From: Syntrophomonas sp. DTU019
GTDB taxonomy: Bacteria; Bacillota; Syntrophomonadia; Syntrophomonadales; Syntrophomonadaceae
Length of the DNA: 64,000 bases
NCBI GenBank assembly: GCA_913757435.1
Contig: CAJYDM010000002.1
Coordinates: 248,001 to 312,000, forward strand
Direction: 5' to 3'
Part shown: piece after piece, positions 1 through 64,000 of the stretch
How the letters are laid out: every line of letters starts with the position of its first letter
Numbering within the stretch: position 1 is the stretch's first letter
Notes under the pieces: model-generated
The model's database searches: none
The model's input: the letters and a program-made list of their open reading frames with translations, nothing else
Told to the model about the DNA's origin: nothing
Translations under genes and position numbers: made by a program

Positions 1-1842
1 ACCGGTCCCTTCATTTATTGATTCGGTGTGGCGGCAGTCGGGGAAGCCTGAACAGGCCATGAATTTTCCGAAACGGCCGTGTTTGATGAATAGCGGGCGG
101 CCGCACTGGGGGCATTCTTTACCGGCCTCTTCGTCCTTGAGCTCTACTTTGCCGATCAATTCCTTGGCCTTTTCCAGATCCACGGCAAAGGGTTCATAGA
201 ATTCCGCCACCACCTCACGCCAATCCAGCTTGCCCTCCTCGATCTGATCCAGTTCTTCCTCCATGTGGGCGGTAAAATCCACGTCCATGATTTTAGGGAA
301 ATTGGCTTTGAGGAGATCGACCACAATTGTCCCCAGCTCAGTCGGGGCAAATTGGCGGTTTTGGCGCTCAACATAATTGCGCTTTAGGATGGTATCGATA
401 ATCGGGGCATAAGTACTGGGACGGCCGATATTATTATCCTCTAAGAACTTTACCAGACTGGCCTCAGTGAAGCGCGGCGGGGGCTGGGTGAAATGCTGCT
501 GGGCATCCAGTCCTTTTAAGCTTAAGGCCTGATTCTCTTTCAAAGCCGGCAGAGGTTTACTGCTGTCTTCCTCGTCGTTGTCATTATATACCTTCTTATA
601 ACCCGGGAACTTCAATTGGGATGAGGTCGCCCTGAGCCCGTAGTCCCCGGCCTTGATATCTATAGTTACACTGTCATATACCGCCGGGGTCATCTGACTG
701 GCAACGAAGCGTTCCCAGATCAATTTATAGAGCCGGTATTGGTCGCGGCTGAGACTGTTCTTGACGCTCTCCGGAGTGCGAGATACCAGGGTGGGACGTA
801 TAGCTTCGTGAGCGTCTTGAGCGCCTTTCTTGCTCTTGTATTCGTTGGGCTTGGCAGGGGCATAGTCGGCACCGTACTGAGAGCTGATAAACTGCAAAGC
901 TTCCTGCTGCGCCACGCTGGCGACGCGGGTGGAGTCAGTCCTTAAATAGGTGATAAGGCCGATGGTCTCTTTACCGATTTCCAGTCCTTCATACAGCTCC
1001 TGGGCCACTTTCATGGTGCGCTTGGAATAGAAATTTAGCTGTTTACTGGCCTCCTGCTGCATAGTGCTGGTAGTAAAAGGCGGGCTGGGTTTCTTCCGTT
1101 TCTCTTTGTTCTCGATCTTGGACACCAGAAAGGAAGCCGCCTCAAGGTCATTGACTACCCGCTCTTTGTGGTCCGCGTTGCCGATCTCCAGTTTGTTGTC
1201 CTGGTAAGAGTTCAGTTTGGCAATGATATGGTGCTTTTTATTGTCAGCCAGCTCGGCGTTAATGGTCCAGTATTCTTCACTCACGAAAGCCCGGATTTCT
1301 TCTTCGCGCTCGCAGATGAGGCGCACCACCACCGATTGCACCCGGCCCGCACTCAGGCCCTTGCGCACCTTGCTCCACAGCAAGGGGCTCAAGTTGTAAC
1401 CCACCAGACGGTCTAAGACCCGTCGGGCCTGTTGCGCATTGACCCGGTCCAGATCGATTGGGCGCGAATTCTTGATGGCCTGCATCACGGCATCTTTGGT
1501 GATTTCGTGAAACTCGATGCGGCATTTGCTGCCTGCAGGTATTTTCATGGCGTTCTGCAGATGCCAGGCAATGGCCTCCCCTTCCCGGTCAGGGTCAGTT
1601 GCCAGTAAGACCCGGGTGGCTTTGGAAGATTCGTCTTTTATTTCTTTAAGAATGTCCCCTTTGCCGCGGATGGTGATGTATTGGGGTTCAAACGATTTAT
1701 CCACATCAATGCCCAACTTGCTTTTGGGCAAATCCTTAATATGGCCTACCGAGGCCTTTATCTTATAGGTTTTCCCCAGAAATTTTCCTAATGTCTTGGC
1801 CTTGGCGGCCGATTCCACAATGACCAGGGTGCTGCCCGCCAA
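1..1842 (-). CDS. topA: DNA topoisomerase I (C-terminus cut by window edge)
   Basis: Type IA topoisomerase that relaxes negatively supercoiled DNA. The 614 visible codons show the N-terminal Toprim domain (VIVESAAKAKTLGKFL near residues 5-20 and the DPDREGEAIAWHL acidic motif) and the catalytic tyrosine in TYLRTDSTR, about residue 299. One four-cysteine zinc motif (CPQCGRP...CSGFPDC) lies close to the left edge, so further zinc or basic modules may lie outside. The start is TTG at 1842: it is preceded by GGAGAGGTGA at good spacing, and an in-frame TGA sits directly upstream, so no longer protein is possible. It follows dprA on the same strand by 28 bases, a common topA-dprA pairing in Firmicutes. 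Confidence 0.96.
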   Translation of the reverse strand, partial: MAGSTLVIVESAAKAKTLGKFLGKTYKIKASVGHIKDLPKSKLGIDVDKSFEPQYITIRGKGDILKEIKDESSKATRVLLATDPDREGEAIAWHLQNAMKIPAGSKCRIEFHEITKDAVMQAIKNSRPIDLDRVNAQQARRVLDRLVGYNLSPLLWSKVRKGLSAGRVQSVVVRLICEREEEIRAFVSEEYWTINAELADNKKHHIIAKLNSYQDNKLEIGNADHKERVVNDLEAASFLVSKIENKEKRKKPSPPFTTSTMQQEASKQLNFYSKRTMKVAQELYEGLEIGKETIGLITYLRTDSTRVASVAQQEALQFISSQYGADYAPAKPNEYKSKKGAQDAHEAIRPTLVSRTPESVKNSLSRDQYRLYKLIWERFVASQMTPAVYDSVTIDIKAGDYGLRATSSQLKFPGYKKVYNDNDEEDSSKPLPALKENQALSLKGLDAQQHFTQPPPRFTEASLVKFLEDNNIGRPSTYAPIIDTILKRNYVERQNRQFAPTELGTIVVDLLKANFPKIMDVDFTAHMEEELDQIEEGKLDWREVVAEFYEPFAVDLEKAKELIGKVELKDEEAGKECPQCGRPLFIKHGRFGKFMACSGFPDCRHTESINEGTG

Positions 1843-1870
1843 TCATCTCACCTCTCCTGTGTTTGTTAAT

Positions 1871-2962
1871 CTAGCCAATCTTTACATAGTAATTGCCCGG
1901 CAATGATTGTACTATACCTTCTAGCTCCAGCTTTAGCAAGGCTAAGCTTAATTCTCCAGGGTTTAGTCCGCTCACTCGCAGCAGTTCGTCGCGGTGGCAG
2001 CGTTCATAGCCCAGATGGATCAGGATCAATTGCCGGGCTCTATCATGCAGGGGCAGAGACATTTGCTCCGGAGCCTTTTCGGTTGCTACCGGCTGGTATC
2101 CGGGCAACTCTTCCAATATATCTTCCACACCAGACACCAGCTTGGCACCCTGCTTAATCAACTGATTGGTTCCCATACTGTATGGACTGCTGATTGGGCC
2201 AGGTATGGCAAAAACCTCTCGCCCCTGCTCAAGGGCGAAATCGACGGTGATCAGGGCTCCGCTTTTCTGTTGGGCTTCCACCACTAAGACCCCCAGAGAA
2301 AGCCCGGAAATGATGCGGTTCCTCATCGGGAAATGATTGGCCAAGGGCGGGGTGTCCCACGGGAACTCGCTCACCACCAGCCCGCGCTCACAAATCTGCT
2401 GATAAAGAGGGGCATTTTCACGAGGGTAGATAATATTGATGCCAGATCCTAAGACACTTATAGTATTCCCCCCAGCATCCAGGGCACCTTGATGGGCTTG
2501 ACTGTCTATACCCCGGGCCAGCCCGCTCACAATGGTCAATCCCTGGGCGGCCAATTGCGCCGAAAACTCCCGGGCATTTTTGCGTCCATACTGTGTAGCC
2601 CGGCGCGATCCCACTACGGCCAGGCCAGGCTCCGAGCCTAACTCCGCTCTGCCACGCACATACAGGATCTGGGGCGGATTGTGTATGTGCTGCAGCTGAA
2701 GAGGATAACCTGGCTCGCCCCACATAATCATGTCCACTCCCATATCATCCATGCTGGCACCGATTTGCACAGGGTCCAGGTTGCGCATTCGTTCAACCAA
2801 GGCAGCAGCCACCATCGGTGGTAAAATGTCCTGCAGTACTGTTGGGGAAGACCGGAATAGGTCTTCACAGGTGTATTTCCCCAGTAAGCCTGATAACAGC
2901 TTATTACCTATTCCCGGAGTTCCGTGCAGGATGCTCAGCCTGCCTTTTTCCACGCTGTCCAT
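1871..2962 (-). CDS. dprA: DNA-processing protein DprA
   Basis: DprA (Smf) binds incoming single-stranded DNA and loads RecA during transformation. The protein shows an N-terminal helix-hairpin-helix region (HGTPGIGNKLLSGLLG), the Rossmann-like core with VVGSRRATQYGRKNA, SGLARGIDSQAHQGAL and the GSGINIIYPREN loop, then a C-terminal winged-helix region. I chose ATG 2962 because the sequence from there matches the usual DprA start. An in-frame TTG at 3046 would add 28 residues of unlikely composition, although a GGGGAT lies before it. The ribosome site before 2962 is weak, so the start is the least certain part. It is probably cotranscribed with topA. Confidence 0.9.
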   Translation of the reverse strand: MDSVEKGRLSILHGTPGIGNKLLSGLLGKYTCEDLFRSSPTVLQDILPPMVAAALVERMRNLDPVQIGASMDDMGVDMIMWGEPGYPLQLQHIHNPPQILYVRGRAELGSEPGLAVVGSRRATQYGRKNAREFSAQLAAQGLTIVSGLARGIDSQAHQGALDAGGNTISVLGSGINIIYPRENAPLYQQICERGLVVSEFPWDTPPLANHFPMRNRIISGLSLGVLVVEAQQKSGALITVDFALEQGREVFAIPGPISSPYSMGTNQLIKQGAKLVSGVEDILEELPGYQPVATEKAPEQMSLPLHDRARQLILIHLGYERCHRDELLRVSGLNPGELSLALLKLELEGIVQSLPGNYYVKIG

Positions 2963-3160
2963 ATACACCAACCCTATAATGGTACTTGAACAGGAACGAT
3001 TTTCCAATCTATTGCCATTGATAACATAAATATTTCTGTGCTGCAAGCGTTAAATCCCCATCGATTTAAAATACCCAGTATTTTCTTTACGTTTAATATC
3101 TATGCCGGGGAAAAATAAATTTGATGATTCATGCATTATTAGATGAAAGGAGTGACAGAC

Positions 3161-3337
3161 TTGCTATCCGATATGATGGACCGCCGCAATTCCGCGATCA
3201 GGAAAATCATGGGCAATGACAAACCCGATCCTGGGACCTATAGTTTTCTGCAGCCTGGCTGGTGGGCTTTGCATGCCGCCGCCATTACCGGCCTGTATAT
3301 AATGGCGAAACGCGCCGGCAGAGATGACTGTTATTAA
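3161..3337 (+). CDS. small hypothetical protein, 58 aa
   Basis: A short ORF with a strong ribosome site: AAAGGAG lies seven to eight bases before TTG 3161, making this start more likely than the in-frame ATG at 3143, which overlaps that site. The product has a charged N-terminal half (LLSDMMDRRNSAIRK), a proline/glycine stretch, and a short hydrophobic C-terminal half (WWALHAAAITGLYIMAKRAG) that might contact a membrane. I recognise no family. It lies divergent from dprA and upstream of the cyclic-di-GMP gene. The good ribosome site is the main evidence that it is real. Confidence 0.5.
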   Translation: MLSDMMDRRNSAIRKIMGNDKPDPGTYSFLQPGWWALHAAAITGLYIMAKRAGRDDCY

Positions 3338-3396
3338 TTGTAGTATGGCCTTTAAAGTTAACCATGCAAACCGATAGGCTCCACACCTCGGCAGGG

Positions 3397-3414
3397 GGCG
3401 ATCGATAGATCGCC
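3397..3414 (+). other. perfect short hairpin
   Basis: GGCGATC-GATA-GATCGCC is a perfect seven-base-pair stem with a four-base loop, between the small ORF and the GGDEF/HD-GYP gene. No T-run follows, so it is not an obvious terminator. I looked for a cyclic-di-GMP riboswitch here and did not find its conserved elements. Confidence 0.4.
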
Positions 3415-3518
3415 TCTACATAACAAGCATTTTAGTAGGGATTTTGTACAAACCCCTATGGTTTTCATCTTTTTTCTTCGATACAGTAACCATATGGTAT
3501 TGTGCAAGGAGATCCGAA

Positions 3519-5624
3519 ATGCTGTTAACAAGCGCCAACTATTTCGCCCTACTAATTTATCTATTCATGGCTTTTCATGTCTACCACACCAATCCGCGGG
3601 ATAAACTCAACCGCCTACTCGCGGCGATATGTCTGTTGTTCTTCCATATTGCCTTTGTTGAGCTCCTGGTTATAAACACTGCCGACCCACGAACTGCTTA
3701 TTTTTTTAAGCAGATTCAGCAATTAGGCTGGTTAAACTATCCGGGACTGCTATTGATGATGGCCTTTATTGTGAGCCGCCGAGATTATTTAGTTAATAGT
3801 CTCACCAAGCAAGCAGCTTTATATGTTCCCGGGATAATGCTCAGTCTTTATGAACTGTTTATTAACAATTACGCGCTTCGGGACCATTCGATTACGGGTA
3901 TGATGATCCAAATCGAATATGGATACATCTATTTATACTTGTCTCTTTGTCTGCTTTTGAATCTGGACTGGACTCGAAATACTGATTCGCGGCGGCAAAA
4001 GAAACAATCTTCCATAATCCTCACGTTTGCACTCACAGCGTTCGCTATTGGGGTCTTAAACGACTTGTACTTGAGCAGGCACATCCCCAATTACCCCTGT
4101 TTGAGCCAATTCACCTTTCTTTTAATCATTTTCGCCATATGGTATGCCAGGGTTAAATACCGCTTTATGAGCATTGCTTCCCTTATCACCGCAGAAGATA
4201 TAGTCAGCAAGATCGATGAAATCGTGCTGGTGGTTGATGCCGATGGCTGTATTGTGTACATGAATACTGCTGGGGAGAGTGCCCTGGGCTTTGACAAAGC
4301 TGATATAACCGGGATTTCTATAGACAATATCCTCAATATAGATTTCACTGCAGCCCTTCACGAAACCTTAGGCACATCTATGTTGGTCTGGAAACAGGAA
4401 CTATTTCTCCGCACCTGCCGGGAAATGAGTCTGCCGGTTAAAGTCAGTATCTCAACGATAAAAGATTCCCATGACGACTTGACAGGTTTGTTGCTGATCT
4501 GTCAGGACCAGACCATGGTCAAAGAACTGCAGACGGAAATAAACCAGCGCAAAACCAAGGAGCGCCAGCTCCAATACCTCAGTCTGCATGATTCATTGAC
4601 CGGTCTCTATAATCGCACTTACTTTGAACAGCAGATGAGCCAGGCTAAAGGCCACAAAAGCATCATTGTCTTCGATGTCGATGGTTTAAAACTTATTAAC
4701 GATACTTTTGGTCATGAATGCGGAGACCGTCTTTTGGTCAATGCGGCAACCACCATACATTCCGCCCTGGATAATGGCCTTAGTCTGGCACGTATCGGCG
4801 GTGACGAATTTGCGGTCTTGATTCCCCACAATGATCGGGAACGCATCCACCAGATGGGGTCTGCCGTAAATCGCGCGGTGGAGCAATACAACCAGGCCCA
4901 CCCCCAATTAATGCTAAGCATATCCATGGGTTTCGCGATATCCAGTTCTCCTTTTCAGGATGTCAATGAATTGTACCGCGAAGCCGATGACAATATGTAC
5001 CACGAAAAACTCAACCATATGCAAAGCTTCAGGAGTGGCATGGTACAGGGCATGATGAAGACTTTGGAGGCCCGCGATTTCTTGACTGAAGGACATGCTG
5101 AACGCCTCCGTGAACTGGTTTGGAAAATGGGCAACTACGCCGGGCTGAGAGCCAACATGCTCACCAACCTGCAGCTTCTGGCCAAATTTCACGATATCGG
5201 CAAGGTAGGCATATCTGACCAGATACTGTTTAAACCGGGCAGGCTGACAGACAGCGAAAGGATGGACATGCAGCGCCACAGCGAAATCGGCTACCGCATC
5301 GCGCAATCCATTCCCGAATTGAGCAGCATCTCCGATCTGATCCTCAAGCACCACGAACGCTGGGATGGTACAGGATACCCGCTAGGCATGAAAGGTAAAG
5401 ATATCCCCTTGGAATGCCGTATACTGGCCATAATAGATGCCTACGACGCCATGACCAACGACCGCCCCTATCGTCAGGCCATGCCTGAAGAAGAAGCCCT
5501 GGCTGAAATAGAACGCCACGCTGGTACTCAGTTCGATCCCGTACTAGTTGCCACTTTCCTTAATATGTTGAAAGACTACAGTGAAGGCAAGACCTCAAGG
5601 CCTATCGAGGAAGCCGCACTTTAG
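3519..5624 (+). CDS. membrane PAS-GGDEF-HD-GYP cyclic-di-GMP protein
   Basis: A 701-residue signalling protein carrying both a cyclic-di-GMP synthase and a phosphodiesterase module. About seven hydrophobic segments occupy residues 1-215, resembling the 7TM sensor regions of histidine kinases. A PAS-like domain follows (about 225-350), then a GGDEF domain with intact GGDEF at 427-431 and an HD-GYP domain with HDIGK at 558-562 and HHERWDGTGYP at 611-621. No RxxD product-inhibition site sits five residues before GGDEF. The start is ATG 3519, because AAGGAG precedes it at seven bases; an upstream in-frame ATG at 3444 lacks a ribosome site. Both catalytic motifs look intact, so which activity dominates cannot be read from sequence. 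Confidence 0.92.
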   Translation: MLLTSANYFALLIYLFMAFHVYHTNPRDKLNRLLAAICLLFFHIAFVELLVINTADPRTAYFFKQIQQLGWLNYPGLLLMMAFIVSRRDYLVNSLTKQAALYVPGIMLSLYELFINNYALRDHSITGMMIQIEYGYIYLYLSLCLLLNLDWTRNTDSRRQKKQSSIILTFALTAFAIGVLNDLYLSRHIPNYPCLSQFTFLLIIFAIWYARVKYRFMSIASLITAEDIVSKIDEIVLVVDADGCIVYMNTAGESALGFDKADITGISIDNILNIDFTAALHETLGTSMLVWKQELFLRTCREMSLPVKVSISTIKDSHDDLTGLLLICQDQTMVKELQTEINQRKTKERQLQYLSLHDSLTGLYNRTYFEQQMSQAKGHKSIIVFDVDGLKLINDTFGHECGDRLLVNAATTIHSALDNGLSLARIGGDEFAVLIPHNDRERIHQMGSAVNRAVEQYNQAHPQLMLSISMGFAISSSPFQDVNELYREADDNMYHEKLNHMQSFRSGMVQGMMKTLEARDFLTEGHAERLRELVWKMGNYAGLRANMLTNLQLLAKFHDIGKVGISDQILFKPGRLTDSERMDMQRHSEIGYRIAQSIPELSSISDLILKHHERWDGTGYPLGMKGKDIPLECRILAIIDAYDAMTNDRPYRQAMPEEEALAEIERHAGTQFDPVLVATFLNMLKDYSEGKTSRPIEEAAL

Positions 5625-5829
5625 TATTCCCAACCGATTGAGGACTCTTCCGACCCTGGTCAGCTTATCTAAATCTGATTACACACCTCTGATTCACACC
5701 TTCGCTATCATACGGAGGTGCATCGTCAGAAGGCGTCCGTAAAGGTCCGCTTTTATGTTAACATTAAGGTGCCGCAGAAACCTTGGGGGGTTATTAATAA
5801 GACTTATGACGGGGAGGAGGAATCGTAGG

Positions 5830-6417
5830 ATGGTCATCGGCATCGATATAGACAACACCATTACCCATACCACCGAGATGATCATGCATTATGCCCGGAT
5901 ATTTGGTGCTCGCAAAGGACTAAACACTGTATCCGACCCGCGCTTTTATTATCTGGAAGACGCCCTGGGCTGGGATCAAGCTGTAGCAGATGAGTTTCTG
6001 TTTCAATACCTGGGCCATATCTATCGTGAGATGCGCCCCAAGGAAAAGGCCGTGGAGGTTATCCGTGAGCTGAAAAAGGACCACCACATCATTCTCATAA
6101 CCTCACGCAATCAGCAATATCCTCAAGTAGAGGAGGCCACCTCGGTCTGGCTGAAACAGCATGGTGTGGAATACGACCGGCTTATCCTGAATGCCACCAG
6201 CAATATGCACTATTTCAGCAAGCTGGCGGTATGCCTGGAAAATCAGGTGGACTTGATGATAGAAGACCATCATGACCTGGTCAGTGAAATCAGTGCCCAT
6301 ATGCCGGTATTAATGTTCGATTACCCCTATAACAGCCATCTCAAGGCGGATAACATCATCCGCGTACGACACTGGGAGCATATCCGCCTCTGGGTGCGCT
6401 CATGGCAGCAAGCCTAG
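5830..6417 (+). CDS. HAD-family 5' nucleotidase, NT5C type
   Basis: A 195-residue haloacid-dehalogenase phosphatase resembling the NT5C / deoxy-5'-nucleotidase family. The N-terminal DIDNTIT motif supplies the nucleophile aspartate and acid/base, ILITSRN is motif II, and DLMIEDHHD near residue 150 fits the C-terminal acidic motif. Such enzymes dephosphorylate nucleoside monophosphates; the substrate here is inferred from the family only. The start is ATG 5830, with GGGGAGGAGGAATCGTAGG just upstream. An in-frame ATG at 5755 would add 25 residues and place the ribosome site inside the gene. It stands alone between two other plus-strand genes. Confidence 0.8.
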   Translation: MVIGIDIDNTITHTTEMIMHYARIFGARKGLNTVSDPRFYYLEDALGWDQAVADEFLFQYLGHIYREMRPKEKAVEVIRELKKDHHIILITSRNQQYPQVEEATSVWLKQHGVEYDRLILNATSNMHYFSKLAVCLENQVDLMIEDHHDLVSEISAHMPVLMFDYPYNSHLKADNIIRVRHWEHIRLWVRSWQQA

Positions 6418-6568
6418 CGGTTTATATCCGGGTTGTATCGGCAAACAGATCGTGGTTTCCACGCTTTTGCGGACACCATGGCGGATATTAGGCTTGTAAA
6501 ATATTGGTTAGCAAATCTATAATACAAGTAATTGGTAGGGCCTATGTTTTATTGAAGGAGGTAGAACC

Positions 6569-8209
6569 ATGAGAAAAATCACTGCAGCTATGTTGATCGT
6601 GATGGTGATGCTATTATCCATGCCCGGGATGGCAGCCGCCGCAGAAACCCCCAAACAGGACTTCATTTCTTATTTCACCGCATATTATACTCAATCCATG
6701 CAATTGCAGCAGACCATTTTTGAAGCCATGAACACAGAGACTCTCCATTTCAATGCCAATGCCAACCTCCGGGAATTCGAGATGGTGCAAGATGACGGCA
6801 CCACCATCAGTAACATCCCCGGCAATGGCTCCGTGACTCTGGACTTCAATCTCGCTCAGAGCAAAGGCGCCAGTCATTTCGAGGGCAGCCTTTTCGATAA
6901 GCAGGTTAATGGTCATATTTATATCTCCGGTGATGATATTATCATCCCTCGTGAAACGATTCTGTCACTGAACAATATCGGCGCTGACTTCTCCGAATTG
7001 GGGGATTTAAACCAGCTGCCCGCCTATATTGTCTTTCCCCTGGATATCAGTGCGGATGAAAAATCCGCAATAACTGCGGCCTGGAGTGAGAGTATCGTCT
7101 ATCAGGAACAGCAGATGGCAGTTGCACAGGATCTTGTGGTGGAAATCCTGGAAATCATTCCAGATCGCTGTTACTCTTACAGCGGAGGTTTTGCCGTGCT
7201 GGACCTTCATCAAATCGCCAGGGACCCGGCGCAGCTATTGACTAACCTTAAGAACCACAGCGAAAGTTTAAGCGATAAATTCGCTGCTATCTTGTTAAGC
7301 AATCCCACCCTGAAAAATGATTCCAATTTTCAGTACCAGATTACTCAAAGCAAAAATGAGATAGTGGCCGCAATAAATAGCCTTACTATCGAAGATCTAA
7401 AAGAATTCCAGAAGAATACGCCCATAAACCTGAAACAGGGTAAGGTGTATGCCTCACCTGCCCGCATCAAAGCTGATCTGGATCTGAGCGGAACTTTTGG
7501 AGATGCTGAAATCAGCTTCAACTTGCAGCAAGATACGCGATTGACCTCCAACCAGATGAATTCGCTGCAAAAAGCACAATTATCGGTACATACTGATGAA
7601 TTCAAATTAAATCTGAATCTGTCATCAGAGGGCAGCACCGATTTCAACAAGGTTGCCGGTAAAATGACTCTGTCGGGGCAATGGAACGAGGTAAAAGATA
7701 AGGGTGATGTAAACCAAGCCAGGGCTGTGCTGGATATGGACATGAACCTCGATTGGTCAGGCAAAAACGCTATTAATATTCCACAACTGAACGCCAATAA
7801 CAGCAAAACCGTGCAACCGTCAAACCATCAGGTCAAAAAGCCCGATCAGCCCATACAGGTCGTCCTGGACGGACAGAAAATACCCCTTCAGGGGATCAAT
7901 CCAATTGTATCAAATGGCAGGACCATGCTGCCCGCCGCAGTATTGGCGGATGCATTGGGAGGCAGTGCCTCCTGGCAGCCCCCTGACACAGTCACACTGT
8001 CCAATGGCAGTGCTGATCAGATGGTAATGCGGATCGATTCCACCGAATACACTGTAGGCGATCAGTCATATACCATGGATGCATCTCCTTTTATTCAAGA
8101 AGGCCGCACCTACGTCCCGGTCCGGGTGATAGCTGAATACTTTTCCCTTTCAGTTATGTGGGACCCCGACAACCGTATAATATTCCTTTTTAGTGTTCCC
8201 AACGTATAG
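6569..8209 (+). CDS. secreted protein with C-terminal copper-amine-oxidase-like stalk domain
   Basis: A 546-residue exported protein. A signal peptide is clear (MRKITAAMLIVMVMLLSM followed by AAAAE). The middle part (about 30-410) is a low-similarity region I do not recognise; its alternating amphipathic segments suggest beta-rich folds. The C-terminal 110 residues form a stalk domain: VVLDGQKIPL, then GRTMLPAAVLADALGGSASW, and a repeat of the pattern at GRTYVPVRVIAEYFSLSVMWD. This domain is common on Clostridia cell-surface proteins and does not imply amine-oxidase activity. AAGGAGG precedes the ATG, and a strong hairpin follows the stop. Confidence 0.75.
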   Translation: MRKITAAMLIVMVMLLSMPGMAAAAETPKQDFISYFTAYYTQSMQLQQTIFEAMNTETLHFNANANLREFEMVQDDGTTISNIPGNGSVTLDFNLAQSKGASHFEGSLFDKQVNGHIYISGDDIIIPRETILSLNNIGADFSELGDLNQLPAYIVFPLDISADEKSAITAAWSESIVYQEQQMAVAQDLVVEILEIIPDRCYSYSGGFAVLDLHQIARDPAQLLTNLKNHSESLSDKFAAILLSNPTLKNDSNFQYQITQSKNEIVAAINSLTIEDLKEFQKNTPINLKQGKVYASPARIKADLDLSGTFGDAEISFNLQQDTRLTSNQMNSLQKAQLSVHTDEFKLNLNLSSEGSTDFNKVAGKMTLSGQWNEVKDKGDVNQARAVLDMDMNLDWSGKNAINIPQLNANNSKTVQPSNHQVKKPDQPIQVVLDGQKIPLQGINPIVSNGRTMLPAAVLADALGGSASWQPPDTVTLSNGSADQMVMRIDSTEYTVGDQSYTMDASPFIQEGRTYVPVRVIAEYFSLSVMWDPDNRIIFLFSVPNV

Positions 8210-8226
8210 AACATGACCTTATTTAT

Positions 8227-8267
8227 AGAGGCTGTGCTTAAGCCCTTGGGACTTAAACACAGCCTCT
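8227..8267 (+). terminator. probable terminator hairpin after the stalk-domain gene
   Basis: AGAGGCTGTG pairs perfectly with CACAGCCTCT, and the stem continues inward through TTAAG/CTTAA. It starts about 18 bases after the stop codon. The sequence following it (TTAAATAGG) is only mildly T-rich, so factor-independent termination is likely but not certain. Confidence 0.6.
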
Positions 8268-8428
8268 TAAATAGGTTCCAGACAGTATAACCTCACGGTT
8301 GGCCGCAATGGCCTGTCCATCGTTTTGCATCTATAACTATATGTTGGCCATTTCTTGCATAATAATTAATCTAGCCGGGTACCATCGAATACTATAACTA
8401 TATACTTGCCAATCTTTAGCGCATTGGT

Positions 8429-8857
8429 TTACAACGTCTTCTGCCACACCAAATATCCGGTATATGGTTTGCCCCGTAGTGTGACCGGCGGGGTTGCCAA
8501 AACCAGGTTGCCGTTGGAGAAAGACGGGAAACGGATGAAGGTCGTACCTACCCAATTGGGGAAATATCCTATTTCGATGTGATGAAAGATCCGGTCCTCC
8601 AAAACCTTATACCTGCCCGCATAAGTCATAAATCCTTTAGCCAGACCAATTTTTTCATGGTCGGGAAGCATCCCGAAATCCTCAGTAGAAACACACGGCC
8701 GGTCAGTGCGCGTTATAACTGCTGTCATATAACCTTTGGGATCATAGATAATGATACCGTCAGCTTCTTTGCCGTAAGGATAGAAACAAGCACCGTCTTC
8801 AGCCTCATATACGAAAGACAGTAGTTTCCAACTACCCCAAATTTGTTGATCGATCAT
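8429..8857 (-). CDS. lipocalin-like domain protein
   Basis: A 142-residue protein resembling the single-domain lipocalin-like family (Lipocalin_5 type). It opens with the characteristic GSWKLLSF, has YDPKGYMTAVITR in the next strand pair, and GRYKVLEDRIFHHIEIGYFPNWVGT before a final strand region. No signal peptide is visible, so it is probably cytoplasmic. Family members are mostly uncharacterised binding proteins, sometimes in oxidative or secondary-metabolite settings; ligand and role are unknown here. The start ATG 8857 follows CCAGGAGGTGAACAAAT. It is a single-gene unit. Confidence 0.65.
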   Translation of the reverse strand: MIDQQIWGSWKLLSFVYEAEDGACFYPYGKEADGIIIYDPKGYMTAVITRTDRPCVSTEDFGMLPDHEKIGLAKGFMTYAGRYKVLEDRIFHHIEIGYFPNWVGTTFIRFPSFSNGNLVLATPPVTLRGKPYTGYLVWQKTL

Positions 8858-9237
8858 ATTTGTTCACCTCCTGGCCTTAATTGCTTCTAGAATCCCTTCA
8901 ACAGTTGATATCCAATTCTAGAGCAAAAACTGTGCCAAGACATCACAGATAGATAAATGTCTGGAATAACCTCGGGTAGCCGCAAAGAATGGGTATTCTG
9001 AATACAACATGTCAAAACCCTGGTATTTTCAAAAGCCTGCATTAGTGTATGAAAAAAAGGACACTGTACAGCCTGGTGCACAATCAAGTGACTCAGGGAT
9101 GCTTTTTTCAACTCTTACAATCCGGCTGATTCCACCCCCATCAATGTGTCACCGTAGCCAGCCGGAGCTACTGAATAAGTGTTTTTTGTCCAAATGGCAA
9201 CGGTATTATGCGGGTTTTGCAGGCATCAATTTGCCAA
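8858..9237. other. intergenic stretch without a recognisable gene
   Basis: This stretch upstream of the lipocalin-like gene contains small ORFs on both strands with no ribosome site and no similarity I can recognise. It presumably carries the promoter of the lipocalin-like gene, but I cannot place it confidently. Confidence 0.4.
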
Positions 9238-9257
9238 AGTCACTTAAGAAAGTGACT
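9238..9257 (-). terminator. hairpin after the crotonase-family gene
   Basis: AGTCACTT pairs with AAGTGACT (eight base pairs, four-base loop), about 30 bases after the stop of the minus-strand crotonase gene. The run after it is only weakly T-rich, so it is a tentative terminator. Confidence 0.4.
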
Positions 9258-9287
9258 ATTTCAGTATCACCGGAATCATCCCTTGAC

Positions 9288-10070
9288 TCACCGGCCTTCA
9301 AAAACCGGTACTCTTTTTTCGCGTATGGCAGACAGCCCTTCTTTATAATCCCGGGTCGAACTCAATATGGTCTGGCACATGGCTTCTGCCGCCAGGGCAC
9401 TGTATAGATCTCGCTCCAATCCATCGTAAATAGCTTTCTTGATGTACCTGGCAGCAATAGGAGCATTCGCTGCAATTCGGCCAGCTATATCCAGGGTGAA
9501 ATCCATTAGGACATCGGGGGCAACGACATGGTTTACCAAACCTATGCGCAGTGCTTCGCCGGCATCAATAGCTTCACCCAACAAGCACAGTTCCAACGCT
9601 TTAGCAGTCCCCACCAACCGGGGCAAATTATAGGTACCGCCCATGCCGGGATTAAGTCCTAGTTTAATAAATGACATGGATAATTTCGTATCGGCACTGG
9701 CAATACGCATATCACAGGCCATGGCCAGACATAGACCGGCGCCGATGGTGTGTCCTTTGATAGCTGCAATCACCGGTATTTCCAGTTCTCTTACTGACAG
9801 AAAGCGCTTATAAAACGCTTCTCCGGTAGTCTGGCCTTGGGCAGGCGATCTATCATAAAGTGAAAAAATGGTATCCAAATCACCGCCGGAACAGAAGGAC
9901 TTACCCTCCCCGGTAATGACTAAAACTCGAATATGCTCTTGCTGTTTTATGGTTTCGATAGCCGCCCTGAATTGATCAGCCATGTCATAATTCATCGCGT
10001 TATGGGTTTTGCTGTGATTAAGGCTGAGAACAGCAATATCGCCTTTTTGCTGCAAAGATACTGTTTCCAC
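9288..10070 (-). CDS. enoyl-CoA hydratase/isomerase (crotonase) family protein
   Basis: A crotonase-fold protein of about 260 residues. It has the CoA-binding and oxyanion segments SFCSGGDLDTIF and GHTIGAGLCLAMACDMRIAS, and the PGMGGTYNLPRLVG helix. The two glutamates of true enoyl-CoA hydratases appear replaced: the GGGCEL position reads GAGLCL, and the PEI position before the PGxGG loop reads SFI. An ordinary hydratase is therefore unlikely; an isomerase, thioesterase or other family reaction is possible. GTG 10070 fits the usual family N-terminus and has AAAGGGA upstream; an in-frame TTG at 10109 without a ribosome site is the alternative. It lies downstream of the PurL-like gene on the same strand. 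Confidence 0.75.
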   Translation of the reverse strand: METVSLQQKGDIAVLSLNHSKTHNAMNYDMADQFRAAIETIKQQEHIRVLVITGEGKSFCSGGDLDTIFSLYDRSPAQGQTTGEAFYKRFLSVRELEIPVIAAIKGHTIGAGLCLAMACDMRIASADTKLSMSFIKLGLNPGMGGTYNLPRLVGTAKALELCLLGEAIDAGEALRIGLVNHVVAPDVLMDFTLDIAGRIAANAPIAARYIKKAIYDGLERDLYSALAAEAMCQTILSSTRDYKEGLSAIREKRVPVFEGR

Positions 10071-10170
10071 GTAAACATAGTCCCTTTCTTCAGTACTATT
10101 ATTGGCCAAGGGGCAAGGTCACTACATTTTAATTTTTACCTGTGCCCACATACTAACGTAATGATAGTAA

Positions 10171-11274
10171 CTAGGCCATTAATTCAGCCATCTGTTCTTC
10201 AGAAGGCTTATTGGGTATGGTGGCGATGGTCTGACCATTGAATTCAAAAATACAGCAGTCTTCATCATTGATTTCGCCAATAACAGCGGCTATACCATTC
10301 TTGGCACGGATAGCGGCCAAAACTTCGTCGACATACTGCGGCTCCACTTGCAGCAGCATACGAGCTTGAGTCTCGCAAATAAACACTTCTTCCGGCGTTA
10401 TAGCCGCATCCTTTACCGGCACCTGATCAAGTTTGACCCGGGCTCCCAGTCCCCCGTATCGAGCTGATTCGCATACCGCCGCCCCTATGCCGGCTGCTCC
10501 CAGGTCAGAACAAGCCTTTATCTTTCCGGTGGCAAATGCTGATAGAGTAGCTTCCATGGTAGTGCGTTCTTCAGCGAATACGGCTACGGCTGGTTGCAGT
10601 ACATCCACCAGGCCGGCCCGATAAAGGGTGTCATTGCCGTCCGTGCCGGTTTCTCCAATAATGATGATTTTATCACCAGCCGACTTGGCTGGTTTAGTAA
10701 GCGGGTGTTGCGTGACCTGTTGGCCGATCACAGCCACCACCACAGCGGGAACGATATCGCTGAAAGAAGTCGAAAAGCCGCCCCCGACCACGAACACCCC
10801 CATGGTTTCACACATCTCAGCCATGCCTTTGAGCATCAGGTTGACCCTGTCCTGGCTGGTCATAACCTCGCAATGCCCGCAGGTGCATTTTCCATCGAAG
10901 CCACAGGGACCCACGATCACTTCCTGCTCCAGAGGGCGGGTGCCGATGAAATCCAAAACGAACAGCGGCCTGGCACCCATTGCCACCACATCCCGCATCG
11001 CTCCTCCGGCTCCGGTAGCAGCCGCGTCATAAGGTCTCGGGACACTAGGAGAACAATGGCTCTCCATTTTTGCAGCAATAAAGCAATCGGTTCCTGGAAT
11101 TTTTACCACCGCAGCATCGTCATTGGCATCTGGGCCCACCAATAAAGCCCCCGGCCAAGTCTGTTCGATTTTCTGATTAAGCTGTTTAAACAGATTAAAA
11201 TCGATAGCTTTGTCAATATTGTGGTGCAGGTGTACAAACAATGCGTGCATGAGCGCCTTTTCAACAGTATTCAT
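10171..11274 (-). CDS. half-length PurL-like (AIR synthase-related) protein with cysteine cluster
   Basis: A 367-residue protein of the PurM/PurL ATP-binding superfamily. GPDANDDAAVVKI matches the nucleotide-binding N-terminal motif, and ESHCSPSVPRPYDAAATGAGGAMRDVVAMGARPL closely follows the PurL motif (ESHNHPS...GAATGxGGxxRD), with Asn changed to Cys. A C-terminal AIRS_C-like half follows (GDKIIIIGETGTDGND, CSDLGAAGIGAAV). Full PurL is about twice as long with two such repeats. An unusual cluster C124-x5-C130-x-C132-x2-C135 suggests a bound metal or iron-sulphur centre. The start ATG 11274 has GGAGG upstream. No purine gene is nearby, so I do not call it a purine enzyme. Confidence 0.7.
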   Translation of the reverse strand: MNTVEKALMHALFVHLHHNIDKAIDFNLFKQLNQKIEQTWPGALLVGPDANDDAAVVKIPGTDCFIAAKMESHCSPSVPRPYDAAATGAGGAMRDVVAMGARPLFVLDFIGTRPLEQEVIVGPCGFDGKCTCGHCEVMTSQDRVNLMLKGMAEMCETMGVFVVGGGFSTSFSDIVPAVVVAVIGQQVTQHPLTKPAKSAGDKIIIIGETGTDGNDTLYRAGLVDVLQPAVAVFAEERTTMEATLSAFATGKIKACSDLGAAGIGAAVCESARYGGLGARVKLDQVPVKDAAITPEEVFICETQARMLLQVEPQYVDEVLAAIRAKNGIAAVIGEINDEDCCIFEFNGQTIATIPNKPSEEQMAELMA

Positions 11275-11443
11275 TCTTAAATGCCTCCGTTCTAATTGCT
11301 TTGATGACCTTACTATTATTTGTTGTTTAGCTAAATTAATCCTTGCTGACACACTATATTATAATATCAAACTTTGTTGAATCAATATAAAATACAAGAA
11401 TACAATTCGACAGAGCGAACATTATCATAGGGCTTCCTCAAAC

Positions 11444-11474
11444 GGCCATATCCGGTCACCGATCGGATATGGCC
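11444..11474. repeat. perfect 11-bp inverted repeat
   Basis: GGCCATATCCG and CGGATATGGCC form a perfect inverted repeat with a nine-base loop in the 570-base gap between the divergent PurL-like and peptidoglycan-binding genes. Neither side carries a convincing T-run, so it may be an operator or an RNA hairpin. The rest of this gap is AT-rich and holds no gene I can recognise. Confidence 0.4.
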
Positions 11475-11842
11475 TGATTGCACTTCTTGGGATACTCGCT
11501 TTCCGCAATTATTTTCCGATTTCCTGATTGTTGCGGGAAGCAGGAAAGTCCTTCGTCCATAAGGATCAGGTCAATAAAAGCCTCATTTTTCCACACAAAT
11601 CTGATGGCCACATGATTGTCCCTAAACCCCATTATTTCCTATTTATAACGTATAATCCCTCTCTTTGCCATTATTTACCGCCATAATTCGGCAGGTATTA
11701 TCCAATTTTTGTTGAATTTTGTCTTGGTTTACTTTTTTACCAATATAAATTTATTTAGGAAAGGTTTGATTTTTTATGTAGTATCTTGATTCGTTTAACT
11801 TTATTGCCTTAATAAGATTTAAAAGGAAGGGACTGATTATTC

Positions 11843-13057
11843 TTGAAAAATATCCACGATTTCTTAAAAAGGTTCGCAATAGCAGCCTTCTTGATATTGT
11901 TCTCATTGACGATGGTGATTCCGTCAGTACATCCAGCAACTGTTGCTGCCGCCACCGCAAATTATGGGACCAAGGATTTGACCTCAGGCAGTCAAGGCTC
12001 AGCTGTCACTCAGTTACAGAAAGATCTGGCTGGGCTAGGCTTTTACTTATATAGTATTGATGGCTGGTTTGGGCCCAAAACCCACGATGCAGTCGTCAAG
12101 TTCCAGAAATCCGCGGGATTAAAAGCAGATGGATTGGTAGGTTCAATCACCAAGTCCTCTCTAAATAAAATCTTAACCCAGGATTTGACCTTAGGCAGTC
12201 AAGGTTCAGCCGTCACTAAACTACAAAAAGATCTGGCCGGGTTGGGTTATTACTCATACAGCATTGATGGTTCATTTGGGCCCAAAACTCACGATGCAGT
12301 CGTCAAGTTCCAGAAGTCCCAGGGATTAAAAACAGATGGCCTGGTAGGTCCGATAACCAAGTCCGCTCTAGAAAAGGCCTCAACAGCACCCTCCAAGGCT
12401 TCCAGGAAGACAGTCACTATTGCAGCCGGCACTACTTATGCAACGCCTATGTATATTATTGACAGCGGCGTCTCAGGACCAGTGGTTATGATCGTGGGCG
12501 GTGTGCACGGCAACGAACCCGCCGGGTACACTGCAGCAGGGAAGGTAAAAGATTGGAAAATAAAAAAAGGTAAACTAATTGTGCTGCCCCAGGCCAATAA
12601 AAAGGCGGTACAAAACAAAACCCGCACTTATAATGGAGACCTCAACCGCGCTTTCCCTCAAAGCAGCAGCGGAACCGGTAATAATACCCTTGCTAAATCG
12701 ATCTACTCTGCGGTTAAGAAGTATGATGTCGACTGGCTGATGGACATGCATGAAGGCTACAACTACACAAAAATCAGTGATTCAGTGGGACAGAGCCTGA
12801 TTTATTATCCCACAACTACTACAAAAACGATGGCCAACGCTATAGTGAGCAAGCTGAACAGCGGCATCAGCACCTCGTATAAGAAATTCACTCTGTATCG
12901 CTACCCGGTTAAAGGCAGTCTGGCCAGGGCTTGTGGTCAATATCTGGGAGTAAAGGCCTTTATTTTTGAAACTGCCAGCAAACCGAGTCTCAGCGTGCGA
13001 GTCAATTACCAAATGAAAGCGGCCGATACCCTGCTGTCACGCCTGGGGATGATCTAG
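11843..13057 (+). CDS. secreted peptidoglycan-binding protein with AspA/M14-like zinc hydrolase domain
   Basis: A 404-residue exported protein. A signal peptide (FAIAAFLILFSLTMVIP...AATVAAA) is followed by two nearly identical PG_binding_1 repeats of about 70 residues, each with LTxGSQGSAVTxLQKDLAGLG and KTHDAVVKFQKS. The C-terminal 220 residues resemble the succinylglutamate-desuccinylase/M14 carboxypeptidase fold: VGGVHGNEPAG gives the HxxE zinc motif, LNRAFP is a conserved substrate motif, and DMHEG supplies a further zinc histidine. It probably trims cell-wall peptides or amides outside the membrane. The start is TTG 11843 after AAGGAAGGGA; no ATG fits. It is transcribed alone and ends at a strong terminator. 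Confidence 0.82.
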   Translation: MKNIHDFLKRFAIAAFLILFSLTMVIPSVHPATVAAATANYGTKDLTSGSQGSAVTQLQKDLAGLGFYLYSIDGWFGPKTHDAVVKFQKSAGLKADGLVGSITKSSLNKILTQDLTLGSQGSAVTKLQKDLAGLGYYSYSIDGSFGPKTHDAVVKFQKSQGLKTDGLVGPITKSALEKASTAPSKASRKTVTIAAGTTYATPMYIIDSGVSGPVVMIVGGVHGNEPAGYTAAGKVKDWKIKKGKLIVLPQANKKAVQNKTRTYNGDLNRAFPQSSSGTGNNTLAKSIYSAVKKYDVDWLMDMHEGYNYTKISDSVGQSLIYYPTTTTKTMANAIVSKLNSGISTSYKKFTLYRYPVKGSLARACGQYLGVKAFIFETASKPSLSVRVNYQMKAADTLLSRLGMI

Positions 13058-13094
13058 ACTTCCAGGTTGGCAACTGCTTAACGAATATGTTAAG

Positions 13095-13134
13095 GCCCAA
13101 TAACCCGGCCTTTGTCAGGGTTATTGGGCTTTTT
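13095..13134 (+). terminator. rho-independent terminator
   Basis: GCCCAATAACCC pairs perfectly with GGGTTATTGGGC (twelve base pairs), directly followed by TTTTT on the plus strand. It lies 38 bases after the stop of the peptidoglycan-binding gene. Confidence 0.9.
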
Positions 13135-13248
13135 AGTCACCTTGGGCATACCGTTACACCTAGTTACAGCGGGAAGTTGGCTCTGGTCTTGACTGCCAAC
13201 AGTTGAATCACAATATACTCCCCATTAAACAAACCACAGTATAACCGT

Positions 13249-14352
13249 TTACATTCTTGCAAGAAGATTGTTCAATTTAACCATTCCTTGTTCGGGGTCC
13301 AAGTTCTGAGCTGCCACCCACTGTTTCAGCTTTTGCAGCGCAAGTCCGCTATAGACCATATCACGAGCTATTTGCAGGCTTGCAGCGATAGTACTGTCAG
13401 GTGTGCCGACATAGATTACCAATGCGGCGTTCAAACAAGCGATATCAGTCCGGGGGCCGTTTTCAAGACCCGCAATTACGCGCAAGAATTGCAGTACTTC
13501 CTGTTCTCGGTCGGCATGGGGAGCGATATCCTCGAGGCCCGCCCGTCTAATGCCATATTCTTCCGGAAAGAAACCGTATTCGCGAATGGAGCCGTCTGGA
13601 TGCAATTCCGCCACCAGAGTCTCTCCTATAGTCGATGCTTCATCCATGCCCCGCTCTCCGCTGGAATCCAATCCATGCACCACCACCGCACGCTGGTATC
13701 CGATCTCGTTCATCACCTGGGCTACCGGGTTCAATAATGCCCGATCGTAGACGCCCCGAACGCCAATCCGGGGCAGGGCAGGGTTGGCCAGGGATGCCGC
13801 AATGTTGAGCACTGTGCCAAAGGCTATCTGTGATAGTATTCTTCCCAGACCTTGGTGTATATAAGGACTCATGCCGTTAAAAATACCTATACCGGCTGTT
13901 TCAATACTGTGCTTCACCAGGGCTGGTGGCCCTTCAACATCAATACCCAGACTCTCTAAGAGGTCGATCGTGCCGCAACTGGAGGTAATAGCGCGGCTGC
14001 CATGCTTGGCCATTACCACCCCGGCGGCCGCTGCTATTATTGCAGCTGCCGTACTGATATTAAATGTTTTCATACTGTCCATCCCGGTGCCGCAATTTTC
14101 AACCACATGGCTGCCGACATCCAAAACGATTTTACAGGTGTCGTATTCATATATCGCTTCCCATATCCCGGCAATTTCCTCCGCAGTCTCGCCCTTTGCA
14201 GCCAATGCGCTCAAAAACGCTCCCTGCTGCAGGGCAGATTGCTTATCTAAAATCACCTCAGCAAACAAGGCTTTGGACCGTTCCCGCGACTGATCTACCT
14301 GATTGATTAACTCAGTTATAGTCCTTCCAAATTCCTGGGCACACAATGACAT
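13249..14352 (-). CDS. TrpD-like phosphoribosyltransferase (anthranilate phosphoribosyltransferase family)
   Basis: A 367-residue homologue of TrpD, which joins anthranilate to PRPP. Family motifs are present: NCGTGMDSMKTFNIST matches the PRPP loop (usual GTGGD reads GTGMD), AKHGSRAITSSCG matches KHGNRxxSS, and VVHGLDSSGERGMDEAS keeps the acidic metal-binding pair. No other tryptophan gene is nearby. It is the second gene of an operon led by a zinc dehydrogenase and a cobalamin riboswitch, so a substrate other than anthranilate, perhaps linked to cobamides, is possible; this is inference. ATG 14352 follows GGGAGGTAATGCG, whose ribosome site overlaps the end of the upstream gene, suggesting coupled translation. 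Confidence 0.8.
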   Translation of the reverse strand: MSLCAQEFGRTITELINQVDQSRERSKALFAEVILDKQSALQQGAFLSALAAKGETAEEIAGIWEAIYEYDTCKIVLDVGSHVVENCGTGMDSMKTFNISTAAAIIAAAAGVVMAKHGSRAITSSCGTIDLLESLGIDVEGPPALVKHSIETAGIGIFNGMSPYIHQGLGRILSQIAFGTVLNIAASLANPALPRIGVRGVYDRALLNPVAQVMNEIGYQRAVVVHGLDSSGERGMDEASTIGETLVAELHPDGSIREYGFFPEEYGIRRAGLEDIAPHADREQEVLQFLRVIAGLENGPRTDIACLNAALVIYVGTPDSTIAASLQIARDMVYSGLALQKLKQWVAAQNLDPEQGMVKLNNLLARM

Positions 14353-14358
14353 TTCGCA

Positions 14359-15417
14359 TTACCTCCCTTTCTTCATATACAGCACTATTTTCATTTCCTT
14401 CCCCAAAGCTATCAAATCCAACCCTTGTTGCAGTTCACCCAATGCAATGCGTCTAGTGATCAGGTCTTTGACCGTCACATCGCCTCCATTTATCAACTGC
14501 ATTGCAGATTGATTGTGTTTTGCGGAACAACCGTATGCACCAACAACGGTCAGTTCCAGGTAGTGAATCAAATTCCACTCTGTATTGGCAATGTCAGGGC
14601 AGGGGGTCAATCCACTAAAAAATCCGATACGGCCCCGCTTCGCACATACTTTCAGTGATTCCCTAAAGGCTTCCGGATTGGGACAGCAAGGAATAACCAC
14701 ATCCGCCTGGCCTCGTTTTGTGACTGCTGCCAATATTTCCAAAAGGTCTTTTAAGTCAGCGGCCAAAAGGCATTGGTTTTCCAAACCCTCTAAAAGCCTC
14801 ATCCTATCAGGTTGTGGCTCGACTATGATGATATCTTTAGCCCCCCGGCTTCTGGCCAAACGGGCGTTCAAAACACCCAGGGGGCCGCCCCCCCAAATCA
14901 GAACTACATCCCCATCACCAATATGCAGGGCATCCTGCATATTTATGGCGCATGCCAGGGGTTCCGTCATACAAGCTTCTTCAAAAGACAAACCGGTAGG
15001 GATGTAATTAAGTACGCCAGTTTTTACCGCTGCAGCGGGTATGTGCAGATACTCCTGAAACCCGCCATCTCTATGAAAGCCCATGATTTTCACCCGATCG
15101 CACAGGTGATCAAAGCCCTGTTTGCAAAAACGGCATCTGCCACAGGATATTCCCGGAGCCACCTGCACTCTGTCGCCAATACAAAAGCCGGTCTGCTGCT
15201 GGCTGGCGTCAAGCACTGTGGCGGTGATTTCATGCCCCAATACCCGGGGAAGCCTGAGATCCCGTTGTCCGACAGTATAGGCTTTCATATCGGTGCGACA
15301 TAGGCCGCACACTTCTACGGCCAGTAACACATCCCCCTTTTGACATCGAGGTTGCGGACGTTCTTCAATCCTTATCTTGCCTATGTTCTCTAAAACTGCA
15401 GCCTTAATATTAAACAC
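14359..15417 (-). CDS. zinc-dependent medium-chain alcohol dehydrogenase family protein
   Basis: A 352-residue medium-chain dehydrogenase/reductase. CGLCRTDM and GHE give the catalytic zinc site, CGRCRFCKQGFDHLC the four-cysteine structural zinc loop, and VLIWGGGPLGVLNA the NAD(P)-binding Rossmann loop. It resembles the threonine/sorbitol dehydrogenase branch; the substrate is unknown. The first codon appears to be GTG 15417, although the AGGGGG ribosome site is unusually close to it; a non-standard start a few codons later cannot be excluded. A cobalamin riboswitch and its terminator sit immediately upstream, so expression should fall when cobalamin is abundant. The TrpD-like gene follows after six bases. 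Confidence 0.85.
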   Translation of the reverse strand: MFNIKAAVLENIGKIRIEERPQPRCQKGDVLLAVEVCGLCRTDMKAYTVGQRDLRLPRVLGHEITATVLDASQQQTGFCIGDRVQVAPGISCGRCRFCKQGFDHLCDRVKIMGFHRDGGFQEYLHIPAAAVKTGVLNYIPTGLSFEEACMTEPLACAINMQDALHIGDGDVVLIWGGGPLGVLNARLARSRGAKDIIIVEPQPDRMRLLEGLENQCLLAADLKDLLEILAAVTKRGQADVVIPCCPNPEAFRESLKVCAKRGRIGFFSGLTPCPDIANTEWNLIHYLELTVVGAYGCSAKHNQSAMQLINGGDVTVKDLITRRIALGELQQGLDLIALGKEMKIVLYMKKGR

Positions 15418-15422
15418 CCCCT

Positions 15423-15459
15423 AAAAAAATAAAGTCCATACCTTAAAAAGGTATGGACT
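15423..15459 (-). terminator. riboswitch-controlled terminator
   Basis: On the minus strand AGTCCATACC pairs perfectly with GGTATGGACT and is followed by TTATTTTTTT. It lies between the cobalamin aptamer and the dehydrogenase start, so it is the expression platform that would stop transcription when the ligand is bound. Confidence 0.9.
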
Positions 15460-15499
15460 CTCCAATTCCCTACCAGGTTAAAACCGAAAGGTTTCAACC

Positions 15500-15662
15500 T
15501 TCAAGCTACAGGCAGGTCTCCTGACTCAGCTTCTTCACCGATGCGCCCCTTCCCCCTTGCGGAGTGGTTTATGGCCTGGCTCAGCTTTACAGTGGCGGGC
15601 CCGTCCGGGAATTGCACCCGGTTCCCTATTCTCCCTATTGGGCACCTGTAACCCTGAAAGAC
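15500..15662 (-). promoter_or_regulatory. cobalamin (B12) riboswitch
   Basis: Read on the minus strand, the leader contains the conserved aptamer core: GGTGCAATTCCCGGACGGGC, GCCACTGT, and the B12 box AGTCAGGAGACCTGCCTG. Between the aptamer and the terminator lies a further hairpin (GGTTGAAACC pairing with GGTTTTAACC, about 15474-15500), a candidate antiterminator component. The riboswitch controls the zinc dehydrogenase and TrpD-like genes. No cobalamin biosynthesis or transport gene is present in the window. Confidence 0.95.
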
Positions 15663-15754
15663 TATATTTTATGGTTTATACTAGGTGTAATTCAAGGCTT
15701 TGTCAAGTATTATCTATGGCTCTGTCTTATTTAATGACTGCCGAGCTACAACGG

Positions 15755-17119
15755 TCAAAACTGTGCAGTAGCCACTGCTGTGGCGCCGAATACATCGTGT
15801 ATCCGAACCGCTATCTGAATAGGCTTGGCAGGCTTTTTAAGGCGGGTGGTGATTTGCAGCGGCAAATCGCCGTCCATACGCTGGCTGGTCCTTAGTACCT
15901 GCAGATCAGAATTAAATATTTGACCATCGTAATTGAGATCGATCTCCCAGAAATCTATATAATGAACCCATGGAATCGGCTTCACTTCCTGTCCGGGCTG
16001 GTAGCTTTGTATCCCGACTTGCAGCAGCATATCTGCCGCATCGAACTCATTAACCAACAGTGGTTTTAGTATCAGCCGTCCAGCATTTTCAGGCTGGCCT
16101 TCGCAACTCTCCACCGTAAAGGGGCGGGCAGGCATCTTTAGCAAACGTTTCATAGCGGTTTCGATGGCAATGACACTGTTATCACAGGTTATCCAGGTAC
16201 GGCCTCCTGATTCACAAGCCTGGGCCGTGGTGGCCGAACCTGCATAGAAGTCACCTATCAAATCACCGGGGTTGGAGGCGGCGGAAATGATGCGTTCCAA
16301 TAAGGCCAAGGGCTTTTGAGTAGGGAACTTGAGGTTTTCGTAGGCGGTGGGACTGAGGATCTTGTTGATGTCAGTCCACCAATCCTGCATCAAGGCACCT
16401 TGTGAGTGCAGCCGGTAGCGGTCTCCTTTGACCCGGGTCAGGCCTCTTTCCACCGTCCCCGGGGAATAAGGGCGGTATTGGGGGTTGAATGTATAGTCAG
16501 GGCCCTTGGCATACCACAGGATCAGGTCATGTTTGCGATGGAAATGGCGTTTAGTGCCGGTGCCACCCCCGTAGCACCACACAATTTCATTAATTAGAGC
16601 CTCAGGGCCGAAGATCTCATCCAGCAAGATTTTAACATAGTGACTGACATGCCAGTCCAGATGCACAAAGAGGCTGCCATTTTCATTTAATAGGATTTTC
16701 ATCATTTCCAAACGCTCAAACAAATCCTGCAGGAAAACATCCAGCTCGCGGGGGCCCACATCGCTGAATACCTGGCGCTCCACGGACTGGGAGTGGTCTT
16801 TATCGCCGATAGCTATTCGGGACATATACTTCTGGTTGCTAAGGTAAGGAGGATCTATATAGATTAGATTGAATTGACTTTCATAGCCATTTTGCAGGAG
16901 GTGGTTCATCACCCTCAGATTGTCCCCATGAAACATGCGGTTTTGTGGGTCCCCATAAGGGCGAATGGGTTCTTCCAGCCACAGTGAGTTGTCCGGGTTC
17001 ACTGGATGAGGATATATGCGCGATACTGCAACTGGTCCCATGCTGCCGAAACTTGTGGGCGGATTATCATTACGCCCCTCCCAGAACAGCTTCACTTTTT
17101 GGTTTGCCAAAACCCTCAT
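15755..17119 (-). CDS. site-specific DNA methyltransferase (orphan, beta-class N6-adenine type)
   Basis: A 454-residue DNA methyltransferase. LIYIDPPYLSN (DPPY at 89-92) is catalytic motif IV, and GDLIGDFYAGSATTAQAC near residue 285 is the AdoMet-binding motif I. Motif IV before motif I marks the beta class, similar to type III Mod proteins. FPTQKPLALLERII is the usual segment before motif I. DPPY favours N6-adenine methylation. No restriction endonuclease or specificity gene lies beside it, so it appears to be an orphan. The start is probably ATG 17119, although GGGAGG touches it and TTG 17110 has better spacing. The C-terminal 110 residues are a less conserved extension. Confidence 0.85.
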   Translation of the reverse strand: MRVLANQKVKLFWEGRNDNPPTSFGSMGPVAVSRIYPHPVNPDNSLWLEEPIRPYGDPQNRMFHGDNLRVMNHLLQNGYESQFNLIYIDPPYLSNQKYMSRIAIGDKDHSQSVERQVFSDVGPRELDVFLQDLFERLEMMKILLNENGSLFVHLDWHVSHYVKILLDEIFGPEALINEIVWCYGGGTGTKRHFHRKHDLILWYAKGPDYTFNPQYRPYSPGTVERGLTRVKGDRYRLHSQGALMQDWWTDINKILSPTAYENLKFPTQKPLALLERIISAASNPGDLIGDFYAGSATTAQACESGGRTWITCDNSVIAIETAMKRLLKMPARPFTVESCEGQPENAGRLILKPLLVNEFDAADMLLQVGIQSYQPGQEVKPIPWVHYIDFWEIDLNYDGQIFNSDLQVLRTSQRMDGDLPLQITTRLKKPAKPIQIAVRIHDVFGATAVATAQF

Positions 17120-17193
17120 CCTCCCGGTTGCAGAACATCGATCCGGTATTATCCAGACTCCTCTGCCTCAACCCTTTTTCCGCATTGTACCAT

Positions 17194-17219
17194 AAAAAAA
17201 GGGTTAGGCCCTACAACCC
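17194..17219 (-). terminator. weak terminator downstream of the sigG remnant
   Basis: On the minus strand GGGTT pairs with AACCC across a nine-base loop and is followed by seven T residues. It sits just downstream of the decayed sigG fragment and upstream of the methyltransferase gene, and may be a leftover of the duplicated segment. Confidence 0.45.
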
Positions 17220-17226
17220 AACCCGC

Positions 17227-17370
17227 TTATTCTGAGGGCACCTCCAGGTGCACCAGGTTGTCTGCCATGAATGCGTATCCAACTGTATCTTGCCAACGAA
17301 AAAGCATAAGTTCACAAGATGTTGTTCCCCACCCTCAACCTTTTTATGGCCTCTTTGATGCTGGTATTGC
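17227..17370 (-). pseudogene. decayed fragment of the sigG 3' end and its downstream ORF
   Basis: This region is a degenerate second copy of sequence found at sigG. Positions about 17285-17368 match about 19018-19100 inside sigG at roughly 80 percent by eye; the reading frame still gives SIKEAIKRL where sigG has SIKEAMKKL, then breaks. Positions 17227-17272 match the end of the 45-codon ORF after sigG (AFMADNLVHLEVPSE-stop against AFTVDNLVRLEMSSE-stop). The roughly 200 bases that separate these segments in the intact locus are missing. It therefore looks like a partial duplication with an internal deletion, now non-functional. Confidence 0.7.
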
Positions 17371-17430
17371 ATTACATACTATACAGACGTAATATTGTTG
17401 TTAAACAACCTATGAAAGGATGGGAAAGAC

Positions 17431-18387
17431 ATGTTTAGGACCAGGGTGACCGAAAAATTAGGAATCGAGTATCCGATTGTGGTTGGGACCATGATGCACA
17501 TCTCTGATCCGGTGTTCGTGGCTGCGGCTTCAGAAGCGGGATGTCTGGGCGTTTTGGCTTCAGCGATGTATAAGTCAGAAGAAGATTTGAAAAATGCGGT
17601 TCAACAGGTACGTTCCCTAACCAGTAAGCCGTTTGCAGTCAATCTAAACCTCTTTCCCGCCAGAGTACCAGTTGATAATGCAGCCTATGTGGAAATGCTC
17701 ATCGATGCAGGGGTTAGGATTATCGAGACCTCCGGCCACGGCATCCCAGAGCAGTTAGTCCCCGTTTTAACACGGCCTGATGTCACCTGGATCCATAAAT
17801 GTGTGGGATTGCGCTATGCACGTAAGGCTGAGTCTTTAGGAGCCGATATGGTTACGGTGGTGGGATATGAAAACGGCGGGGCGACCGGAATTTTGGACAT
17901 TGGCACATTTGTCCTCATTCCTACAGTAGCCCGCTCCCTGCATGTACCGGTGATCGGTGGGGGAGGGGTGACCAATGGACAAGGGCTGGTAGCAGCTCTG
18001 GCTCTGGGCGCCGAGGCTGTGATTATGGGCACCGCTTTTCTGGTGGCCGAAGAGTGTCCGATACACATCAATCTTAAGAAGGCGCTGCTGGAGGCCACAG
18101 AAACGGATACCACTTTGATCCTAAGATCGGTTGGAAACACCCACCGAGTTTGGAAAAACAAGAAAGCCAAGGAGATCATGCAATTAGAAAGTGACCAAGC
18201 TTCTGGCGATACTGTGATCAGTGCAGCTTCAGGCGACAATAACCTGCTGATGTACCAAAGCGGAGATATTGCTAAAGGTACTATCTCCTGCGGGCAGGGC
18301 ATAGGAATGGTAAATGAAATCAAACCTATCAAAAGTATAGTAGGCGATATTATTAGCGAGGCCGAGTCGGTAATTAAAGGGCTTTAA
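17431..18387 (+). CDS. NAD(P)H-dependent flavin oxidoreductase, YrpB/FabK-like
   Basis: A 318-residue FMN-binding TIM-barrel protein of the nitronate monooxygenase/FabK group. Visible hallmarks are the opening LGIEYPIVVGTMM, the phosphate-binding GGGGVTNGQGLVAALALGAEAVIMGTAFL, and SGHGIPEQLVP. Members include 2-nitropropane dioxygenase-like enzymes and enoyl-ACP reductase II; the sequence alone does not separate these. No fatty-acid synthesis genes are adjacent, so FabK is not favoured by context. AAAGGATGGGAAAGAC precedes ATG 17431. It is a lone plus-strand gene between the sigG remnant and the true sigG region. Confidence 0.8.
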   Translation: MFRTRVTEKLGIEYPIVVGTMMHISDPVFVAAASEAGCLGVLASAMYKSEEDLKNAVQQVRSLTSKPFAVNLNLFPARVPVDNAAYVEMLIDAGVRIIETSGHGIPEQLVPVLTRPDVTWIHKCVGLRYARKAESLGADMVTVVGYENGGATGILDIGTFVLIPTVARSLHVPVIGGGGVTNGQGLVAALALGAEAVIMGTAFLVAEECPIHINLKKALLEATETDTTLILRSVGNTHRVWKNKKAKEIMQLESDQASGDTVISAASGDNNLLMYQSGDIAKGTISCGQGIGMVNEIKPIKSIVGDIISEAESVIKGL

Positions 18388-18767
18388 GAATTGGCTTGAA
18401 TGCGGGTGGGGTGTACCGTGAACGTGAAAGACGACGGTTTTAACCGTTGGCCCCAATGTCAGTTGCAATGCTGCTGTTTACCGACGCTATGATCGCGGCA
18501 ACCTGCCAGAGGTTACCCGCGCTTTGCCGATCTAATTCCAGGGGTAACTTATGAACTGCTGGCGTCCAGACACGGAAGCTGGTTTTTGGATCTGGCAGCG
18601 TGGCAAATGATAATTGCACTTCTTCTCAAGCAGTAGCGGAAGCCTGGGAGGATAGGTTGGGGAGGCTACCGATTGATTGAGCAGCCGACTCCTGGCAGAA
18701 GAGGCCATCCCATTGCCTGATCCGCCGCATTCCTTCCTGCAATTGGGCAATACTTGACCCCTCAGGT
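18388..18767. other. intergenic stretch without a recognisable gene
   Basis: About 380 bases between two convergent transcription units. Short open frames exist on the minus strand but have no ribosome site and no similarity I recognise. CGACGGTTTTAACCGTTGG (near 18432) is a small hairpin that may contribute to termination after the flavoprotein gene. Confidence 0.4.
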
Positions 18768-18905
18768 TTATTCAGAGGACATTTCCAGGCGCACCAGATT
18801 GTCTACGGTGAAGGCATTTTCCGCTGATAAGTAACCCTGAGTCAGGGGCAGCAACAGGCCTAGAACGGTCATCAGCAGCACTAACGTCATGATCCTATTG
18901 CCCAT
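18768..18905 (-). CDS. small exported or membrane peptide downstream of sigG, 45 aa
   Basis: A short ORF with AAGGAGG placed about seven bases before ATG 18905. Residues 5-28 form a hydrophobic segment (IMTLVLLMTVLGLLLPL), a typical signal peptide or single membrane anchor, followed by a short polar tail ending NLVRLEMSSE. It starts 21 bases after the sigG stop, so it is probably read with sigG or in the forespore. The decayed copy at 17227 preserves the same C-terminal reading frame with conservative changes, which supports it being a real coding sequence. I recognise no family. Confidence 0.6.
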   Translation of the reverse strand: MGNRIMTLVLLMTVLGLLLPLTQGYLSAENAFTVDNLVRLEMSSE

Positions 18906-18926
18906 ATCCAAGCCTCCTTACCACCT

Positions 18927-19697
18927 TCAGATATATTTTTTGAGCTGTTTTAAGGCGGCTTTTTCCAGGCGTGAGACCTGTGCCTGGGAAATGCCGATTT
19001 CATCAGCTACTTCCATCTGTGTCTTGCCGGCGAAAAAACGCAAGTTCACAATATGCTTTTCCCGTTCATTGAGCTTTTTCATGGCCTCTTTGATGCTGAT
19101 CTCCTCTAACCACAGGTCGTCGGTGTTTTTGTCGTCACTGATCTGATCCATGACCAGAATCGGGTCGCCGCCATCATTATAGATCGGTTCGAACAGTGAC
19201 ACCGGATCCTGTATAGCATCCAGGGCGAACACCACCTCTTCACGAGGTAGTTCCAACTCCTTGGCGATCTGCACCACGGTAGGTTCGGAGGAATTATCCG
19301 AAACCAGCCGTTCCCTGACCTGCAGGGCTTTGTAAGCGATGTCGCGCAGCGACCGTGATACCCGCACCGGGTTGTTGTCACGCAGGTAGCGCCGTATCTC
19401 GCCTATGATCATCGGCACCGCGTAGGTTGAAAATCGCACATTCTGGCTCAGGTCGAAATTATCTATAGCCTTGATCAGTCCGATGCAACCCACCTGAAAC
19501 AGGTCATCCACGAATTCGCCGCGATTACTGAATCTCTGAATGACACTCAAAACCAGACGCAGGTTGCCCTGTATCAGCTTCTCCCTGGCCTGCTGCTCTC
19601 CCGCTTGAAACTCTTTAAACAACACTCTCATCTCATCGTTTTTCAATACGGGAAGTTTGGAGGTATTGACCCCGCATATCTCAACTTTATTGATCAA
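18927..19697 (-). CDS. sigG: RNA polymerase sporulation sigma factor SigG
   Basis: Forespore-specific late sigma factor, 256 residues. It starts INKVEICGVNTSKLPVL, the hallmark N-terminus of SigG, then has region 2 (LRLVLSVIQRF, DDLFQVGCIGLIKAIDNFDLS, RFSTYAVPMIIGEIRRYLRD) and region 4 (LNEREKHIVNLRFFAGKTQMEVADEIGISQAQVSRLEK). The start is TTG 19697, as AAGGAG lies six bases before it; an upstream in-frame ATG at 19724 lies ahead of that site. It follows sigE as in Bacillus subtilis, with a terminator-like hairpin between them, consistent with separate control of sigG late in development. Confidence 0.95.
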   Translation of the reverse strand: MINKVEICGVNTSKLPVLKNDEMRVLFKEFQAGEQQAREKLIQGNLRLVLSVIQRFSNRGEFVDDLFQVGCIGLIKAIDNFDLSQNVRFSTYAVPMIIGEIRRYLRDNNPVRVSRSLRDIAYKALQVRERLVSDNSSEPTVVQIAKELELPREEVVFALDAIQDPVSLFEPIYNDGGDPILVMDQISDDKNTDDLWLEEISIKEAMKKLNEREKHIVNLRFFAGKTQMEVADEIGISQAQVSRLEKAALKQLKKYI

Positions 19698-19741
19698 GCT
19701 GGCTCCTTCCCTTCTCTGCAACATTGTCCCTGGTAAATCAT

Positions 19742-19767
19742 AAAAAATAGTGCCTCATAAAGCACTA
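19742..19767 (-). terminator. terminator-like hairpin just upstream of sigG
   Basis: AGTGC pairs with GCACT around a short loop and is followed by ATTTTTTA on the minus strand, about 45 bases before the sigG start. It would limit read-through from the spoIIGA-sigE operon. A second hairpin (GGGGCAG/CTGCCCC, 19824-19847) lies closer to sigE. Confidence 0.55.
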
Positions 19768-19859
19768 AATTCCCTTATATTAAATTGTTTACGCCACAGC
19801 CAGGATTTATTCGTTCTTGATGAGGGGCAGAACATTAAGCCTGCCCCCTTATTCAGACC

Positions 19860-20582
19860 TTATTCGATCTTTCTGATTTCACGCTGCAGCCTTTTAAGGA
19901 TTCTCTTTTCCAGGCGAGAGATATACGATTGCGAAATACCCAGGATGTCGGCTACTTCCTTCTGAGTCTTTTCCAATCCGTCCCCTAAGCCAAAACGCAG
20001 TTGTATAATAGTCTTTTCTCGACTGCTCAGCTTATGCATGGCCTGCCACAGCAGGCTCTTTTCCACCTCATGTTCAATGCGCTTGTAGATCATGTCCCCG
20101 TCAGTCCCCAGCACATCTGATAGCAGCAGTTCATTGCCGTCCCAGTCCACATTGAGCGGCTCATCTAATGAAACCTCGCCACGGTTTTTAAGGTTGCGGC
20201 GCAGGTACATGAGGATCTCGTTTTCGATGCAGCGTGAAGCATAAGTGGCCAGCTTGATATTTTTCTTGGGTTCGAAGGTATTGACAGCTTTGATCAAACC
20301 GATGGTGCCGATGGAAACCAGGTCTTCGATATTGATGCCGGTGTTTTCAAATTTCTTGGCGATGTATACCACCAGGCGCAGGTTGTGTTCGATGAGTTTG
20401 GACTTGACCCCCACATCTCCCTGCTCCAGGCGCGAGATCAGACTCATCTCCTCGGTTTCTTGCAGGGGTGGAGGCAATACCTCAGTCGAGCCGATGTAAT
20501 GGATGAACTGCGGTATGCGCTTTTTGATGTACAAGCGGATCAGGCTCATCTGACAGTTCTTCAACAGGTCTCTGATTCCCAT
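19860..20582 (-). CDS. sigE: RNA polymerase sporulation sigma factor SigE
   Basis: Mother-cell early sigma factor, 240 residues, made as an inactive precursor. The N-terminal stretch of about 25-30 residues ([19 protein letters not shown]) is the membrane-associated pro-sequence that SpoIIGA removes. Region 2 follows ([62 protein letters not shown]), then region 4 ([18 protein letters not shown]...[23 protein letters not shown]). The gene lies directly after spoIIGA, the standard spoIIG arrangement, which pairs the precursor with its protease. Confidence 0.96.
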
Positions 20583-20593
20583 GCCATTTCCTC

Positions 20594-21472
20594 CTATCCT
20601 TCCACCATATCCGCAGGGATCAAGAGTTGGTAATTGCCCTGCGGATTCAACTGCTCGCGATAGATCCCCACCACTGCGTTTCTATGCAAGATGTCTTTAG
20701 AGCCGATGTTCAATACCACCTCGTCAGCGCGGACACCCAATAACATTCCGTTTTTTCTGCCGATGGAAGAGAAGGGTATCAATCTCAGGCGATTGGCCCA
20801 ACTGCTATTCATGATCTGTTCCAGCATGGCCTCCTCGCTCTGAGTCCCTTCCATCATGTGCTGCAAATCCTGAGGCAGACAGGACTTGATAAGTGCATAC
20901 TCGGCCACGATCACCGGTCTTCTGGTCAATGGGTCTTTGAGTGCGTTGCCAGTGTCCACGAAACCATGCCCGCAGCAGTGCTGTTTGCCAAAACGCAGAT
21001 CCACCTGAAATTTGAGCAATCCCGGCAGAAGATGGTCCTTGACGTAGCGGCCAGCGAATAGGCCGATGGCCAGTGCGGCGAAGACTGCCACCAGAATCCA
21101 GACGGCCGGGAAAAGACTTTCGATCACAGTGCCGGCCAGCAGTGAGGATGCTGCGATGGTGGCGCCGGCTACGGTAAAATTGATCAGGTAGAAGTAAAGC
21201 AAAACCTTGCCATAATCCTGCCAGCGGCCTGGTCTGATGGCCAGCATGACCATGAACAGGGAAAAAACGATTTTACCGGTCAGGCTAAAGAGAGGATTCC
21301 CTCTGAGCCACACATAACCGACCGCATAGGCCGCACCCAGGGCTGCTGCCACCGCCAGGCGGGCGTGATTGGGCCTTAAGCCGGACAACCGGGATGTCGC
21401 CCACAGGATAACGAAATCCATTATAAAATTATTAAGGAAGGTCAAGTCCAAATACACTTTAGAATCGCTCAA
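20594..21472 (-). CDS. spoIIGA: sigma-E processing peptidase SpoIIGA
   Basis: Membrane aspartic protease that activates pro-SigE, 292 residues. The N-terminal half has about five membrane segments beginning [21 protein letters not shown], the typical opening of this family. The C-terminal domain holds the protease-like motif [17 protein letters not shown] with the catalytic aspartate at about residue 173, then [10 protein letters not shown]. The start is TTG 21472 with AAGGTGAGGGC upstream. It is the first gene of the spoIIG unit and lies downstream of ftsZ beyond a terminator. Confidence 0.92.
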
Positions 21473-21569
21473 TTGCCCTCACCTTGATATGAAAAGATCC
21501 TTCCGCTTGACAGCTGTCAGCTTTAATCACTATAAACATTCATATTCTAAGACCTGCGACGGTATGCTT

Positions 21570-21585
21570 ACCAGATTATACCAGA
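21570..21585 (-). promoter_or_regulatory. candidate spoIIG promoter -10 region
   Basis: An extended -10 element TGGTATAAT lies on the minus strand about 100 bases before spoIIGA, after the ftsZ terminator. No clear -35 is visible at 17 bases; spoIIG promoters elsewhere have unusual spacing and depend on Spo0A, but I could not identify convincing Spo0A boxes. Confidence 0.35.
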
Positions 21586-21640
21586 CCTGGTTAAAAGAAT
21601 TTGTTGGATTTGCTTTGCATTTAGCGCTTTCTTATTCCTC

Positions 21641-21676
21641 TAAAAAACAAAAACCGGGAATAAAGCATTCCCGGTT
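21641..21676 (-). terminator. rho-independent terminator after ftsZ
   Basis: On the minus strand AACCGGGAAT pairs with ATTCCCGGTT and is followed by TTTGTTTTTT. It lies about 40 bases after the ftsZ stop and separates the division cluster from the spoIIG operon. Confidence 0.92.
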
Positions 21677-21713
21677 GTATCCTGGTTATTTGGCCGTTCA
21701 GTCTGGTCCAGAC

Positions 21714-22796
21714 CTATCTGTCAGTGCGTTTGCGGCTGCGTAAAAAGGGTGGTATCTCCAGGTCGCCTTTTTCCGCAAAGGTAGGCGGGGCTTCAATACC
21801 GCTGCGGCTGCTCTTGCTGGTTTCGCCCAATCTGGGCTTATAGGCGCTGAATCCGGTGGCGATCACGGTGACGCGCACCTCGTCTTCAAGGCTCTCAATA
21901 ATATTGGCTCCGAAGATAATATTAGCTTCAGCATCGACTGCCTGATGAATTATCTCGGCGGCTTCATAGATCTCAAACAAGGTGAGGCCTCCTCCCCCGC
22001 TGATGTTGAACAAGACCCCTTTGGCCCCATCGATGGAGGTCTCCAGAAGCGGGCTGGATATCGCCATGCGAGCTGCTTCTGCGGCGCGGTTTTCACCTTT
22101 GGCGGTGCCGATGCCCATCAATGCTGAACCAGTGTTTTTCATTACGGTTTTCACATCGGCGAAGTCACAGTTGATGACTCCCGGCACCGCGATGAGGTCG
22201 GAAATGCCCTGCACGCCCTGGCGAAGAATGTCATCGGCAATACGGAAGGCGTCATTAAAGGCGGTGTTCTTCTCAACCACCTGCAAGAGGCGGTCATTGG
22301 GAATAGTTATTAAACTGTCCACTTCTTCGCGCAGGTTATGTATGCCGCTCTCGGCCTGCGAGTTCCGTTTGCGGCCTTCAAAAGTAAACGGCCGGGTCAC
22401 TACGCCTACGGTAAGTGCACCCAGCTCCCTGGCTATACGCGCGATTACCGGCGCTCCACCAGTGCCGGTGCCTCCGCCCATTCCTGCGGTGACGAAAACC
22501 ATGTCAGCGCCCTGCAGGGCCCTTTTGATTTCATCAGCATTCTCTTCTGCGGCCTTGAGGCCGATCTCCGGGTCGGCACCCGCACCTAAACCCTTGGTCA
22601 GCTTTTCACCCACCTGTATCTTCTTGTCGGCTTTGGAGATCCACAATGCCTGTGAATCAGTATTAACGGCTACAAACTCAACCCCTTTTAATCCGGCTTC
22701 AATCATGCGGTTTATGGCGTTGTTGCCGCCGCCGCCGATTCCTATGACCTTGATATCAGCAAATTGTTGCATCTCAACGTCAAAATCCAGTGGCAT
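21714..22796 (-). CDS. ftsZ: cell division protein FtsZ
   Basis: Tubulin-like GTPase that forms the division ring, 360 residues. The GTP-binding signature GGGTGTG lies at about 108-114, preceded by the N-terminal [15 protein letters not shown] and NTDSQAL motifs. [17 protein letters not shown]-type helix 7 residues ([12 protein letters not shown]) carry the catalytic-loop region. The C-terminus ends in [13 protein letters not shown], the conserved peptide that binds FtsA and SepF. AGGAGG precedes ATG 22796. It follows ftsA by about 20 bases and is followed by a terminator. Confidence 0.98.
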
Positions 22797-22816
22797 TAAA
22801 AAACCTCCTCTGTCCT

Positions 22817-24034
22817 TTACCTAAAAAAATCCTTATACCATTCGCCCATTCTGTCAAATAAACTTGACAGGCCACGTTTGTTTTCGATTTTGTGGGGCTC
22901 AATGTGCCGGGCTGCACAGATCAATCCCCCTATTACCGCGCCATAGCACGGTTTGCGGTATTCTCCCGCCAGTCCCGGAACCCGGTCGGGATAACCCAAC
23001 CTCACCGGTATCCCCAGATATTCCTCGAATAAGTCCGTCATCCCAGTAAGTTTAGCGCCCCCTCCGGTCAGAACTATCCCTGCCGGAATCCTCTCCAGCA
23101 CATCGGATTGCCTCAGTTCAGCATACACCATTTGAGCGATTTCCAATACCCGGGCAGAGATAATTTCTGTCACCAACTGCTGAGAAACCTGGCGCCCAAC
23201 CTGACCCTGGACGTCTTTGATATCGATCAAATCTTCATCCCCATCATCACCTGCCGGAGAATAGTTGAGGTCGCTGCGTTCTTTCAGGCAGGCCGCTTCT
23301 TGCAGCGAAGTCTTGAGGATGATAGCCAGATCCCTGGTTATGTGTTCTCCGCCCAGAGGCAGCACCGCAGCACACAACAGACTGCCGCGTTCGAACACGC
23401 TTACATCGATGGTTCCGCCCCCGATATCGACCAGGGCTACCCCCATCTCCATCTCGGTGGGCATTAATACTGCTTCACAATCCAGCAGTGGATTGAAAAC
23501 CAGCCCTTCGACCTCCAGGTTGATCCGGCTGGCACTGCGCTGTAAATTCTGTACCGCGGCGATAGCCGCTACCACCACCGTAATCTCAGCTTCCAAGCGG
23601 CTTCCCACCATGCCAATCGGTTCTTTGACACCATCGTATCCATCGATGATGTACTGTCGTTCCACGGTCTGCACGATGCCTTTGTCAGGAGGTAAAGAAA
23701 TGGTGCAAGCCGAATGCAGAACCCGGTTCTTGTCCTCCGGTGAAATTTCATAACTGGGGGTTCCGACGGCTACCACGGTATGATTATTCAAGGTTGAAAG
23801 GCTGGTTCCGGAAAAACCGATCAAAGCCCCGCTTATCTCCACACCGGTCAGCCTCTCCAAGGCGTTCAAAGCTTCTTCCATGCCCTGGGCGGCCGCTTCG
23901 ATATCAACTATGTGTCCTTTTTTAATTCCCTTGGCGGGCAAGGACGAAATACCCAAAACGTTTATCTGATCTATTGCCACCACTTCAGCCATGGCGGCTT
24001 TGATGGTGTGGCTCCCTATGTCCAGGGCAACCAC
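22817..24034 (-). CDS. ftsA: cell division protein FtsA
   Basis: Actin-like protein that tethers FtsZ to the membrane, about 405 residues. It shows the phosphate-1 motif [12 protein letters not shown], the family segment [17 protein letters not shown], phosphate-2 [13 protein letters not shown], and the adenosine motif [13 protein letters not shown]. The C-terminal helix [11 protein letters not shown] fits the membrane-targeting peptide. The first standard start is GTG 24034, but it lacks a ribosome site. GAGGGGGA lies 25-30 bases further upstream, and the in-frame codons between them would encode ITIRNRHI, a plausible FtsA beginning, so a non-standard ATC start is possible. Confidence 0.93.
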
Positions 24035-24121
24035 TATATGGCGGTTCCTGATAGTGATTCCCCCTCACTTTAAGGTCTACATAGAAATACCACAAAATCC
24101 TGAATATCCCTTTATTTGAGT

Positions 24122-24457
24122 CTAATATTTTTTCATGAGATATCGACGAATTATTGCCATATTTTGGAACAATCGCACTCCAAAGACCAGCACTGCGGCC
24201 AGATAGAGATCGACCCCCAGGCGGTCCCCCAGATAGGCCATACCTGCCGCCAGGAGAGCATTGACCACAAATCCGGTAACAAAAATGGTGCTATCGAAGC
24301 CGTCCTCCATATAAGCGCGGATGCCCCCCAATACGGAGTCCAAAGCCGCCAGGATAGCAATAGACATATATTTCGCGTATACCACCGGAAATAGCACCGG
24401 CATCTGCAATCCGATAAATACCCCTATCAATAAACAAAAAATTACTAGCAGCCACAT
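24122..24457 (-). CDS. sbp: small basic membrane protein (DUF1290, Sbp family)
   Basis: A 111-residue membrane protein of the DUF1290/Sbp family, with about three membrane segments. ILAALDSVLGGIRAYMEDGFDSTIFVTGFVVNALLAAGMAYLGDRLGVDLYLAAV is the characteristic central block. The gene lies between a DUF881 gene and ftsA, the position it holds in Bacillus. Function is unknown; context suggests a role near the division machinery. The start ATG 24457 has GAGG upstream at about nine bases. Confidence 0.85.
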   Translation of the reverse strand: MWLLVIFCLLIGVFIGLQMPVLFPVVYAKYMSIAILAALDSVLGGIRAYMEDGFDSTIFVTGFVVNALLAAGMAYLGDRLGVDLYLAAVLVFGVRLFQNMAIIRRYLMKKY

Positions 24458-24460
24458 CTC

Positions 24461-25180
24461 TTATTGCGCCTCATTCGCTTGTTCTACCGGCACCGCATGG
24501 GTGAACTTCATAATCCCGTTGTAGCCCGGCAATTCCATGTTGTCAGTTTTCTGCAGATTGGTCTGGACACCCAGGATTTTCAGGGTTTCCAGGTGGCCGC
24601 CCCTGATGTTCAATCCGCTGGTCAGCATATCCGGATCGCCGATAGCCTTGATCACATATGGGGGCCCGATGCGAACCCAGTTTACTAATATTAAAGTTCC
24701 GGCACATCTGATTTCTGAAACCGCAGTCAGGCGCTGTTCATTGATTGCGATTGCTTCCGCACCCGAGGCACGCATCTCGTTGACCAGGGTCAACAAATCG
24801 TAATCATGTACGATACCATAGTTGGGATTCTCCCCGGTCTGCAAGGTGTGGGTGCTGTCGTTTAAAGTCAGCACTATTCCAGGCCCGCTTACGGCCACCT
24901 TTCCTGCCGCCATATTGGCTTTGATCACCTCATCATGCATGTCCGCCATAGCCTGATTGTCCTGGCGGATGTTCTGCAGTTTGTCACGCAGACTCTGCAC
25001 TTCCTCCGCTAGCGTATCGCGCTGCTTGGTGACCTCGTAAAGTTGTTGGCTCAATTCCTCCATTCGCCCCGGCATCAGGGTGTCGTTTATATTCTCCTGG
25101 GTTTTGAACTGTATGGCCAGCATAATGCCCAAGATAATACAAATAACTGCAATTGTGATTTGTGCACTGCGGTTGCGCAT
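24461..25180 (-). CDS. DUF881 family membrane-anchored protein (YlxW/YlxX-like)
   Basis: A 239-residue protein with one N-terminal membrane segment (ITIAVICIILGIMLAIQF), then a coiled-coil stretch (about 35-75, LSQQLYEVTKQRDTLAEEVQSLRDKLQNI) and the DUF881 domain, marked by GPGIVLTLNDS, DLLTLVNEMRASGAEAIAINEQRLTAVSEIRC and the terminal GYNGIMKF. The family is typical of the ftsQ-ftsA interval of Firmicutes and its function is unknown. It overlaps no neighbour and sits three bases before sbp, suggesting coupled translation. A weak AAGAAGG ribosome site precedes ATG 25180. Confidence 0.88.
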   Translation of the reverse strand: MRNRSAQITIAVICIILGIMLAIQFKTQENINDTLMPGRMEELSQQLYEVTKQRDTLAEEVQSLRDKLQNIRQDNQAMADMHDEVIKANMAAGKVAVSGPGIVLTLNDSTHTLQTGENPNYGIVHDYDLLTLVNEMRASGAEAIAINEQRLTAVSEIRCAGTLILVNWVRIGPPYVIKAIGDPDMLTSGLNIRGGHLETLKILGVQTNLQKTDNMELPGYNGIMKFTHAVPVEQANEAQ

Positions 25181-25208
25181 TTCTTGTACCTTCTTACCTA
25201 CTCCTTGA

Positions 25209-25949
25209 TTAGTCCAGCGTTTTCACTACCGGCTGACCCTTAAAACGTAAATCAACATAGCTTAAGCCAGTCTGGCCCTGTTCTTCATAATCCTCCTCGA
25301 TACTTATGATCTGCACCAGCGACTGCACTTTTTCATCCAGCCGTTCCAGACCCCCGAATTTAATCTCAGTCCCTCTGTTGGTATACAAGACCAATTCTTG
25401 GCTGGCATTCACATAATGATAATCAGAGATGTCGGCCCGGCTCTCGGCCGGTATGGCATCCCACACCCGACGTACAGAGGAAACCGCTTCCTGGTCAAAA
25501 ACTTGTCCCAACACCACCTGCTCTGGTTGCTGGTCCAAAGTAATTATACAATATTGATCTGCGGAAAATGTATTAATCTTATCGAGGACGATCCCGTCCA
25601 TATCCAGGCACAAAAATGCGCCCTGATACGGCGTTAAGGCCCAGGCCTGGCGCTCTTCAACCTGGATCTCCAGATGCCGGGGCCAATGCCTGATCACTTT
25701 GACCTCCTTGACCATGGGGTGCACCCGCAGGGCATGGCTGATCTGATTTCCATCCACCGAAAAGATATTTTGGCCGATATGCAGCCCGGAGAGGCGGATG
25801 ACCTCCGCTGAACCCAATTTGTCCGCCCCCTGGACCGTGATTACATCGATATAGAAGAAAGAACTATGCACAAAAAGGAAAAGCGAGAGGAGTGTAACCA
25901 ACAGGAAAACCGTATACTTTACCAAACCGTTATACCATAGATTCTTCAT
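25209..25949 (-). CDS. ftsQ: cell division protein FtsQ/DivIB
   Basis: Bitopic division protein of the FtsQBL complex, about 246 residues. A single membrane segment (YTVFLLVTLLSLFLFVHSS) is followed by a POTRA domain beginning FFYIDVITVQGADKLGSAEVIRLSGL, then the FtsQ domain (VKVIRHWPRHLEIQVEERQAWAL). I chose ATG 25949 because GAGG lies six bases upstream and the sequence begins a basic cytoplasmic tail. An in-frame ATG at 26009 would add 20 residues of poor composition. It lies between murA and the DUF881 gene in the division cluster. Confidence 0.9.
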   Translation of the reverse strand: MKNLWYNGLVKYTVFLLVTLLSLFLFVHSSFFYIDVITVQGADKLGSAEVIRLSGLHIGQNIFSVDGNQISHALRVHPMVKEVKVIRHWPRHLEIQVEERQAWALTPYQGAFLCLDMDGIVLDKINTFSADQYCIITLDQQPEQVVLGQVFDQEAVSSVRRVWDAIPAESRADISDYHYVNASQELVLYTNRGTEIKFGGLERLDEKVQSLVQIISIEEDYEEQGQTGLSYVDLRFKGQPVVKTLD

Positions 25950-26046
25950 TTGCTGCCTCTGCCCCAGATTGATGTGATAGATTATAGCAGAATTCGGTAG
26001 GAAAATCATCTTTGGGAACGGATTTCCTGCTTACTAAGATCAAAAA

Positions 26047-27312
26047 TTATCGGCTGCCGGCTGCAGTCCTGCGTTCTATATCTGCACCGAGTTTCTGCAG
26101 TTTGCAGTGCAGTTTGTCATATCCCCGGTCAATATGTTCTAGTGTTCCAACCCGGGTCTCCCCGCGAGCCCTTAGTCCGGCTAAGACCAGAGCTGCTCCG
26201 GCGCGGAGATCACTAGCCTCCACAGCCGCCCCTTCCAGTTTTTCCCGGCCTTTAATTATGGCCACCCGGCCTTCTATCTTTATTTCCGCCCCCATCCTGC
26301 GCAATTCGTGTACATGCATGAAGCGGTTCTCAAAAATAGTCTCCACCACGATGCTGGTCCCCGGCACGGTCGACATCAAGGCCATCATCTGCGGTTGCAT
26401 ATCGGTGGGAAAACCGGGATAGGGCATGGTCTTAATATCGGCGCTGTGCAGAGCTTGATGGCCCGAAACCCTGACCCAGGAACCATTAGTACTGATATCT
26501 ACACCGATTTCGCGCAGCTTGGCGACCAGGGATTGGATATGTTCCAAGACGATATTATCGATCATCACATCACCATGAGTAATAGCTGCCGCTACCATGA
26601 AAGTCCCGGCTTCGATACGGTCAGGAATCACGGTGTGTTCCACCCCATGCAGTTTGCTCACTCCCTCAATGCGGATTGTATCCAGGCCTGCGCCGCGAAT
26701 TCTAGCGCCCATGCGGTTGAGGAAATTCTGCAAGTCTATGATCTCCGGCTCGCGGGCAGCGTTGCGCAGGGTGGTTATGCCCGGGGTCAATGCGGCTGCC
26801 ATCATAATGTTTTCGGTTGCTCCCACACTGGGGAAATCCAGCAGGGTCTCCTGGCCGCCGAGTTTTTCAGCCTCGCCGTACATGACTCCGCACTCCTCAG
26901 TGATGTTATATCCCAAAGCTCTGAATCCCTTGAGATGCAGGTCCATGGGACGGCTGCCGATGGCGCACCCTCCCGGATAGGCTACCGCAGCCCTCTTATA
27001 GCGGGCTAGCAATGCCCCCATCACCAGGTTCGAAGCCCGCATCTTTCTGGACATATATTCCGGAAGTTCGATGCTATTCGCATTGCGGGTATCTATAATC
27101 AATACGTCATTTTCTCTTTCAACTTTCGCCCCTAACAACCTGAGAACATCAGACATGACATTGATGTCCTCCAGATCAGGTACACCGCATAAAACAACTT
27201 CGTCAGCCGCCATTAAGGTAGCGGCCATAATCGGCAGGGAGGCATTCTTGGAACCGCTGATATGAACTTGGCCTTTTAGGGCTTTGCCCCCCCTGATCAA
27301 ATAGTTATCCAA
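26047..27312 (-). CDS. murA: UDP-N-acetylglucosamine 1-carboxyvinyltransferase MurA
   Basis: Catalyses the first committed step of peptidoglycan precursor synthesis, adding enolpyruvate to UDP-GlcNAc; 421 residues. The N-terminus LIRGGKALKGQVHISGSKNA is characteristic, and the active-site cysteine lies at about residue 116 in YPGGCAIGSRPMDLHLKGF. DRIEAGTFMVAAAITHGDV and PYPGFPTDMQPQMMALMS are further family blocks. The start is TTG 27312 with GGAGGTGC upstream; the longer open frame reaching 27531 runs into murC and has no support. It lies between murC and ftsQ, where murB is often found in other Firmicutes. Confidence 0.95.
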   Translation of the reverse strand: MDNYLIRGGKALKGQVHISGSKNASLPIMAATLMAADEVVLCGVPDLEDINVMSDVLRLLGAKVERENDVLIIDTRNANSIELPEYMSRKMRASNLVMGALLARYKRAAVAYPGGCAIGSRPMDLHLKGFRALGYNITEECGVMYGEAEKLGGQETLLDFPSVGATENIMMAAALTPGITTLRNAAREPEIIDLQNFLNRMGARIRGAGLDTIRIEGVSKLHGVEHTVIPDRIEAGTFMVAAAITHGDVMIDNIVLEHIQSLVAKLREIGVDISTNGSWVRVSGHQALHSADIKTMPYPGFPTDMQPQMMALMSTVPGTSIVVETIFENRFMHVHELRRMGAEIKIEGRVAIIKGREKLEGAAVEASDLRAGAALVLAGLRARGETRVGTLEHIDRGYDKLHCKLQKLGADIERRTAAGSR

Positions 27313-27331
27313 CCTAGCACCTCCACAGGCG

Positions 27332-28702
27332 TCATAACTTTTCCAAAATATTTTTGCCCAACTTCCAAATATCCCCAGCCCCCATAGTAATGATAAGGTC
27401 ACCGGGCTGGGAACACTCAGCCACCAGGGGAACAACGGCTTCCTTATCGGGCACATAATAAACCCGGGCTTCAGCCCCGCAGGCAGCGTTATACACAGTC
27501 TGCGAGCTGACCCCTGGAATAGCTGCCTCACCGGCAGAGTAAATATCAGTAATTATGACCGTGTCAGCCCCAGTAAGCGATTTGCCCAGCCTCTCACCCA
27601 TAAGCTGGGTGCGGGTAAAGCGATGGGGCTGGAAGATCACCGTAAGGCGGCCTTGATGAGCCTGCCGGGCTGCCGCGATAGTGGCTGCAATCTCGGTAGG
27701 GTGATGGGCGTAATCATCTATGACGGTAATGTCATTCTTGCTGCCCACCAGGTGAAAACGGCGCTTGGCACCGCTGAATTCCTGCAAGGCACGAAGAGCC
27801 GATTCATAGGGCAGGCCCAGCTCACAGACCACCGCCACCGCAGCCATGGCATTGAGGGTGTTGTGCCATCCCGGCACCGACAGCTGCAGACTGCCCAGGT
27901 GCCGCCCCTGGTGGTATACCTGGCAATGAGAACCCATCATCCTGGCTTCCCAGTCGGTGAAATAATAGTCATTGTTTTCCGCTGCCCCGTACCTGACCAC
28001 ACGGGTGGCGATTTCATCATCAAGCAATTGCTGCACCTCGGGATCATCCCCGCAAACCAGTGCCAGACCGCCTGCCTTGACCCGGTCGAAATAGCGCCGG
28101 AAGGCCTGACGGATATTTTCCGTGGAGCCATAATAATCCAGGTGGTCATCCTCGATATTGGTAATCACCGCGATATAGGGCGTAAGCTCCAGGAATGAGG
28201 CATCACTCTCATCGGCTTCCACCACTGCGTAATTGCTCTGGCCCAGCCGGGCGCCCAGCTGACTGCCCTGCAATTCTCCTCCCAGGATAAAAGTCGGGTC
28301 TTGCCCGGCGCCACTCAACGCCTTATACACCATTGAAGTAGTAGTGGTTTTACCATGGGCTCCGGCTATAGCAATAGTCTGCATATTGTTGACCATTAAG
28401 GCCAGCATCTGACCTCTCTTGAGGATAGGAATGCCTGCTTGTCGGGCAGCTGCCAATTCACTGTTGTCTTGAGGAATAGCTGAAGAAGCCACCACCAAAT
28501 CAACCCCGGGCTTAAGGTTTGCGGAGGAATGCCCCATATACACAATAACACCCTGGTCAGCCAATTTTCTGGTAACTTCAGAACTCTGCAGATCCGACCC
28601 GCTGACCTTGATACCCTGTTCAGCCAGTACCTTGGCAATGCCGCTCATTCCGGCTCCTCCGATTCCCACCATATGCACCCATTGTGCCGACGAGGCGGTC
28701 AT
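27332..28702 (-). CDS. murC: UDP-N-acetylmuramate-L-alanine ligase MurC
   Basis: Adds L-alanine to UDP-MurNAc; 456 residues. It opens with HMVGIGGAGMSGIAKVLAEQG (nucleotide-sugar-binding domain). The ATP-binding P-loop is AIAGAHGKTTTTSMVYKAL, with ITNIEDDHLDYYGS, and VIDDYAHHPTEIAATIAAAR in the C-terminal domain. AAGGAGATGAGGAA precedes ATG 28702. It follows murG, as is usual for the cluster. Confidence 0.97.
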   Translation of the reverse strand: MTASSAQWVHMVGIGGAGMSGIAKVLAEQGIKVSGSDLQSSEVTRKLADQGVIVYMGHSSANLKPGVDLVVASSAIPQDNSELAAARQAGIPILKRGQMLALMVNNMQTIAIAGAHGKTTTTSMVYKALSGAGQDPTFILGGELQGSQLGARLGQSNYAVVEADESDASFLELTPYIAVITNIEDDHLDYYGSTENIRQAFRRYFDRVKAGGLALVCGDDPEVQQLLDDEIATRVVRYGAAENNDYYFTDWEARMMGSHCQVYHQGRHLGSLQLSVPGWHNTLNAMAAVAVVCELGLPYESALRALQEFSGAKRRFHLVGSKNDITVIDDYAHHPTEIAATIAAARQAHQGRLTVIFQPHRFTRTQLMGERLGKSLTGADTVIITDIYSAGEAAIPGVSSQTVYNAACGAEARVYYVPDKEAVVPLVAECSQPGDLIITMGAGDIWKLGKNILEKL

Positions 28703-28832
28703 TTCCTCATCTCCTTCCTCCTGCTGCTATCTACACCTTATAGTATGCTTGATTGCTAAAAGTGGTTACACTGTGTAACCTAAACCCGTTCGTATTAAGG
28801 CCTGTCCTGATAAATCGCAGAATCGTCCTGCT

Positions 28833-29924
28833 TTAGGACAATATGATATCCAGGATATCATCTAAGGCCTGCGGTCTAGCCTCCCGTTTGATATGGGCGG
28901 CCATATTCCGCAGCATTTCGGGCTGATGCCTGAGCCCTTGTATTTTTTCATAAAGAGTATCCCCATCCAGGAACTCGTCGATAATCATCTCCACTGCCTT
29001 TTTTTCCAGCAAAGCCCGGGCATTTTTTTCCTGGTGGTTATCACTGGCATAAGGATACGGCACCAGAATAGCTGGCAGGCCGAGAACAGCCAACTCACTC
29101 AAGGTGCTGGCTCCGGCCCGGCATAAGGCCAGATTGGCTGCCGCCAGAGCATCTTCGATATGGTCCAGATACGGTTTCATCACCAGTTTGATGTGACTCT
29201 GCTCCAGTTGCAGAGCTTTGACCTGTTCGACCAGTTCCTCATACTGCTTGTTTCCCGTCATCCAAATAATCTGAGATCGTTCACTGCGCGATCTATCCAA
29301 GTAACCCAGCATAGCCCGGTTGATGCTGGCTGCACCCTGGCTTCCGCCGAACACCACCAGGGTGAATAGCTGGGGGGTGAACCCCCACTTGCGGTAGGCC
29401 TCGTCCCGCCTTACGGTGGTAATCGCCTGGCGCACCGGCAAACCAGTGATCTCTATACGCTTTGCCTGCAAATACTGGGCAGCTTCTTCAAAAGTCAGCA
29501 TGACGCAATCCACCCGGCTAGCCAGGTTGCGGTTGGCCAGACCCGGCTGGGCATTCTGTTCATGAATAAATGAGCGGCACGAAAAAAAAGTGCTGGCCAG
29601 CACCACCGGGAATGAAGCATATCCTCCTGTGCCAACCACCACATCCGGTTTGAAATCTTTAATTATATCCCAGCCCTGAAAGAAGCTTTTGGGGAATTTG
29701 ACCAGCGATTTGGAGGCTTTGAGCATTGAGGAGCGGTCTATGCCTGAAATGTCGACTTCCGCGTAATCAAATCCCCTTTCGGGCACTATTTTCTTCTCCA
29801 TGCCTTGTTTGGAACCTACATACAGTATCTTTGCCTCAGGGATGCGTTGGCGCACTCCTTCAGCAATAGATAAAGCCGGGTAGATATGCCCCCCGGTGCC
29901 TCCGCCGCTTATAATCAATCTCAT
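28833..29924 (-). CDS. murG: UDP-GlcNAc:lipid I N-acetylglucosaminyltransferase MurG
   Basis: Converts lipid I to lipid II on the inner membrane face; about 363 residues. The N-terminal [22 protein letters not shown] and [11 protein letters not shown] are the glycine-rich membrane and sugar-binding loops, and [35 protein letters not shown] is the UDP-GlcNAc-binding signature. I chose ATG 29924, with GTGAGGCGATC upstream; an in-frame GTG at 29939 would add five residues. The next gene, murC, follows after 130 bases. Confidence 0.95.
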
Positions 29925-29973
29925 TATTGATCGCCTCACTCTTCAAGCTTGCTGAACAGGACTGCTTTGCCTG

Positions 29974-31077
29974 TCATCGGTTGGAGCTATACCTGGAGAT
30001 ATTGAGCAGCAAACCGACCCCAATCATAGTGAACAATAGTGACGAGCCGCCATGACTGATAAACGGCAGGGTTATACCGGTTACCGGCAATACCCCGCAT
30101 ACCACTCCTATGTTGATCGCGGCCTGGAAGGTAATCATCACTGTCAAGCCTGTTGCCAGCAGGCTGCCGAAAGTGTCAGGGGCATTGATGGCGATTTTGA
30201 ATCCCCGCCAGGCAAACAAGAGAAACAGTGAAATCACCAATATCGCCCCTAAAAAGCCGAGTTCCTCACCTAATATGGCAAAAATGAAGTCGGTGTGCTG
30301 TTCCGGCAGATAGAAAAATTTCTGGCGGCTGCGTCCCAACCCCATGCCAAAAAGCCCTCCCGATCCCAGCGCATACAGCGATTGAATGGTCTGGAAGCCC
30401 TCATCGCTGGCGTATTTCCAAGGGTTGGTGAAGGCTATCAGCCTCTCCAGGCGATATGGGGCTACCACAATGGCTGCGAACACTGCTGCCATGCCTGCGG
30501 CAGCAATACCTCCCAGATGGCTCCAGCGCATACCTGCCGCCATCATCATAAAGAATATGGTGGCAGCCACCACAAAAGTAGTCCCCAGGTCAGGCTGCAG
30601 CATAATCAACCCGCATACCACGCCCATTATGGCCAGGTAGGGTACCACCCCTTTCATGAAATCCTTCATCTTATCCAGGTTCACTTCCATGGTACGGGCC
30701 AAAAACATAACCGTGGCCAATTTAGCCAGTTCCGAAGGAGCGAAAAGGCGCGTGCTGCCTATGCCTAACCAGCGGCTGGAGCCTTTGGTGGATATCCCCA
30801 GAGGTGTTATTACCAGGATCAAACACGTTAAAGCTATGATCATGGCGGGCAAGGCCAATCCCCGTAATTTCTGATAATTGATCTTCATGGTAATCAACAG
30901 TGCGGCGATGCCGATTACCGACCATACAATTTGGCGCTTGAAGAAATAATAAGCATCCCCATAGCGGACACTTGCGGTGACCGCACTGGAACTGAACACC
31001 ATAATCAATCCTATTCCCAACAGGGTCAAGGCGGTTATAAAAAGAATCAGATCAGGCGGTCCTTTTCTTAATCTCAA
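29974..31077 (-). CDS. ftsW: SEDS peptidoglycan glycosyltransferase FtsW
   Basis: Polytopic lipid II polymerase of the SEDS family, 367 residues with about ten membrane segments. Family motifs include GSSRWLGIGSTRLFAPSELAKLATVMFLA, PDLGTTFVVAATIFFMMMAAG, and the C-terminal PVTGITLPFISHGGSSLLFTMIGVGLLLNISR. In sporulating Firmicutes a homologue at this site is sometimes called SpoVE; sequence alone does not separate the two. The start TTG 31077 has GGGAGG at about seven bases. The paired transpeptidase is the spoVD-type protein upstream in the same cluster. Confidence 0.92.
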   Translation of the reverse strand: MRLRKGPPDLILFITALTLLGIGLIMVFSSSAVTASVRYGDAYYFFKRQIVWSVIGIAALLITMKINYQKLRGLALPAMIIALTCLILVITPLGISTKGSSRWLGIGSTRLFAPSELAKLATVMFLARTMEVNLDKMKDFMKGVVPYLAIMGVVCGLIMLQPDLGTTFVVAATIFFMMMAAGMRWSHLGGIAAAGMAAVFAAIVVAPYRLERLIAFTNPWKYASDEGFQTIQSLYALGSGGLFGMGLGRSRQKFFYLPEQHTDFIFAILGEELGFLGAILVISLFLLFAWRGFKIAINAPDTFGSLLATGLTVMITFQAAINIGVVCGVLPVTGITLPFISHGGSSLLFTMIGVGLLLNISRYSSNR

Positions 31078-31111
31078 ATGTATGCCTCCCGCATTACCTA
31101 CTCTCCCTATG

Positions 31112-32470
31112 CTACTGCGGCTTCACCAGACTGCAGAACAAGTCTCCGCGTTGTTCATAATTGAGAAACATATCCCAACTGGCGCAGGCTGGTGACAACA
31201 ACACCACATCCCCGGGCTGGGCTTTCCGCCTGGCCGTATTGACCGCATCAGTCAGGGTTTCTACCTCATATATATTCTGGAAATCAGCATCCATGACTGC
31301 CCGGCGAATCTCTGCGCGAGCTTCTCCCAGCAGGATCAGGGTTTTGACCTTTTGCTTGATCGAATGCGCCAATTCGTCAAAGCTGCTGCCTTTACTGCGG
31401 CCTCCGGCGATGAGGATGATGGGCCGGCTGAAGGCATCCAGGGCTTTTATGACCGAATCCGGATTGGTGGCCTTGGAATCATTAATATATAAAACCCCAT
31501 CAATATCGGCAGCCTCTTCCATGCGGTGCCGCACTGCACAGAAGGTTTTGAGAGCTGAGCCGATCACCTCCGCGGACACCCCGCAGCAGAAGGCCATGCC
31601 CGCTGCGCAGAGAATGTTTTCCATATTGTGCCGACCCCGTAACAAGACCTCCTGCTGGTTGCAAATGGGGTAAGTCACTCCTGCGCTGGTAATCACGATG
31701 CGGCCGTTATCGAGATAGACACCCTCTTCAACCGATTGTTGTTGGGAAAAAAACCAGACCCGGGCCGGGCACTGGTCCGCCATCTGGCGAATCACCTCAT
31801 CATCATAATTCAAGAGGGCAAAATCCTCCCGGCTCTGATTTTTGAAGATGCGGGCTTTGGCAGCGGTGTAGGCCTGCATGGTCTTGTGCCTATCCAGATG
31901 ATCCGGGGTGATATTGAGCATACCAGATACCCCGGGCTTAAATTCATGGATGGTCTCTAATTGAAAACTGGACATCTCCACGACAATAATGCCGTCGGTC
32001 ATCTCCTCTACCAGCCTGGTCAGGGGAGTACCGATATTGCCTCCGGCGGCTGCCTGGCGACCGTCAGCCTGAAGGATGTATTCCAAAAGTGCGGTGGTGG
32101 TGGTTTTGCCATTGGTGCCAGTCACAGCTAGCATGGTAAGCTCAGGTTGCTTGATTTGATAGGCCAGTTCCACTTCCCCAATTACGGGGAGGTTACAGGC
32201 CAGGGCTTGCTGAAAAGGCTCTATATCCAGTGATATACCTGGGCTGGCCACTAGCATATCATAAGTGGCGGAGCTTACTGGCGGGTAGCCTCCGGTATAT
32301 ATTTTCACACCAAGTCGCTCTAGGGAAGCGATCAACTCGGGGTCAAAGCTTTCTGATGGTTTCAGGTCGCAAGCCTCCACCTGGGCTTGACAATGGGTAA
32401 GTGCAATTGCGGCCGCCTGCCCGCTTTTACCGAGCCCCACTACCAAAACGCGTTTATTAAATAGTTCCAA
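31112..32470 (-). CDS. murD: UDP-N-acetylmuramoylalanine-D-glutamate ligase MurD
   Basis: Adds D-glutamate to UDP-MurNAc-L-Ala; about 452 residues. The Rossmann loop VLVVGLGKSGQAAAIAL, ATP-binding LAVTGTNGKTTTTALLEYIL, NITPDHLDRHKTMQAYTAAKARIFKNQ and YINDSKATNPDSVIKALDAF are all present. TTG 32470 is preferred because GGAG sits eight bases upstream and MELFNKRVLVVGLG matches the usual beginning; GTG 32479 is nine bases longer with an overcrowded ribosome site. It lies between mraY and ftsW. Confidence 0.95.
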   Translation of the reverse strand: MELFNKRVLVVGLGKSGQAAAIALTHCQAQVEACDLKPSESFDPELIASLERLGVKIYTGGYPPVSSATYDMLVASPGISLDIEPFQQALACNLPVIGEVELAYQIKQPELTMLAVTGTNGKTTTTALLEYILQADGRQAAAGGNIGTPLTRLVEEMTDGIIVVEMSSFQLETIHEFKPGVSGMLNITPDHLDRHKTMQAYTAAKARIFKNQSREDFALLNYDDEVIRQMADQCPARVWFFSQQQSVEEGVYLDNGRIVITSAGVTYPICNQQEVLLRGRHNMENILCAAGMAFCCGVSAEVIGSALKTFCAVRHRMEEAADIDGVLYINDSKATNPDSVIKALDAFSRPIILIAGGRSKGSSFDELAHSIKQKVKTLILLGEARAEIRRAVMDADFQNIYEVETLTDAVNTARRKAQPGDVVLLSPACASWDMFLNYEQRGDLFCSLVKPQ

Positions 32471-32489
32471 TAATTTCACTCCATTCTGA

Positions 32490-33464
32490 TTACCACAAGG
32501 CTTTGAGGCTGATTATGCCCAGAACCGCACTGGCCAGGCCACCAAGCCAGAAGGCCCTTACCACCTTCTGTTCGGACCAGCCTTTCAATTCGAAATGGTG
32601 GTGCAGCGGCGCCATAAGAAACAAGCGCCGACGGGTGATCTGAAAGGAGATCACTTGCAAGACCACACTCAGTGTCTCGATCACATATACTAATCCCACC
32701 AAGATTAATATCAGCTCAGTGCCGGTCAGGGCTGCCATAGCTGCCACCGCCCCGCCCAGAGCCATCGACCCGGTATCTCCCATAAACACCCGGGCCGGAT
32801 AATGGTTGTAGATCAAAAAAGCCAGGCAGGCGCCGCACAGGGCTCCAGCGAAGGTCATAATCTCCGGGTGACCGGTCAGCCAGGCTATGATCGCATAGGC
32901 CAGAGACACAAAGACGGTTACCCCGGCTGCCAGGCCATCCAGGCCATCGGTCAGGTTGACTGCATTCGATGAGGACACTAAGACAACTATCAAAAACAAA
33001 ATATATCCGCCGGCCATCAGATCCAGGCTGTATCCGCTAAAGGGGATCAGAATCTGCGAGCCGCGGTCGAAATAATAAATCAAAGCCAGGCCGAAGAGCA
33101 GCCCGATTAAGAGCTGAAGCCCCAGTTTTTCGCGGGCACGCAAGCCCAAGGAGCGTTTTAATACCACTTTGATATAATCATCCCAGAAACCTATAGCCGC
33201 CAGGGCAATCATCACCAATACTGCGGTCAATGCTTTCAGTTCAGATCCGGCCATTATGAAGGTGGCCACCATCACTCCGGTTATGATCATGACCCCACCC
33301 ATAGTAGGAGTGCCGGCCTTGGCCATATGCCGCTTGGGGCCGTCATCGCGTATGTTCTGACCGAATTTGAGCCGGGTCAAAAGTGGTATTATCAGGGGCC
33401 CCATACCTGCAGTAACTGCGAAGGCTATCGCTGCAGCCAGCGCAGTATGCCAAATAGCTTCCAT
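32490..33464 (-). CDS. mraY: phospho-N-acetylmuramoyl-pentapeptide transferase MraY
   Basis: Integral membrane enzyme that makes lipid I from UDP-MurNAc-pentapeptide and undecaprenyl phosphate; about 325 residues with ten membrane segments. Signatures are HMAKAGTPTMGGVMIITGVM, NAVNLTDGLDGLAAGVTVFVSLAY (the aspartate-rich loop), NHYPARVFMGDTGSMALGGAVAAMA and the C-terminal PLHHHFELKGWSEQKVV. ATG 33464 is preferred over GTG 33470 by its spacing to GGAG. Here mraY directly follows murE; murF, often between them, is absent. Confidence 0.96.
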   Translation of the reverse strand: MEAIWHTALAAAIAFAVTAGMGPLIIPLLTRLKFGQNIRDDGPKRHMAKAGTPTMGGVMIITGVMVATFIMAGSELKALTAVLVMIALAAIGFWDDYIKVVLKRSLGLRAREKLGLQLLIGLLFGLALIYYFDRGSQILIPFSGYSLDLMAGGYILFLIVVLVSSSNAVNLTDGLDGLAAGVTVFVSLAYAIIAWLTGHPEIMTFAGALCGACLAFLIYNHYPARVFMGDTGSMALGGAVAAMAALTGTELILILVGLVYVIETLSVVLQVISFQITRRRLFLMAPLHHHFELKGWSEQKVVRAFWLGGLASAVLGIISLKALW

Positions 33465-33486
33465 CGTCACGTCTCCTGCCTTGAAA

Positions 33487-34962
33487 TTAAGCCTTAACCA
33501 GTTCGTTCAGCACCTTCTGCGCCACCTTGCGGTCATCAAAGTCCAGGCGCTGTCCCTTAATAAGTTGATAGGTCTCGTGGCCTTTGCCGGCGATGATGAC
33601 CAGGTCGCCAGGCCGGGCTAGATGTATACCGTGTTTTATGGCCTCGGCCCGGTCTGAAATAATGGCATAGCGGGAATGAGGCACTTTTTCCAATCCGGGT
33701 ACGATATCGGCGATTATGGCCTCAGGTTCCTCACTGCGGGGATTATCGGAGGTCACCACACAGAAATCACTGTACTGTGCCGCTATCTCTCCCATCAATG
33801 GCCGTTTGCTGCGATCACGGTCCCCGCCGCAGCCGAATACCGTAATCAATCGGGTGGTGGTCAGTTCCCGCCCGGTCTGCAGTATATTCTCCAGGCCATC
33901 AGGGGTATGGGCATAGTCTACCACTACCGTAAAATCATGGGAAGAGAAGACTTGCTCGAAGCGTCCTGGTACGCCCTGGACTTTGGCCAGAGCCCGGGTG
34001 ATAATTTCCGGCGAAATGCCTTCAGCCAGGCCCACGGCAATCGCCGCCAAAGCGTTATAGACACTAAACATGCCTATAAGGTGCATCTTCACCTCAAAGC
34101 AAACCGTCCCATATCTCACTGTAAAACTGGTCCCTTTAAGGCTGATGTCGATATTCTCAGCCCGCACCCCGGCATCGCCTTGAACCCCGTAGGTATAAAC
34201 CGGGCCTGAAGCAGCAGCCAGGAAAGCGGCGGCGTTAGGGTCATCGCGGTTCACGACGCAGAAATGGGGGGCTGTAGGCGGGATCATGCCAAACAACTTC
34301 AATTTGGCTGAGAGGTAATTATCCATATTCTGATGGTAATCCAAATGGTCCTGAGTCAGGTTGGTAAATACCGCCGCATGAAAATGGATGCGGTCCACCC
34401 GGTTTAGACTCAAGGCATGGGAAGAAACCTCCATGACCAGAGATTGAGCACCCTTATCCCGACACAGGTCCATAAAAGATTCGATTTCCAACGCTTCTGG
34501 GGTGGTGTGTCCTAAATCCACATTATAGTCACCCACCCGGGCGTACAGAGTACCCATGATGGCGGAAAGACAACCTGCTTCTTCATAAATGGCCTGTATC
34601 AGGTGGGTAGTGGTCGTCTTGCCGTTAGTCCCGGTAACTCCTACAACTCTCAAATCGCGGCTGGGCTCTCCATAAAAACATGCTGCCAAATCGGCCAGCA
34701 CCGCCCGGCTGTTAGCTACAGTAACCACCGGGATATCCTCCGGGATGTGATCCACCTCCTGTTGGGCAACCACCGCAGCAGCACCGGCTTCAACAGCTGC
34801 AGCAATATATAGGTGTCCATCGGTCTTAATACCGGGGATAGCTACAAACAGTGCACCCGGTGCAACCTGACGGGAATCATAAGCGATCTGTATGATGTCG
34901 GGATTGCCGTCGGTGGAAATTGATTTGATGTCGAGTCCTTTGAGAAGATCCAACAGTTTCAT
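33487..34962 (-). CDS. murE: UDP-MurNAc-tripeptide synthetase MurE
   Basis: Adds the third residue (commonly meso-diaminopimelate in Firmicutes) to the peptidoglycan stem; about 491 residues. ATP-binding VVGVTGTNGKTTTTHLIQAIYEEAG, TNLTQDHLDYHQNMDNYLSAKLKLFG, and TVVVDYAHTPDGLENIL are present. The substrate motif reads DNPRSEEP: DNPR with an acidic follow-up is the usual meso-diaminopimelate signature. ATG 34962 lies seven bases from GGAGAGG. It sits between spoVD and mraY. Confidence 0.95.
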   Translation of the reverse strand: MKLLDLLKGLDIKSISTDGNPDIIQIAYDSRQVAPGALFVAIPGIKTDGHLYIAAAVEAGAAAVVAQQEVDHIPEDIPVVTVANSRAVLADLAACFYGEPSRDLRVVGVTGTNGKTTTTHLIQAIYEEAGCLSAIMGTLYARVGDYNVDLGHTTPEALEIESFMDLCRDKGAQSLVMEVSSHALSLNRVDRIHFHAAVFTNLTQDHLDYHQNMDNYLSAKLKLFGMIPPTAPHFCVVNRDDPNAAAFLAAASGPVYTYGVQGDAGVRAENIDISLKGTSFTVRYGTVCFEVKMHLIGMFSVYNALAAIAVGLAEGISPEIITRALAKVQGVPGRFEQVFSSHDFTVVVDYAHTPDGLENILQTGRELTTTRLITVFGCGGDRDRSKRPLMGEIAAQYSDFCVVTSDNPRSEEPEAIIADIVPGLEKVPHSRYAIISDRAEAIKHGIHLARPGDLVIIAGKGHETYQLIKGQRLDFDDRKVAQKVLNELVKA

Positions 34963-35014
34963 GCACAAACCTCTCCATCCTCTGGTTTCGCTACATATTT
35001 GCCTGTCACTGATA

Positions 35015-37132
35015 TCATTCGCCCACCGGCTGGAATTTTACTGTCACCGTCGAGCCCCCGGTTATCACCTTGCCAGGGTCGGGACTCTGCTGGTAGGCCA
35101 GCCCGTATCCCTCCGGCATAAGATGCAGACCCAGGTCGGATAATATCTTGGCTACCTCCCGCATGGATTTACCTTGCAGGTCAGGCACAGTCACCGGCCC
35201 GCCATGATTAGTCCTGTCTACCGCCGAAAGGCTGATTATGACCTGCTGTCCGGGTTTCAGTTTTGTGTCCGCCCGGGGGGTCTGCTGCCACACTACATTG
35301 CCGCTGCCGTTGACTTTGGTCTGCAGGCCTCGAGCCCTTATGGCGGCAGTTGCCTCTTCCAGCGGCAGGTTGACTACATCTGGAACAACAGCCATTTCCT
35401 CTTGTGGTAGGGTTTGCTCTGCATTGCCATCTTTATACATGGGCTCTTCCAGATAACGCAGGGCATCCTGCATTATATTCTTAAATACCGGAGCTGCAAC
35501 CCAGCCTCCATAATAAGGATAACCTTGCGGGGCATCAACTGCTACAAAACATAACAGACGCGGTTTATGGGCCGGGGCATAGCCGATGAAGGAAGCCACA
35601 TATTCATTGGACAGGTACCCCCCCCCAGGTGCTATCTTCTGCGCGGTACCGGTTTTCCCCCCGGCGCGGTAACCCTCAATGTAGGCATTTCTTCCGGTGC
35701 CGTTGATGACTTCTCCCTCCAAGATTGTAGAGAGGCGCTTGGCAGTTTCCTCAGTAATCACCCGGCGCACCACGGTGGGCTCATTCTGCTGCACTATCTG
35801 GCCGTCGGCGCTCACCACCTGTTTCACCAGGTAAGGTTTCATCAGATTGCCCCCATTGGCTACTGCAGCCACCGCGTTGCAAAGCTGAATCGGAGTGACG
35901 GCATTAGCCTGCCCCATGGACATAGTGGCCAGGTCGATCTGTTTGGCACGGGACTGCGGTACCAAAATCCCTGAAGCCTCTCCCGGCAGGTCGACGCCGG
36001 TAATCTGTCCGAAGCCGAAAGCATGGAGATAATGATAATATTTTTCCATACCCAGGGTCAAACCCAGCTGCACAAACGAAACGTTACAGGAATTCTCCAC
36101 TATCTGCGCGAATGTTTGCTGTCCGTGGGCCTTATGGTCAGTGCAGCCGATTGTCTCTTTGCCCACTTTAGTTGATCCAGAGCAATAAAAAGGAGTATTC
36201 TCATTGACGATAGCCTCCTGCAAAGCCATGGCAGCGGTGGTTATCTTCATGGTGGAACCGGGTTCATAGGCGTTGCTGATGGCCCAATTGCGGCGGCTGC
36301 TGGCCGGGTAATCCCCGAATTTATTGGGATCAAAAGTGGGGCGATTGGCCAGAGCTAGTATCTCCCCGCTATTAGGGTCCATCACCACGACAGTAGCGGC
36401 CTTGGCCTGGCGTTCTTTAAACACCTTATCCAGTTCGCGTTCAGCTATATATTGAATGGTCTCATCGATAGTGAGGATGAGGTTGGAACCGTCCACGGGG
36501 GGCACGAAATCATGCGTAGCCTCGGGAATCGGACGGTTGGCTGCATCGTGTTCAATGACGATACGGCCCTTTACTCCGCCCACCAAATCATTGTACTGGT
36601 AATCGATACCCTCCAAGCCGGTGTTATCCACCCCGGAAATACCTAGAACATGCGCTGCCAGGGTGCCTTTGGGGTAATAGCGACGGCTTTCTTCGGTTAG
36701 TCCGATCCCGGGGAGGTCAAGCTGCCGGATCTGTTGGGAGATCTCAGGTTCGATCTGGCGTTTGATCCACTCGTAGGAACTTCGGCGGGTAATGCGCTCA
36801 TACAGCTTGTTTTCATCCATCCCTAAAAGGGACGCTAGTTTTTGGGCTACTTCCTGCTCGCGTTTGCTGGCTAATACCTCGGCGGGAATGGCATAGACTG
36901 AGTCAGCGCTGACTGAGATGGCCAGGTCATGGCCGTTGCGGTCGTATATGATGCCTCGTTTGGATTCCACCGGAACATCGCGAGTGCGGTTCTGGGCTGC
37001 TTTTTCGGACAATTCCGCCCCGCGCACAAACTGCACCCAGAACATCCTTCCTCCCAGAATAAAAAAACCCAGGGTAAATAGCAAAAAAAGCGTGGCAATA
37101 CGCTTTCTGACCAGCAGACTGGTAGTATGCAT
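35015..37132 (-). CDS. spoVD: class B penicillin-binding protein, SpoVD/FtsI type with two PASTA domains
   Basis: A 705-residue D,D-transpeptidase. An N-terminal membrane segment (IATLFLLFTLGFFILGG) is followed by the dimerisation domain (RGIIYDRNGHDLAISV), then the transpeptidase with active-site serine at about 293 (SxxK reads STMK), the SCN motif in ENSCNVSFVQLG, and KTGT in RAGGKTGTAQK. Two C-terminal PASTA repeats begin VVPDVVNLPLEEA and VTVPDLQGKSMRE. PASTA domains at this site favour a SpoVD-like label, but it may also be the vegetative FtsI because no second copy is in the cluster. GAGGTGCGTC precedes ATG 37132. Confidence 0.92.
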   Translation of the reverse strand: MHTTSLLVRKRIATLFLLFTLGFFILGGRMFWVQFVRGAELSEKAAQNRTRDVPVESKRGIIYDRNGHDLAISVSADSVYAIPAEVLASKREQEVAQKLASLLGMDENKLYERITRRSSYEWIKRQIEPEISQQIRQLDLPGIGLTEESRRYYPKGTLAAHVLGISGVDNTGLEGIDYQYNDLVGGVKGRIVIEHDAANRPIPEATHDFVPPVDGSNLILTIDETIQYIAERELDKVFKERQAKAATVVVMDPNSGEILALANRPTFDPNKFGDYPASSRRNWAISNAYEPGSTMKITTAAMALQEAIVNENTPFYCSGSTKVGKETIGCTDHKAHGQQTFAQIVENSCNVSFVQLGLTLGMEKYYHYLHAFGFGQITGVDLPGEASGILVPQSRAKQIDLATMSMGQANAVTPIQLCNAVAAVANGGNLMKPYLVKQVVSADGQIVQQNEPTVVRRVITEETAKRLSTILEGEVINGTGRNAYIEGYRAGGKTGTAQKIAPGGGYLSNEYVASFIGYAPAHKPRLLCFVAVDAPQGYPYYGGWVAAPVFKNIMQDALRYLEEPMYKDGNAEQTLPQEEMAVVPDVVNLPLEEATAAIRARGLQTKVNGSGNVVWQQTPRADTKLKPGQQVIISLSAVDRTNHGGPVTVPDLQGKSMREVAKILSDLGLHLMPEGYGLAYQQSPDPGKVITGGSTVTVKFQPVGE

Positions 37133-37158
37133 TGTGACGCACCTCGTTTATTAGTATA

Positions 37159-37635
37159 TCAATGACTGTGCTCTGCGAGCTGTACCAGACTGGCGTAAAT
37201 CTTATGCAGGGTTTTATCCTCATTATGGCTTACGGTCACCGGGGTGGAAACTTCTACAGCACTGCCGGATACCTCGGCCTTGGCTACTTTGATATTCTGC
37301 TCCGGTCTATACATGCCCAGATTGGCAATGGCATACTGCTCCACATAATCCAGAGAGACCTGCTTCCCTATCTCATATTGAAGACGCTGGTTGGTTGATT
37401 CCAGGTGACGAATCTCACCCTCAAGCTGCACAATCTGATAGCCCAAGGTAGAAGCTTGCAAGCACAAGAACACCAGGACTAATCCATACACAAATGCTGC
37501 CACGCCTAGCTTAGCCAGCAGTTTCCCCTTTGACACCTTGCGGTAGGTCTTCTTAACTCTTTGCACCCTGGGTAGCTCCTGTTGGGGTTGTGGCGCCTCC
37601 CAGCTGTTTGTGTATTGATATTCCGCCTGTACCAT
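37159..37635 (-). CDS. ftsL: cell division protein FtsL-like
   Basis: A bitopic protein of about 158 residues with a basic cytoplasmic tail, one membrane segment (LGVAAFVYGLVLVFLCLQAS) and a periplasmic-side coiled coil (YQIVQLEGEIRHLESTNQRLQYEIGKQVS) followed by LDYVEQYAIANLGMYRPE, as in FtsL/DivIC. Position between rsmH and the class B penicillin-binding protein is diagnostic. ATG 37635 is preferred because AGGAGG lies just upstream; ATG 37659 would overlap that site and the end of rsmH. The tail is longer than usual. Confidence 0.85.
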   Translation of the reverse strand: MVQAEYQYTNSWEAPQPQQELPRVQRVKKTYRKVSKGKLLAKLGVAAFVYGLVLVFLCLQASTLGYQIVQLEGEIRHLESTNQRLQYEIGKQVSLDYVEQYAIANLGMYRPEQNIKVAKAEVSGSAVEVSTPVTVSHNEDKTLHKIYASLVQLAEHSH

Positions 37636-37655
37636 GCTTATTCTTGCCTCCTGTC

Positions 37656-38591
37656 TCATAGAACTGCTATCTTCCTGGCCACCCGCAGTTTGGCGCTGCG
37701 GGAACGGGGGTTGAATTCAGATTCGTCCTCCCCTGGGGCAATGCCCCTTCTTGTCACCACCTCGAGGTTGGGTCGGTAATTACAATTACATACCGGCTGT
37801 CGCGGAGGACATATGCAGGTTCTGGCCTGCTCAATAAAAAACTTCTTTACTATACGGTCTTCCAGCGAGTGGAAGCTGATGACACACAGCCTGCCTCCTG
37901 GCTTCAAGGCCTGCACCGCCTTGGGGAGAGCTTCCTCCAGGGCATCCAGTTCCCGGTTTACAGCAATGCGCAGAGCCTGGAAGGTCCTCCGCGCGGGGTG
38001 CTTTTCCTTACGGTAGCGAGCCGGAACGGCCTGTTTGATGATTTCAGCCAACTGCGTAGTAGTCTGTATAAACTGACTTTCGCGATATTTTACAATCGCC
38101 CTCACGATCTTCCGGGCGAATCTCTCTTCGCCATAAGTAAAAATGATATGGGTCAGTTCCGCCGGGCTGAGCTGATTGACCAGATCTGCAGCAGATACAG
38201 GTTGACTGCGGTTCATCCTCATATCCAGTTGCGCCTCTTCATGATAGCTGAAGCCGCGTTCCCGTATATCCAACTGAAATGAGGATACTCCCAGGTCCAT
38301 CAGAATGCCTTCCGCTTGCCCCTGTTCCTCAGGGGTGAGGAAACGGTCCAAATCCCGAAAGTCTCCGTGTACCAGGCGCAGTCCCGGATGAGACAGTGTT
38401 GCCGCAGTTTGCTGCAATATCTCGCTGTCTTTATCTATGGCCAGGATACTGGCCTCAGCAGATAGGTGTTCCAGCAATTGCCGCAAGTGTCCGCCGCCGC
38501 CTAATGTACAATCAATGTAAAAACCCTGACGGTCACCTAGCCAGTAATTAATGACTTCATCCCGCAGAACCGGTATGTGCACGCTTTTCAC
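37656..38591 (-). CDS. rsmH: 16S rRNA (cytosine-1402 N4)-methyltransferase RsmH
   Basis: Methylates N4 of C1402 in 16S rRNA; 311 residues. It begins HIPVLRDEVINYWL, followed by AdoMet motif IDCTLGGGGHLRQLLEHL, MDLGVSSFQLDIRERGFSYHEEAQLDMRMN, FTYGEERFARKIVRAI, TFQALRIAVNRELDALEEAL and the C-terminal SFHSLEDRIVKKFF. The start GTG 38591 has AGGAG close by. It follows mraZ, the standard first pair of the division cluster. Confidence 0.97.
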   Translation of the reverse strand: MKSVHIPVLRDEVINYWLGDRQGFYIDCTLGGGGHLRQLLEHLSAEASILAIDKDSEILQQTAATLSHPGLRLVHGDFRDLDRFLTPEEQGQAEGILMDLGVSSFQLDIRERGFSYHEEAQLDMRMNRSQPVSAADLVNQLSPAELTHIIFTYGEERFARKIVRAIVKYRESQFIQTTTQLAEIIKQAVPARYRKEKHPARRTFQALRIAVNRELDALEEALPKAVQALKPGGRLCVISFHSLEDRIVKKFFIEQARTCICPPRQPVCNCNYRPNLEVVTRRGIAPGEDESEFNPRSRSAKLRVARKIAVL

Positions 38592-38597
38592 CCACTC

Positions 38598-39020
38598 CTA
38601 TATCCCCAGCCCGTCAGCTATTTTGGCTACGGTGCTGGCAGTTGCTTGATTATAGCGTGCCCAGTTTTGCACAGACCAAATTTCAACCCGGCTCCCCACT
38701 CCGACGATCAAGAAATCCTTATCTATTCCGGCATATTCTCGCAGGTGGGCCGGCAATACCGCCCGTCCATTTTTGTCAGTCTCAAGTTCGGCCGCGCCGG
38801 AAAAGAAAAAGCGCTCAAAGGAACGGACATCCCCGCTGGTAAACGGGAGCTCGCGCAGTTTGTTAGCCAGGCGCTGCCATTCTTCCAGGGGATAGATGAA
38901 AATACAGTTGTCCAGTCCCTGGGTGCAGACAAAAGCCTCGCCGAGTTCGTCTCTGAACTTGGCGGGAATGGTTATTCTGCCTTTATTATCCAGTGAGTGC
39001 TGGTACTGACCCAAAAACAT
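38598..39020 (-). CDS. mraZ: transcriptional regulator MraZ
   Basis: A DNA-binding protein with two SpoVT/AbrB-like folds that represses the division cluster; 140 residues. The hallmark opening MFLGQYQHSLDNKGRITIPAKFRDELG and the second repeat ELETDKNGRAVLPAHLREYAGI are present. AGGGG precedes ATG 39020. Three tandem repeats matching MraZ boxes lie about 40 bases upstream, so autoregulation of the whole cluster is likely. Confidence 0.97.
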   Translation of the reverse strand: MFLGQYQHSLDNKGRITIPAKFRDELGEAFVCTQGLDNCIFIYPLEEWQRLANKLRELPFTSGDVRSFERFFFSGAAELETDKNGRAVLPAHLREYAGIDKDFLIVGVGSRVEIWSVQNWARYNQATASTVAKIADGLGI

Positions 39021-39056
39021 CCGGTTCGCCCCTAGGTTTGTTATCGAGTGGGATAG

Positions 39057-39089
39057 TAAACCACTTTACACCACTTTATACCACTTTTC
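39057..39089 (-). promoter_or_regulatory. MraZ operator: three tandem AAAGTGG repeats
   Basis: On the minus strand AAAGTGG occurs three times with 10-base periodicity, separated by TAT and TGT, and ending TTT. This matches the direct-repeat boxes that MraZ binds upstream of its own gene in other bacteria. A possible -10 (TAGAAT, 39091-39096) lies beside it, without a clear -35, so promoter placement is tentative. Confidence 0.8.
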
Positions 39090-39099
39090 TATTCTAGGT

Positions 39100-40163
39100 T
39101 GGGAAATCGTTCCCCTGCTTTGTGAACATTGGAACAAGTGGCGCTTTCTGTCAGGTTAAACGGGGAAAATTGGAAATATCGCGAGATTATAGGGTTTGTG
39201 TTGTTTTTGGGTTGCCAGGCAGCGCAATTATTTTACAAAAATCGTACCATTCGCATAATAAAACCAGGAAATTATTCCCAACAAATATTTATTTAATTTA
39301 GGCCTTAAGTATGATGAAGGGAATATCACACATGGCTGATTTAGGCGATAAAAACATTGCATATCCCAATTTATGTCCGATATTGATAGCCGTTCAAACC
39401 GCCTGAGTTGATTCGACACAGTGTCGGCGCACCTCAAAGGCCTCTTGCACCCCTAACTGACAAGCAACTTCTTATGGTCCGTAATTATCTTGGCCTATAA
39501 GCCAGGTTTGAAAGTGTTGTTACATGGCGTTTAAACATGCTTTAGCTCTATACGCCAGCCTTACTCTCGTAATATATGCAGTATGTGGCGGAGTCTGTCT
39601 TTTGTTTGGGCACAGTGGCTCGGCATATTCAGCTTGAGGGGGTTATGCCCAAACCAACTGCTGCGCAAGCTGCTAATATTCATCACTAATCTATGAGCGC
39701 AGATGGGCACAATCATCGCCGGGGCTGACATTATTACGAAGCTGTTTGGAAAGGTCGGTAAGCATTAACATTTGGGATTCGCGATTTAGGTAAATTGGTT
39801 TTTGTAGTTCTGCTATTTTGCAGCATGCTTCTTGGGGGTATCAGGGGAGGGATTTCCCGTATCACATCACGCGTTGTCACACCACATCATGCCGCTGAAG
39901 AATGGGGCTGCATCACAATCTGCATAAAGAAATTATAGTTTGGTAGAGATTAACTGTCATTGATAGTATCTGGTTTGTTCCAGCCTGATGGATTATAATT
40001 GGGCCAAGCTTGGCTACACGATCAAACTTTTTCTAAAATACTTTGATTTTGACTAGTTTTTGCCAAGTTCACAAGGAAACCTGGTGAGAATATTTGACTC
40101 CAATGTGAGCCAAAAGCAACCTAGGTATATGGCTGAGATTAATCAATTGAGAGGAGTTAGCCT
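39100..40163. other. 1.06 kb stretch without a recognisable gene
   Basis: This AT-rich gap between mraZ and the flavodiiron gene must hold both divergent promoters. The longest open frames (for example 39228-39437 minus) have no ribosome site and no similarity I recognise. I saw no tRNA, rRNA or riboswitch pattern. It may be a decayed gene, but no parent is visible. Confidence 0.4.
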
Positions 40164-42800
40164 ATGACAGCAATACCTATGCAAGATGGTGTTTATTGGG
40201 TGGGGGTGCGCGACCCCGAACTTCGGATTTTCGATGCAGTCATGACCACCGACGTCGGCACCAGTTATAATGCCTATCTGATTAAAGGCAGCCAAAAAAC
40301 GGTGCTGATGGAGGTATGCGAGGACAAGTTTTTTGACCAGTATGTGGCCAATGTCAATAGTGTTGCCAACCTTGCCGATGTCGATTATCTGATCATGAAT
40401 CATACTGAACCGGATCATTCTGAAGCGGTTGCCAAATTGCTCGACCTTGTGCCTAACCTGACGGTCCTGGGCAGTCAAACCGCGCTCAGCTTTCTGCGGG
40501 AAATCACCAATAAACCGTTCAAAGCTCAGGAGGTAAATGACGGCGATCGACTGGATTTGGGCGGGAGAACCTTGCGCTTTATCAGCGCTCCTTTCCTGCA
40601 CTGGCCGGACACCATTTATACTTATCTGGAAGAGGATCAAATCCTTTTCACCTGCGATTCGTTCGGTTCGCATTATCCCGATGAACGCCTTTTCAATGAT
40701 TTGCTGGAAAGCAATTTTCTCACCCCCTATAAAGAATATTTTGACGCTATCATCGGGCCATTCAAACCTTACGTTTTAGAAGCCCTGGACAAGATCAAAG
40801 ACCTTCCTCTGGCTATGGTGGCCCCCGGACACGGCCCGGTTTTGCGTAAGGACATCGACCGTTATATCGATCTGTACCGGCAATGGTCAACTAGAGAGCC
40901 TATTCCTAAAAGTGACAAGCCCAAAATCGTTTTGGCATATCTCAGTATCTACGGTTTTACTGAAAAATTGGCCGACAGCATCATTGACGGGGTAAGCAGT
41001 ATCGGAGATTTTGATATCAGGAGATACCGCTTGATAGAAGACAAACTTGACGACCCGGAGCTGTTGGATAGGATTGCGGAGGATCTGTTAGATGCCAGCG
41101 GGTTTCTGATCGGGTCAAATACCGTTAATGGCGATGCCCTGCCCCAGGTCTGGAGGCTGCTCAGCCGTCTGTCTCCGCTATCTCATGGGGATAAAGTGGC
41201 CATGGCCTTCGGTGCCTATGGATGGAGCGGGGAAGCGGTGCCCAGCATAGAAAACCGCCTGCGGGCCTTGCGCATGCAGGTTATGCCCGGCTTGCGGATA
41301 AGGTTTAAACCAGGTCAGGGCAACCTGGAGGATGCGTTCATGCTGGGTATGGATTTTGGACGGGCCATTCTGGAAAAGAGACAGGATAAATCCGTGCAGC
41401 GCTGGCGCTGCCTGGTATGCGGACATATTCATGTGGGGGCTGAACCGCCTGCGGTGTGCCCGGCCTGTGGAGTGGGACCGGAAAACTTCGTGCGCGAGTC
41501 CATAGAAGATGAATTTATCAACGACACCCAGGATAAATTCGTGATTGTTGGCGGGGGTATTGCCGCCCTGTCGGCCGCCCAGGCCATTCGCAAGCGCAAC
41601 CGCAGCGCGGCCATCCTGATGCTGAGTGAAGAGGAATATAAACCGTATTACCGGCCGGCCTTATCTGATCTGCTTAGTGAAGATCTGCCCGATAATCGGC
41701 TTTACGTATTTGATTCGGCCTGGTATGAAGACAACCGAGTGGAACTTAAAACTAAAACCCGGGTGGTAAAGATTGAACCGGACCAGCAAGTAGTGGTCAC
41801 AGAGCAGGGAGAGAACATCCCTTACACCAAATTGATTTATGCCACCGGGGCGCGCAGCAACATCCCACCTTTTAAAGGGCTGGAAAACCGCGGCGTTTAT
41901 AGCCTGCGCAGCCTGTCAGATGCCTTGCTCCTGAAGGAAGCCATCAAAGCGGCTAAGAAGACAGTAGTTATCGGCGGGGGCGTGCTGGGGTTGGAAGCGG
42001 TATGGGAAATGGCCTCTAGCGGGGTTGAGGTAGCGGTGGTGGAGTACAGCCAGCGCATTATGCCCCGTCAGTTGGACGAACCGTCCTCCCTGCGTTTGCA
42101 GCAGTTGATGGAGGCTAAAGGGGTAAAGCTGTACCTGGGCCTGGGCATCGAGGAAATCGTGGGCGACGGCCAGGTGCAGGGCGTGCGCCTCAATGACGGG
42201 CAGTTGTTAGAAGCGGACCTGGTGCTATTATCGACCGGGGTCAAACCTAATGTGGAATTGGCACGGGAGGCTGGTATTGAAATGGCTCAAGGGGTGGTGG
42301 TGGACAACCAGATGCGCACCAATCTGCCCAATATCTATGCGGCTGGGGACTGCGCCCAGTTTGGTGACCGGCTGGTGGGACTATGGCCGGTTTCGTTGGA
42401 GATGGGGCGAATAGCCGGAGCCGCTGCCGCTGGTGATTGGCTGGAATACAAGGCTCCCCTGTTGTCAACTATGCTGGCTGCTTTTGATATGGAGGTATTC
42501 TCAATCGGAGACGTCAATCTGCCCTCTGACCAATGCCGGATAGTGGAAGTCCAAGATCCGGTGGAGAACTTCTTCAAGCGCAGCTATTTCAAAGATGGGG
42601 TTTTAGTGGGAGAAATCATCATTGCCCCGCGGGTGGACACAACTCAATCAATGCAGAGTCTGGGCAAAGACAGCAGCGGGAAGAAACGCAGCAATCACTG
42701 GAAGTGCCGGGTCTGCGGCTATATACATCAGGGGCCCGAACCTCCCGATTTCTGCCCGGTATGCGGTGTTTCAAAAGACATGTTTGATCCTGTAATATGA
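40164..42800 (+). CDS. five-domain flavodiiron protein with two rubredoxins and NADH:rubredoxin oxidoreductase
   Basis: An 878-residue fusion that should reduce O2 (or H2O2 / NO) with electrons from NADH. Domains in order: beta-lactamase-like diiron domain (1-245) with ligands H80-x-E82-x-D84, H146, D165 and H223; flavodoxin domain (about 255-400); rubredoxin (about 412-450, CLVCG...CPACG); FAD/NAD(P)H oxidoreductase (about 457-830, IVGGGIAALSAAQ and VVIGGGVLGLEAV); and a second rubredoxin at the C-terminus (CRVCG...CPVCG). All diiron ligands look intact. GAGAGGAGTTAGC precedes the ATG. It is a single gene, and the fusion makes a complete electron chain in one polypeptide. Such fusions are known in Clostridia, including, as I recall, Syntrophomonas. 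Confidence 0.93.
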   Translation: MTAIPMQDGVYWVGVRDPELRIFDAVMTTDVGTSYNAYLIKGSQKTVLMEVCEDKFFDQYVANVNSVANLADVDYLIMNHTEPDHSEAVAKLLDLVPNLTVLGSQTALSFLREITNKPFKAQEVNDGDRLDLGGRTLRFISAPFLHWPDTIYTYLEEDQILFTCDSFGSHYPDERLFNDLLESNFLTPYKEYFDAIIGPFKPYVLEALDKIKDLPLAMVAPGHGPVLRKDIDRYIDLYRQWSTREPIPKSDKPKIVLAYLSIYGFTEKLADSIIDGVSSIGDFDIRRYRLIEDKLDDPELLDRIAEDLLDASGFLIGSNTVNGDALPQVWRLLSRLSPLSHGDKVAMAFGAYGWSGEAVPSIENRLRALRMQVMPGLRIRFKPGQGNLEDAFMLGMDFGRAILEKRQDKSVQRWRCLVCGHIHVGAEPPAVCPACGVGPENFVRESIEDEFINDTQDKFVIVGGGIAALSAAQAIRKRNRSAAILMLSEEEYKPYYRPALSDLLSEDLPDNRLYVFDSAWYEDNRVELKTKTRVVKIEPDQQVVVTEQGENIPYTKLIYATGARSNIPPFKGLENRGVYSLRSLSDALLLKEAIKAAKKTVVIGGGVLGLEAVWEMASSGVEVAVVEYSQRIMPRQLDEPSSLRLQQLMEAKGVKLYLGLGIEEIVGDGQVQGVRLNDGQLLEADLVLLSTGVKPNVELAREAGIEMAQGVVVDNQMRTNLPNIYAAGDCAQFGDRLVGLWPVSLEMGRIAGAAAAGDWLEYKAPLLSTMLAAFDMEVFSIGDVNLPSDQCRIVEVQDPVENFFKRSYFKDGVLVGEIIIAPRVDTTQSMQSLGKDSSGKKRSNHWKCRVCGYIHQGPEPPDFCPVCGVSKDMFDPVI

Positions 42801-42864
42801 CCTGTGACAAGGGAAGCAGACTGTGTGAGACGCCTGAATCCAATCGGCGAGAAATAAACGACGC

Positions 42865-42918
42865 AGAGCAATATCCACCTGATTGTATACCAGGTTAAAT
42901 GCCGTTCTGCTCTTTTTC
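42865..42918 (+). terminator. weak terminator after the flavodiiron gene
   Basis: AGAGCA (42865-42870) pairs with TGCTCT (42908-42913), enclosing an inner CCTG/CAGG hairpin, followed by TTTTTC. The stem is short and interrupted, so this is tentative. Confidence 0.4.
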
Positions 42919-43027
42919 GGTATGTTTGGGGTTCATTGTCCTTTAAGCCTTGGAATTACCGATATAAAGTCGACATAACATTAAGGACATATGCTGATAT
43001 TGACCGTACTGAAAGCGAGGTAATAGA

Positions 43028-44152
43028 ATGTCAGACCAGGGAGTCATTAGTAATAAGGATAAGGAGAAGATCAAATTTGCTTTCGAAAATGCCAAGGAAT
43101 TGCTAAAGACTCAGCAAGCTCGCGGGGAGAGGATCGAGCTGTCTATTTTAAAAGGCGATACGCCGACCTTTATGGAGTATCCCCTGGCAAAAAAACCACA
43201 GGACTTAATAGGTGCTGATGCTGTAATTTTGGGCATACCTTTTGAAGGCCTGACAATTCAAACTCCTATGATAATGGCTCCGCCTACTTGCGGCAGACCG
43301 CCTCAGGGGTCGGTGTACTGGCGCATGGGAGCAGATATTGGCACGGATATGATTCGAAAGTATTCAATTTATTATTCCATTAATCATAACCGCGGTTATT
43401 TCCCTGAAATTGATAAAGATCTGGTCTTTGAGGATCATATTCGGGTGGTGGATTATGGTGATGTGCCATACACCCCGGATGATATTGAAGGCAATCTTGA
43501 ACGGGCGGAAGAAAAAGTAGCGGATATTGTAGCGGCAGGAGCAGTGCCTATAATTCTAGGCGGTGATCACACTGTGCCTACACCCACCTTAAGAGCCATA
43601 CTCAAACCAAGAACCCAGAAAATAGGGCTCATCGTTTTCGACTCCCATATGGACCTTTCATATGAGCCAAAAAACTGGGCTTCAACCGAATGGAGCCAGG
43701 TGCTTGAACTTGGGAAAATAAGTCCTGATAATTTTGTTTGCATTGGAATAAGGGGGGTGCGCAATTCTATTTTCGAAAGAAATGTGGCCCGTGAATTGGG
43801 ACATCGTGTTATCACGATTGACGAGGTGAAAGATCGCGGTATTAAAGATGTTATGGATGAAGCCATAAAATTAGCAACCAACGGTACTGATGGGACTTAT
43901 TTTTCTTTAGATATTGACGTTATGGATCCAAGTCAGGTGATGTCGCAGAAAGCCCCGGAATTTTGGGGGCTGACTATGGATGAAATGTTCCATGCCCTGC
44001 GCCGCATCACCAGAGAGAAGATTATCGGCTGTGATATCAATGAGTATACCCCTGATTATGATTTAAATGGTATGGGGGCGCAATTCTGTGCTCGTGTTGC
44101 GGCTGAATTTCTGGGAGGAATAGCCTTAAGAAAACGTGATAAAAAGGACTGA
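43028..44152 (+). CDS. ureohydrolase family protein (arginase/agmatinase-like)
   Basis: A 374-residue binuclear-metal hydrolase that should release urea from a guanidino compound. All metal-binding motifs are present: GGDHTVPTP, FDSHMDLSY and SLDIDVMDPSQ. It is longer than classic agmatinase (about 300) because of an N-terminal extension of about 45 residues and an altered segment (MAPPTCGRPPQGSVYWRMGADIG) where agmatinases have RPGARFGP. The substrate may be arginine, agmatine, guanidinobutyrate or 2-ketoarginine; motifs do not decide. No guanidine riboswitch or nickel chaperone gene accompanies it. GCGAGG precedes the ATG. It leads a trio with an aminotransferase and an ornithine-cyclodeaminase-family gene. 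Confidence 0.85.
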   Translation: MSDQGVISNKDKEKIKFAFENAKELLKTQQARGERIELSILKGDTPTFMEYPLAKKPQDLIGADAVILGIPFEGLTIQTPMIMAPPTCGRPPQGSVYWRMGADIGTDMIRKYSIYYSINHNRGYFPEIDKDLVFEDHIRVVDYGDVPYTPDDIEGNLERAEEKVADIVAAGAVPIILGGDHTVPTPTLRAILKPRTQKIGLIVFDSHMDLSYEPKNWASTEWSQVLELGKISPDNFVCIGIRGVRNSIFERNVARELGHRVITIDEVKDRGIKDVMDEAIKLATNGTDGTYFSLDIDVMDPSQVMSQKAPEFWGLTMDEMFHALRRITREKIIGCDINEYTPDYDLNGMGAQFCARVAAEFLGGIALRKRDKKD

Positions 44153-44217
44153 GTAAGGCGGCCACCCATTTATAGTATTGTTATGGGATGATAAATAGCA
44201 CTAGAGGAGACAACAAC

Positions 44218-45342
44218 ATGCGCATTAATGAATTCAAACTCGAAAAATGGCTGAATCCCAGGGATGAAGGATGTAAGTACAACCTGGGTGCAAGCTGTGT
44301 GAAGGCATTTACGGTTAAGGAATTATTTGATTTGATCGGAGAGGATTGTGGCACATTTTTAAAAGAAGTAGAGGAAATGAGCCTTCATTATGGACATTTT
44401 TTCGGCTTTAGAAGACTATTGGAGGCCATCAGCAAAATGTACCGGGAAGTGACCGCGGATATGATTTTGACGGTTCATGGTGGTACTGGGGCCAACAACA
44501 TGGTAATTACTGAGCTGTTGGAACCGTCCGATAATGTGGTCATCTTTATGCCCAATTACCAGCAGCATTATTCAATCCCGGAATCGATGCAAATAGAAAC
44601 GCGGTATATTGAATTAAAGGAAGAAAACGGTTATTTGCCGGATCTCGATGAATTACAAAGATCAGTTGATTCAAATACCAAGATGATCATAATAACCAAT
44701 CCCAACAATCCGACTGGAGCTTTTATTGAAGAAGACATGTTGAGAGAGATTGCTAAAATCGCTGCAAATGTGAATGCTTATATACTGTGTGATGAAATCT
44801 ATAGGGGTTTAAGCGATGATTACATGGCATCGATAGTGGATGTGTACGAAAAAGGCATTGCGACCAGCAGCACCTCAAAGGTGTTTTCGATGGCGGGAAC
44901 CAGGGTTGGCTGGGTTGTAACCCGGGATAGGAGTACATATGAAAGACTGCAAAACAGGCGTTCTTATGACACCATTTGCGGCGGTGTATTTGATGAATTG
45001 ATCACAGCCATCGCCTTTGAAAACTACGAAAAGATTTTACGCAGAGCCCGGCAAATAGTCCGGGAAAACAAAGCCATCCTGGATAAATGGCTGGATACTC
45101 AACCGCACTTGTCATGCCAATACCAAAGCTTAAGCTCCACAGTTTTCATAAAGTATGATTTTGATATTCCCAGTGATCAATTATGTTTGGACATATATGA
45201 AAAAACCGGGGTCTTGCTTTGCCATGGTGATTGTTTCGAAATCCCAAATGCGTTCAGGTTAGGATTTGGATTTGGTAAGCCGGAAATGCTTAAGGAAGGA
45301 CTTCGATTGTTGGGTGATTATTTCGCTAAAATGGAAAAATAG
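44218..45342 (+). CDS. PLP-dependent aminotransferase class I/II
   Basis: A 374-residue fold-type I PLP enzyme. TNPNNPTGAF, LCDEIYRGL and the lysine motif STSKVFSMAGTRVGW (Schiff-base lysine about residue 221) are typical of class I/II aminotransferases, and FRLGFGFGKPEML near the C-terminus holds the substrate carboxylate arginine. It resembles the small group that includes arginine-acting PLP enzymes such as VioD, but this is an impression. ATG 44218 has GAGGAGA at seven bases; the in-frame ATG at 44188 lacks a site. It lies 65 bases after the ureohydrolase, so the two are probably cotranscribed. Confidence 0.85.
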   Translation: MRINEFKLEKWLNPRDEGCKYNLGASCVKAFTVKELFDLIGEDCGTFLKEVEEMSLHYGHFFGFRRLLEAISKMYREVTADMILTVHGGTGANNMVITELLEPSDNVVIFMPNYQQHYSIPESMQIETRYIELKEENGYLPDLDELQRSVDSNTKMIIITNPNNPTGAFIEEDMLREIAKIAANVNAYILCDEIYRGLSDDYMASIVDVYEKGIATSSTSKVFSMAGTRVGWVVTRDRSTYERLQNRRSYDTICGGVFDELITAIAFENYEKILRRARQIVRENKAILDKWLDTQPHLSCQYQSLSSTVFIKYDFDIPSDQLCLDIYEKTGVLLCHGDCFEIPNAFRLGFGFGKPEMLKEGLRLLGDYFAKMEK

Positions 45343-45443
45343 AATGATATTGCCTTTTTCCAGGAAATGACTCTCTGGGTTGCTGGCTGATAGGTAAATA
45401 TCTGGGCGCAATTGGAAGATTACCGATAAGGAGAGCAATACAT

Positions 45444-46436
45444 ATGTATCCACTTCGTATTTTAAATAGTGAGCAAACCAGTTATTTGCTCAACATGGAA
45501 GATGCCATTTCCGATGTGGAGTTGGCGTACAGGCTGTATGCCAGAGAAGAAGCCGGAGTATTTCCGGTAATAGTCCATCACTTTGAAAGCGGAAAGCGCG
45601 AAATTGATCTGAAATCAGGCCACCTGGCCGGCGCAGGTGTGTTTGGTATGAAAATGCTTGGCTTTTGCTCTGAAAATCCCCAGCGGGGGTTGGCCTCTTT
45701 GTCAGGATTAATCGTGGTTATGGATGTGGATAAACAGCAGCCCATAGGAGTCCTTGACGGAACCCCGATTACTTTTATGAGAACAGGAGCGGCTGGCGCA
45801 GTGGCAGCAAGAGCACTGGCAAGAAAAGATGCTAAAAAGGTACTTATAGTTGGTGCCGGTAATCAGGGCAGAGCCCAGCTGCTAGGGCTTGCTACAGCCA
45901 TGCCGACCCTCGAGGAGATTTATATTTGCGACATTATTTATGAAAAAAGTTGCCAGTTTGTTGAGGAACAAAAGGGTAAGTTTCCAAATTTACGGTTAAA
46001 AGCGGTGCTTTATGCTGAGCTTGCAAAAACTGCCGGTCAAGCAGATATTATTGTTACCTGTACACGTTCCCGGAAGTTTTTTATTAATAAACAATGGATC
46101 AAAGCAGGTACCCACATTAACGCGATTGGGGCTGACATGCCGGGGAAACAGGAAATCGAACCGGAATTATTAGCATCTATAAAATTATTCGGCGATTCAC
46201 GTGCGCAAGTAATACAAAAAGGTGAGTGCCAACATGCGGTCAAATCCGGGAGGATTTCTGCAGATGATATTGCTGAGATCGGGGAGGTGCTTGAAGGTAT
46301 AAAACCGGGAAGAAATTCGGAAGATGACATTACCCTTTTTGATGCCACCGGGATGGCCATTCAAGACTTGATCGTTTCAGCCCATTTGCTTGAGAAAGCC
46401 AAACAATTGAACATCGGCCTGGAGGTTGAATTTTAA
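45444..46436 (+). CDS. ornithine cyclodeaminase / mu-crystallin family protein
   Basis: A 330-residue NAD(P)-dependent protein of the ornithine cyclodeaminase, alanine dehydrogenase and ketimine reductase family. GMKMLGF holds the conserved substrate lysine, MRTGAAGAVAARALA the arginine, VLIVGAGNQGRAQLLGLA the nucleotide-binding loop, and INAIGADMPGKQEIEPELL the catalytic-aspartate segment; DITLFDATGMAIQDL closes the domain. It could make proline from ornithine or reduce a cyclic imine such as Delta1-pyrroline-2-carboxylate. AAGGAGAGC precedes the ATG. It lies 101 bases after the aminotransferase gene on the same strand. Confidence 0.85.
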   Translation: MYPLRILNSEQTSYLLNMEDAISDVELAYRLYAREEAGVFPVIVHHFESGKREIDLKSGHLAGAGVFGMKMLGFCSENPQRGLASLSGLIVVMDVDKQQPIGVLDGTPITFMRTGAAGAVAARALARKDAKKVLIVGAGNQGRAQLLGLATAMPTLEEIYICDIIYEKSCQFVEEQKGKFPNLRLKAVLYAELAKTAGQADIIVTCTRSRKFFINKQWIKAGTHINAIGADMPGKQEIEPELLASIKLFGDSRAQVIQKGECQHAVKSGRISADDIAEIGEVLEGIKPGRNSEDDITLFDATGMAIQDLIVSAHLLEKAKQLNIGLEVEF

Positions 46437-46438
46437 AA

Positions 46439-46463
46439 GTGTCAGGGGACGGTTCTCTGACAC
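46439..46463. repeat. REP-like palindrome, single copy at the transposase 3' end
   Basis: A 25-base imperfect palindrome whose ends, GTGTCAG and CTGACAC, pair perfectly. It starts two bases after the stop of the upstream reductase gene and ends two bases before the transposase stop. It is the reverse complement of the array units at 47395-47533 apart from one or two positions, so copies flank the transposase in opposite orientation. Confidence 0.85.
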
Positions 46464-46465
46464 AG

Positions 46466-47260
46466 CTACTTAATTCTGATCCTCTGTACTAACCCGCGAT
46501 TAACTTCTAACAGTTCGGCTATTCGTCTGATAGACAGTGTGGATCGCGTTTTGAGTTCTCTAATGGTTTCTTCAATTACCGCCCGATGGCTTTTTAGCAT
46601 CCGGTAGTCACCTTCGATACCATGTATAATGGCCTGATTCTTTAGGAAATCCATCACCTGATACGAAGTTAGCAAATCCTTTGGTGCATCTTCTTTCACA
46701 TCCAAAAATGTTTCCAGACTTTCATCCTCCATGAATTGGGCAAAAAGCAATCTTGCTTCTCTTTGGTCCTTAGCGAATATTGATAGGATAAAGTCAGTAT
46801 CTACATTGGAATTAGTCCGAGTCCCCACATATTCACAATAACTACTCCAATTGTATCGTCCAGCGTGGTTTACCATTCCGGCCTTAACCGGATTTTGATG
46901 GATATAACGTAATACAGCCAACAAGTGCCTTTCATCTTTGATCGGCTCGCTCTTAAAACGGTCCTGGAAAAGGTGCCCAATGCGATGATATTTTTGGTTA
47001 AAGTAGTTTGCGAAGCTAACATTAATCCTTTTCATTGTTAGGCCCAATGTTTCATTACCCTCTCGAATAAGTAGATGCACATGATTATCCATCAGGCAAT
47101 AGGCATACAAAATAAACCCTACTTCCTTCTTCTTGATCGACAATGTTTCCAAAAACCTCAACCGATCTTCATCGTCGAAGAACAGGTTTTTACGCTCGTT
47201 GCCTCTTAACATAACATGGTAAATTCCAGTCTCACTTATAACTCTCTGATATCTAGGCAT
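46466..47260 (-). CDS. REP-associated tyrosine transposase (RAYT, Y1_Tnp)
   Basis: A 264-residue single-domain HUH nuclease of the IS200-related family. ETGIYHVMLRGNERKNLFFDDED is the typical opening, MDNHVHLLI holds the HUH histidine pair, and NYFNQKYHRIGHLFQDRFKSEPI the tyrosine region; YIHQNPVKAGMV is a family block. The C-terminal tail (from about 190) ends in a helix-turn-helix-like segment (STLSIRRIAELLEVNRGLVQR). Such proteins nick short palindromes to spread or maintain REP elements. Here REP-like palindromes lie at both ends of the gene. No classic GTAG tetranucleotide is obvious in them. The gene is intact; its ribosome site is weak. Confidence 0.9.
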   Translation of the reverse strand: MPRYQRVISETGIYHVMLRGNERKNLFFDDEDRLRFLETLSIKKKEVGFILYAYCLMDNHVHLLIREGNETLGLTMKRINVSFANYFNQKYHRIGHLFQDRFKSEPIKDERHLLAVLRYIHQNPVKAGMVNHAGRYNWSSYCEYVGTRTNSNVDTDFILSIFAKDQREARLLFAQFMEDESLETFLDVKEDAPKDLLTSYQVMDFLKNQAIIHGIEGDYRMLKSHRAVIEETIRELKTRSTLSIRRIAELLEVNRGLVQRIRIK

Positions 47261-47315
47261 TCACTTGTTTTCCCCGGTAAAAGTATTTTACATATTTTAC
47301 CAGGTTGTGTTCTGT

Positions 47316-47340
47316 GTGTCAAAGCCCCGTCCACTGATAA
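47316..47340. repeat. degenerate REP-like copy
   Basis: A degraded relative of the 25-base palindrome (GTGTCAAAGCCCCGTCC then altered), close to the transposase start. Confidence 0.6.
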
Positions 47341-47341
47341 A

Positions 47342-47372
47342 AACCGGGCTGAAGGATATCTTCAGCCCGGTT
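47342..47372. repeat. perfect 13-bp inverted repeat
   Basis: AACCGGGCTGAAG pairs perfectly with CTTCAGCCCGGTT across a five-base loop, between the transposase gene and the repeat array. No strong T-run follows on either strand. It could be an RNA terminator or part of the mobile palindrome system. Confidence 0.6.
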
Positions 47373-47394
47373 ACTTGCTTTGTTGATCGACAAT

Positions 47395-47547
47395 GTGTCA
47401 AAGAACCGTCCCCTGACACCATCTGTCAAAGAACCGTCCCCTGACACCATCGAAAATGTGTCAAAGAACCGTCCCCTGACACTTTGTCAAAGAACCGTCC
47501 CCTGACACTTATCAAAGAACCGTCCCCTGACACTTACCCTGACACTT
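47395..47547. repeat. array of REP-like palindromes
   Basis: Five near-identical direct copies of a 25-base unit (core CAAAGAACCGTCCCCTGACAC with GTGT before it) lie at 47395-47419, 47423-47447, 47458-47482, 47484-47508 and 47510-47533, with a partial unit at 47538-47547. Spacers are 1-10 bases. The array runs directly up to the stop codon of the ACT-domain gene. Such GTGTCAGGGGACGG palindromes are familiar from clostridial intergenic regions. It is not CRISPR: spacers are far too short. Confidence 0.92.
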
Positions 47548-47974
47548 ATAGTTCATACAGCTTCTTCTCATCCAGAAAGCGTATACCCTGCTTATCAAAG
47601 GCCTTTTTGGCCTTTTCTATATCTTCCACTTTAAAAATGATCAGGGCGTCATCTTCTTTGGTCCCTAAAAAAGCATAAAGGTATTCGATATTGAGGTTTT
47701 CCTCGGCCATCCTTTCTAATACCGTGGCTAGGCTGCCTGGTGTGTCCGGAACCAGCACGGCGATAACTTCGGTCTGGCTGACGGTAAATCCTTTTTCTTT
47801 TAATATGCGGTAGGCTTTCTCGGGATCGTTGACAATCAGGCGCAAGATGCCAAAATCAGAAGTATCTGCGATCGACAATGCACGGATATTCACCTCTGCA
47901 TCCCCTAAGACCCGGGTCACATGAGACAGCCTGCCGGACTTGTTCTCCAGAAAAATCGAAATCTGTTTGGCCAT
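47546..47974 (-). CDS. tandem ACT-domain protein
   Basis: A 142-residue protein with two ACT domains (residues about 1-65 and 70-140), each starting with a typical ACT pattern: ISIFLENKSGRLSHVTRVLGDAEVNIRALSI and IAVLVPDTPGSLATVLERMAEENLNIEYLYAF. ACT domains bind amino acids. A protein of this size frequently accompanies phenylacetate-CoA ligase genes in anaerobes, as here: it starts 11 bases after paaK. It may sense an aromatic amino acid. TAGGAGGG precedes ATG 47974. The REP-like array abuts its stop codon. Confidence 0.85.
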   Translation of the reverse strand: MAKQISIFLENKSGRLSHVTRVLGDAEVNIRALSIADTSDFGILRLIVNDPEKAYRILKEKGFTVSQTEVIAVLVPDTPGSLATVLERMAEENLNIEYLYAFLGTKEDDALIIFKVEDIEKAKKAFDKQGIRFLDEKKLYEL

Positions 47975-47985
47975 TGTAATCCCTC

Positions 47986-49284
47986 CTATAACTTCCTGTT
48001 GTCAATTATTCGCTTCGCTTTGCCTTCACTTCTCTCAATGGTTCTGGGCTCTACCAGCCGCACCCGCACCGCTATACCCAGACCGCTGTCCAGTTCCCGG
48101 CTGATCCTGGCCTCCAATTCTTCCAGCCTCCTCACCTCGTCGCTGAAGACCTGCTCGGAAACCTCCACCTGCACCTCAAGGCGATCTAAATTGTTGACCC
48201 GGTCTACTACCAGCTGGTACTGCGGCTCAATTCCAGGTATCTGTAATAGAATACTCTCCACCATGGAGGGGAATACGTTGACCCCGCGAATGATGAGCAT
48301 ATCATCGGAGCGGCCCAGTATTTTCTGAATACGGGCATGGGTCCGTCCGCATGCACAGGGCTGACGGTTTATCTGCGTCAGATCCCGGGTGCGGTAGCGC
48401 ACCAGGGGCAGGGCCTGTTTGGTCAACGAAGTGATGACCAGCTCGCCTCGCTCGCCATAAGGCAGAACCGCTCCGCTGTCAGGATCTATTATTTCCGCCA
48501 GAAAATGGTCTTCTGCCAGGTGCAAGCCCTGCTTGCAGGCACATTCGCTGGCCACCCCCGGTCCGATGAGTTCGGTCATGCCATAGACATCGTAAGCATC
48601 AATCTCCCATTTGCTCTCGATCTCTTTGCGCATGTTCTCCGACCAGGGCTCGGCTCCAAATAGCCCTGATTTGAACTTGAATTCTGAGCGATCCAACCCG
48701 GACTTAAGGAATTCCTCATACATGACCAGGGCGTATGAAGGAGTACAACCTAAAAGCGTAGTGCCGTAATCGTGCATCAACATTACCTGACGGCGGGTGT
48801 TGCCGCCTGATGCCGGCAGGACTGCTGCACCTATCTTCTCAGCTCCGTAATGTCCTCCCAAACCTCCGGTGAACAAGCCGTATCCCCAGGTGATCTGAAT
48901 GATCGAATCGGCAGTAGCTCCGGCACCGGTCAAAGCCCGGGCCATCAATTCGGCCCAGTTTTCGATATCATGCTGGGTATATCCGGCCACGGTTGGTTTG
49001 CCCGTAGTGCCGGAGGAGGACTGTATGCGCACCACATCACGCATCGGGACTGCCAACAGCCCGAAGGGATAATTATCACGGAAATCCTGCTTGGTGAGAA
49101 AGGGCAGATATTTAAGGTCTGCCAAATTGTTAATGTCCCGGGGATTCACCCCGGCTTCATCCATCTTGGACTTATAGGCCGGAACAGAGTCATAAACCCG
49201 AGAAACTGTATCTTTTAATCTGCTTAATTGTAGTTTATCTAACTCCTCCCGAGGCATACATTCCTGCTCTTTATTCCAAATCAT
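47986..49284 (-). CDS. paaK: phenylacetate-CoA ligase
   Basis: An AMP-forming acyl-CoA ligase of 432 residues that activates phenylacetate or related aryl acids. IQSSSGTTGKPTVAGYT is the nucleotide-binding P-loop, YDVYGMTELIGPGVASECACKQGLH and YRTRDLTQI are family blocks, and GRSDDMLIIRGVNVFPSMVES marks the hinge. The start ATG 49284 has AGGAGG; the frame open to 49563 overlaps the next gene and is not used. With the ACT protein it matches a frequent anaerobic pairing, often linked to aromatic amino-acid fermentation products, but no ferredoxin oxidoreductase gene is adjacent here. Confidence 0.92.
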   Translation of the reverse strand: MIWNKEQECMPREELDKLQLSRLKDTVSRVYDSVPAYKSKMDEAGVNPRDINNLADLKYLPFLTKQDFRDNYPFGLLAVPMRDVVRIQSSSGTTGKPTVAGYTQHDIENWAELMARALTGAGATADSIIQITWGYGLFTGGLGGHYGAEKIGAAVLPASGGNTRRQVMLMHDYGTTLLGCTPSYALVMYEEFLKSGLDRSEFKFKSGLFGAEPWSENMRKEIESKWEIDAYDVYGMTELIGPGVASECACKQGLHLAEDHFLAEIIDPDSGAVLPYGERGELVITSLTKQALPLVRYRTRDLTQINRQPCACGRTHARIQKILGRSDDMLIIRGVNVFPSMVESILLQIPGIEPQYQLVVDRVNNLDRLEVQVEVSEQVFSDEVRRLEELEARISRELDSGLGIAVRVRLVEPRTIERSEGKAKRIIDNRKL

Positions 49285-49288
49285 TATT

Positions 49289-49978
49289 CTACCTCCTAGT
49301 ATTATTTTCCTGCTCTTGGTAGTACCTACACCCGGATGAGATCGGGCAGGTCCCGCACTGGGGGCGTTGTTTTTTACAGTATTCAGCTCCCAGTTTGACC
49401 AATAGCGCATGGTATTCGTTGTACAGTTCAGGCTGCGGTGGCAGATTCTCCTGAAAATAGCTCTGTAAACGTTGATAATCGATCTCTTGTGGAACTGATC
49501 CCATGCGGGTAAAAATGCGCTTGGTATAGGCGTCCACCACGAAAACGAGGTGGTTGCCCGCATATAACAATATCGAATCGGCCGTTTCCGGCCCTATGCC
49601 CCACAGCTGGAGCAGTTCCCGGCGCAGTTCTGCGGTGGGGTTATCCAGCATCTGCTCCAAGTCGCCTTCATAGCGGTCACAAACCCAACCCAAGAAGGAC
49701 TTCAGCTTGCGAGTCTTCTGGCGGTGGTAACAGGTAGAATGAATCAACTCGGAGAGAAGTTGGTCTTCCATATTTAATAGGGCTGAAAAATCTAGATTGC
49801 CGGTCTGCTTAAGGTTGGTTATGGCCTTCTCCACGTTTTTCCACGAGACTCCTTGGGTGAGGATAGCGCCGACGATTATTTCCAACTTGCTCTCCCCGGG
49901 CCACCAGTGACGAGGGCCAAACGCAGCCAGAAGTTGTTCATATACAGTTAATACTGACGAATGCTGGGGTTGAAACAA
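49289..49978 (-). CDS. endonuclease III-family DNA glycosylase, probably MagIII-like
   Basis: A 229-residue helix-hairpin-helix DNA glycosylase. LWGIGPETADSILLYAGNHLVFVVDAYTKRIF holds the hairpin and the catalytic aspartate, and CKKQRPQCGTCPISSGC forms the [4Fe-4S] site with C-x6-C-x2-C-x5-C spacing, as in EndoIII. The catalytic lysine of bifunctional EndoIII (in the GxGxKTA loop) reads Glu here (GIGPETA), as in 3-methyladenine glycosylases of the MagIII type, so a monofunctional alkylpurine glycosylase is likely. The start is TTG 49978 after AAGGAAGG. It follows tcdA and precedes paaK by only four bases. Confidence 0.85.
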   Translation of the reverse strand: MFQPQHSSVLTVYEQLLAAFGPRHWWPGESKLEIIVGAILTQGVSWKNVEKAITNLKQTGNLDFSALLNMEDQLLSELIHSTCYHRQKTRKLKSFLGWVCDRYEGDLEQMLDNPTAELRRELLQLWGIGPETADSILLYAGNHLVFVVDAYTKRIFTRMGSVPQEIDYQRLQSYFQENLPPQPELYNEYHALLVKLGAEYCKKQRPQCGTCPISSGCRYYQEQENNTRR

Positions 49979-50012
49979 ATGTAAACCTTCCTTCCTGATG
50001 TGGCTCGCAATT

Positions 50013-50717
50013 TTAGACCAGACCCAGATAACGGTTTAAGGCTTGCTGGGCCATCAACAGGCCGGCGCTGGCAGTGACAGTTACCATACTGCCTAATGAG
50101 GCCGGACCCGCTGCATCGGCCAGCTTTCTAGGCTGTTCCCGGGAGAACACTACTTCCACACCGTGGTGGATATCATTCTTGCGCAGCTCCCGGCGCACTT
50201 TGCGGGCCATAGGGCAAACACTGGTCTGGCTGATATCGGCTACGGTGAGCAGGCGCGAATCGATACGATTGGCAGCCCCCATGCAGCTGATCAGCGGTAT
50301 TTCCTGTTGAATACAGGTTTTTATCAGATGAATTTTATCAGGAAGGGAATCTATAGCGTCGAGGACGTAATCATAGTCCTGATGGGCGAATACCTGATGA
50401 CTGGTTTCGAAGTGAAAACGAAGGGTGAACAGGGTCAAGTTTATAGAAGGATTGATATCACGCATTCTGGAAGCCATGGCCCGGGTTTTGTATTCCCCCA
50501 GGGTGCTGTGCAGAGCAGGCAGTTGACGATTGAGATTACTGTGTTCGATCTGATCGCTGTCTGTTATGGTGATTCTTCCCACCCCGGCACGAGTGATGGC
50601 TTCTGCAGCATATGAACCCACGCCGCCCAACCCAACAATTAAAAAATGGGCTTGTTGCAGTTTGTCCATGGCCCGTTCTCCTAACAGGAGTCGGGTACGC
50701 TGCCAAATATCGGTCAT
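50013..50717 (-). CDS. tcdA: tRNA threonylcarbamoyladenosine dehydratase TcdA (YrvM-like)
   Basis: An E1/ThiF-like adenylating protein of about 234 residues. It has the Rossmann loop LIVGLGGVGSYAAEAITRAGVGRITITDSDQIEHSNLNRQ, DAIDSLPDKIHLI, and ISCMGAANRIDSRLLTVADISQTSVCPMARKVRRELR, the pattern of TcdA/CsdL proteins that cyclise t6A in tRNA. ATG 50717 is preferred with GAGG nine bases upstream; longer open starts run into the 6S RNA terminator. In Bacillus its orthologue YrvM lies next to aspS and the 6S-1 RNA gene, as here. Confidence 0.85.
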   Translation of the reverse strand: MTDIWQRTRLLLGERAMDKLQQAHFLIVGLGGVGSYAAEAITRAGVGRITITDSDQIEHSNLNRQLPALHSTLGEYKTRAMASRMRDINPSINLTLFTLRFHFETSHQVFAHQDYDYVLDAIDSLPDKIHLIKTCIQQEIPLISCMGAANRIDSRLLTVADISQTSVCPMARKVRRELRKNDIHHGVEVVFSREQPRKLADAAGPASLGSMVTVTASAGLLMAQQALNRYLGLV

Positions 50718-50740
50718 AACACCAGCCTCGACCTGCATAT

Positions 50741-50942
50741 AAAAACCCCACCGAGCCGTGGGCAACCGTTGTTTAAACCTGCTACGCAGGTGGGTACCCT
50801 CCCACATGATTAATGTTTCCCATCTTAAACGGGCTTACAGCCACATATGGAGATCAGGTTCCCTAATTTTTGGTGTTGGCAAAAACTAAACGGCTGTTCT
50901 CACGCACACAGCAGGGATAATTGATTACTAGTATCTCTCGTT
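50741..50942 (-). ncRNA. ssrS: 6S RNA
   Basis: The 200-base gap between aspS and tcdA reads on the minus strand as a long, mostly paired RNA. It has a good promoter, a 5' part beginning about AACGAGAGATACTAG, and ends in CCCAC-GGCTCG-GTGGG followed by TTTTT. The 5' and 3' portions can form a long irregular stem with a central open region, as in 6S RNA, which binds RNA polymerase. Length (about 200) and position (downstream of aspS, upstream of a yrvM-like gene) match Bacillus 6S-1. Internal pairs include ACCTGC/GCAGGT and a GCTGT/ACAGC arm. The call rests on synteny and shape, not on an alignment. Confidence 0.72.
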
Positions 50943-50948
50943 AGCAAA

Positions 50949-50978
50949 ACTATAACACATTTGGGGCTTGGCTTTCAA
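50949..50978 (-). promoter_or_regulatory. sigma-A type promoter of the 6S RNA
   Basis: On the minus strand TTGAAA (50973-50978) and TATAGT (50949-50954) are separated by 18 bases, a good vegetative promoter. It predicts a start near 50942. Confidence 0.65.
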
Positions 50979-51022
50979 GAAATGGCCCCGCCCATTATCT
51001 CTCCAAAATGTATCATGCAAGG

Positions 51023-52780
51023 TTATTTTTCCTTAATTTTAAGTGATAATTCCCGCAATTGCTGGGAACTGACCTGAGAAGGCGCTCCAGTTAAAGGACA
51101 GGCAGCACTCTGCGTCTTGGGAAAAGCGATCACATCACGGATACTCTGCCGGCCGGCCATTATCATCAAGAGGCGGTCGATGCCAAATGCGATGCCGCCA
51201 TGGGGAGGAGTACCGTACTCAAAAGCTTCCAGCATATAGCCAAACTTCTCCGCGGCTTCATCCATGCTCATCCCCACCTGTTCAAACATCATTTCCTGCA
51301 AATCGCGGCGGTGAATACGGATGCTGCCGCCCCCGATCTCAGTGCCGTTTAATACCAGGTCATAAGCCCTGGCTTTGACTTTTAAAGGCTCAGACTCCAG
51401 GAGTTCGATATCCTCCGGACGCGGTGCGGTGAACATGTGATGCACCGCCACATAACGCTGTTCCTCATCATCGTATTCCAACAAGGGGAAATCGTATACC
51501 CAGGTAAAATTCAGTTCCTGGGGGTCAGCCAGGCCAAGCCGCCGCGCCAATTCCAGGCGTAAAAATCCCATCACCCGGTTGACCACTGCAGTGGAATCGG
51601 CCCCAAACAAGAGCAGGTCTCCGGGTTTAGCATCCAGTGCTTGCATTATACCGTCGATTTCAACCTGGGTGAGGAATTTTGTGATGGGGGATTTCAATTC
51701 ATTTTCCGTGCAGACGATCCAAGCCATGCCTTTGGCACCGCTGTCCACGGCCAGCTTGCCCATTTCATCGATTTCGCGCCGGGTCCAGGAAGCGCATCCC
51801 CGGGCGTTGATAGCCCGCACCACACCTCCATTCTGAACCGCCTGGGAGAATACTTTAAACTGGCTGTTGTGAAGTATAGCGGTGAGATCCACTATCTCCA
51901 GGCCAAAGCGCAAATCCGGGGCGTCGCTGCCGTATTTAGCCATGGCTTCGTCATAACGGATGCGCGGGAAGGGGGTTTTTATTTCCCGGCCAGTGGCAGC
52001 GAACAACAAGACCATCATTTCCTCTACCAGAGTGAAGATATCCTCTTCATCGATAAACGACATCTCCATGTCCAACTGAGTGAATTCCGGCTGGCGATCG
52101 GCACGCAAATCCTCGTCGCGGAAACAGCGGGCGATCTGAAAATACTTATCCAGCCCGGCTACCATGAGCATCTGTTTGAATATCTGTGGTGACTGGGGTA
52201 AACCGTAAAAGCGTCCTGGATGAACCCGGCTGGGAACCAGATAATCGCGAGCCCCTTCCGGTGTGCTGGAGGTCAAGATCGGGGTCTCCACCTCGATGAA
52301 ACCTCTGGCATCCAGAAAATCGCGGATAGTTTTGACGATACGGTGTCTGAGCATGAGGTTATCCATCATCTCCGGGCGGCGCAGGTCCAGGTAGCGGTAT
52401 TTCAGACGCAGATTCTCATCCACGTCAAGGTTGTTTTCAATGTAAAAAGGCGGGGTTTTGGCCTTGTTGAAAACCAGCAATGCGGATACAGATATCTCCA
52501 CCAGACCGGTTTTAAGATTGGGGTTTTCAGTGTCTTTAGGCCTCTTCTGCACCGTGCCTCTGATGGCTGCTACATGCTCCGGCCTGATTTGTTCGGCTAC
52601 GGCAAAGGCATCCCTATCCACCTCGGGGCTGCATACCGCCTGAATTATGCCGGAACGATCGCGCAGGTCAATGAAAATCAAACCTCCATGGTCGCGGCGG
52701 GTGTTGACCCAGCCGTTGAGAACCACCTCCTGGCCTACCTGGCTGGTCCCTATCTGTGTGGCGTAATGGGTTCGTTTCAT
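51023..52780 (-). CDS. aspS: aspartyl-tRNA synthetase
   Basis: Class II tRNA synthetase, 585 residues, charging tRNA-Asp. The N-terminal OB-fold (VVLNGWVNTRRDHGGLIFIDLRDRSG), motif 2 region (FQIARCFRDEDLRADRQPEFTQLDMEMSF), GAD insertion domain (about 290-410) and motif 3 (GGIAFGIDRLLMIMAG) are all visible, as in bacterial-type AspS. ATG 52780 overlaps the hisS stop by four bases (ATGA), so translation is coupled. It is the last protein gene before the 6S RNA. Confidence 0.97.
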   Translation of the reverse strand: MKRTHYATQIGTSQVGQEVVLNGWVNTRRDHGGLIFIDLRDRSGIIQAVCSPEVDRDAFAVAEQIRPEHVAAIRGTVQKRPKDTENPNLKTGLVEISVSALLVFNKAKTPPFYIENNLDVDENLRLKYRYLDLRRPEMMDNLMLRHRIVKTIRDFLDARGFIEVETPILTSSTPEGARDYLVPSRVHPGRFYGLPQSPQIFKQMLMVAGLDKYFQIARCFRDEDLRADRQPEFTQLDMEMSFIDEEDIFTLVEEMMVLLFAATGREIKTPFPRIRYDEAMAKYGSDAPDLRFGLEIVDLTAILHNSQFKVFSQAVQNGGVVRAINARGCASWTRREIDEMGKLAVDSGAKGMAWIVCTENELKSPITKFLTQVEIDGIMQALDAKPGDLLLFGADSTAVVNRVMGFLRLELARRLGLADPQELNFTWVYDFPLLEYDDEEQRYVAVHHMFTAPRPEDIELLESEPLKVKARAYDLVLNGTEIGGGSIRIHRRDLQEMMFEQVGMSMDEAAEKFGYMLEAFEYGTPPHGGIAFGIDRLLMIMAGRQSIRDVIAFPKTQSAACPLTGAPSQVSSQQLRELSLKIKEK

Positions 52781-54063
52781 TGTGCCTGTGCCTCCTCATT
52801 ATGATGCAAAAGTTTGGTTATAGCTGGGACCAGGTCAACTCTAGGTATGGCTACCTGTTCCTTATCGATCATATTGCGTACGGTCACGAAGCCTTGTTTG
52901 ACTTCGTCTGCACCGACAAATAACACCAGAGCAGCCCTGCTCTTGTCAGCATATTTCATTTGTGCCTTGGCTTTGCGGTCCATGTAATCCTTGTCGGCGG
53001 AGATGCCGGCTGCCCTCAACTGCTGCAGGATAATTACCGCTTCTTCTTCATACTGAGCTTCCATAACCGCCACAAAGACTTCCACTCCGCCATTCCCCCG
53101 GTTCACTGTGCCCTGCTGCTCCAGGGCCAGCAAGAGCCTTTCCATGCCCAAGGCAAAACCTATGCCGGGCAGATCGGGTCCTTCGATGGCTTTTACCAGG
53201 CCATTGTAGCGTCCCCCGCCTCCCACCGCGCTCTGAGCGCCGATGCCGGGGATATGGATCTCAAAGGCGGTATTGGTGTAATAATCCAGGCCTCTGACCA
53301 GTTGGTCATCATGTTCAAAACAGATGTTATGCGATAAAAGGGTGTGACAAACCCGCTGATAATGCTCGGCGCAATTAGAGCAGAGATGATCTAACAAACG
53401 GGGATGTCCTTTTATAGCCTGTCGACAGCGTTCTTCTTTGCAGTCCAATACCCGCAGCGGATTCTGCTGAACACGCTGCTGGCAGTCCGGGCAGAGTTCC
53501 TTAGAAAACGGGTCGATGAATGCCAATAAAGCCTGGCGGTAGCTCTCCCGGCAGGAAGGGCAGCCCACCGAATTGATATGCAGGCGGTATTCGGACAGGC
53601 CTATGGCCTGCAGCATGTGCACCACCATCATCAATACCTCGGCATCCACCATGGGACTGGTACTGCCGAAGACTTCCACCCCGAATTGATGGAATTGCCG
53701 GTAACGACCGCTCTGGGGTCGGTCATAGCGGAACATCGGCCCGTAATAGAACCATTTTACCGGCAGCAACCCGGTGTGAAGGCTGTGCTCGATCAGTGCC
53801 CGGGCGCAGCTCGCTGTCATCTCAGGCCTTAAAGTCAGGCTTCGCCCTGATTTATCAAAAAAAGTATACATTTCCTTGCTGACGATATCGGTGCCTTCAC
53901 CCACTCCCCGTTCGAACAGTTCTGTATGCTCGAAGATGGGGGTGCGGATCTCCTGATAGCCGTAGAGACCGGCCACCTCTTTTAGGCTTTGTTCCATAGC
54001 CTGCCAGTTGCGGGAGTTGGGAGGCAGAATATCGTAAGTGCCCCGGGGGGCTTTGATAGGCAT
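52777..54063 (-). CDS. hisS: histidyl-tRNA synthetase
   Basis: Class II tRNA synthetase, about 428 residues. It begins IKAPRGTYDILPPNS; motif 2 is seen in LTLRPEMTASCARALIEH and MFRYDRPQSGRYRQFHQFGVE, and the histidine-binding motifs LVRGLDYYTNTAFEIH and GGGGRYNGLV follow. ATG 54063 has GGAGG immediately upstream; the in-frame TTG 54075 lies in that site. It lies between hemZ and aspS; hisS-aspS pairing is conserved in Firmicutes. No T-box was seen in front of it. Confidence 0.96.
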   Translation of the reverse strand: MPIKAPRGTYDILPPNSRNWQAMEQSLKEVAGLYGYQEIRTPIFEHTELFERGVGEGTDIVSKEMYTFFDKSGRSLTLRPEMTASCARALIEHSLHTGLLPVKWFYYGPMFRYDRPQSGRYRQFHQFGVEVFGSTSPMVDAEVLMMVVHMLQAIGLSEYRLHINSVGCPSCRESYRQALLAFIDPFSKELCPDCQQRVQQNPLRVLDCKEERCRQAIKGHPRLLDHLCSNCAEHYQRVCHTLLSHNICFEHDDQLVRGLDYYTNTAFEIHIPGIGAQSAVGGGGRYNGLVKAIEGPDLPGIGFALGMERLLLALEQQGTVNRGNGGVEVFVAVMEAQYEEEAVIILQQLRAAGISADKDYMDRKAKAQMKYADKSRAALVLFVGADEVKQGFVTVRNMIDKEQVAIPRVDLVPAITKLLHHNEEAQAQ

Positions 54064-54120
54064 AAAATCCTCCAAGATTGTGAATATTGGGTAGAATAAC
54101 GTCCATTGTCATGGATAATT

Positions 54121-55611
54121 CTAATTTAATGCCCCAAGCTTGTCAACTTTACGAGAGATCAGCTTTTGCACGGTTTGACAGTAGGCCTTCGGGTTTTTGG
54201 GATTGTAAAAAGATTCCAGGGAGCCGGCCTTCAAATCAATAAATTTGCTACCGGCCCCACCTCCCACGCCAATGATGGTCTGTCTCTCCTCGATCATCTG
54301 AATATTGTAGAGACAGAAGGAATCCTGCCTGGCATACCCCAGGTTCTCCATGCTGGCTTTCATGTACTTCTGCCGGTACAGGTAATAAGGAACATAGCCA
54401 GCCTCACGCAAGAGGCGGCTAAACAGTTCCACTCCTGCCTCAACCTGGCTGGTCCTCTCAGCGGGAGTTATGCCGTTTTCCCGCTCAGCCATGAGCGAAC
54501 CCCTTTTTAACGCCAGGGTGTGTACCGTGATATTATCTGGGCGCAACTCCAGAATTTTCTGTGCAGTGTGCGTGTTTTCCTTCAGGCCTTCATCAGGAAG
54601 GCCTATGATTACATCCATATTTATTTTTTCGATTCCAACTTCCCTTGCCCATTCAAGGGCTTGTATCACTCCTTTCTGATCATGACGTCGGCCGATAGTC
54701 GTTAATGTAGAATCATTCATGGATTGAGGGTTGATGCAGATGCGGTTGACCCCATGCGCCTTCATAAGACGCAGTTTGTCAGGGTCAAGGGTATCCGGCC
54801 TGCCTGCCTCTACAGTGATCTCCACCGTTTCCGGGGTTATCCAACCCTTTGCGCTAAGCTCGGCAAATAACTGTTCCAGGTGGGGTGTGGAGAGCACTGT
54901 AGGGGTACCTCCGCCCAAATATACGGTTTGAACCTTCAGGCCGCGCTCTTGCAGACAGCCTGAGATAGCCCTGATTTCATGAAGTAACGCATCCATGAAA
55001 GGAGTGATTTCGCGGTCATAATCTTCTAACACCGCCCCGGGAAAGGAACAGTAATAACAGCGTGAAGGGCAATAAGGTATACCAATATAGATGCTGACCC
55101 ATTTCCCGGCCTCCTCCAGGGGGAGCAAATAAGGCCGGTTGGCAAATGCTATCTCGGTTAGTAAACGGGCTTTTTCCTCCGTCAGACGGTATTCTGACTT
55201 GAGTCTGGCTTCGATCTCAGAGGCTGCCAGGCCTTGATCGATAAGCCGGTGTACCAATTTCACCGGCCTCATCCCAGTCAAAATGCCATAGCGGTTGATA
55301 TTTTGCCCGGTCAATTGGCATAGCATGTCATAACTGAAAGCCCGCACTTGCTGTTTGGCCCAGTTCAAGACCCGATCCCGGGCTTTCTCCGGTATAAGTA
55401 AACCTTTTTCCCAGTTGCGTTTGTCATCGGGGGTGCGGATCTCAGCGCTGATGGTGGCGTGCTTTGCCCTGATATCCAGCCGCAAACGAAGATGCAGATC
55501 TGCTTCCCCATCCCGGGTACGCTCAATTTCACAACCGGGAAAGGCCATCCTTATCAGCTCATGAATGCTGTCGTACAGTTCCGGGGGCTTAAGGTCCAGT
55601 ATGATACGCAA
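54121..55611 (-). CDS. hemZ: coproporphyrinogen dehydrogenase HemZ-like radical SAM protein
   Basis: A 496-residue radical SAM protein of the HemN/HemZ group. The N-terminal 170 residues match the HemZ-specific domain (RAFSYDMLCQLTGQNINRYGILTGMRPVKLVHRL). The radical SAM motif CPSRCYYC sits in YIGIPYCPSRCYYCSFPG, followed by VYLGGGTPTVLS and ITVEAGRPDTLD. HemZ is proposed to act in anaerobic haem synthesis, but related proteins have other radical functions, so the reaction is not proven. TTG 55611 follows AGGAGGACACC. It lies upstream of hisS. Confidence 0.85.
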   Translation of the reverse strand: MRIILDLKPPELYDSIHELIRMAFPGCEIERTRDGEADLHLRLRLDIRAKHATISAEIRTPDDKRNWEKGLLIPEKARDRVLNWAKQQVRAFSYDMLCQLTGQNINRYGILTGMRPVKLVHRLIDQGLAASEIEARLKSEYRLTEEKARLLTEIAFANRPYLLPLEEAGKWVSIYIGIPYCPSRCYYCSFPGAVLEDYDREITPFMDALLHEIRAISGCLQERGLKVQTVYLGGGTPTVLSTPHLEQLFAELSAKGWITPETVEITVEAGRPDTLDPDKLRLMKAHGVNRICINPQSMNDSTLTTIGRRHDQKGVIQALEWAREVGIEKINMDVIIGLPDEGLKENTHTAQKILELRPDNITVHTLALKRGSLMAERENGITPAERTSQVEAGVELFSRLLREAGYVPYYLYRQKYMKASMENLGYARQDSFCLYNIQMIEERQTIIGVGGGAGSKFIDLKAGSLESFYNPKNPKAYCQTVQKLISRKVDKLGALN

Positions 55612-55645
55612 TTGGTGTCCTCCTAGCTTTTGTCAATCTTTTATC

Positions 55646-55674
55646 AACTGATCGACCTCTGGGGCCGATCAGTT
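55646..55674 (-). terminator. hairpin after the aroF-pheA pair
   Basis: AACTGATCG pairs with CGATCAGTT (nine base pairs) between pheA and hemZ. The following minus-strand sequence is A-rich rather than T-rich, so it is a weak terminator or an RNA processing hairpin. Confidence 0.35.
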
Positions 55675-55757
55675 TGGGCCTTGGTCGGGGGCATCTCCAG
55701 GTCTGCTGATTAAGGCTGAAGTAGCTGCATAGCCCTAATCTGCCCTACCCATCGGTC

Positions 55758-56297
55758 TCAGGAAACTGCGATATGCACGAACCGGGTAACATTGCCTGGC
55801 CTGTTGATATCGTGCTGTAGTATCTTCAAGCCATAATTACGGGCGGCATGGAAACTGCTAATGGAGGCAGCCCGGCGGGGTTCGGTCAGTAAAGCCCGGG
55901 CCGCACCGGCGGTACTGGCGCAAGGCTGCAACTCAACCCAGCCCAACTGACTGGTGATGAAGTGGCGGCACTGCTCAATGGCCAGGGGATGGGATATGAT
56001 CACCTCCACTTCATGCAGGCGGCAGGGTTTACAGACCATGAGATGCTGCCGCACCGGCATCTCGAAATGGCCTTTGATCAGCAGGGAGTTTTTGTAGAGC
56101 AGATTCAGGGTAGGGTTCACCCATCCGGTCAAGGTGTTGTAAAGGGGGGCCAGGGCTCCCTGCACCTGACGGTTGGCGAGCATGGCACCGATTGTATCGA
56201 GACTTTCCACGGTGGTAAGCTCAACTTTCGGTCCCCAAAACTTGCGGGCCGCTTCTTCGCTGAAGGTGCCTGCCGGGCCGAGTACAGCATAGGCCAT
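55758..56297 (-). CDS. pheA: divergent prephenate dehydratase-like protein without ACT domain
   Basis: A 179-residue protein resembling the catalytic domain of prephenate dehydratase, which makes phenylpyruvate. The opening YAVLGPAGTFSEEAARKF, the ISHPLAIEQCRHFI block, STAGAARAL, and the essential TRF in GNVTRFVHIAVS fit the family. The signature PxENSxxG reads PLYNTLTG, and HPQAL reads HPLAI, so it is divergent. The usual C-terminal ACT domain for phenylalanine inhibition is absent. GGAAGGAGGGTGC precedes the start, whose ATG overlaps the aroF stop by one base (TAATG), so the two are coupled. A phenylalanine-type T-box leads the operon. Confidence 0.78.
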   Translation of the reverse strand: MAYAVLGPAGTFSEEAARKFWGPKVELTTVESLDTIGAMLANRQVQGALAPLYNTLTGWVNPTLNLLYKNSLLIKGHFEMPVRQHLMVCKPCRLHEVEVIISHPLAIEQCRHFITSQLGWVELQPCASTAGAARALLTEPRRAASISSFHAARNYGLKILQHDINRPGNVTRFVHIAVS

Positions 56298-57136
56298 TAG
56301 CGCACCCTCCTTCCCATCACTGCCACCAGAGCTTCCAACTGCCGCATCAATTGGCTGAAGCCTCTGGGGGTAAGAGACTGTTCTCCGTCTGACAGGGCGG
56401 TTTCTGGCCGGGGATGGACTTCGATCATCAATCCGTCGGCTCCTGCAGCTACAGCGGCCATAGACATGGGGCCTACCAGACTGCGCACCCCGGTGCCGTG
56501 ACTGGGATCGACTATCACCGGCAGGTGGGAGAGCTGTTTGACCAGGGCCACCGCATTCAAATCAAGGGTATTCCTGGTCCAGGTTTCAGCACTGCGTATG
56601 CCCCGTTCACACAGGATAACCTGCTTATTGCCACCGGCCAAAATGTATTCCGCCGCCAGGAGCCATTCTTCGATAGTGGCCGAGAGGCCTCTTTTCAAGA
56701 CCACCGGTTTATTGATTTTTCCCAATTTGCGCAATAGACTGTAATTATACATGTTGCGGGCGCCGATTTGGATTATATCGCTATATTCCATCACCGCATC
56801 CAGGTCTTCACCATCCATCAATTCAGTGATCACCGGCATATTCATTTCCTCACCTACTCGGGCCAGGCATTGCAGCCCGGAGCGGCCGTGGCCTTGAAAA
56901 CTGTACGGAGAAGTGCGCGGCTTATAGGCTCCCCCGCGGAGCATTACCGCACCGGCCGCCCTGACCTTGAAGGCGGTTTCGCGCAGGTTATCTTCGTTCT
57001 CAATGGCACATGGGCCTGCTATTACCGGAATCTGCTTGCCTCCGAAGCATACATTCTTTACTCTTATCATGCTGGTTTCTCCGTCTGTAGCCGCTACCAG
57101 CATGGAGGCAGTCTTTTTCAATGCAGTATTTATCAT
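56297..57136 (-). CDS. aroF: 3-deoxy-7-phosphoheptulonate (DAHP) synthase, AroF beta-type
   Basis: First enzyme of the shikimate pathway, joining phosphoenolpyruvate and erythrose 4-phosphate; 279 residues. PVIAGPCAIENEDNL, MLRGGAYKPRTSPYSFQGHG, IQIGARNMYNYSLL, LKRGLSATIEEWLLAAEYI and VIVDPSHGTGVR are the DAHP-synthase/KDO8P-synthase family blocks. The N-terminal regulatory domain of many beta-type enzymes (a ferredoxin-like or chorismate-mutase domain) is missing. GAAGGAGATGG precedes ATG 57136. It is controlled by the T-box leader and followed directly by pheA. Confidence 0.92.
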   Translation of the reverse strand: MINTALKKTASMLVAATDGETSMIRVKNVCFGGKQIPVIAGPCAIENEDNLRETAFKVRAAGAVMLRGGAYKPRTSPYSFQGHGRSGLQCLARVGEEMNMPVITELMDGEDLDAVMEYSDIIQIGARNMYNYSLLRKLGKINKPVVLKRGLSATIEEWLLAAEYILAGGNKQVILCERGIRSAETWTRNTLDLNAVALVKQLSHLPVIVDPSHGTGVRSLVGPMSMAAVAAGADGLMIEVHPRPETALSDGEQSLTPRGFSQLMRQLEALVAVMGRRVR

Positions 57137-57263
57137 GATAGACCATCTCCTTCAATAATCTAGCCAATGTTGAGCTGTTATTATCGAAGGGAAACATCCC
57201 CGGGCTGTAAAGCTCTGCTGACATCCTCGAATCCACCCTCTTTCACTGTGTTCATATACCCCA

Positions 57264-57300
57264 GAAAACAAACAAACCTCTCTCCACCAGGGACGAGAGG
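57264..57300 (-). terminator. T-box terminator 2
   Basis: CCTCTC pairs with GAGAGG and is followed by TTTGTTTGTTTT on the minus strand, directly after the canonical T-box sequence and about 130 bases before aroF. Confidence 0.85.
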
Positions 57301-57382
57301 CGAACTTCCCGCGGTACCACCCAATTTGCCATAAGGCCGCTTTAGCTATCAGGATACAGGATCTGTAGAGCAGGCTGGAAAT

Positions 57383-57416
57383 AAAAAGGCTTCACATCCT
57401 CATGGGACGTGAAGTC
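57383..57416 (-). terminator. T-box terminator 1
   Basis: CTTCAC-x-TCC pairs with GG(G)A-x-GTGAAG and is followed by CCTTTTTATTT on the minus strand, just after the first, degenerate T-box sequence. Confidence 0.75.
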
Positions 57417-57730
57417 TGGTGCTTACACGCTATACCACCCAATAATGGTTCAGGGCCTGCTTAAAGGATACAGGTTTAATCCGATATCCCCCCTCTTTTA
57501 ACGGCAAGGGCTCCGCCTCGACCTACTTGCATATGTTTCAGCCGGGTGCTCCTAAGTGAACTTCAATCTGCTTCCTCATAAGGATGCTTGCAGCCGGTGG
57601 CATCCTCTCTCTGTCTGATTTCCCAGACCTACTTTACTTATTCACAGCATTTAAATTATTGATATCGCAATAATAGCATAATGCTCACGGCCTGTAAAGG
57701 CCAGGACGGGCTAAAATTATTAATTATCAC

Positions 57731-58357
57731 TTAGTCGCGGAGGAAAGGATTGCGCCTGCGCTCAAAGCCTATAGTCGAAGCCGGGCCGTGCCCGGGATAG
57801 ACCACCACTTCATCATCATAGCAGAGCAGTTTGTTCTTGATATTGGCGATCAGCTCATCGTATGAACCTCCGGGAAAATCGGTGCGTCCGATCGAACCAT
57901 AGAAAAGCGTGTCTCCAGTAAAAATCATCCCTTCGGTGGCTAAACAGATCCCACCCTGACTGTGCCCCGGGGTATGAATCACCTTCAATTCTACCGTATT
58001 GCCTATCTTGATGATGTCGCCTTCATCTATATACTCCTCCGCCGGCGGACTGGTGACTTGCTGACCCATCATGAAAGAAAAGTTGGAGACCGCATTGGTC
58101 AACATTTTGGCATCTTTGTGGTGGATCAAAACCTTGGCTCCGGTGGCATCTTTGATAGCCCGATTGGCTCCTATATGGTCAATATGGCCGTGGGTATTGA
58201 TAATGTAGATGGCTTTAAGTCCGTTATCATTCAGGACTTTTAAAATGCCGCGGGAGTTCCCCCCTGGATCTATCACCGCCGCCTCCCTGGTCTCTTCGCA
58301 GCCAATTATATAGCAGTTGACTGCCATGGAACTAATCTCGATGCGCTTGAGAATCAC
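57731..58357 (-). CDS. MBL-fold metallohydrolase (glyoxalase II-like)
   Basis: A 208-residue metallo-beta-lactamase-fold hydrolase. It contains the HxHxDH motif in INTHGHIDHIGANRAI, VIHTPGHSQGGICL, and TGDTLFYGSIGRTDFPGG, followed by YPGHGPAST. This is the glyoxalase II / persulfide-dioxygenase-like shape of small Clostridia proteins; the substrate is unknown. GTG 58357 follows AAGGAGG. It lies 15 bases after dtd and is probably cotranscribed with rel-dtd. Confidence 0.85.
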   Translation of the reverse strand: MILKRIEISSMAVNCYIIGCEETREAAVIDPGGNSRGILKVLNDNGLKAIYIINTHGHIDHIGANRAIKDATGAKVLIHHKDAKMLTNAVSNFSFMMGQQVTSPPAEEYIDEGDIIKIGNTVELKVIHTPGHSQGGICLATEGMIFTGDTLFYGSIGRTDFPGGSYDELIANIKNKLLCYDDEVVVYPGHGPASTIGFERRRNPFLRD

Positions 58358-58372
58358 TGTTCTTCCTCCTTA

Positions 58373-58822
58373 TCAAAATGCTCGGGCACTATCCAGCAAA
58401 ATGGTGCAGGGGCCATCATTGCATATATCCACCTTCATGTCGGCCCCGAATTCCCCAGTTTCGACCTTGATTCCTTTGGAACGCAGGTTCTCTATACAAT
58501 AGTCGAACAGAGGTTCTGCCTCTTCAGGGGGTCCGGCTTCAGTAAAACTGGGCCGGCGCCCTTTACGGGCATCTCCGTAAAGGGTGAACTGGCTGATCAA
58601 TAAGACCTCTCCGCCTATATCCTGAACCGAGAGATTCATTTTACCCTGCGGATCAGCAAAGATCCGCAGTTGGGAGATCTTTTCCATCAGGTAATCGGCC
58701 TCATCTTCAGTGTCGCCCTTCTTAATACCCAAGAGGACCATCAGACCCTGGCCGATACTTCCAACAACCCGGCCTTCCACCGTTACTTTACTAGCGACCG
58801 TGCGCTGAACCACTGCCCTCAT
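58373..58822 (-). CDS. dtd: D-aminoacyl-tRNA deacylase
   Basis: Hydrolyses D-amino acids from tRNA; 149 residues. It begins MRAVVQRTVASKVTV, with the family motifs LLISQFTLYGDARKGRRPSF and FGADMKVDICNDGPCTILLDS (the Gly-Pro catalytic motif). Its ATG directly follows the rel stop codon, with AGGGGAG upstream, so the genes are coupled. rel-dtd adjacency is conserved in Firmicutes. Confidence 0.96.
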   Translation of the reverse strand: MRAVVQRTVASKVTVEGRVVGSIGQGLMVLLGIKKGDTEDEADYLMEKISQLRIFADPQGKMNLSVQDIGGEVLLISQFTLYGDARKGRRPSFTEAGPPEEAEPLFDYCIENLRSKGIKVETGEFGADMKVDICNDGPCTILLDSARAF

Positions 58823-61006
58823 TTAATCTCCCCTGTATTCACCTGGCAAGACCCGTCTTACTTCCATCACATCTTTAACCTTCTGTATCCTCTGAATAAC
58901 CGCCTGCAGATGACTCATGTCCTTTATCTCCAGTTTAAAATTCATTATTACCCGGTTATTCTTGGTGATGCGGGAATATACCGAATTGATGTGGATTTTG
59001 GTATCAGCGATGACGATCATCACATCGGTGGTCAGCCGGGGACGGTCCATTGCCCGGACCTCCAGTTCCACCCCATAAATCCCCCGGTCATCAGACCATT
59101 CCACATCAATAATACGGTCCGGTTCATGATTCATATAGTTTTGCATGTTGGGGCAATCTTGACGGTGAACGGATACTCCCCGTCCTCTGGTAATATACCC
59201 TAAAACTTGGTCACCAGGCAAGGGGTTGCAACAGCGTGCCAGGCGTATAGCGACATCGTCCACCCCTTTGATGCGCAAGGCCCGGGTATCCTTATCGGCG
59301 TGCGACGCCGGGCGGTTGACGCTGGTCTTCAATATGTCCTCAACGCTGGCTTCCGGAAAGTATAATTCCTTCTGTTTATTAATGACCTGATTGACCGTCA
59401 GAGCCCCATCACCCAAGGCGGCCAGGAGATCGTCGACGGTACTATAGCCAAAGCGCCGGGCTATATCCATCAACTTGTCTTCCTTTAATAACTCGCGGGG
59501 ATCGAGGTGTTTCTTTTTCAAATCCTTTTCCAGGAGTTCGTGGCCGCGCATGATATTGACCTGGCGCTTCTCCCTCTTAAACCATGCCTTGATGCGGCTT
59601 TTGGCAGATGAGGTCTTGATGAAATTGAGCCAATCTTTAGACGGTCCCGGTGAGCTTTTGGAGGTGATAATCTCCACAATCTCACCGTTATTCAAAGTGT
59701 AATCCAACGGTACGATGCGCCCGTTGACACGCGCGCCGGTGCACTGGTGCCCCACTTCGGTGTGCACCCGGTAGGCGAAATCCACCGGACAAGCGCCTTT
59801 GGGCAGCTCTATTACTGCCCCCTTGGGGGTAAAGACGAAAACCGAGTCATCGAACAGGTCTATTTTTAAGGATTCCATAAATTCGTCGGTATCCTTGATA
59901 TCTTGCTGCCACTCCAGGATCTGCCGCAGCCAGGCCAATTTCTCATCCAGTTTACGCTCCCGGCCGGTGTCGCCCTCTTTATAGCGCCAATGCGCAGCGA
60001 TGCCGTATTCGGAAGTACGGTGCATATCCCTGGTGCGGATTTGCACCTCGAACGGTTCACCCCCCTGTCCGATCAAGGTAGTGTGCAAGGATTGGTACAT
60101 ATTCGGTTTGGGTGTGGCTATATAGTCTTTGAATCGTCCCGGGAGCGGCTTCCACATAGTATGTATTATGCCTAAGACCCCGTAACACTGACGGATGTCG
60201 TCCACGATGACCCGGATGGCAATTTTATCATAGATCTCATCAATTTCCTTGCCTTGCTTGATCATCTTTTTATAAATGCTGTAAATGTTCTTGGGGCGGC
60301 CTTTGATTTCTGCCTTGATGCCGATCTGATCCAGGCCGCTGCGAAGCTGCTCGATCAATTCATTGACATAGTCTTCCCGCTGTTTCCGTTTCAGTTTGAG
60401 CCGCGTGGCCACCTCGCGGTAAGTATCGTTGTCCAGGTAGGCGAAAGCCAGATCCTCTAGTTCCCATTTGAATTTAAAGATCCCCAGGCGATGAGCCAGC
60501 GGGGCAAATATCTCCTGGGTCTCAGTGGCAATCTCTTTCTGTTTTGGTTCACTTTGATAGTCCAGGGTGCGCATGTTATGTAAACGGTCAGCCAGTTTTA
60601 TAAGAATAACCCTGATATCCTTGGCCATAGCGATAAACATCTTGCGCAGGTTTTCAGCCTGGGCGTCTTGTTTGGTCTTGAAGTTGATGCGCGACAGCTT
60701 GGTAACCCCTTCAACCAAGAGGGCGATTTCTTCTCCGAAGTTTTTTACCACATCCTGATAGGTCACAATGGTATCCTCTACCACATCATGCAAAAGAGCA
60801 GCACACACTGATGCGACATCCATTTCAATGTCTGCCAGGATAAGGGCTACCTCGACCGGATGGCTGATATACGGGTCGCCGGATATACGCTTTTGGTTTT
60901 CGTGTGCTTTGCTGGCATATAGATAAGCTCTGGTTATGAGGTCCAGATTGGCATCCGGGTCATAAGCGGCCACCTTATCCAGAATCTGCTGTAATTTTGG
61001 ATCCAT
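58823..61006 (-). CDS. rel: bifunctional (p)ppGpp synthetase/hydrolase Rel
   Basis: Stringent-response enzyme of about 727 residues. The HD hydrolase domain (YISHPVEVALILADIEMDVASVCAALLHDVVEDT, with LADRLHNMRTL) is intact, followed by the synthetase domain (DKIAIRVIVDDIRQCYGVLGIIHTMWKPLPGRFKDYIATPKPNMYQSLHTT), a TGS domain (VFTPKGAVIELPKGACPVDFAYRVHTEVGH), and a C-terminal ACT domain. It should both make and degrade (p)ppGpp. ATG 61006 has AGGTGA six bases upstream; GTG 61015 is the alternative. It lies between recJ and dtd; apt, often in between in Bacillus, is absent. Confidence 0.96.
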   Translation of the reverse strand: MDPKLQQILDKVAAYDPDANLDLITRAYLYASKAHENQKRISGDPYISHPVEVALILADIEMDVASVCAALLHDVVEDTIVTYQDVVKNFGEEIALLVEGVTKLSRINFKTKQDAQAENLRKMFIAMAKDIRVILIKLADRLHNMRTLDYQSEPKQKEIATETQEIFAPLAHRLGIFKFKWELEDLAFAYLDNDTYREVATRLKLKRKQREDYVNELIEQLRSGLDQIGIKAEIKGRPKNIYSIYKKMIKQGKEIDEIYDKIAIRVIVDDIRQCYGVLGIIHTMWKPLPGRFKDYIATPKPNMYQSLHTTLIGQGGEPFEVQIRTRDMHRTSEYGIAAHWRYKEGDTGRERKLDEKLAWLRQILEWQQDIKDTDEFMESLKIDLFDDSVFVFTPKGAVIELPKGACPVDFAYRVHTEVGHQCTGARVNGRIVPLDYTLNNGEIVEIITSKSSPGPSKDWLNFIKTSSAKSRIKAWFKREKRQVNIMRGHELLEKDLKKKHLDPRELLKEDKLMDIARRFGYSTVDDLLAALGDGALTVNQVINKQKELYFPEASVEDILKTSVNRPASHADKDTRALRIKGVDDVAIRLARCCNPLPGDQVLGYITRGRGVSVHRQDCPNMQNYMNHEPDRIIDVEWSDDRGIYGVELEVRAMDRPRLTTDVMIVIADTKIHINSVYSRITKNNRVIMNFKLEIKDMSHLQAVIQRIQKVKDVMEVRRVLPGEYRGD

Positions 61007-61011
61007 TGATG

Positions 61012-63801
61012 TCACCTAAGCGGCAATAACTGAAGACTTTCCATCAGATCATGGAAAGCTTTCTTTTCGGCCAGGCCTTCAAGATAATAAGGGGAATCAA
61101 CCATATCAAAGCTGGTTTTAACTTGGGGCACCAACTTTATTGCCATAATACTACCCTTTTTCTTAACCTGGCACAAGCCCAGGTCGACAAGTATCTGCAA
61201 CAAAGCCCCCAAATTTGTCGGGTGCAGGCGTACCCCACTCCGGTCTGACAAAGCCTGGCAGAGGTGGGCAGGTTCGCCCTGCAGGGCTTGCGGACCCAGG
61301 GAACACAAGGCCGTATACACTGGACGGAGCAATTCCGGGCCGGGATAGAAGCGCTCCAAAAAACTGCGATTGGCCTCGGCCTGTTCGGGTTCAAACAGCA
61401 AACCCAAAGGCGTAGCGCCACTGCCCCCCAATTCCCAATATAGCTGGGTTATCTCCATCAGGCTAAAGGGCAGGTCAGCCAGCCAAATCCCGTCAATATC
61501 CGTTACCGGGTCACCACAGGCATTGCCATCGGTGAGCAGGAATCCAGCAGCCGCCCTGGAGAATTGCATCCTCATCCGGCGGCGTTGCTGAGTATCATTC
61601 AAACCAACTTCGTTGTAAAGGTTTTGATGCCGTTGCTGCCAGCCTTGCAAAGTCCTGGGGCGATTGACATACACTGCATATCGCCCCTTCGGAAGCATAT
61701 TTCCCGCCTTAATAGGGTATGCCAAAGATAATGGGAAGGGTGCCGACCGATCACTGCTCTCATCAATGTCGTATGTGGCCGCTCCTTCCTCCCTGGCTTG
61801 CAAGTCTATAGCATAACCGCCTTGCCATGAAAGGCCGTTATGCTGCATATAATAGTTGTAAGCCCGGGTAATTATATAAATGCCCGGAACGCCTGCATGC
61901 AAGGCCCGCTCTCCGGCCTGACGCCGGCTCAAGGGCATATGGCCGTGCAGGCTGTACAGTACTGATTCACACAACCACAGTTGCAGGTAATGTCTAACTT
62001 TTTTCCACAACCGATAGGTAGGCACATTTAACACTACCACCTGCTGCTGCTCCAGCCGGGAAACAGCAGCTGAGAGCCATGAAGCCGGTGTATGGCCGGA
62101 CTGTGCTTCAGTCTGATAGGAAGTACGCATCTCTTTGACTTTGAGTTGCAGACTGGTCCGGCCTCGGAATTGGTTGCGGTCCAGTTGAAAGCTGATATCG
62201 GCCCGGTAATGGCTTGACTTAAAATCCACCAGATGCGGCTTGCCGAAAGCGATCACGCCCAGGTCGGTGCCTTGCAGGCGGGCCTTAAAGTGCTGGCCTT
62301 CAGAACCTACCATACCCGCTTGATACAGCGCCGCTCCCCTAACCGCCAGTACCGGGGCATGATTACCGGGCCCGAAAGGCTCCATAGCCTGGATCTCCTG
62401 CCATAGCTGGCAGTTTAACTCCTCGGGGGTAAGTTCAATATCTATGTGATGTTCTGATCGTTTTAGCTGAGCCGGACAGTGCTGCTGGCTCCAGGCCTGC
62501 AAAGCCTCATCAAAGGCAGACAGTTTCGACCGCTCTATGGTCAGGCCTGCCGCCATGGGGTGCCCCCCGAATTGACGAAGATGTCTATGGCAGGCCTGCA
62601 AGGCGGCATTGATGTCAAAGCCCTCAATGCTGCGACATGAACCCCGCCCGATATCGTCCTCCCAGTTTATGAGGATGACCGGTTTATGGTGCTGTTCACA
62701 GAGCCGTGAAGCTACAATGCCCAGAACTCCATGGTGCCAGTCACTGCCGTCTATAAGCAGCACTGGTTTATCCTTTAAGGATGGTTGGTGAGCTATTTTA
62801 AGGGACGCTTCGCCTACTATTATTTCCTCGATTTGTTTCCGTTCCTCATTGAGGCGGTCAAGTCTCTCCGCCAGGTAGCTGGCCTGTTGCTCCTCGCGGC
62901 TATAGAGCAGTTCCACGCTGAGCCGGGCGTGGTCCAGCCGACCGGCTGCATTGAGGCGCGGAGCCAATATGAAACCGATTTGCCAGGAATCCAGCCGTTC
63001 CTCAGGTTTGATACCACCCAGATCCATCAAGGCCCTTAGTCCGGGCCTGACGGTATCAGACAGGCATTGCAGCCCGTGTCTTACCAAGATGCGGTTGTCA
63101 CCGGTCAGCTCAACGATATCAGCAATGGTGGCCAGAGCCACTAGATCCAGCCAAAGGTCTGGTTTAGACTGCTTCGTTAGGGCACGGGCCAGCTGGTAGG
63201 CCACCCCAGCCCCGCACAGTTTGCGGCTGCCCGGGTTGTGGTCATCCAGTTGAGGATTTATTATGGCGTCTGCCTCGGGGAGTATTTCACCCGGCATATG
63301 ATGGTCGGTGACAACCACCTTCATACCGAGCCTCCTGGCTGCGGCCACCTCATCCACTGACCTGATGCCACAATCAACAGTTATGAGCAGCCCATAACCT
63401 TGCCCAACCAGTTGCCGTACAGCTTGCATATTGAGCCCATAGCCCTCCTGAAATCGGTCGGGAATATAATAATCCACCTCAGCGCCAAGCATCTCCAGAC
63501 ATTCTCTCAATATAACCGTACTGCAGACCCCATCCACGTCATAATCTCCGTATACGATTATAGGTTGCCGGGCTAAAATCGTCTCTTCGATCACCTCTAT
63601 TGCTGTAACCATGCCCTTTAGGGCATGCGGGGAAGTGAGTTCTTCCCAGCGGGGTGAAAGATACCGTCGGCATTGCTCCTCGGTACACAGGCCACGCTGC
63701 TGCAGCAATATGGCTGCAGTAATGCTTATACCCAGGTTTTTAGCTATAGTGCGGGCTTGTTCAATATCATATTGGCGAACGATCCATATCGGCTGATTCA
63801 T
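61012..63801 (-). CDS. recJ: single-stranded-DNA-specific exonuclease RecJ, long form
   Basis: 5'-to-3' exonuclease of 929 residues used in recombination and repair. The DHH domain shows VYGDYDVDGVCSTVIL, DCGIRSVDEVAAARRLGMKVVVTDHHMPG and INPQLDDHNPGSRKLCGAGVAYQLA; the DHHA1 domain has DRLLIDGSDWHHGVLGIVASRL-like residues (LLIDGSDWHHGVLG) and GFDINAALQACHRHLRQFGGHPMAAGL. An OB-fold follows (to about 560). The last 360 residues form a long C-terminal extension resembling those of Firmicutes RecJ proteins, here longer than the roughly 790-residue Bacillus protein. It starts at ATG 63801 and its stop lies just ahead of the rel start. Confidence 0.93.
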   Translation of the reverse strand: MNQPIWIVRQYDIEQARTIAKNLGISITAAILLQQRGLCTEEQCRRYLSPRWEELTSPHALKGMVTAIEVIEETILARQPIIVYGDYDVDGVCSTVILRECLEMLGAEVDYYIPDRFQEGYGLNMQAVRQLVGQGYGLLITVDCGIRSVDEVAAARRLGMKVVVTDHHMPGEILPEADAIINPQLDDHNPGSRKLCGAGVAYQLARALTKQSKPDLWLDLVALATIADIVELTGDNRILVRHGLQCLSDTVRPGLRALMDLGGIKPEERLDSWQIGFILAPRLNAAGRLDHARLSVELLYSREEQQASYLAERLDRLNEERKQIEEIIVGEASLKIAHQPSLKDKPVLLIDGSDWHHGVLGIVASRLCEQHHKPVILINWEDDIGRGSCRSIEGFDINAALQACHRHLRQFGGHPMAAGLTIERSKLSAFDEALQAWSQQHCPAQLKRSEHHIDIELTPEELNCQLWQEIQAMEPFGPGNHAPVLAVRGAALYQAGMVGSEGQHFKARLQGTDLGVIAFGKPHLVDFKSSHYRADISFQLDRNQFRGRTSLQLKVKEMRTSYQTEAQSGHTPASWLSAAVSRLEQQQVVVLNVPTYRLWKKVRHYLQLWLCESVLYSLHGHMPLSRRQAGERALHAGVPGIYIITRAYNYYMQHNGLSWQGGYAIDLQAREEGAATYDIDESSDRSAPFPLSLAYPIKAGNMLPKGRYAVYVNRPRTLQGWQQRHQNLYNEVGLNDTQQRRRMRMQFSRAAAGFLLTDGNACGDPVTDIDGIWLADLPFSLMEITQLYWELGGSGATPLGLLFEPEQAEANRSFLERFYPGPELLRPVYTALCSLGPQALQGEPAHLCQALSDRSGVRLHPTNLGALLQILVDLGLCQVKKKGSIMAIKLVPQVKTSFDMVDSPYYLEGLAEKKAFHDLMESLQLLPLR

Positions 63802-63830
63802 TTAATCCCCTTTGAGAATCGGGTAGACTG

Positions 63831-63847
63831 TGGCCTCAAAGAGGCCA
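63831..63847. repeat. short hairpin in the recJ leader
   Basis: TGGCCTC and GAGGCCA form a perfect seven-base-pair stem with an AAA loop, in the leader of recJ. No T-run follows on the minus strand. Confidence 0.4.
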
Positions 63848-63863
63848 TTCCGATTTCTTATAC

Positions 63864-63869
63864 ATTATA
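63864..63869 (-). promoter_or_regulatory. possible -10 element upstream of recJ
   Basis: TATAAT on the minus strand lies about 63 bases before the recJ start. The -35 region is weak, so this is a tentative promoter. The remaining 130 bases to the window end hold no recognisable gene. Confidence 0.3.
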
Positions 63870-64000
63870 AATGAAGACGATACGAATAGCAGTAGTTTCT
63901 TATTGCGCAGTATCAGCCGGGGTATGACGTTGAAAGCAAATACTAGCACGGTCTATTGGCTAGCAGGCAGGATACCTAATTGGATATGCTGCGGTCTTAG

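Follow-up and report, generated by a model that had tools for sequence, protein, structure and literature searches.

A cobalamin riboswitch-preceded dehydrogenase and TrpD-like protein pair as a candidate module for cobamide lower-ligand supply

The window analyzed here, the whole stretch of 64,000 nucleotides from Syntrophomonas sp. DTU019, carries on its minus strand, in this order, a promoter-like site, a cobalamin riboswitch aptamer, a terminator, a gene encoding a zinc-dependent dehydrogenase (ADH) and a gene encoding a TrpD-like phosphoribosyltransferase, the two genes being separated by 6 bases (Table 1). The aptamer clearly exceeds the RF00174 cut-off of 31.5 bits (E 2.4e-24), and the promoter-like match lies just upstream of it. 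The stem of the terminator is followed by ATTTTTTT, and the 54-nt terminator stretch has a folding energy of -20.6 kcal/mol (z = -5.2), an architecture that fits transcriptional control of the pair by the riboswitch. The full B12 aptamer, the strong terminator and the two close genes described in the initial annotation were thus all found in place. As homologues of the ADH start at MKAAVLE, its annotated GTG start is perhaps not the true one.

Table 1. Positions of the features of the locus within the window.
Feature	Position	Strand	Basis
Sigma-70-type promoter-like site TTGACA-17-TAGTAT	15678..15706	(-)	Consensus scan, 10/12 positions; consensus match only
Cobalamin riboswitch aptamer RF00174	15494..15664	(-)	cmscan 101.9 bits, full model 1-189
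Intrinsic terminator (expression platform), directly upstream of ADH start	15431..15461	(-)	14-bp stem + U-run
Zn-dependent medium-chain dehydrogenase (ADH), 352 aa	14359..15417	(-)	Pfam ADH_N + ADH_zinc_N
TrpD-like phosphoribosyltransferase, GTGMD subfamily, 367 aa	13249..14352	(-)	Pfam Glycos_trans_3N + Glycos_transf_3

The genome to which the window belongs (3.2 Mb, 17 contigs) contains four cobalamin riboswitches. Behind the first lies an operon for anaerobic corrin synthesis, with cbiA, cbiD, cbiE, cbiG, cbiC, cobU, cobQ, cbiB, cobD and cbiM identified in it, another precedes cobT, and the fourth is that of the ADH/TrpD-like pair. The remaining one is located just upstream of a gene for a 1229-aa S-layer protein with DUF4430 domains. 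Homologues of BzaA, BzaB, BzaF and ThiC were searched for in this genome and none was found. The same was true for any other TrpD, the TrpD-like protein being the sole TrpD homologue present, and trpC survives only as a 45-residue remnant with 71% identity to the full-length trpC that a congener carries within a trp operon. The trp operon has therefore been lost and the pair retained, from which it follows that tryptophan synthesis is not the reason why this organism maintains the TrpD-like gene; the earlier remark that no tryptophan gene lies nearby is right and, as regards another TrpD and an intact trpC, holds for the whole genome.

The TrpD-like protein scores 257.6 bits against the TIGR01245 trpD model, above the cut-off of 199.05, and its AlphaFold model (mean pLDDT 92) displays the AnPRT fold. 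Its nearest named relative, with 80% identity, is found in Syntrophomonas sp. UBA4922. When 84 aligned subfamily members were compared with 26 true TrpDs, the GTGMD motif that had been noticed instead of GTGGD, and that occupies residues 88-92 here, was present in every subfamily member, the column in question being Gly in 26/26 true TrpDs. Moreover, in 84/84 members the Asn of KHGN is replaced by Ala or Ser (residue 119) and the helix-8 Arg by Leu (Leu173), and the subfamily has a 2-residue NG insertion (GIFNGMS). The PRPP/Mg2+ site is kept, with G88-T89-G90-D92, T96-F97-N98, S100 and D237-E238 invariant (GTGxD, FNIS and the Asp-Glu pair). Based on the model and these residues, the protein shares the TrpD fold and probably also the PRPP chemistry of TrpD. 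In characterized enzymes, the anthranilate carboxylate is held by the helix-8 Arg (Arg193 in M. tuberculosis, Arg164 in S. solfataricus) and also by the KHGN Asn (PMC9835598, PMC5537072). Substitutions of R193 impair anthranilate use (PMC9835598), and an R193L variant of the M. tuberculosis enzyme is available in the PDB (4x5b/4x5c). R171, two residues away from Leu173, is invariant in the subfamily and could still bind an acidic group differently; the use of an acceptor other than anthranilate is thus something that we infer, if strongly. Maximum-likelihood analysis set the 26 true TrpDs, all from Bacillota, apart from 71 subfamily members and outliers by a 100/100 branch, which places the TrpD-like protein outside the true TrpD clade, and three relatives (G003, G005 and G056) possess both a true TrpD and the TrpD-like protein. 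Judged by clade and by signature residues, the TrpD-like protein is a member of a distinct subfamily and not TrpD.

Regarding the partner protein, its ADH_N and ADH_zinc_N domains and zinc ligands place it within the Zn-dependent MDR superfamily, and an alignment of 79 ADHs partnering TrpD-like proteins revealed conservation of C40, H62-E63, C92/C95/C98/C106 and G176-x-G178-xx-G181. Its best NCBIfam matches are L-threonine 3-dehydrogenases, far under their cut-offs (176.7 vs 458.35 and 180.9 vs 380 bits).

A scan of 84,980 species genomes yielded 103 relatives of the TrpD-like protein, of which 80 were kept. The bacterial ones belong to Bacillota, Chloroflexota (Dehalococcoidia), Omnitrophota, Aquificota-labelled MAGs and Desulfobacterium, and the archaeal ones to Methanothrix, ANME-1 (Methanophagales), Methanomassiliicoccales and Syntrophoarchaeum. 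As many as 77 loci contain an ADH of one and the same family, the gene of which is in nearly all cases a direct neighbour of the TrpD-like gene. A cobalamin riboswitch stands ahead of the pair in 42 of 52 bacterial loci from Bacillota, Chloroflexota, Actinomycetota and Desulfobacterota (25/30 in the bacterial part of the scan set, 7/8 further Bacillota, 9/13 Desulfobacterota, and the window itself), and several of the loci without a preceding riboswitch correspond to contig ends or to genes within longer operons. An association private to the window's genome is thereby ruled out. In an even sample of 398 Bacillota genomes the subfamily is rare, being present in 11, and all 11 carriers have CbiB, as compared to 216/398 overall (hypergeometric p about 0.001). 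Matches of BzaB type over cut-off were obtained in 2/11 carriers and in 34/398 genomes of the whole sample, most of the 34 being cobamide producers; the pair and BzaAB are therefore roughly independent, and their co-occurrence is not informative on the base. An enrichment of bza genes among carriers, as suggested by a hand-picked set, was dropped in view of the same sample. Altogether, of the two questions raised in the initial annotation, whether the pair always follows a B12 riboswitch and whether it tracks cobamide genes, the first is answered by an association that holds in most of these bacterial loci and across phyla, and the second by the presence of CbiB in the sampled carriers and by adjacency to CobT.

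This adjacency involves CobT proteins of two types, an archaeal one (a cluster of 19, its representative scoring 312 bits to TIGR00303) and a bacterial one (a cluster of 9, representative 450 bits to TIGR03160). In many Methanothrix loci the archaeal CobT gene lies directly upstream of the ADH gene, often with a 4-base overlap. Loci of ANME-1, Syntrophoarchaeum and Dehalococcoidales have the bacterial type as a neighbour of the pair, and in Omnitrophota it shares an operon with the pair, one locus of which (L055) reads cobU-cobT-cobS-cobD-cobQ-cbiB-ADH-TrpD-like-btuF-btuC-btuD. Other arrangements are ADH-TrpD-like-cobT-cobS-cobD-cbiB (L196) and riboswitch-ADH-TrpD-like-bzaA-bzaB-cobT-ECF S component-AIRS protein (L148). 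In addition, BLAST detected ADH-CobT fusions of about 700 aa beside the TrpD-like gene in 11 Desulfobacterota loci. The fusion is present in Desulfobacteraceae, including D. autotrophicum, and was confirmed by Pfam in one locus, L045 (ADH_N 33-132; DBI_PRT 373-709, 428.8 bits). In many anaerobic bacteria and archaea, the pair thus neighbours, or is joined with, the enzyme by which the lower base is attached, so that it probably belongs to B12 biosynthesis as a hitherto unrecognised component.

Several genomes carry two CobT proteins. In nine Desulfobacterota genomes, one CobT is fused to the ADH and the second is encoded directly beside a ThiC-like gene, taken as BzaF; since TIGR04386 cannot separate ThiC from BzaF, the BzaF calls rest on adjacency to cobT. 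Two further genomes (G086 and G502) have the fused CobT only, and their sole ThiC-like gene lies away from cobT. Similarly, five Bacillota genomes have one CobT inside a bzaAB operon and a second CobT elsewhere. The simplest reading of these arrangements would be that every supply of a lower base is matched with a separate CobT, the pair itself counting as one such supply. The pair does not replace CobT, which is present in all bacterial carriers tested. TrpD chemistry gives a beta-linked ribotide and cobamides require an alpha-ribotide, a mismatch by which the TrpD-like protein alone cannot take the place of CobT. Replacement of Bza was likewise ruled out, as some carriers have BzaAB, others BzaF-type genes and still others neither of the two, and as Acetobacterium and Eubacterium own bza genes for benzimidazoles yet carry the pair.

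Overall, we propose that the pair is a cobamide-repressed module of nucleotide-loop (lower-ligand) biosynthesis that acts just before or together with CobT, a reading to which we assign a probability of roughly 0.6. Its components differ in strength: gene order and fusions make a role in the cobamide nucleotide loop, with CobT, very probable, and whether the pair supplies a particular base, and not another step such as the donor or the linker, is an evenly balanced matter. When cobamide is scarce, the terminator would not form and the pair would be expressed. The TrpD-like protein, with its PRPP/Mg2+ site kept and its acceptor pocket re-shaped, would then catalyse phosphoribosyl transfer between PRPP and an uncharged compound of the aromatic or azole type, and an intermediate would be oxidised by the NAD- and zinc-dependent ADH. 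The outcome would most likely be a specific lower-ligand base, to be passed to CobT and converted into the alpha-ribotide. Of the readings in the initial annotation, a non-anthranilate TrpD-like enzyme with a tie to the cobamide lower ligand finds strong support in the tree, residues, operons, fusion and riboswitch, and the phosphoribosylation of the base itself stands as a proposal.

A candidate for the base is 5-methylbenzimidazole, which is outside the reported products of the Bza pathway. Producers of the corresponding cobamide reportedly include Desulfobacterium autotrophicum, according to a paper from 1988, and Kohler (1988) is said to have found the same base in Methanothrix soehngenii; we know of no route for its biosynthesis. 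The Methanothrix and Desulfobacterium lineages both carry the pair, and this sharing is the sole pointer to 5-methylbenzimidazole, a listed natural lower ligand (PMC8123684), so that naming it specifically as the product is tentative and, on balance, doubtful. Slightly more speculative still is the suggestion that the TrpD-like protein and the ADH form a third benzimidazole route, independent of both O2 (BluB) and the ThiC-like Bza enzymes, leading to this base. The TrpD-like protein would join the ribose of PRPP to an aromatic o-diamine, with the ring closing on C1'; the ADH would oxidise the ring with NAD+, and, in the manner of the BluB reaction, C1'-C2' cleavage would turn C1' into C2 of the base, after which 5-methylbenzimidazole would be loaded by the adjacent or fused CobT. 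Such a ring-building scheme would be chemically sensible, needing one PRPP transferase and one NAD dehydrogenase.

Other roles for the pair were also weighed. Among them, the one that fares best, although we regard it as unlikely, is that the pair gives CobT a phosphoribosyl donor, either a ribotide other than NaMN or NaMN regenerated from released nicotinate, with the ADH tuning the leaving group. This would account for the tight coupling or fusion to CobT whatever the base type, for the retained PRPP site, and for the carriers, including the window's genome, without a known Bza-type base-synthesis gene. However, it leaves an NAD-dependent Zn dehydrogenase with no obvious role, most CbiB-bearing genomes do without the pair, and carriers with two CobT proteins keep one of them beside Bza without it. 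A more remote idea is that the pair serves to build a different portion of the nucleotide loop, for instance the aminopropanol linker, in which case the role of the TrpD-like protein would be accessory and unrelated. The resemblance of the ADH to L-threonine 3-dehydrogenases, distant as it is, and the presence of cbiB and cobD beside the pair in some operons point in this direction, but the ADH is fused to CobT and not to CbiB or CobD, the usual linker route exists where CobD is present, as in the window's genome and several carrier operons, and it is hard to see what a phosphoribosyltransferase would do in making the linker. Repression of B12-independent isozymes by cobalamin riboswitches is well known, and this precedent would allow the pair to be a stand-in enzyme, comparable to metE, that is turned on under cobamide shortage. 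Such a B12-independent route, which the initial annotation had also considered, is not supported and seems very improbable, as the pair is co-operonic with or fused to cobamide synthesis genes, sits with CobT, is always accompanied by CbiB in the Bacillota sample, and occurs in cobamide-dependent methanogens as well. Finally, a role of the TrpD-like protein as an authentic anthranilate phosphoribosyltransferase in tryptophan synthesis is scarcely credible in spite of its trpD-model score, its fold and its being the only TrpD homologue in the genome, since its separate clade and the replacement of anthranilate-contact residues in every member speak against a true TrpD, the trp operon has been lost here, and three relatives carry both genes.

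A lower-ligand module thus remains our preferred reading. In a search of the open-access literature, no earlier description of a cobamide-linked TrpD/ADH pair was found. Which cobamide a given microbe can use depends on the lower ligand, and among the bacteria predicted to produce cobamides 42% lack a known gene for benzimidazole synthesis or phenolic attachment (PMC6461909). A cobamide-regulated, CobT-fused module in anaerobic bacteria and in methanogenic and methane-oxidising archaea would be a concrete candidate for part of this gap, could explain orphan bases such as 5-methylbenzimidazole, and would serve as a marker for predicting cobamide type from genomes. Moreover, likely mis-annotations as 'anthranilate phosphoribosyltransferase' within the subfamily would be corrected, and the pair offers a genetically simple two-gene target.

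The known systems closest to the pair share some features with it and differ in others. With TrpD (TIGR01245), the TrpD-like protein shares the fold, the PRPP/Mg2+ site, about 30-38% identity and a score above the HMM cut-off; it differs in having GTGMD for GTGGD, KHG[AS]R for KHGNR, Leu for the carboxylate-binding Arg and the NG insertion, in lacking a trp context, in its separate clade, and in its link to CobT and cobalamin riboswitches. The ADH has in common with L-threonine 3-dehydrogenase and other Zn-dependent MDR enzymes the MDR fold, the catalytic and structural zinc residues and the NAD-binding glycines, but it falls far short of the tdh cut-off (176.7 against 458 bits), is associated with CobT and has TDxK in place of the TDxH of tdh. 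The Bza pathway (BzaF, or BzaAB with BzaC/D/E, and a dedicated CobT) is likewise a cobalamin-regulated lower-ligand supply adjoining cobT, and both modules lie within one operon in one genome (L148); its ThiC-like enzymes, however, act on AIR and are unrelated to the TrpD-like protein and the ADH. The reported products of that pathway are 5-OHBza, 5-OMeBza, 5-OMe-6-MeBza and DMB (PMC6461909). BluB differs from the pair in being O2-dependent and flavin-consuming, whereas the carriers of the pair are mostly anaerobes; nevertheless, the BluB-CobT fusion reported in Actinobacteria (PMC8123684), in which a lower-ligand synthesis enzyme is joined to CobT, provides a precedent for the ADH-CobT fusion.

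Two of the ADH-TrpD pairs (in L191 and L197, the loci of genomes G499 and G723) carry GTGSD in place of GTGMD, are at 36-38% identity, and branch deeper, as sister to the main GTGMD subfamily; they are possibly a related system with a different product. In G376 (L130/L149), the TrpD-like reading frame is interrupted by a TAA, with the riboswitch and ADH ahead of it both intact, and this gene is possibly a copy in decay. In the window genome (G000), the trpC remnant matches a congener's trpC at 71% identity and is a vestige of a lost tryptophan operon.

Coordinates of the features discussed
Feature	Position	Strand	Remark
AIRS/PurL-like protein gene	window 10171-11352	-	393 aa
6S RNA	window 50741-50920	-	above gathering score
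T-box leader	window 57286-57654	-	above gathering score
Second CobT homologue	L139:5892-6800 (G000:C2:630969-631775)		short, divergent, about 303 aa
Deeper-branching ADH-TrpD pair	L191 (G499) 4348-6453		GTGSD
Deeper-branching ADH-TrpD pair	L197 (G723) 3599-5847		GTGSD
trpC remnant	G000:C8:27504-27638		45 residues
Second cobalamin riboswitch of locus	L188:7601-7789	+	
Tandem cobalamin riboswitches	L133:5656-6386	+	n=2
S-layer-homology protein gene	L117:253-3942	-	1229 aa, several DUF4430 domains
Cobalamin riboswitch ahead of DUF4430 S-layer gene	G000:C2:4110-4292		

The second CobT homologue of G000 scored 209 bits, under the TIGR03160 cut-off, and adjoins a pseudouridine synthase gene; G003 and G005 hold similar copies, that of G003 with a stop. 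The AIRS/PurL-like protein fell below every NCBIfam cut-off.

Further cobalamin riboswitches were observed. In L188, the order ADH-TrpD-like-CobT is immediately followed by one, and then by a 669-aa gene, and the bza operon of congener G003 is preceded by the two tandem riboswitches of L133. Another lies closely 5' of the S-layer-homology gene of G000. DUF4430 is similar to transcobalamin domains, and thus the encoded protein may be a surface cobamide-binding protein.
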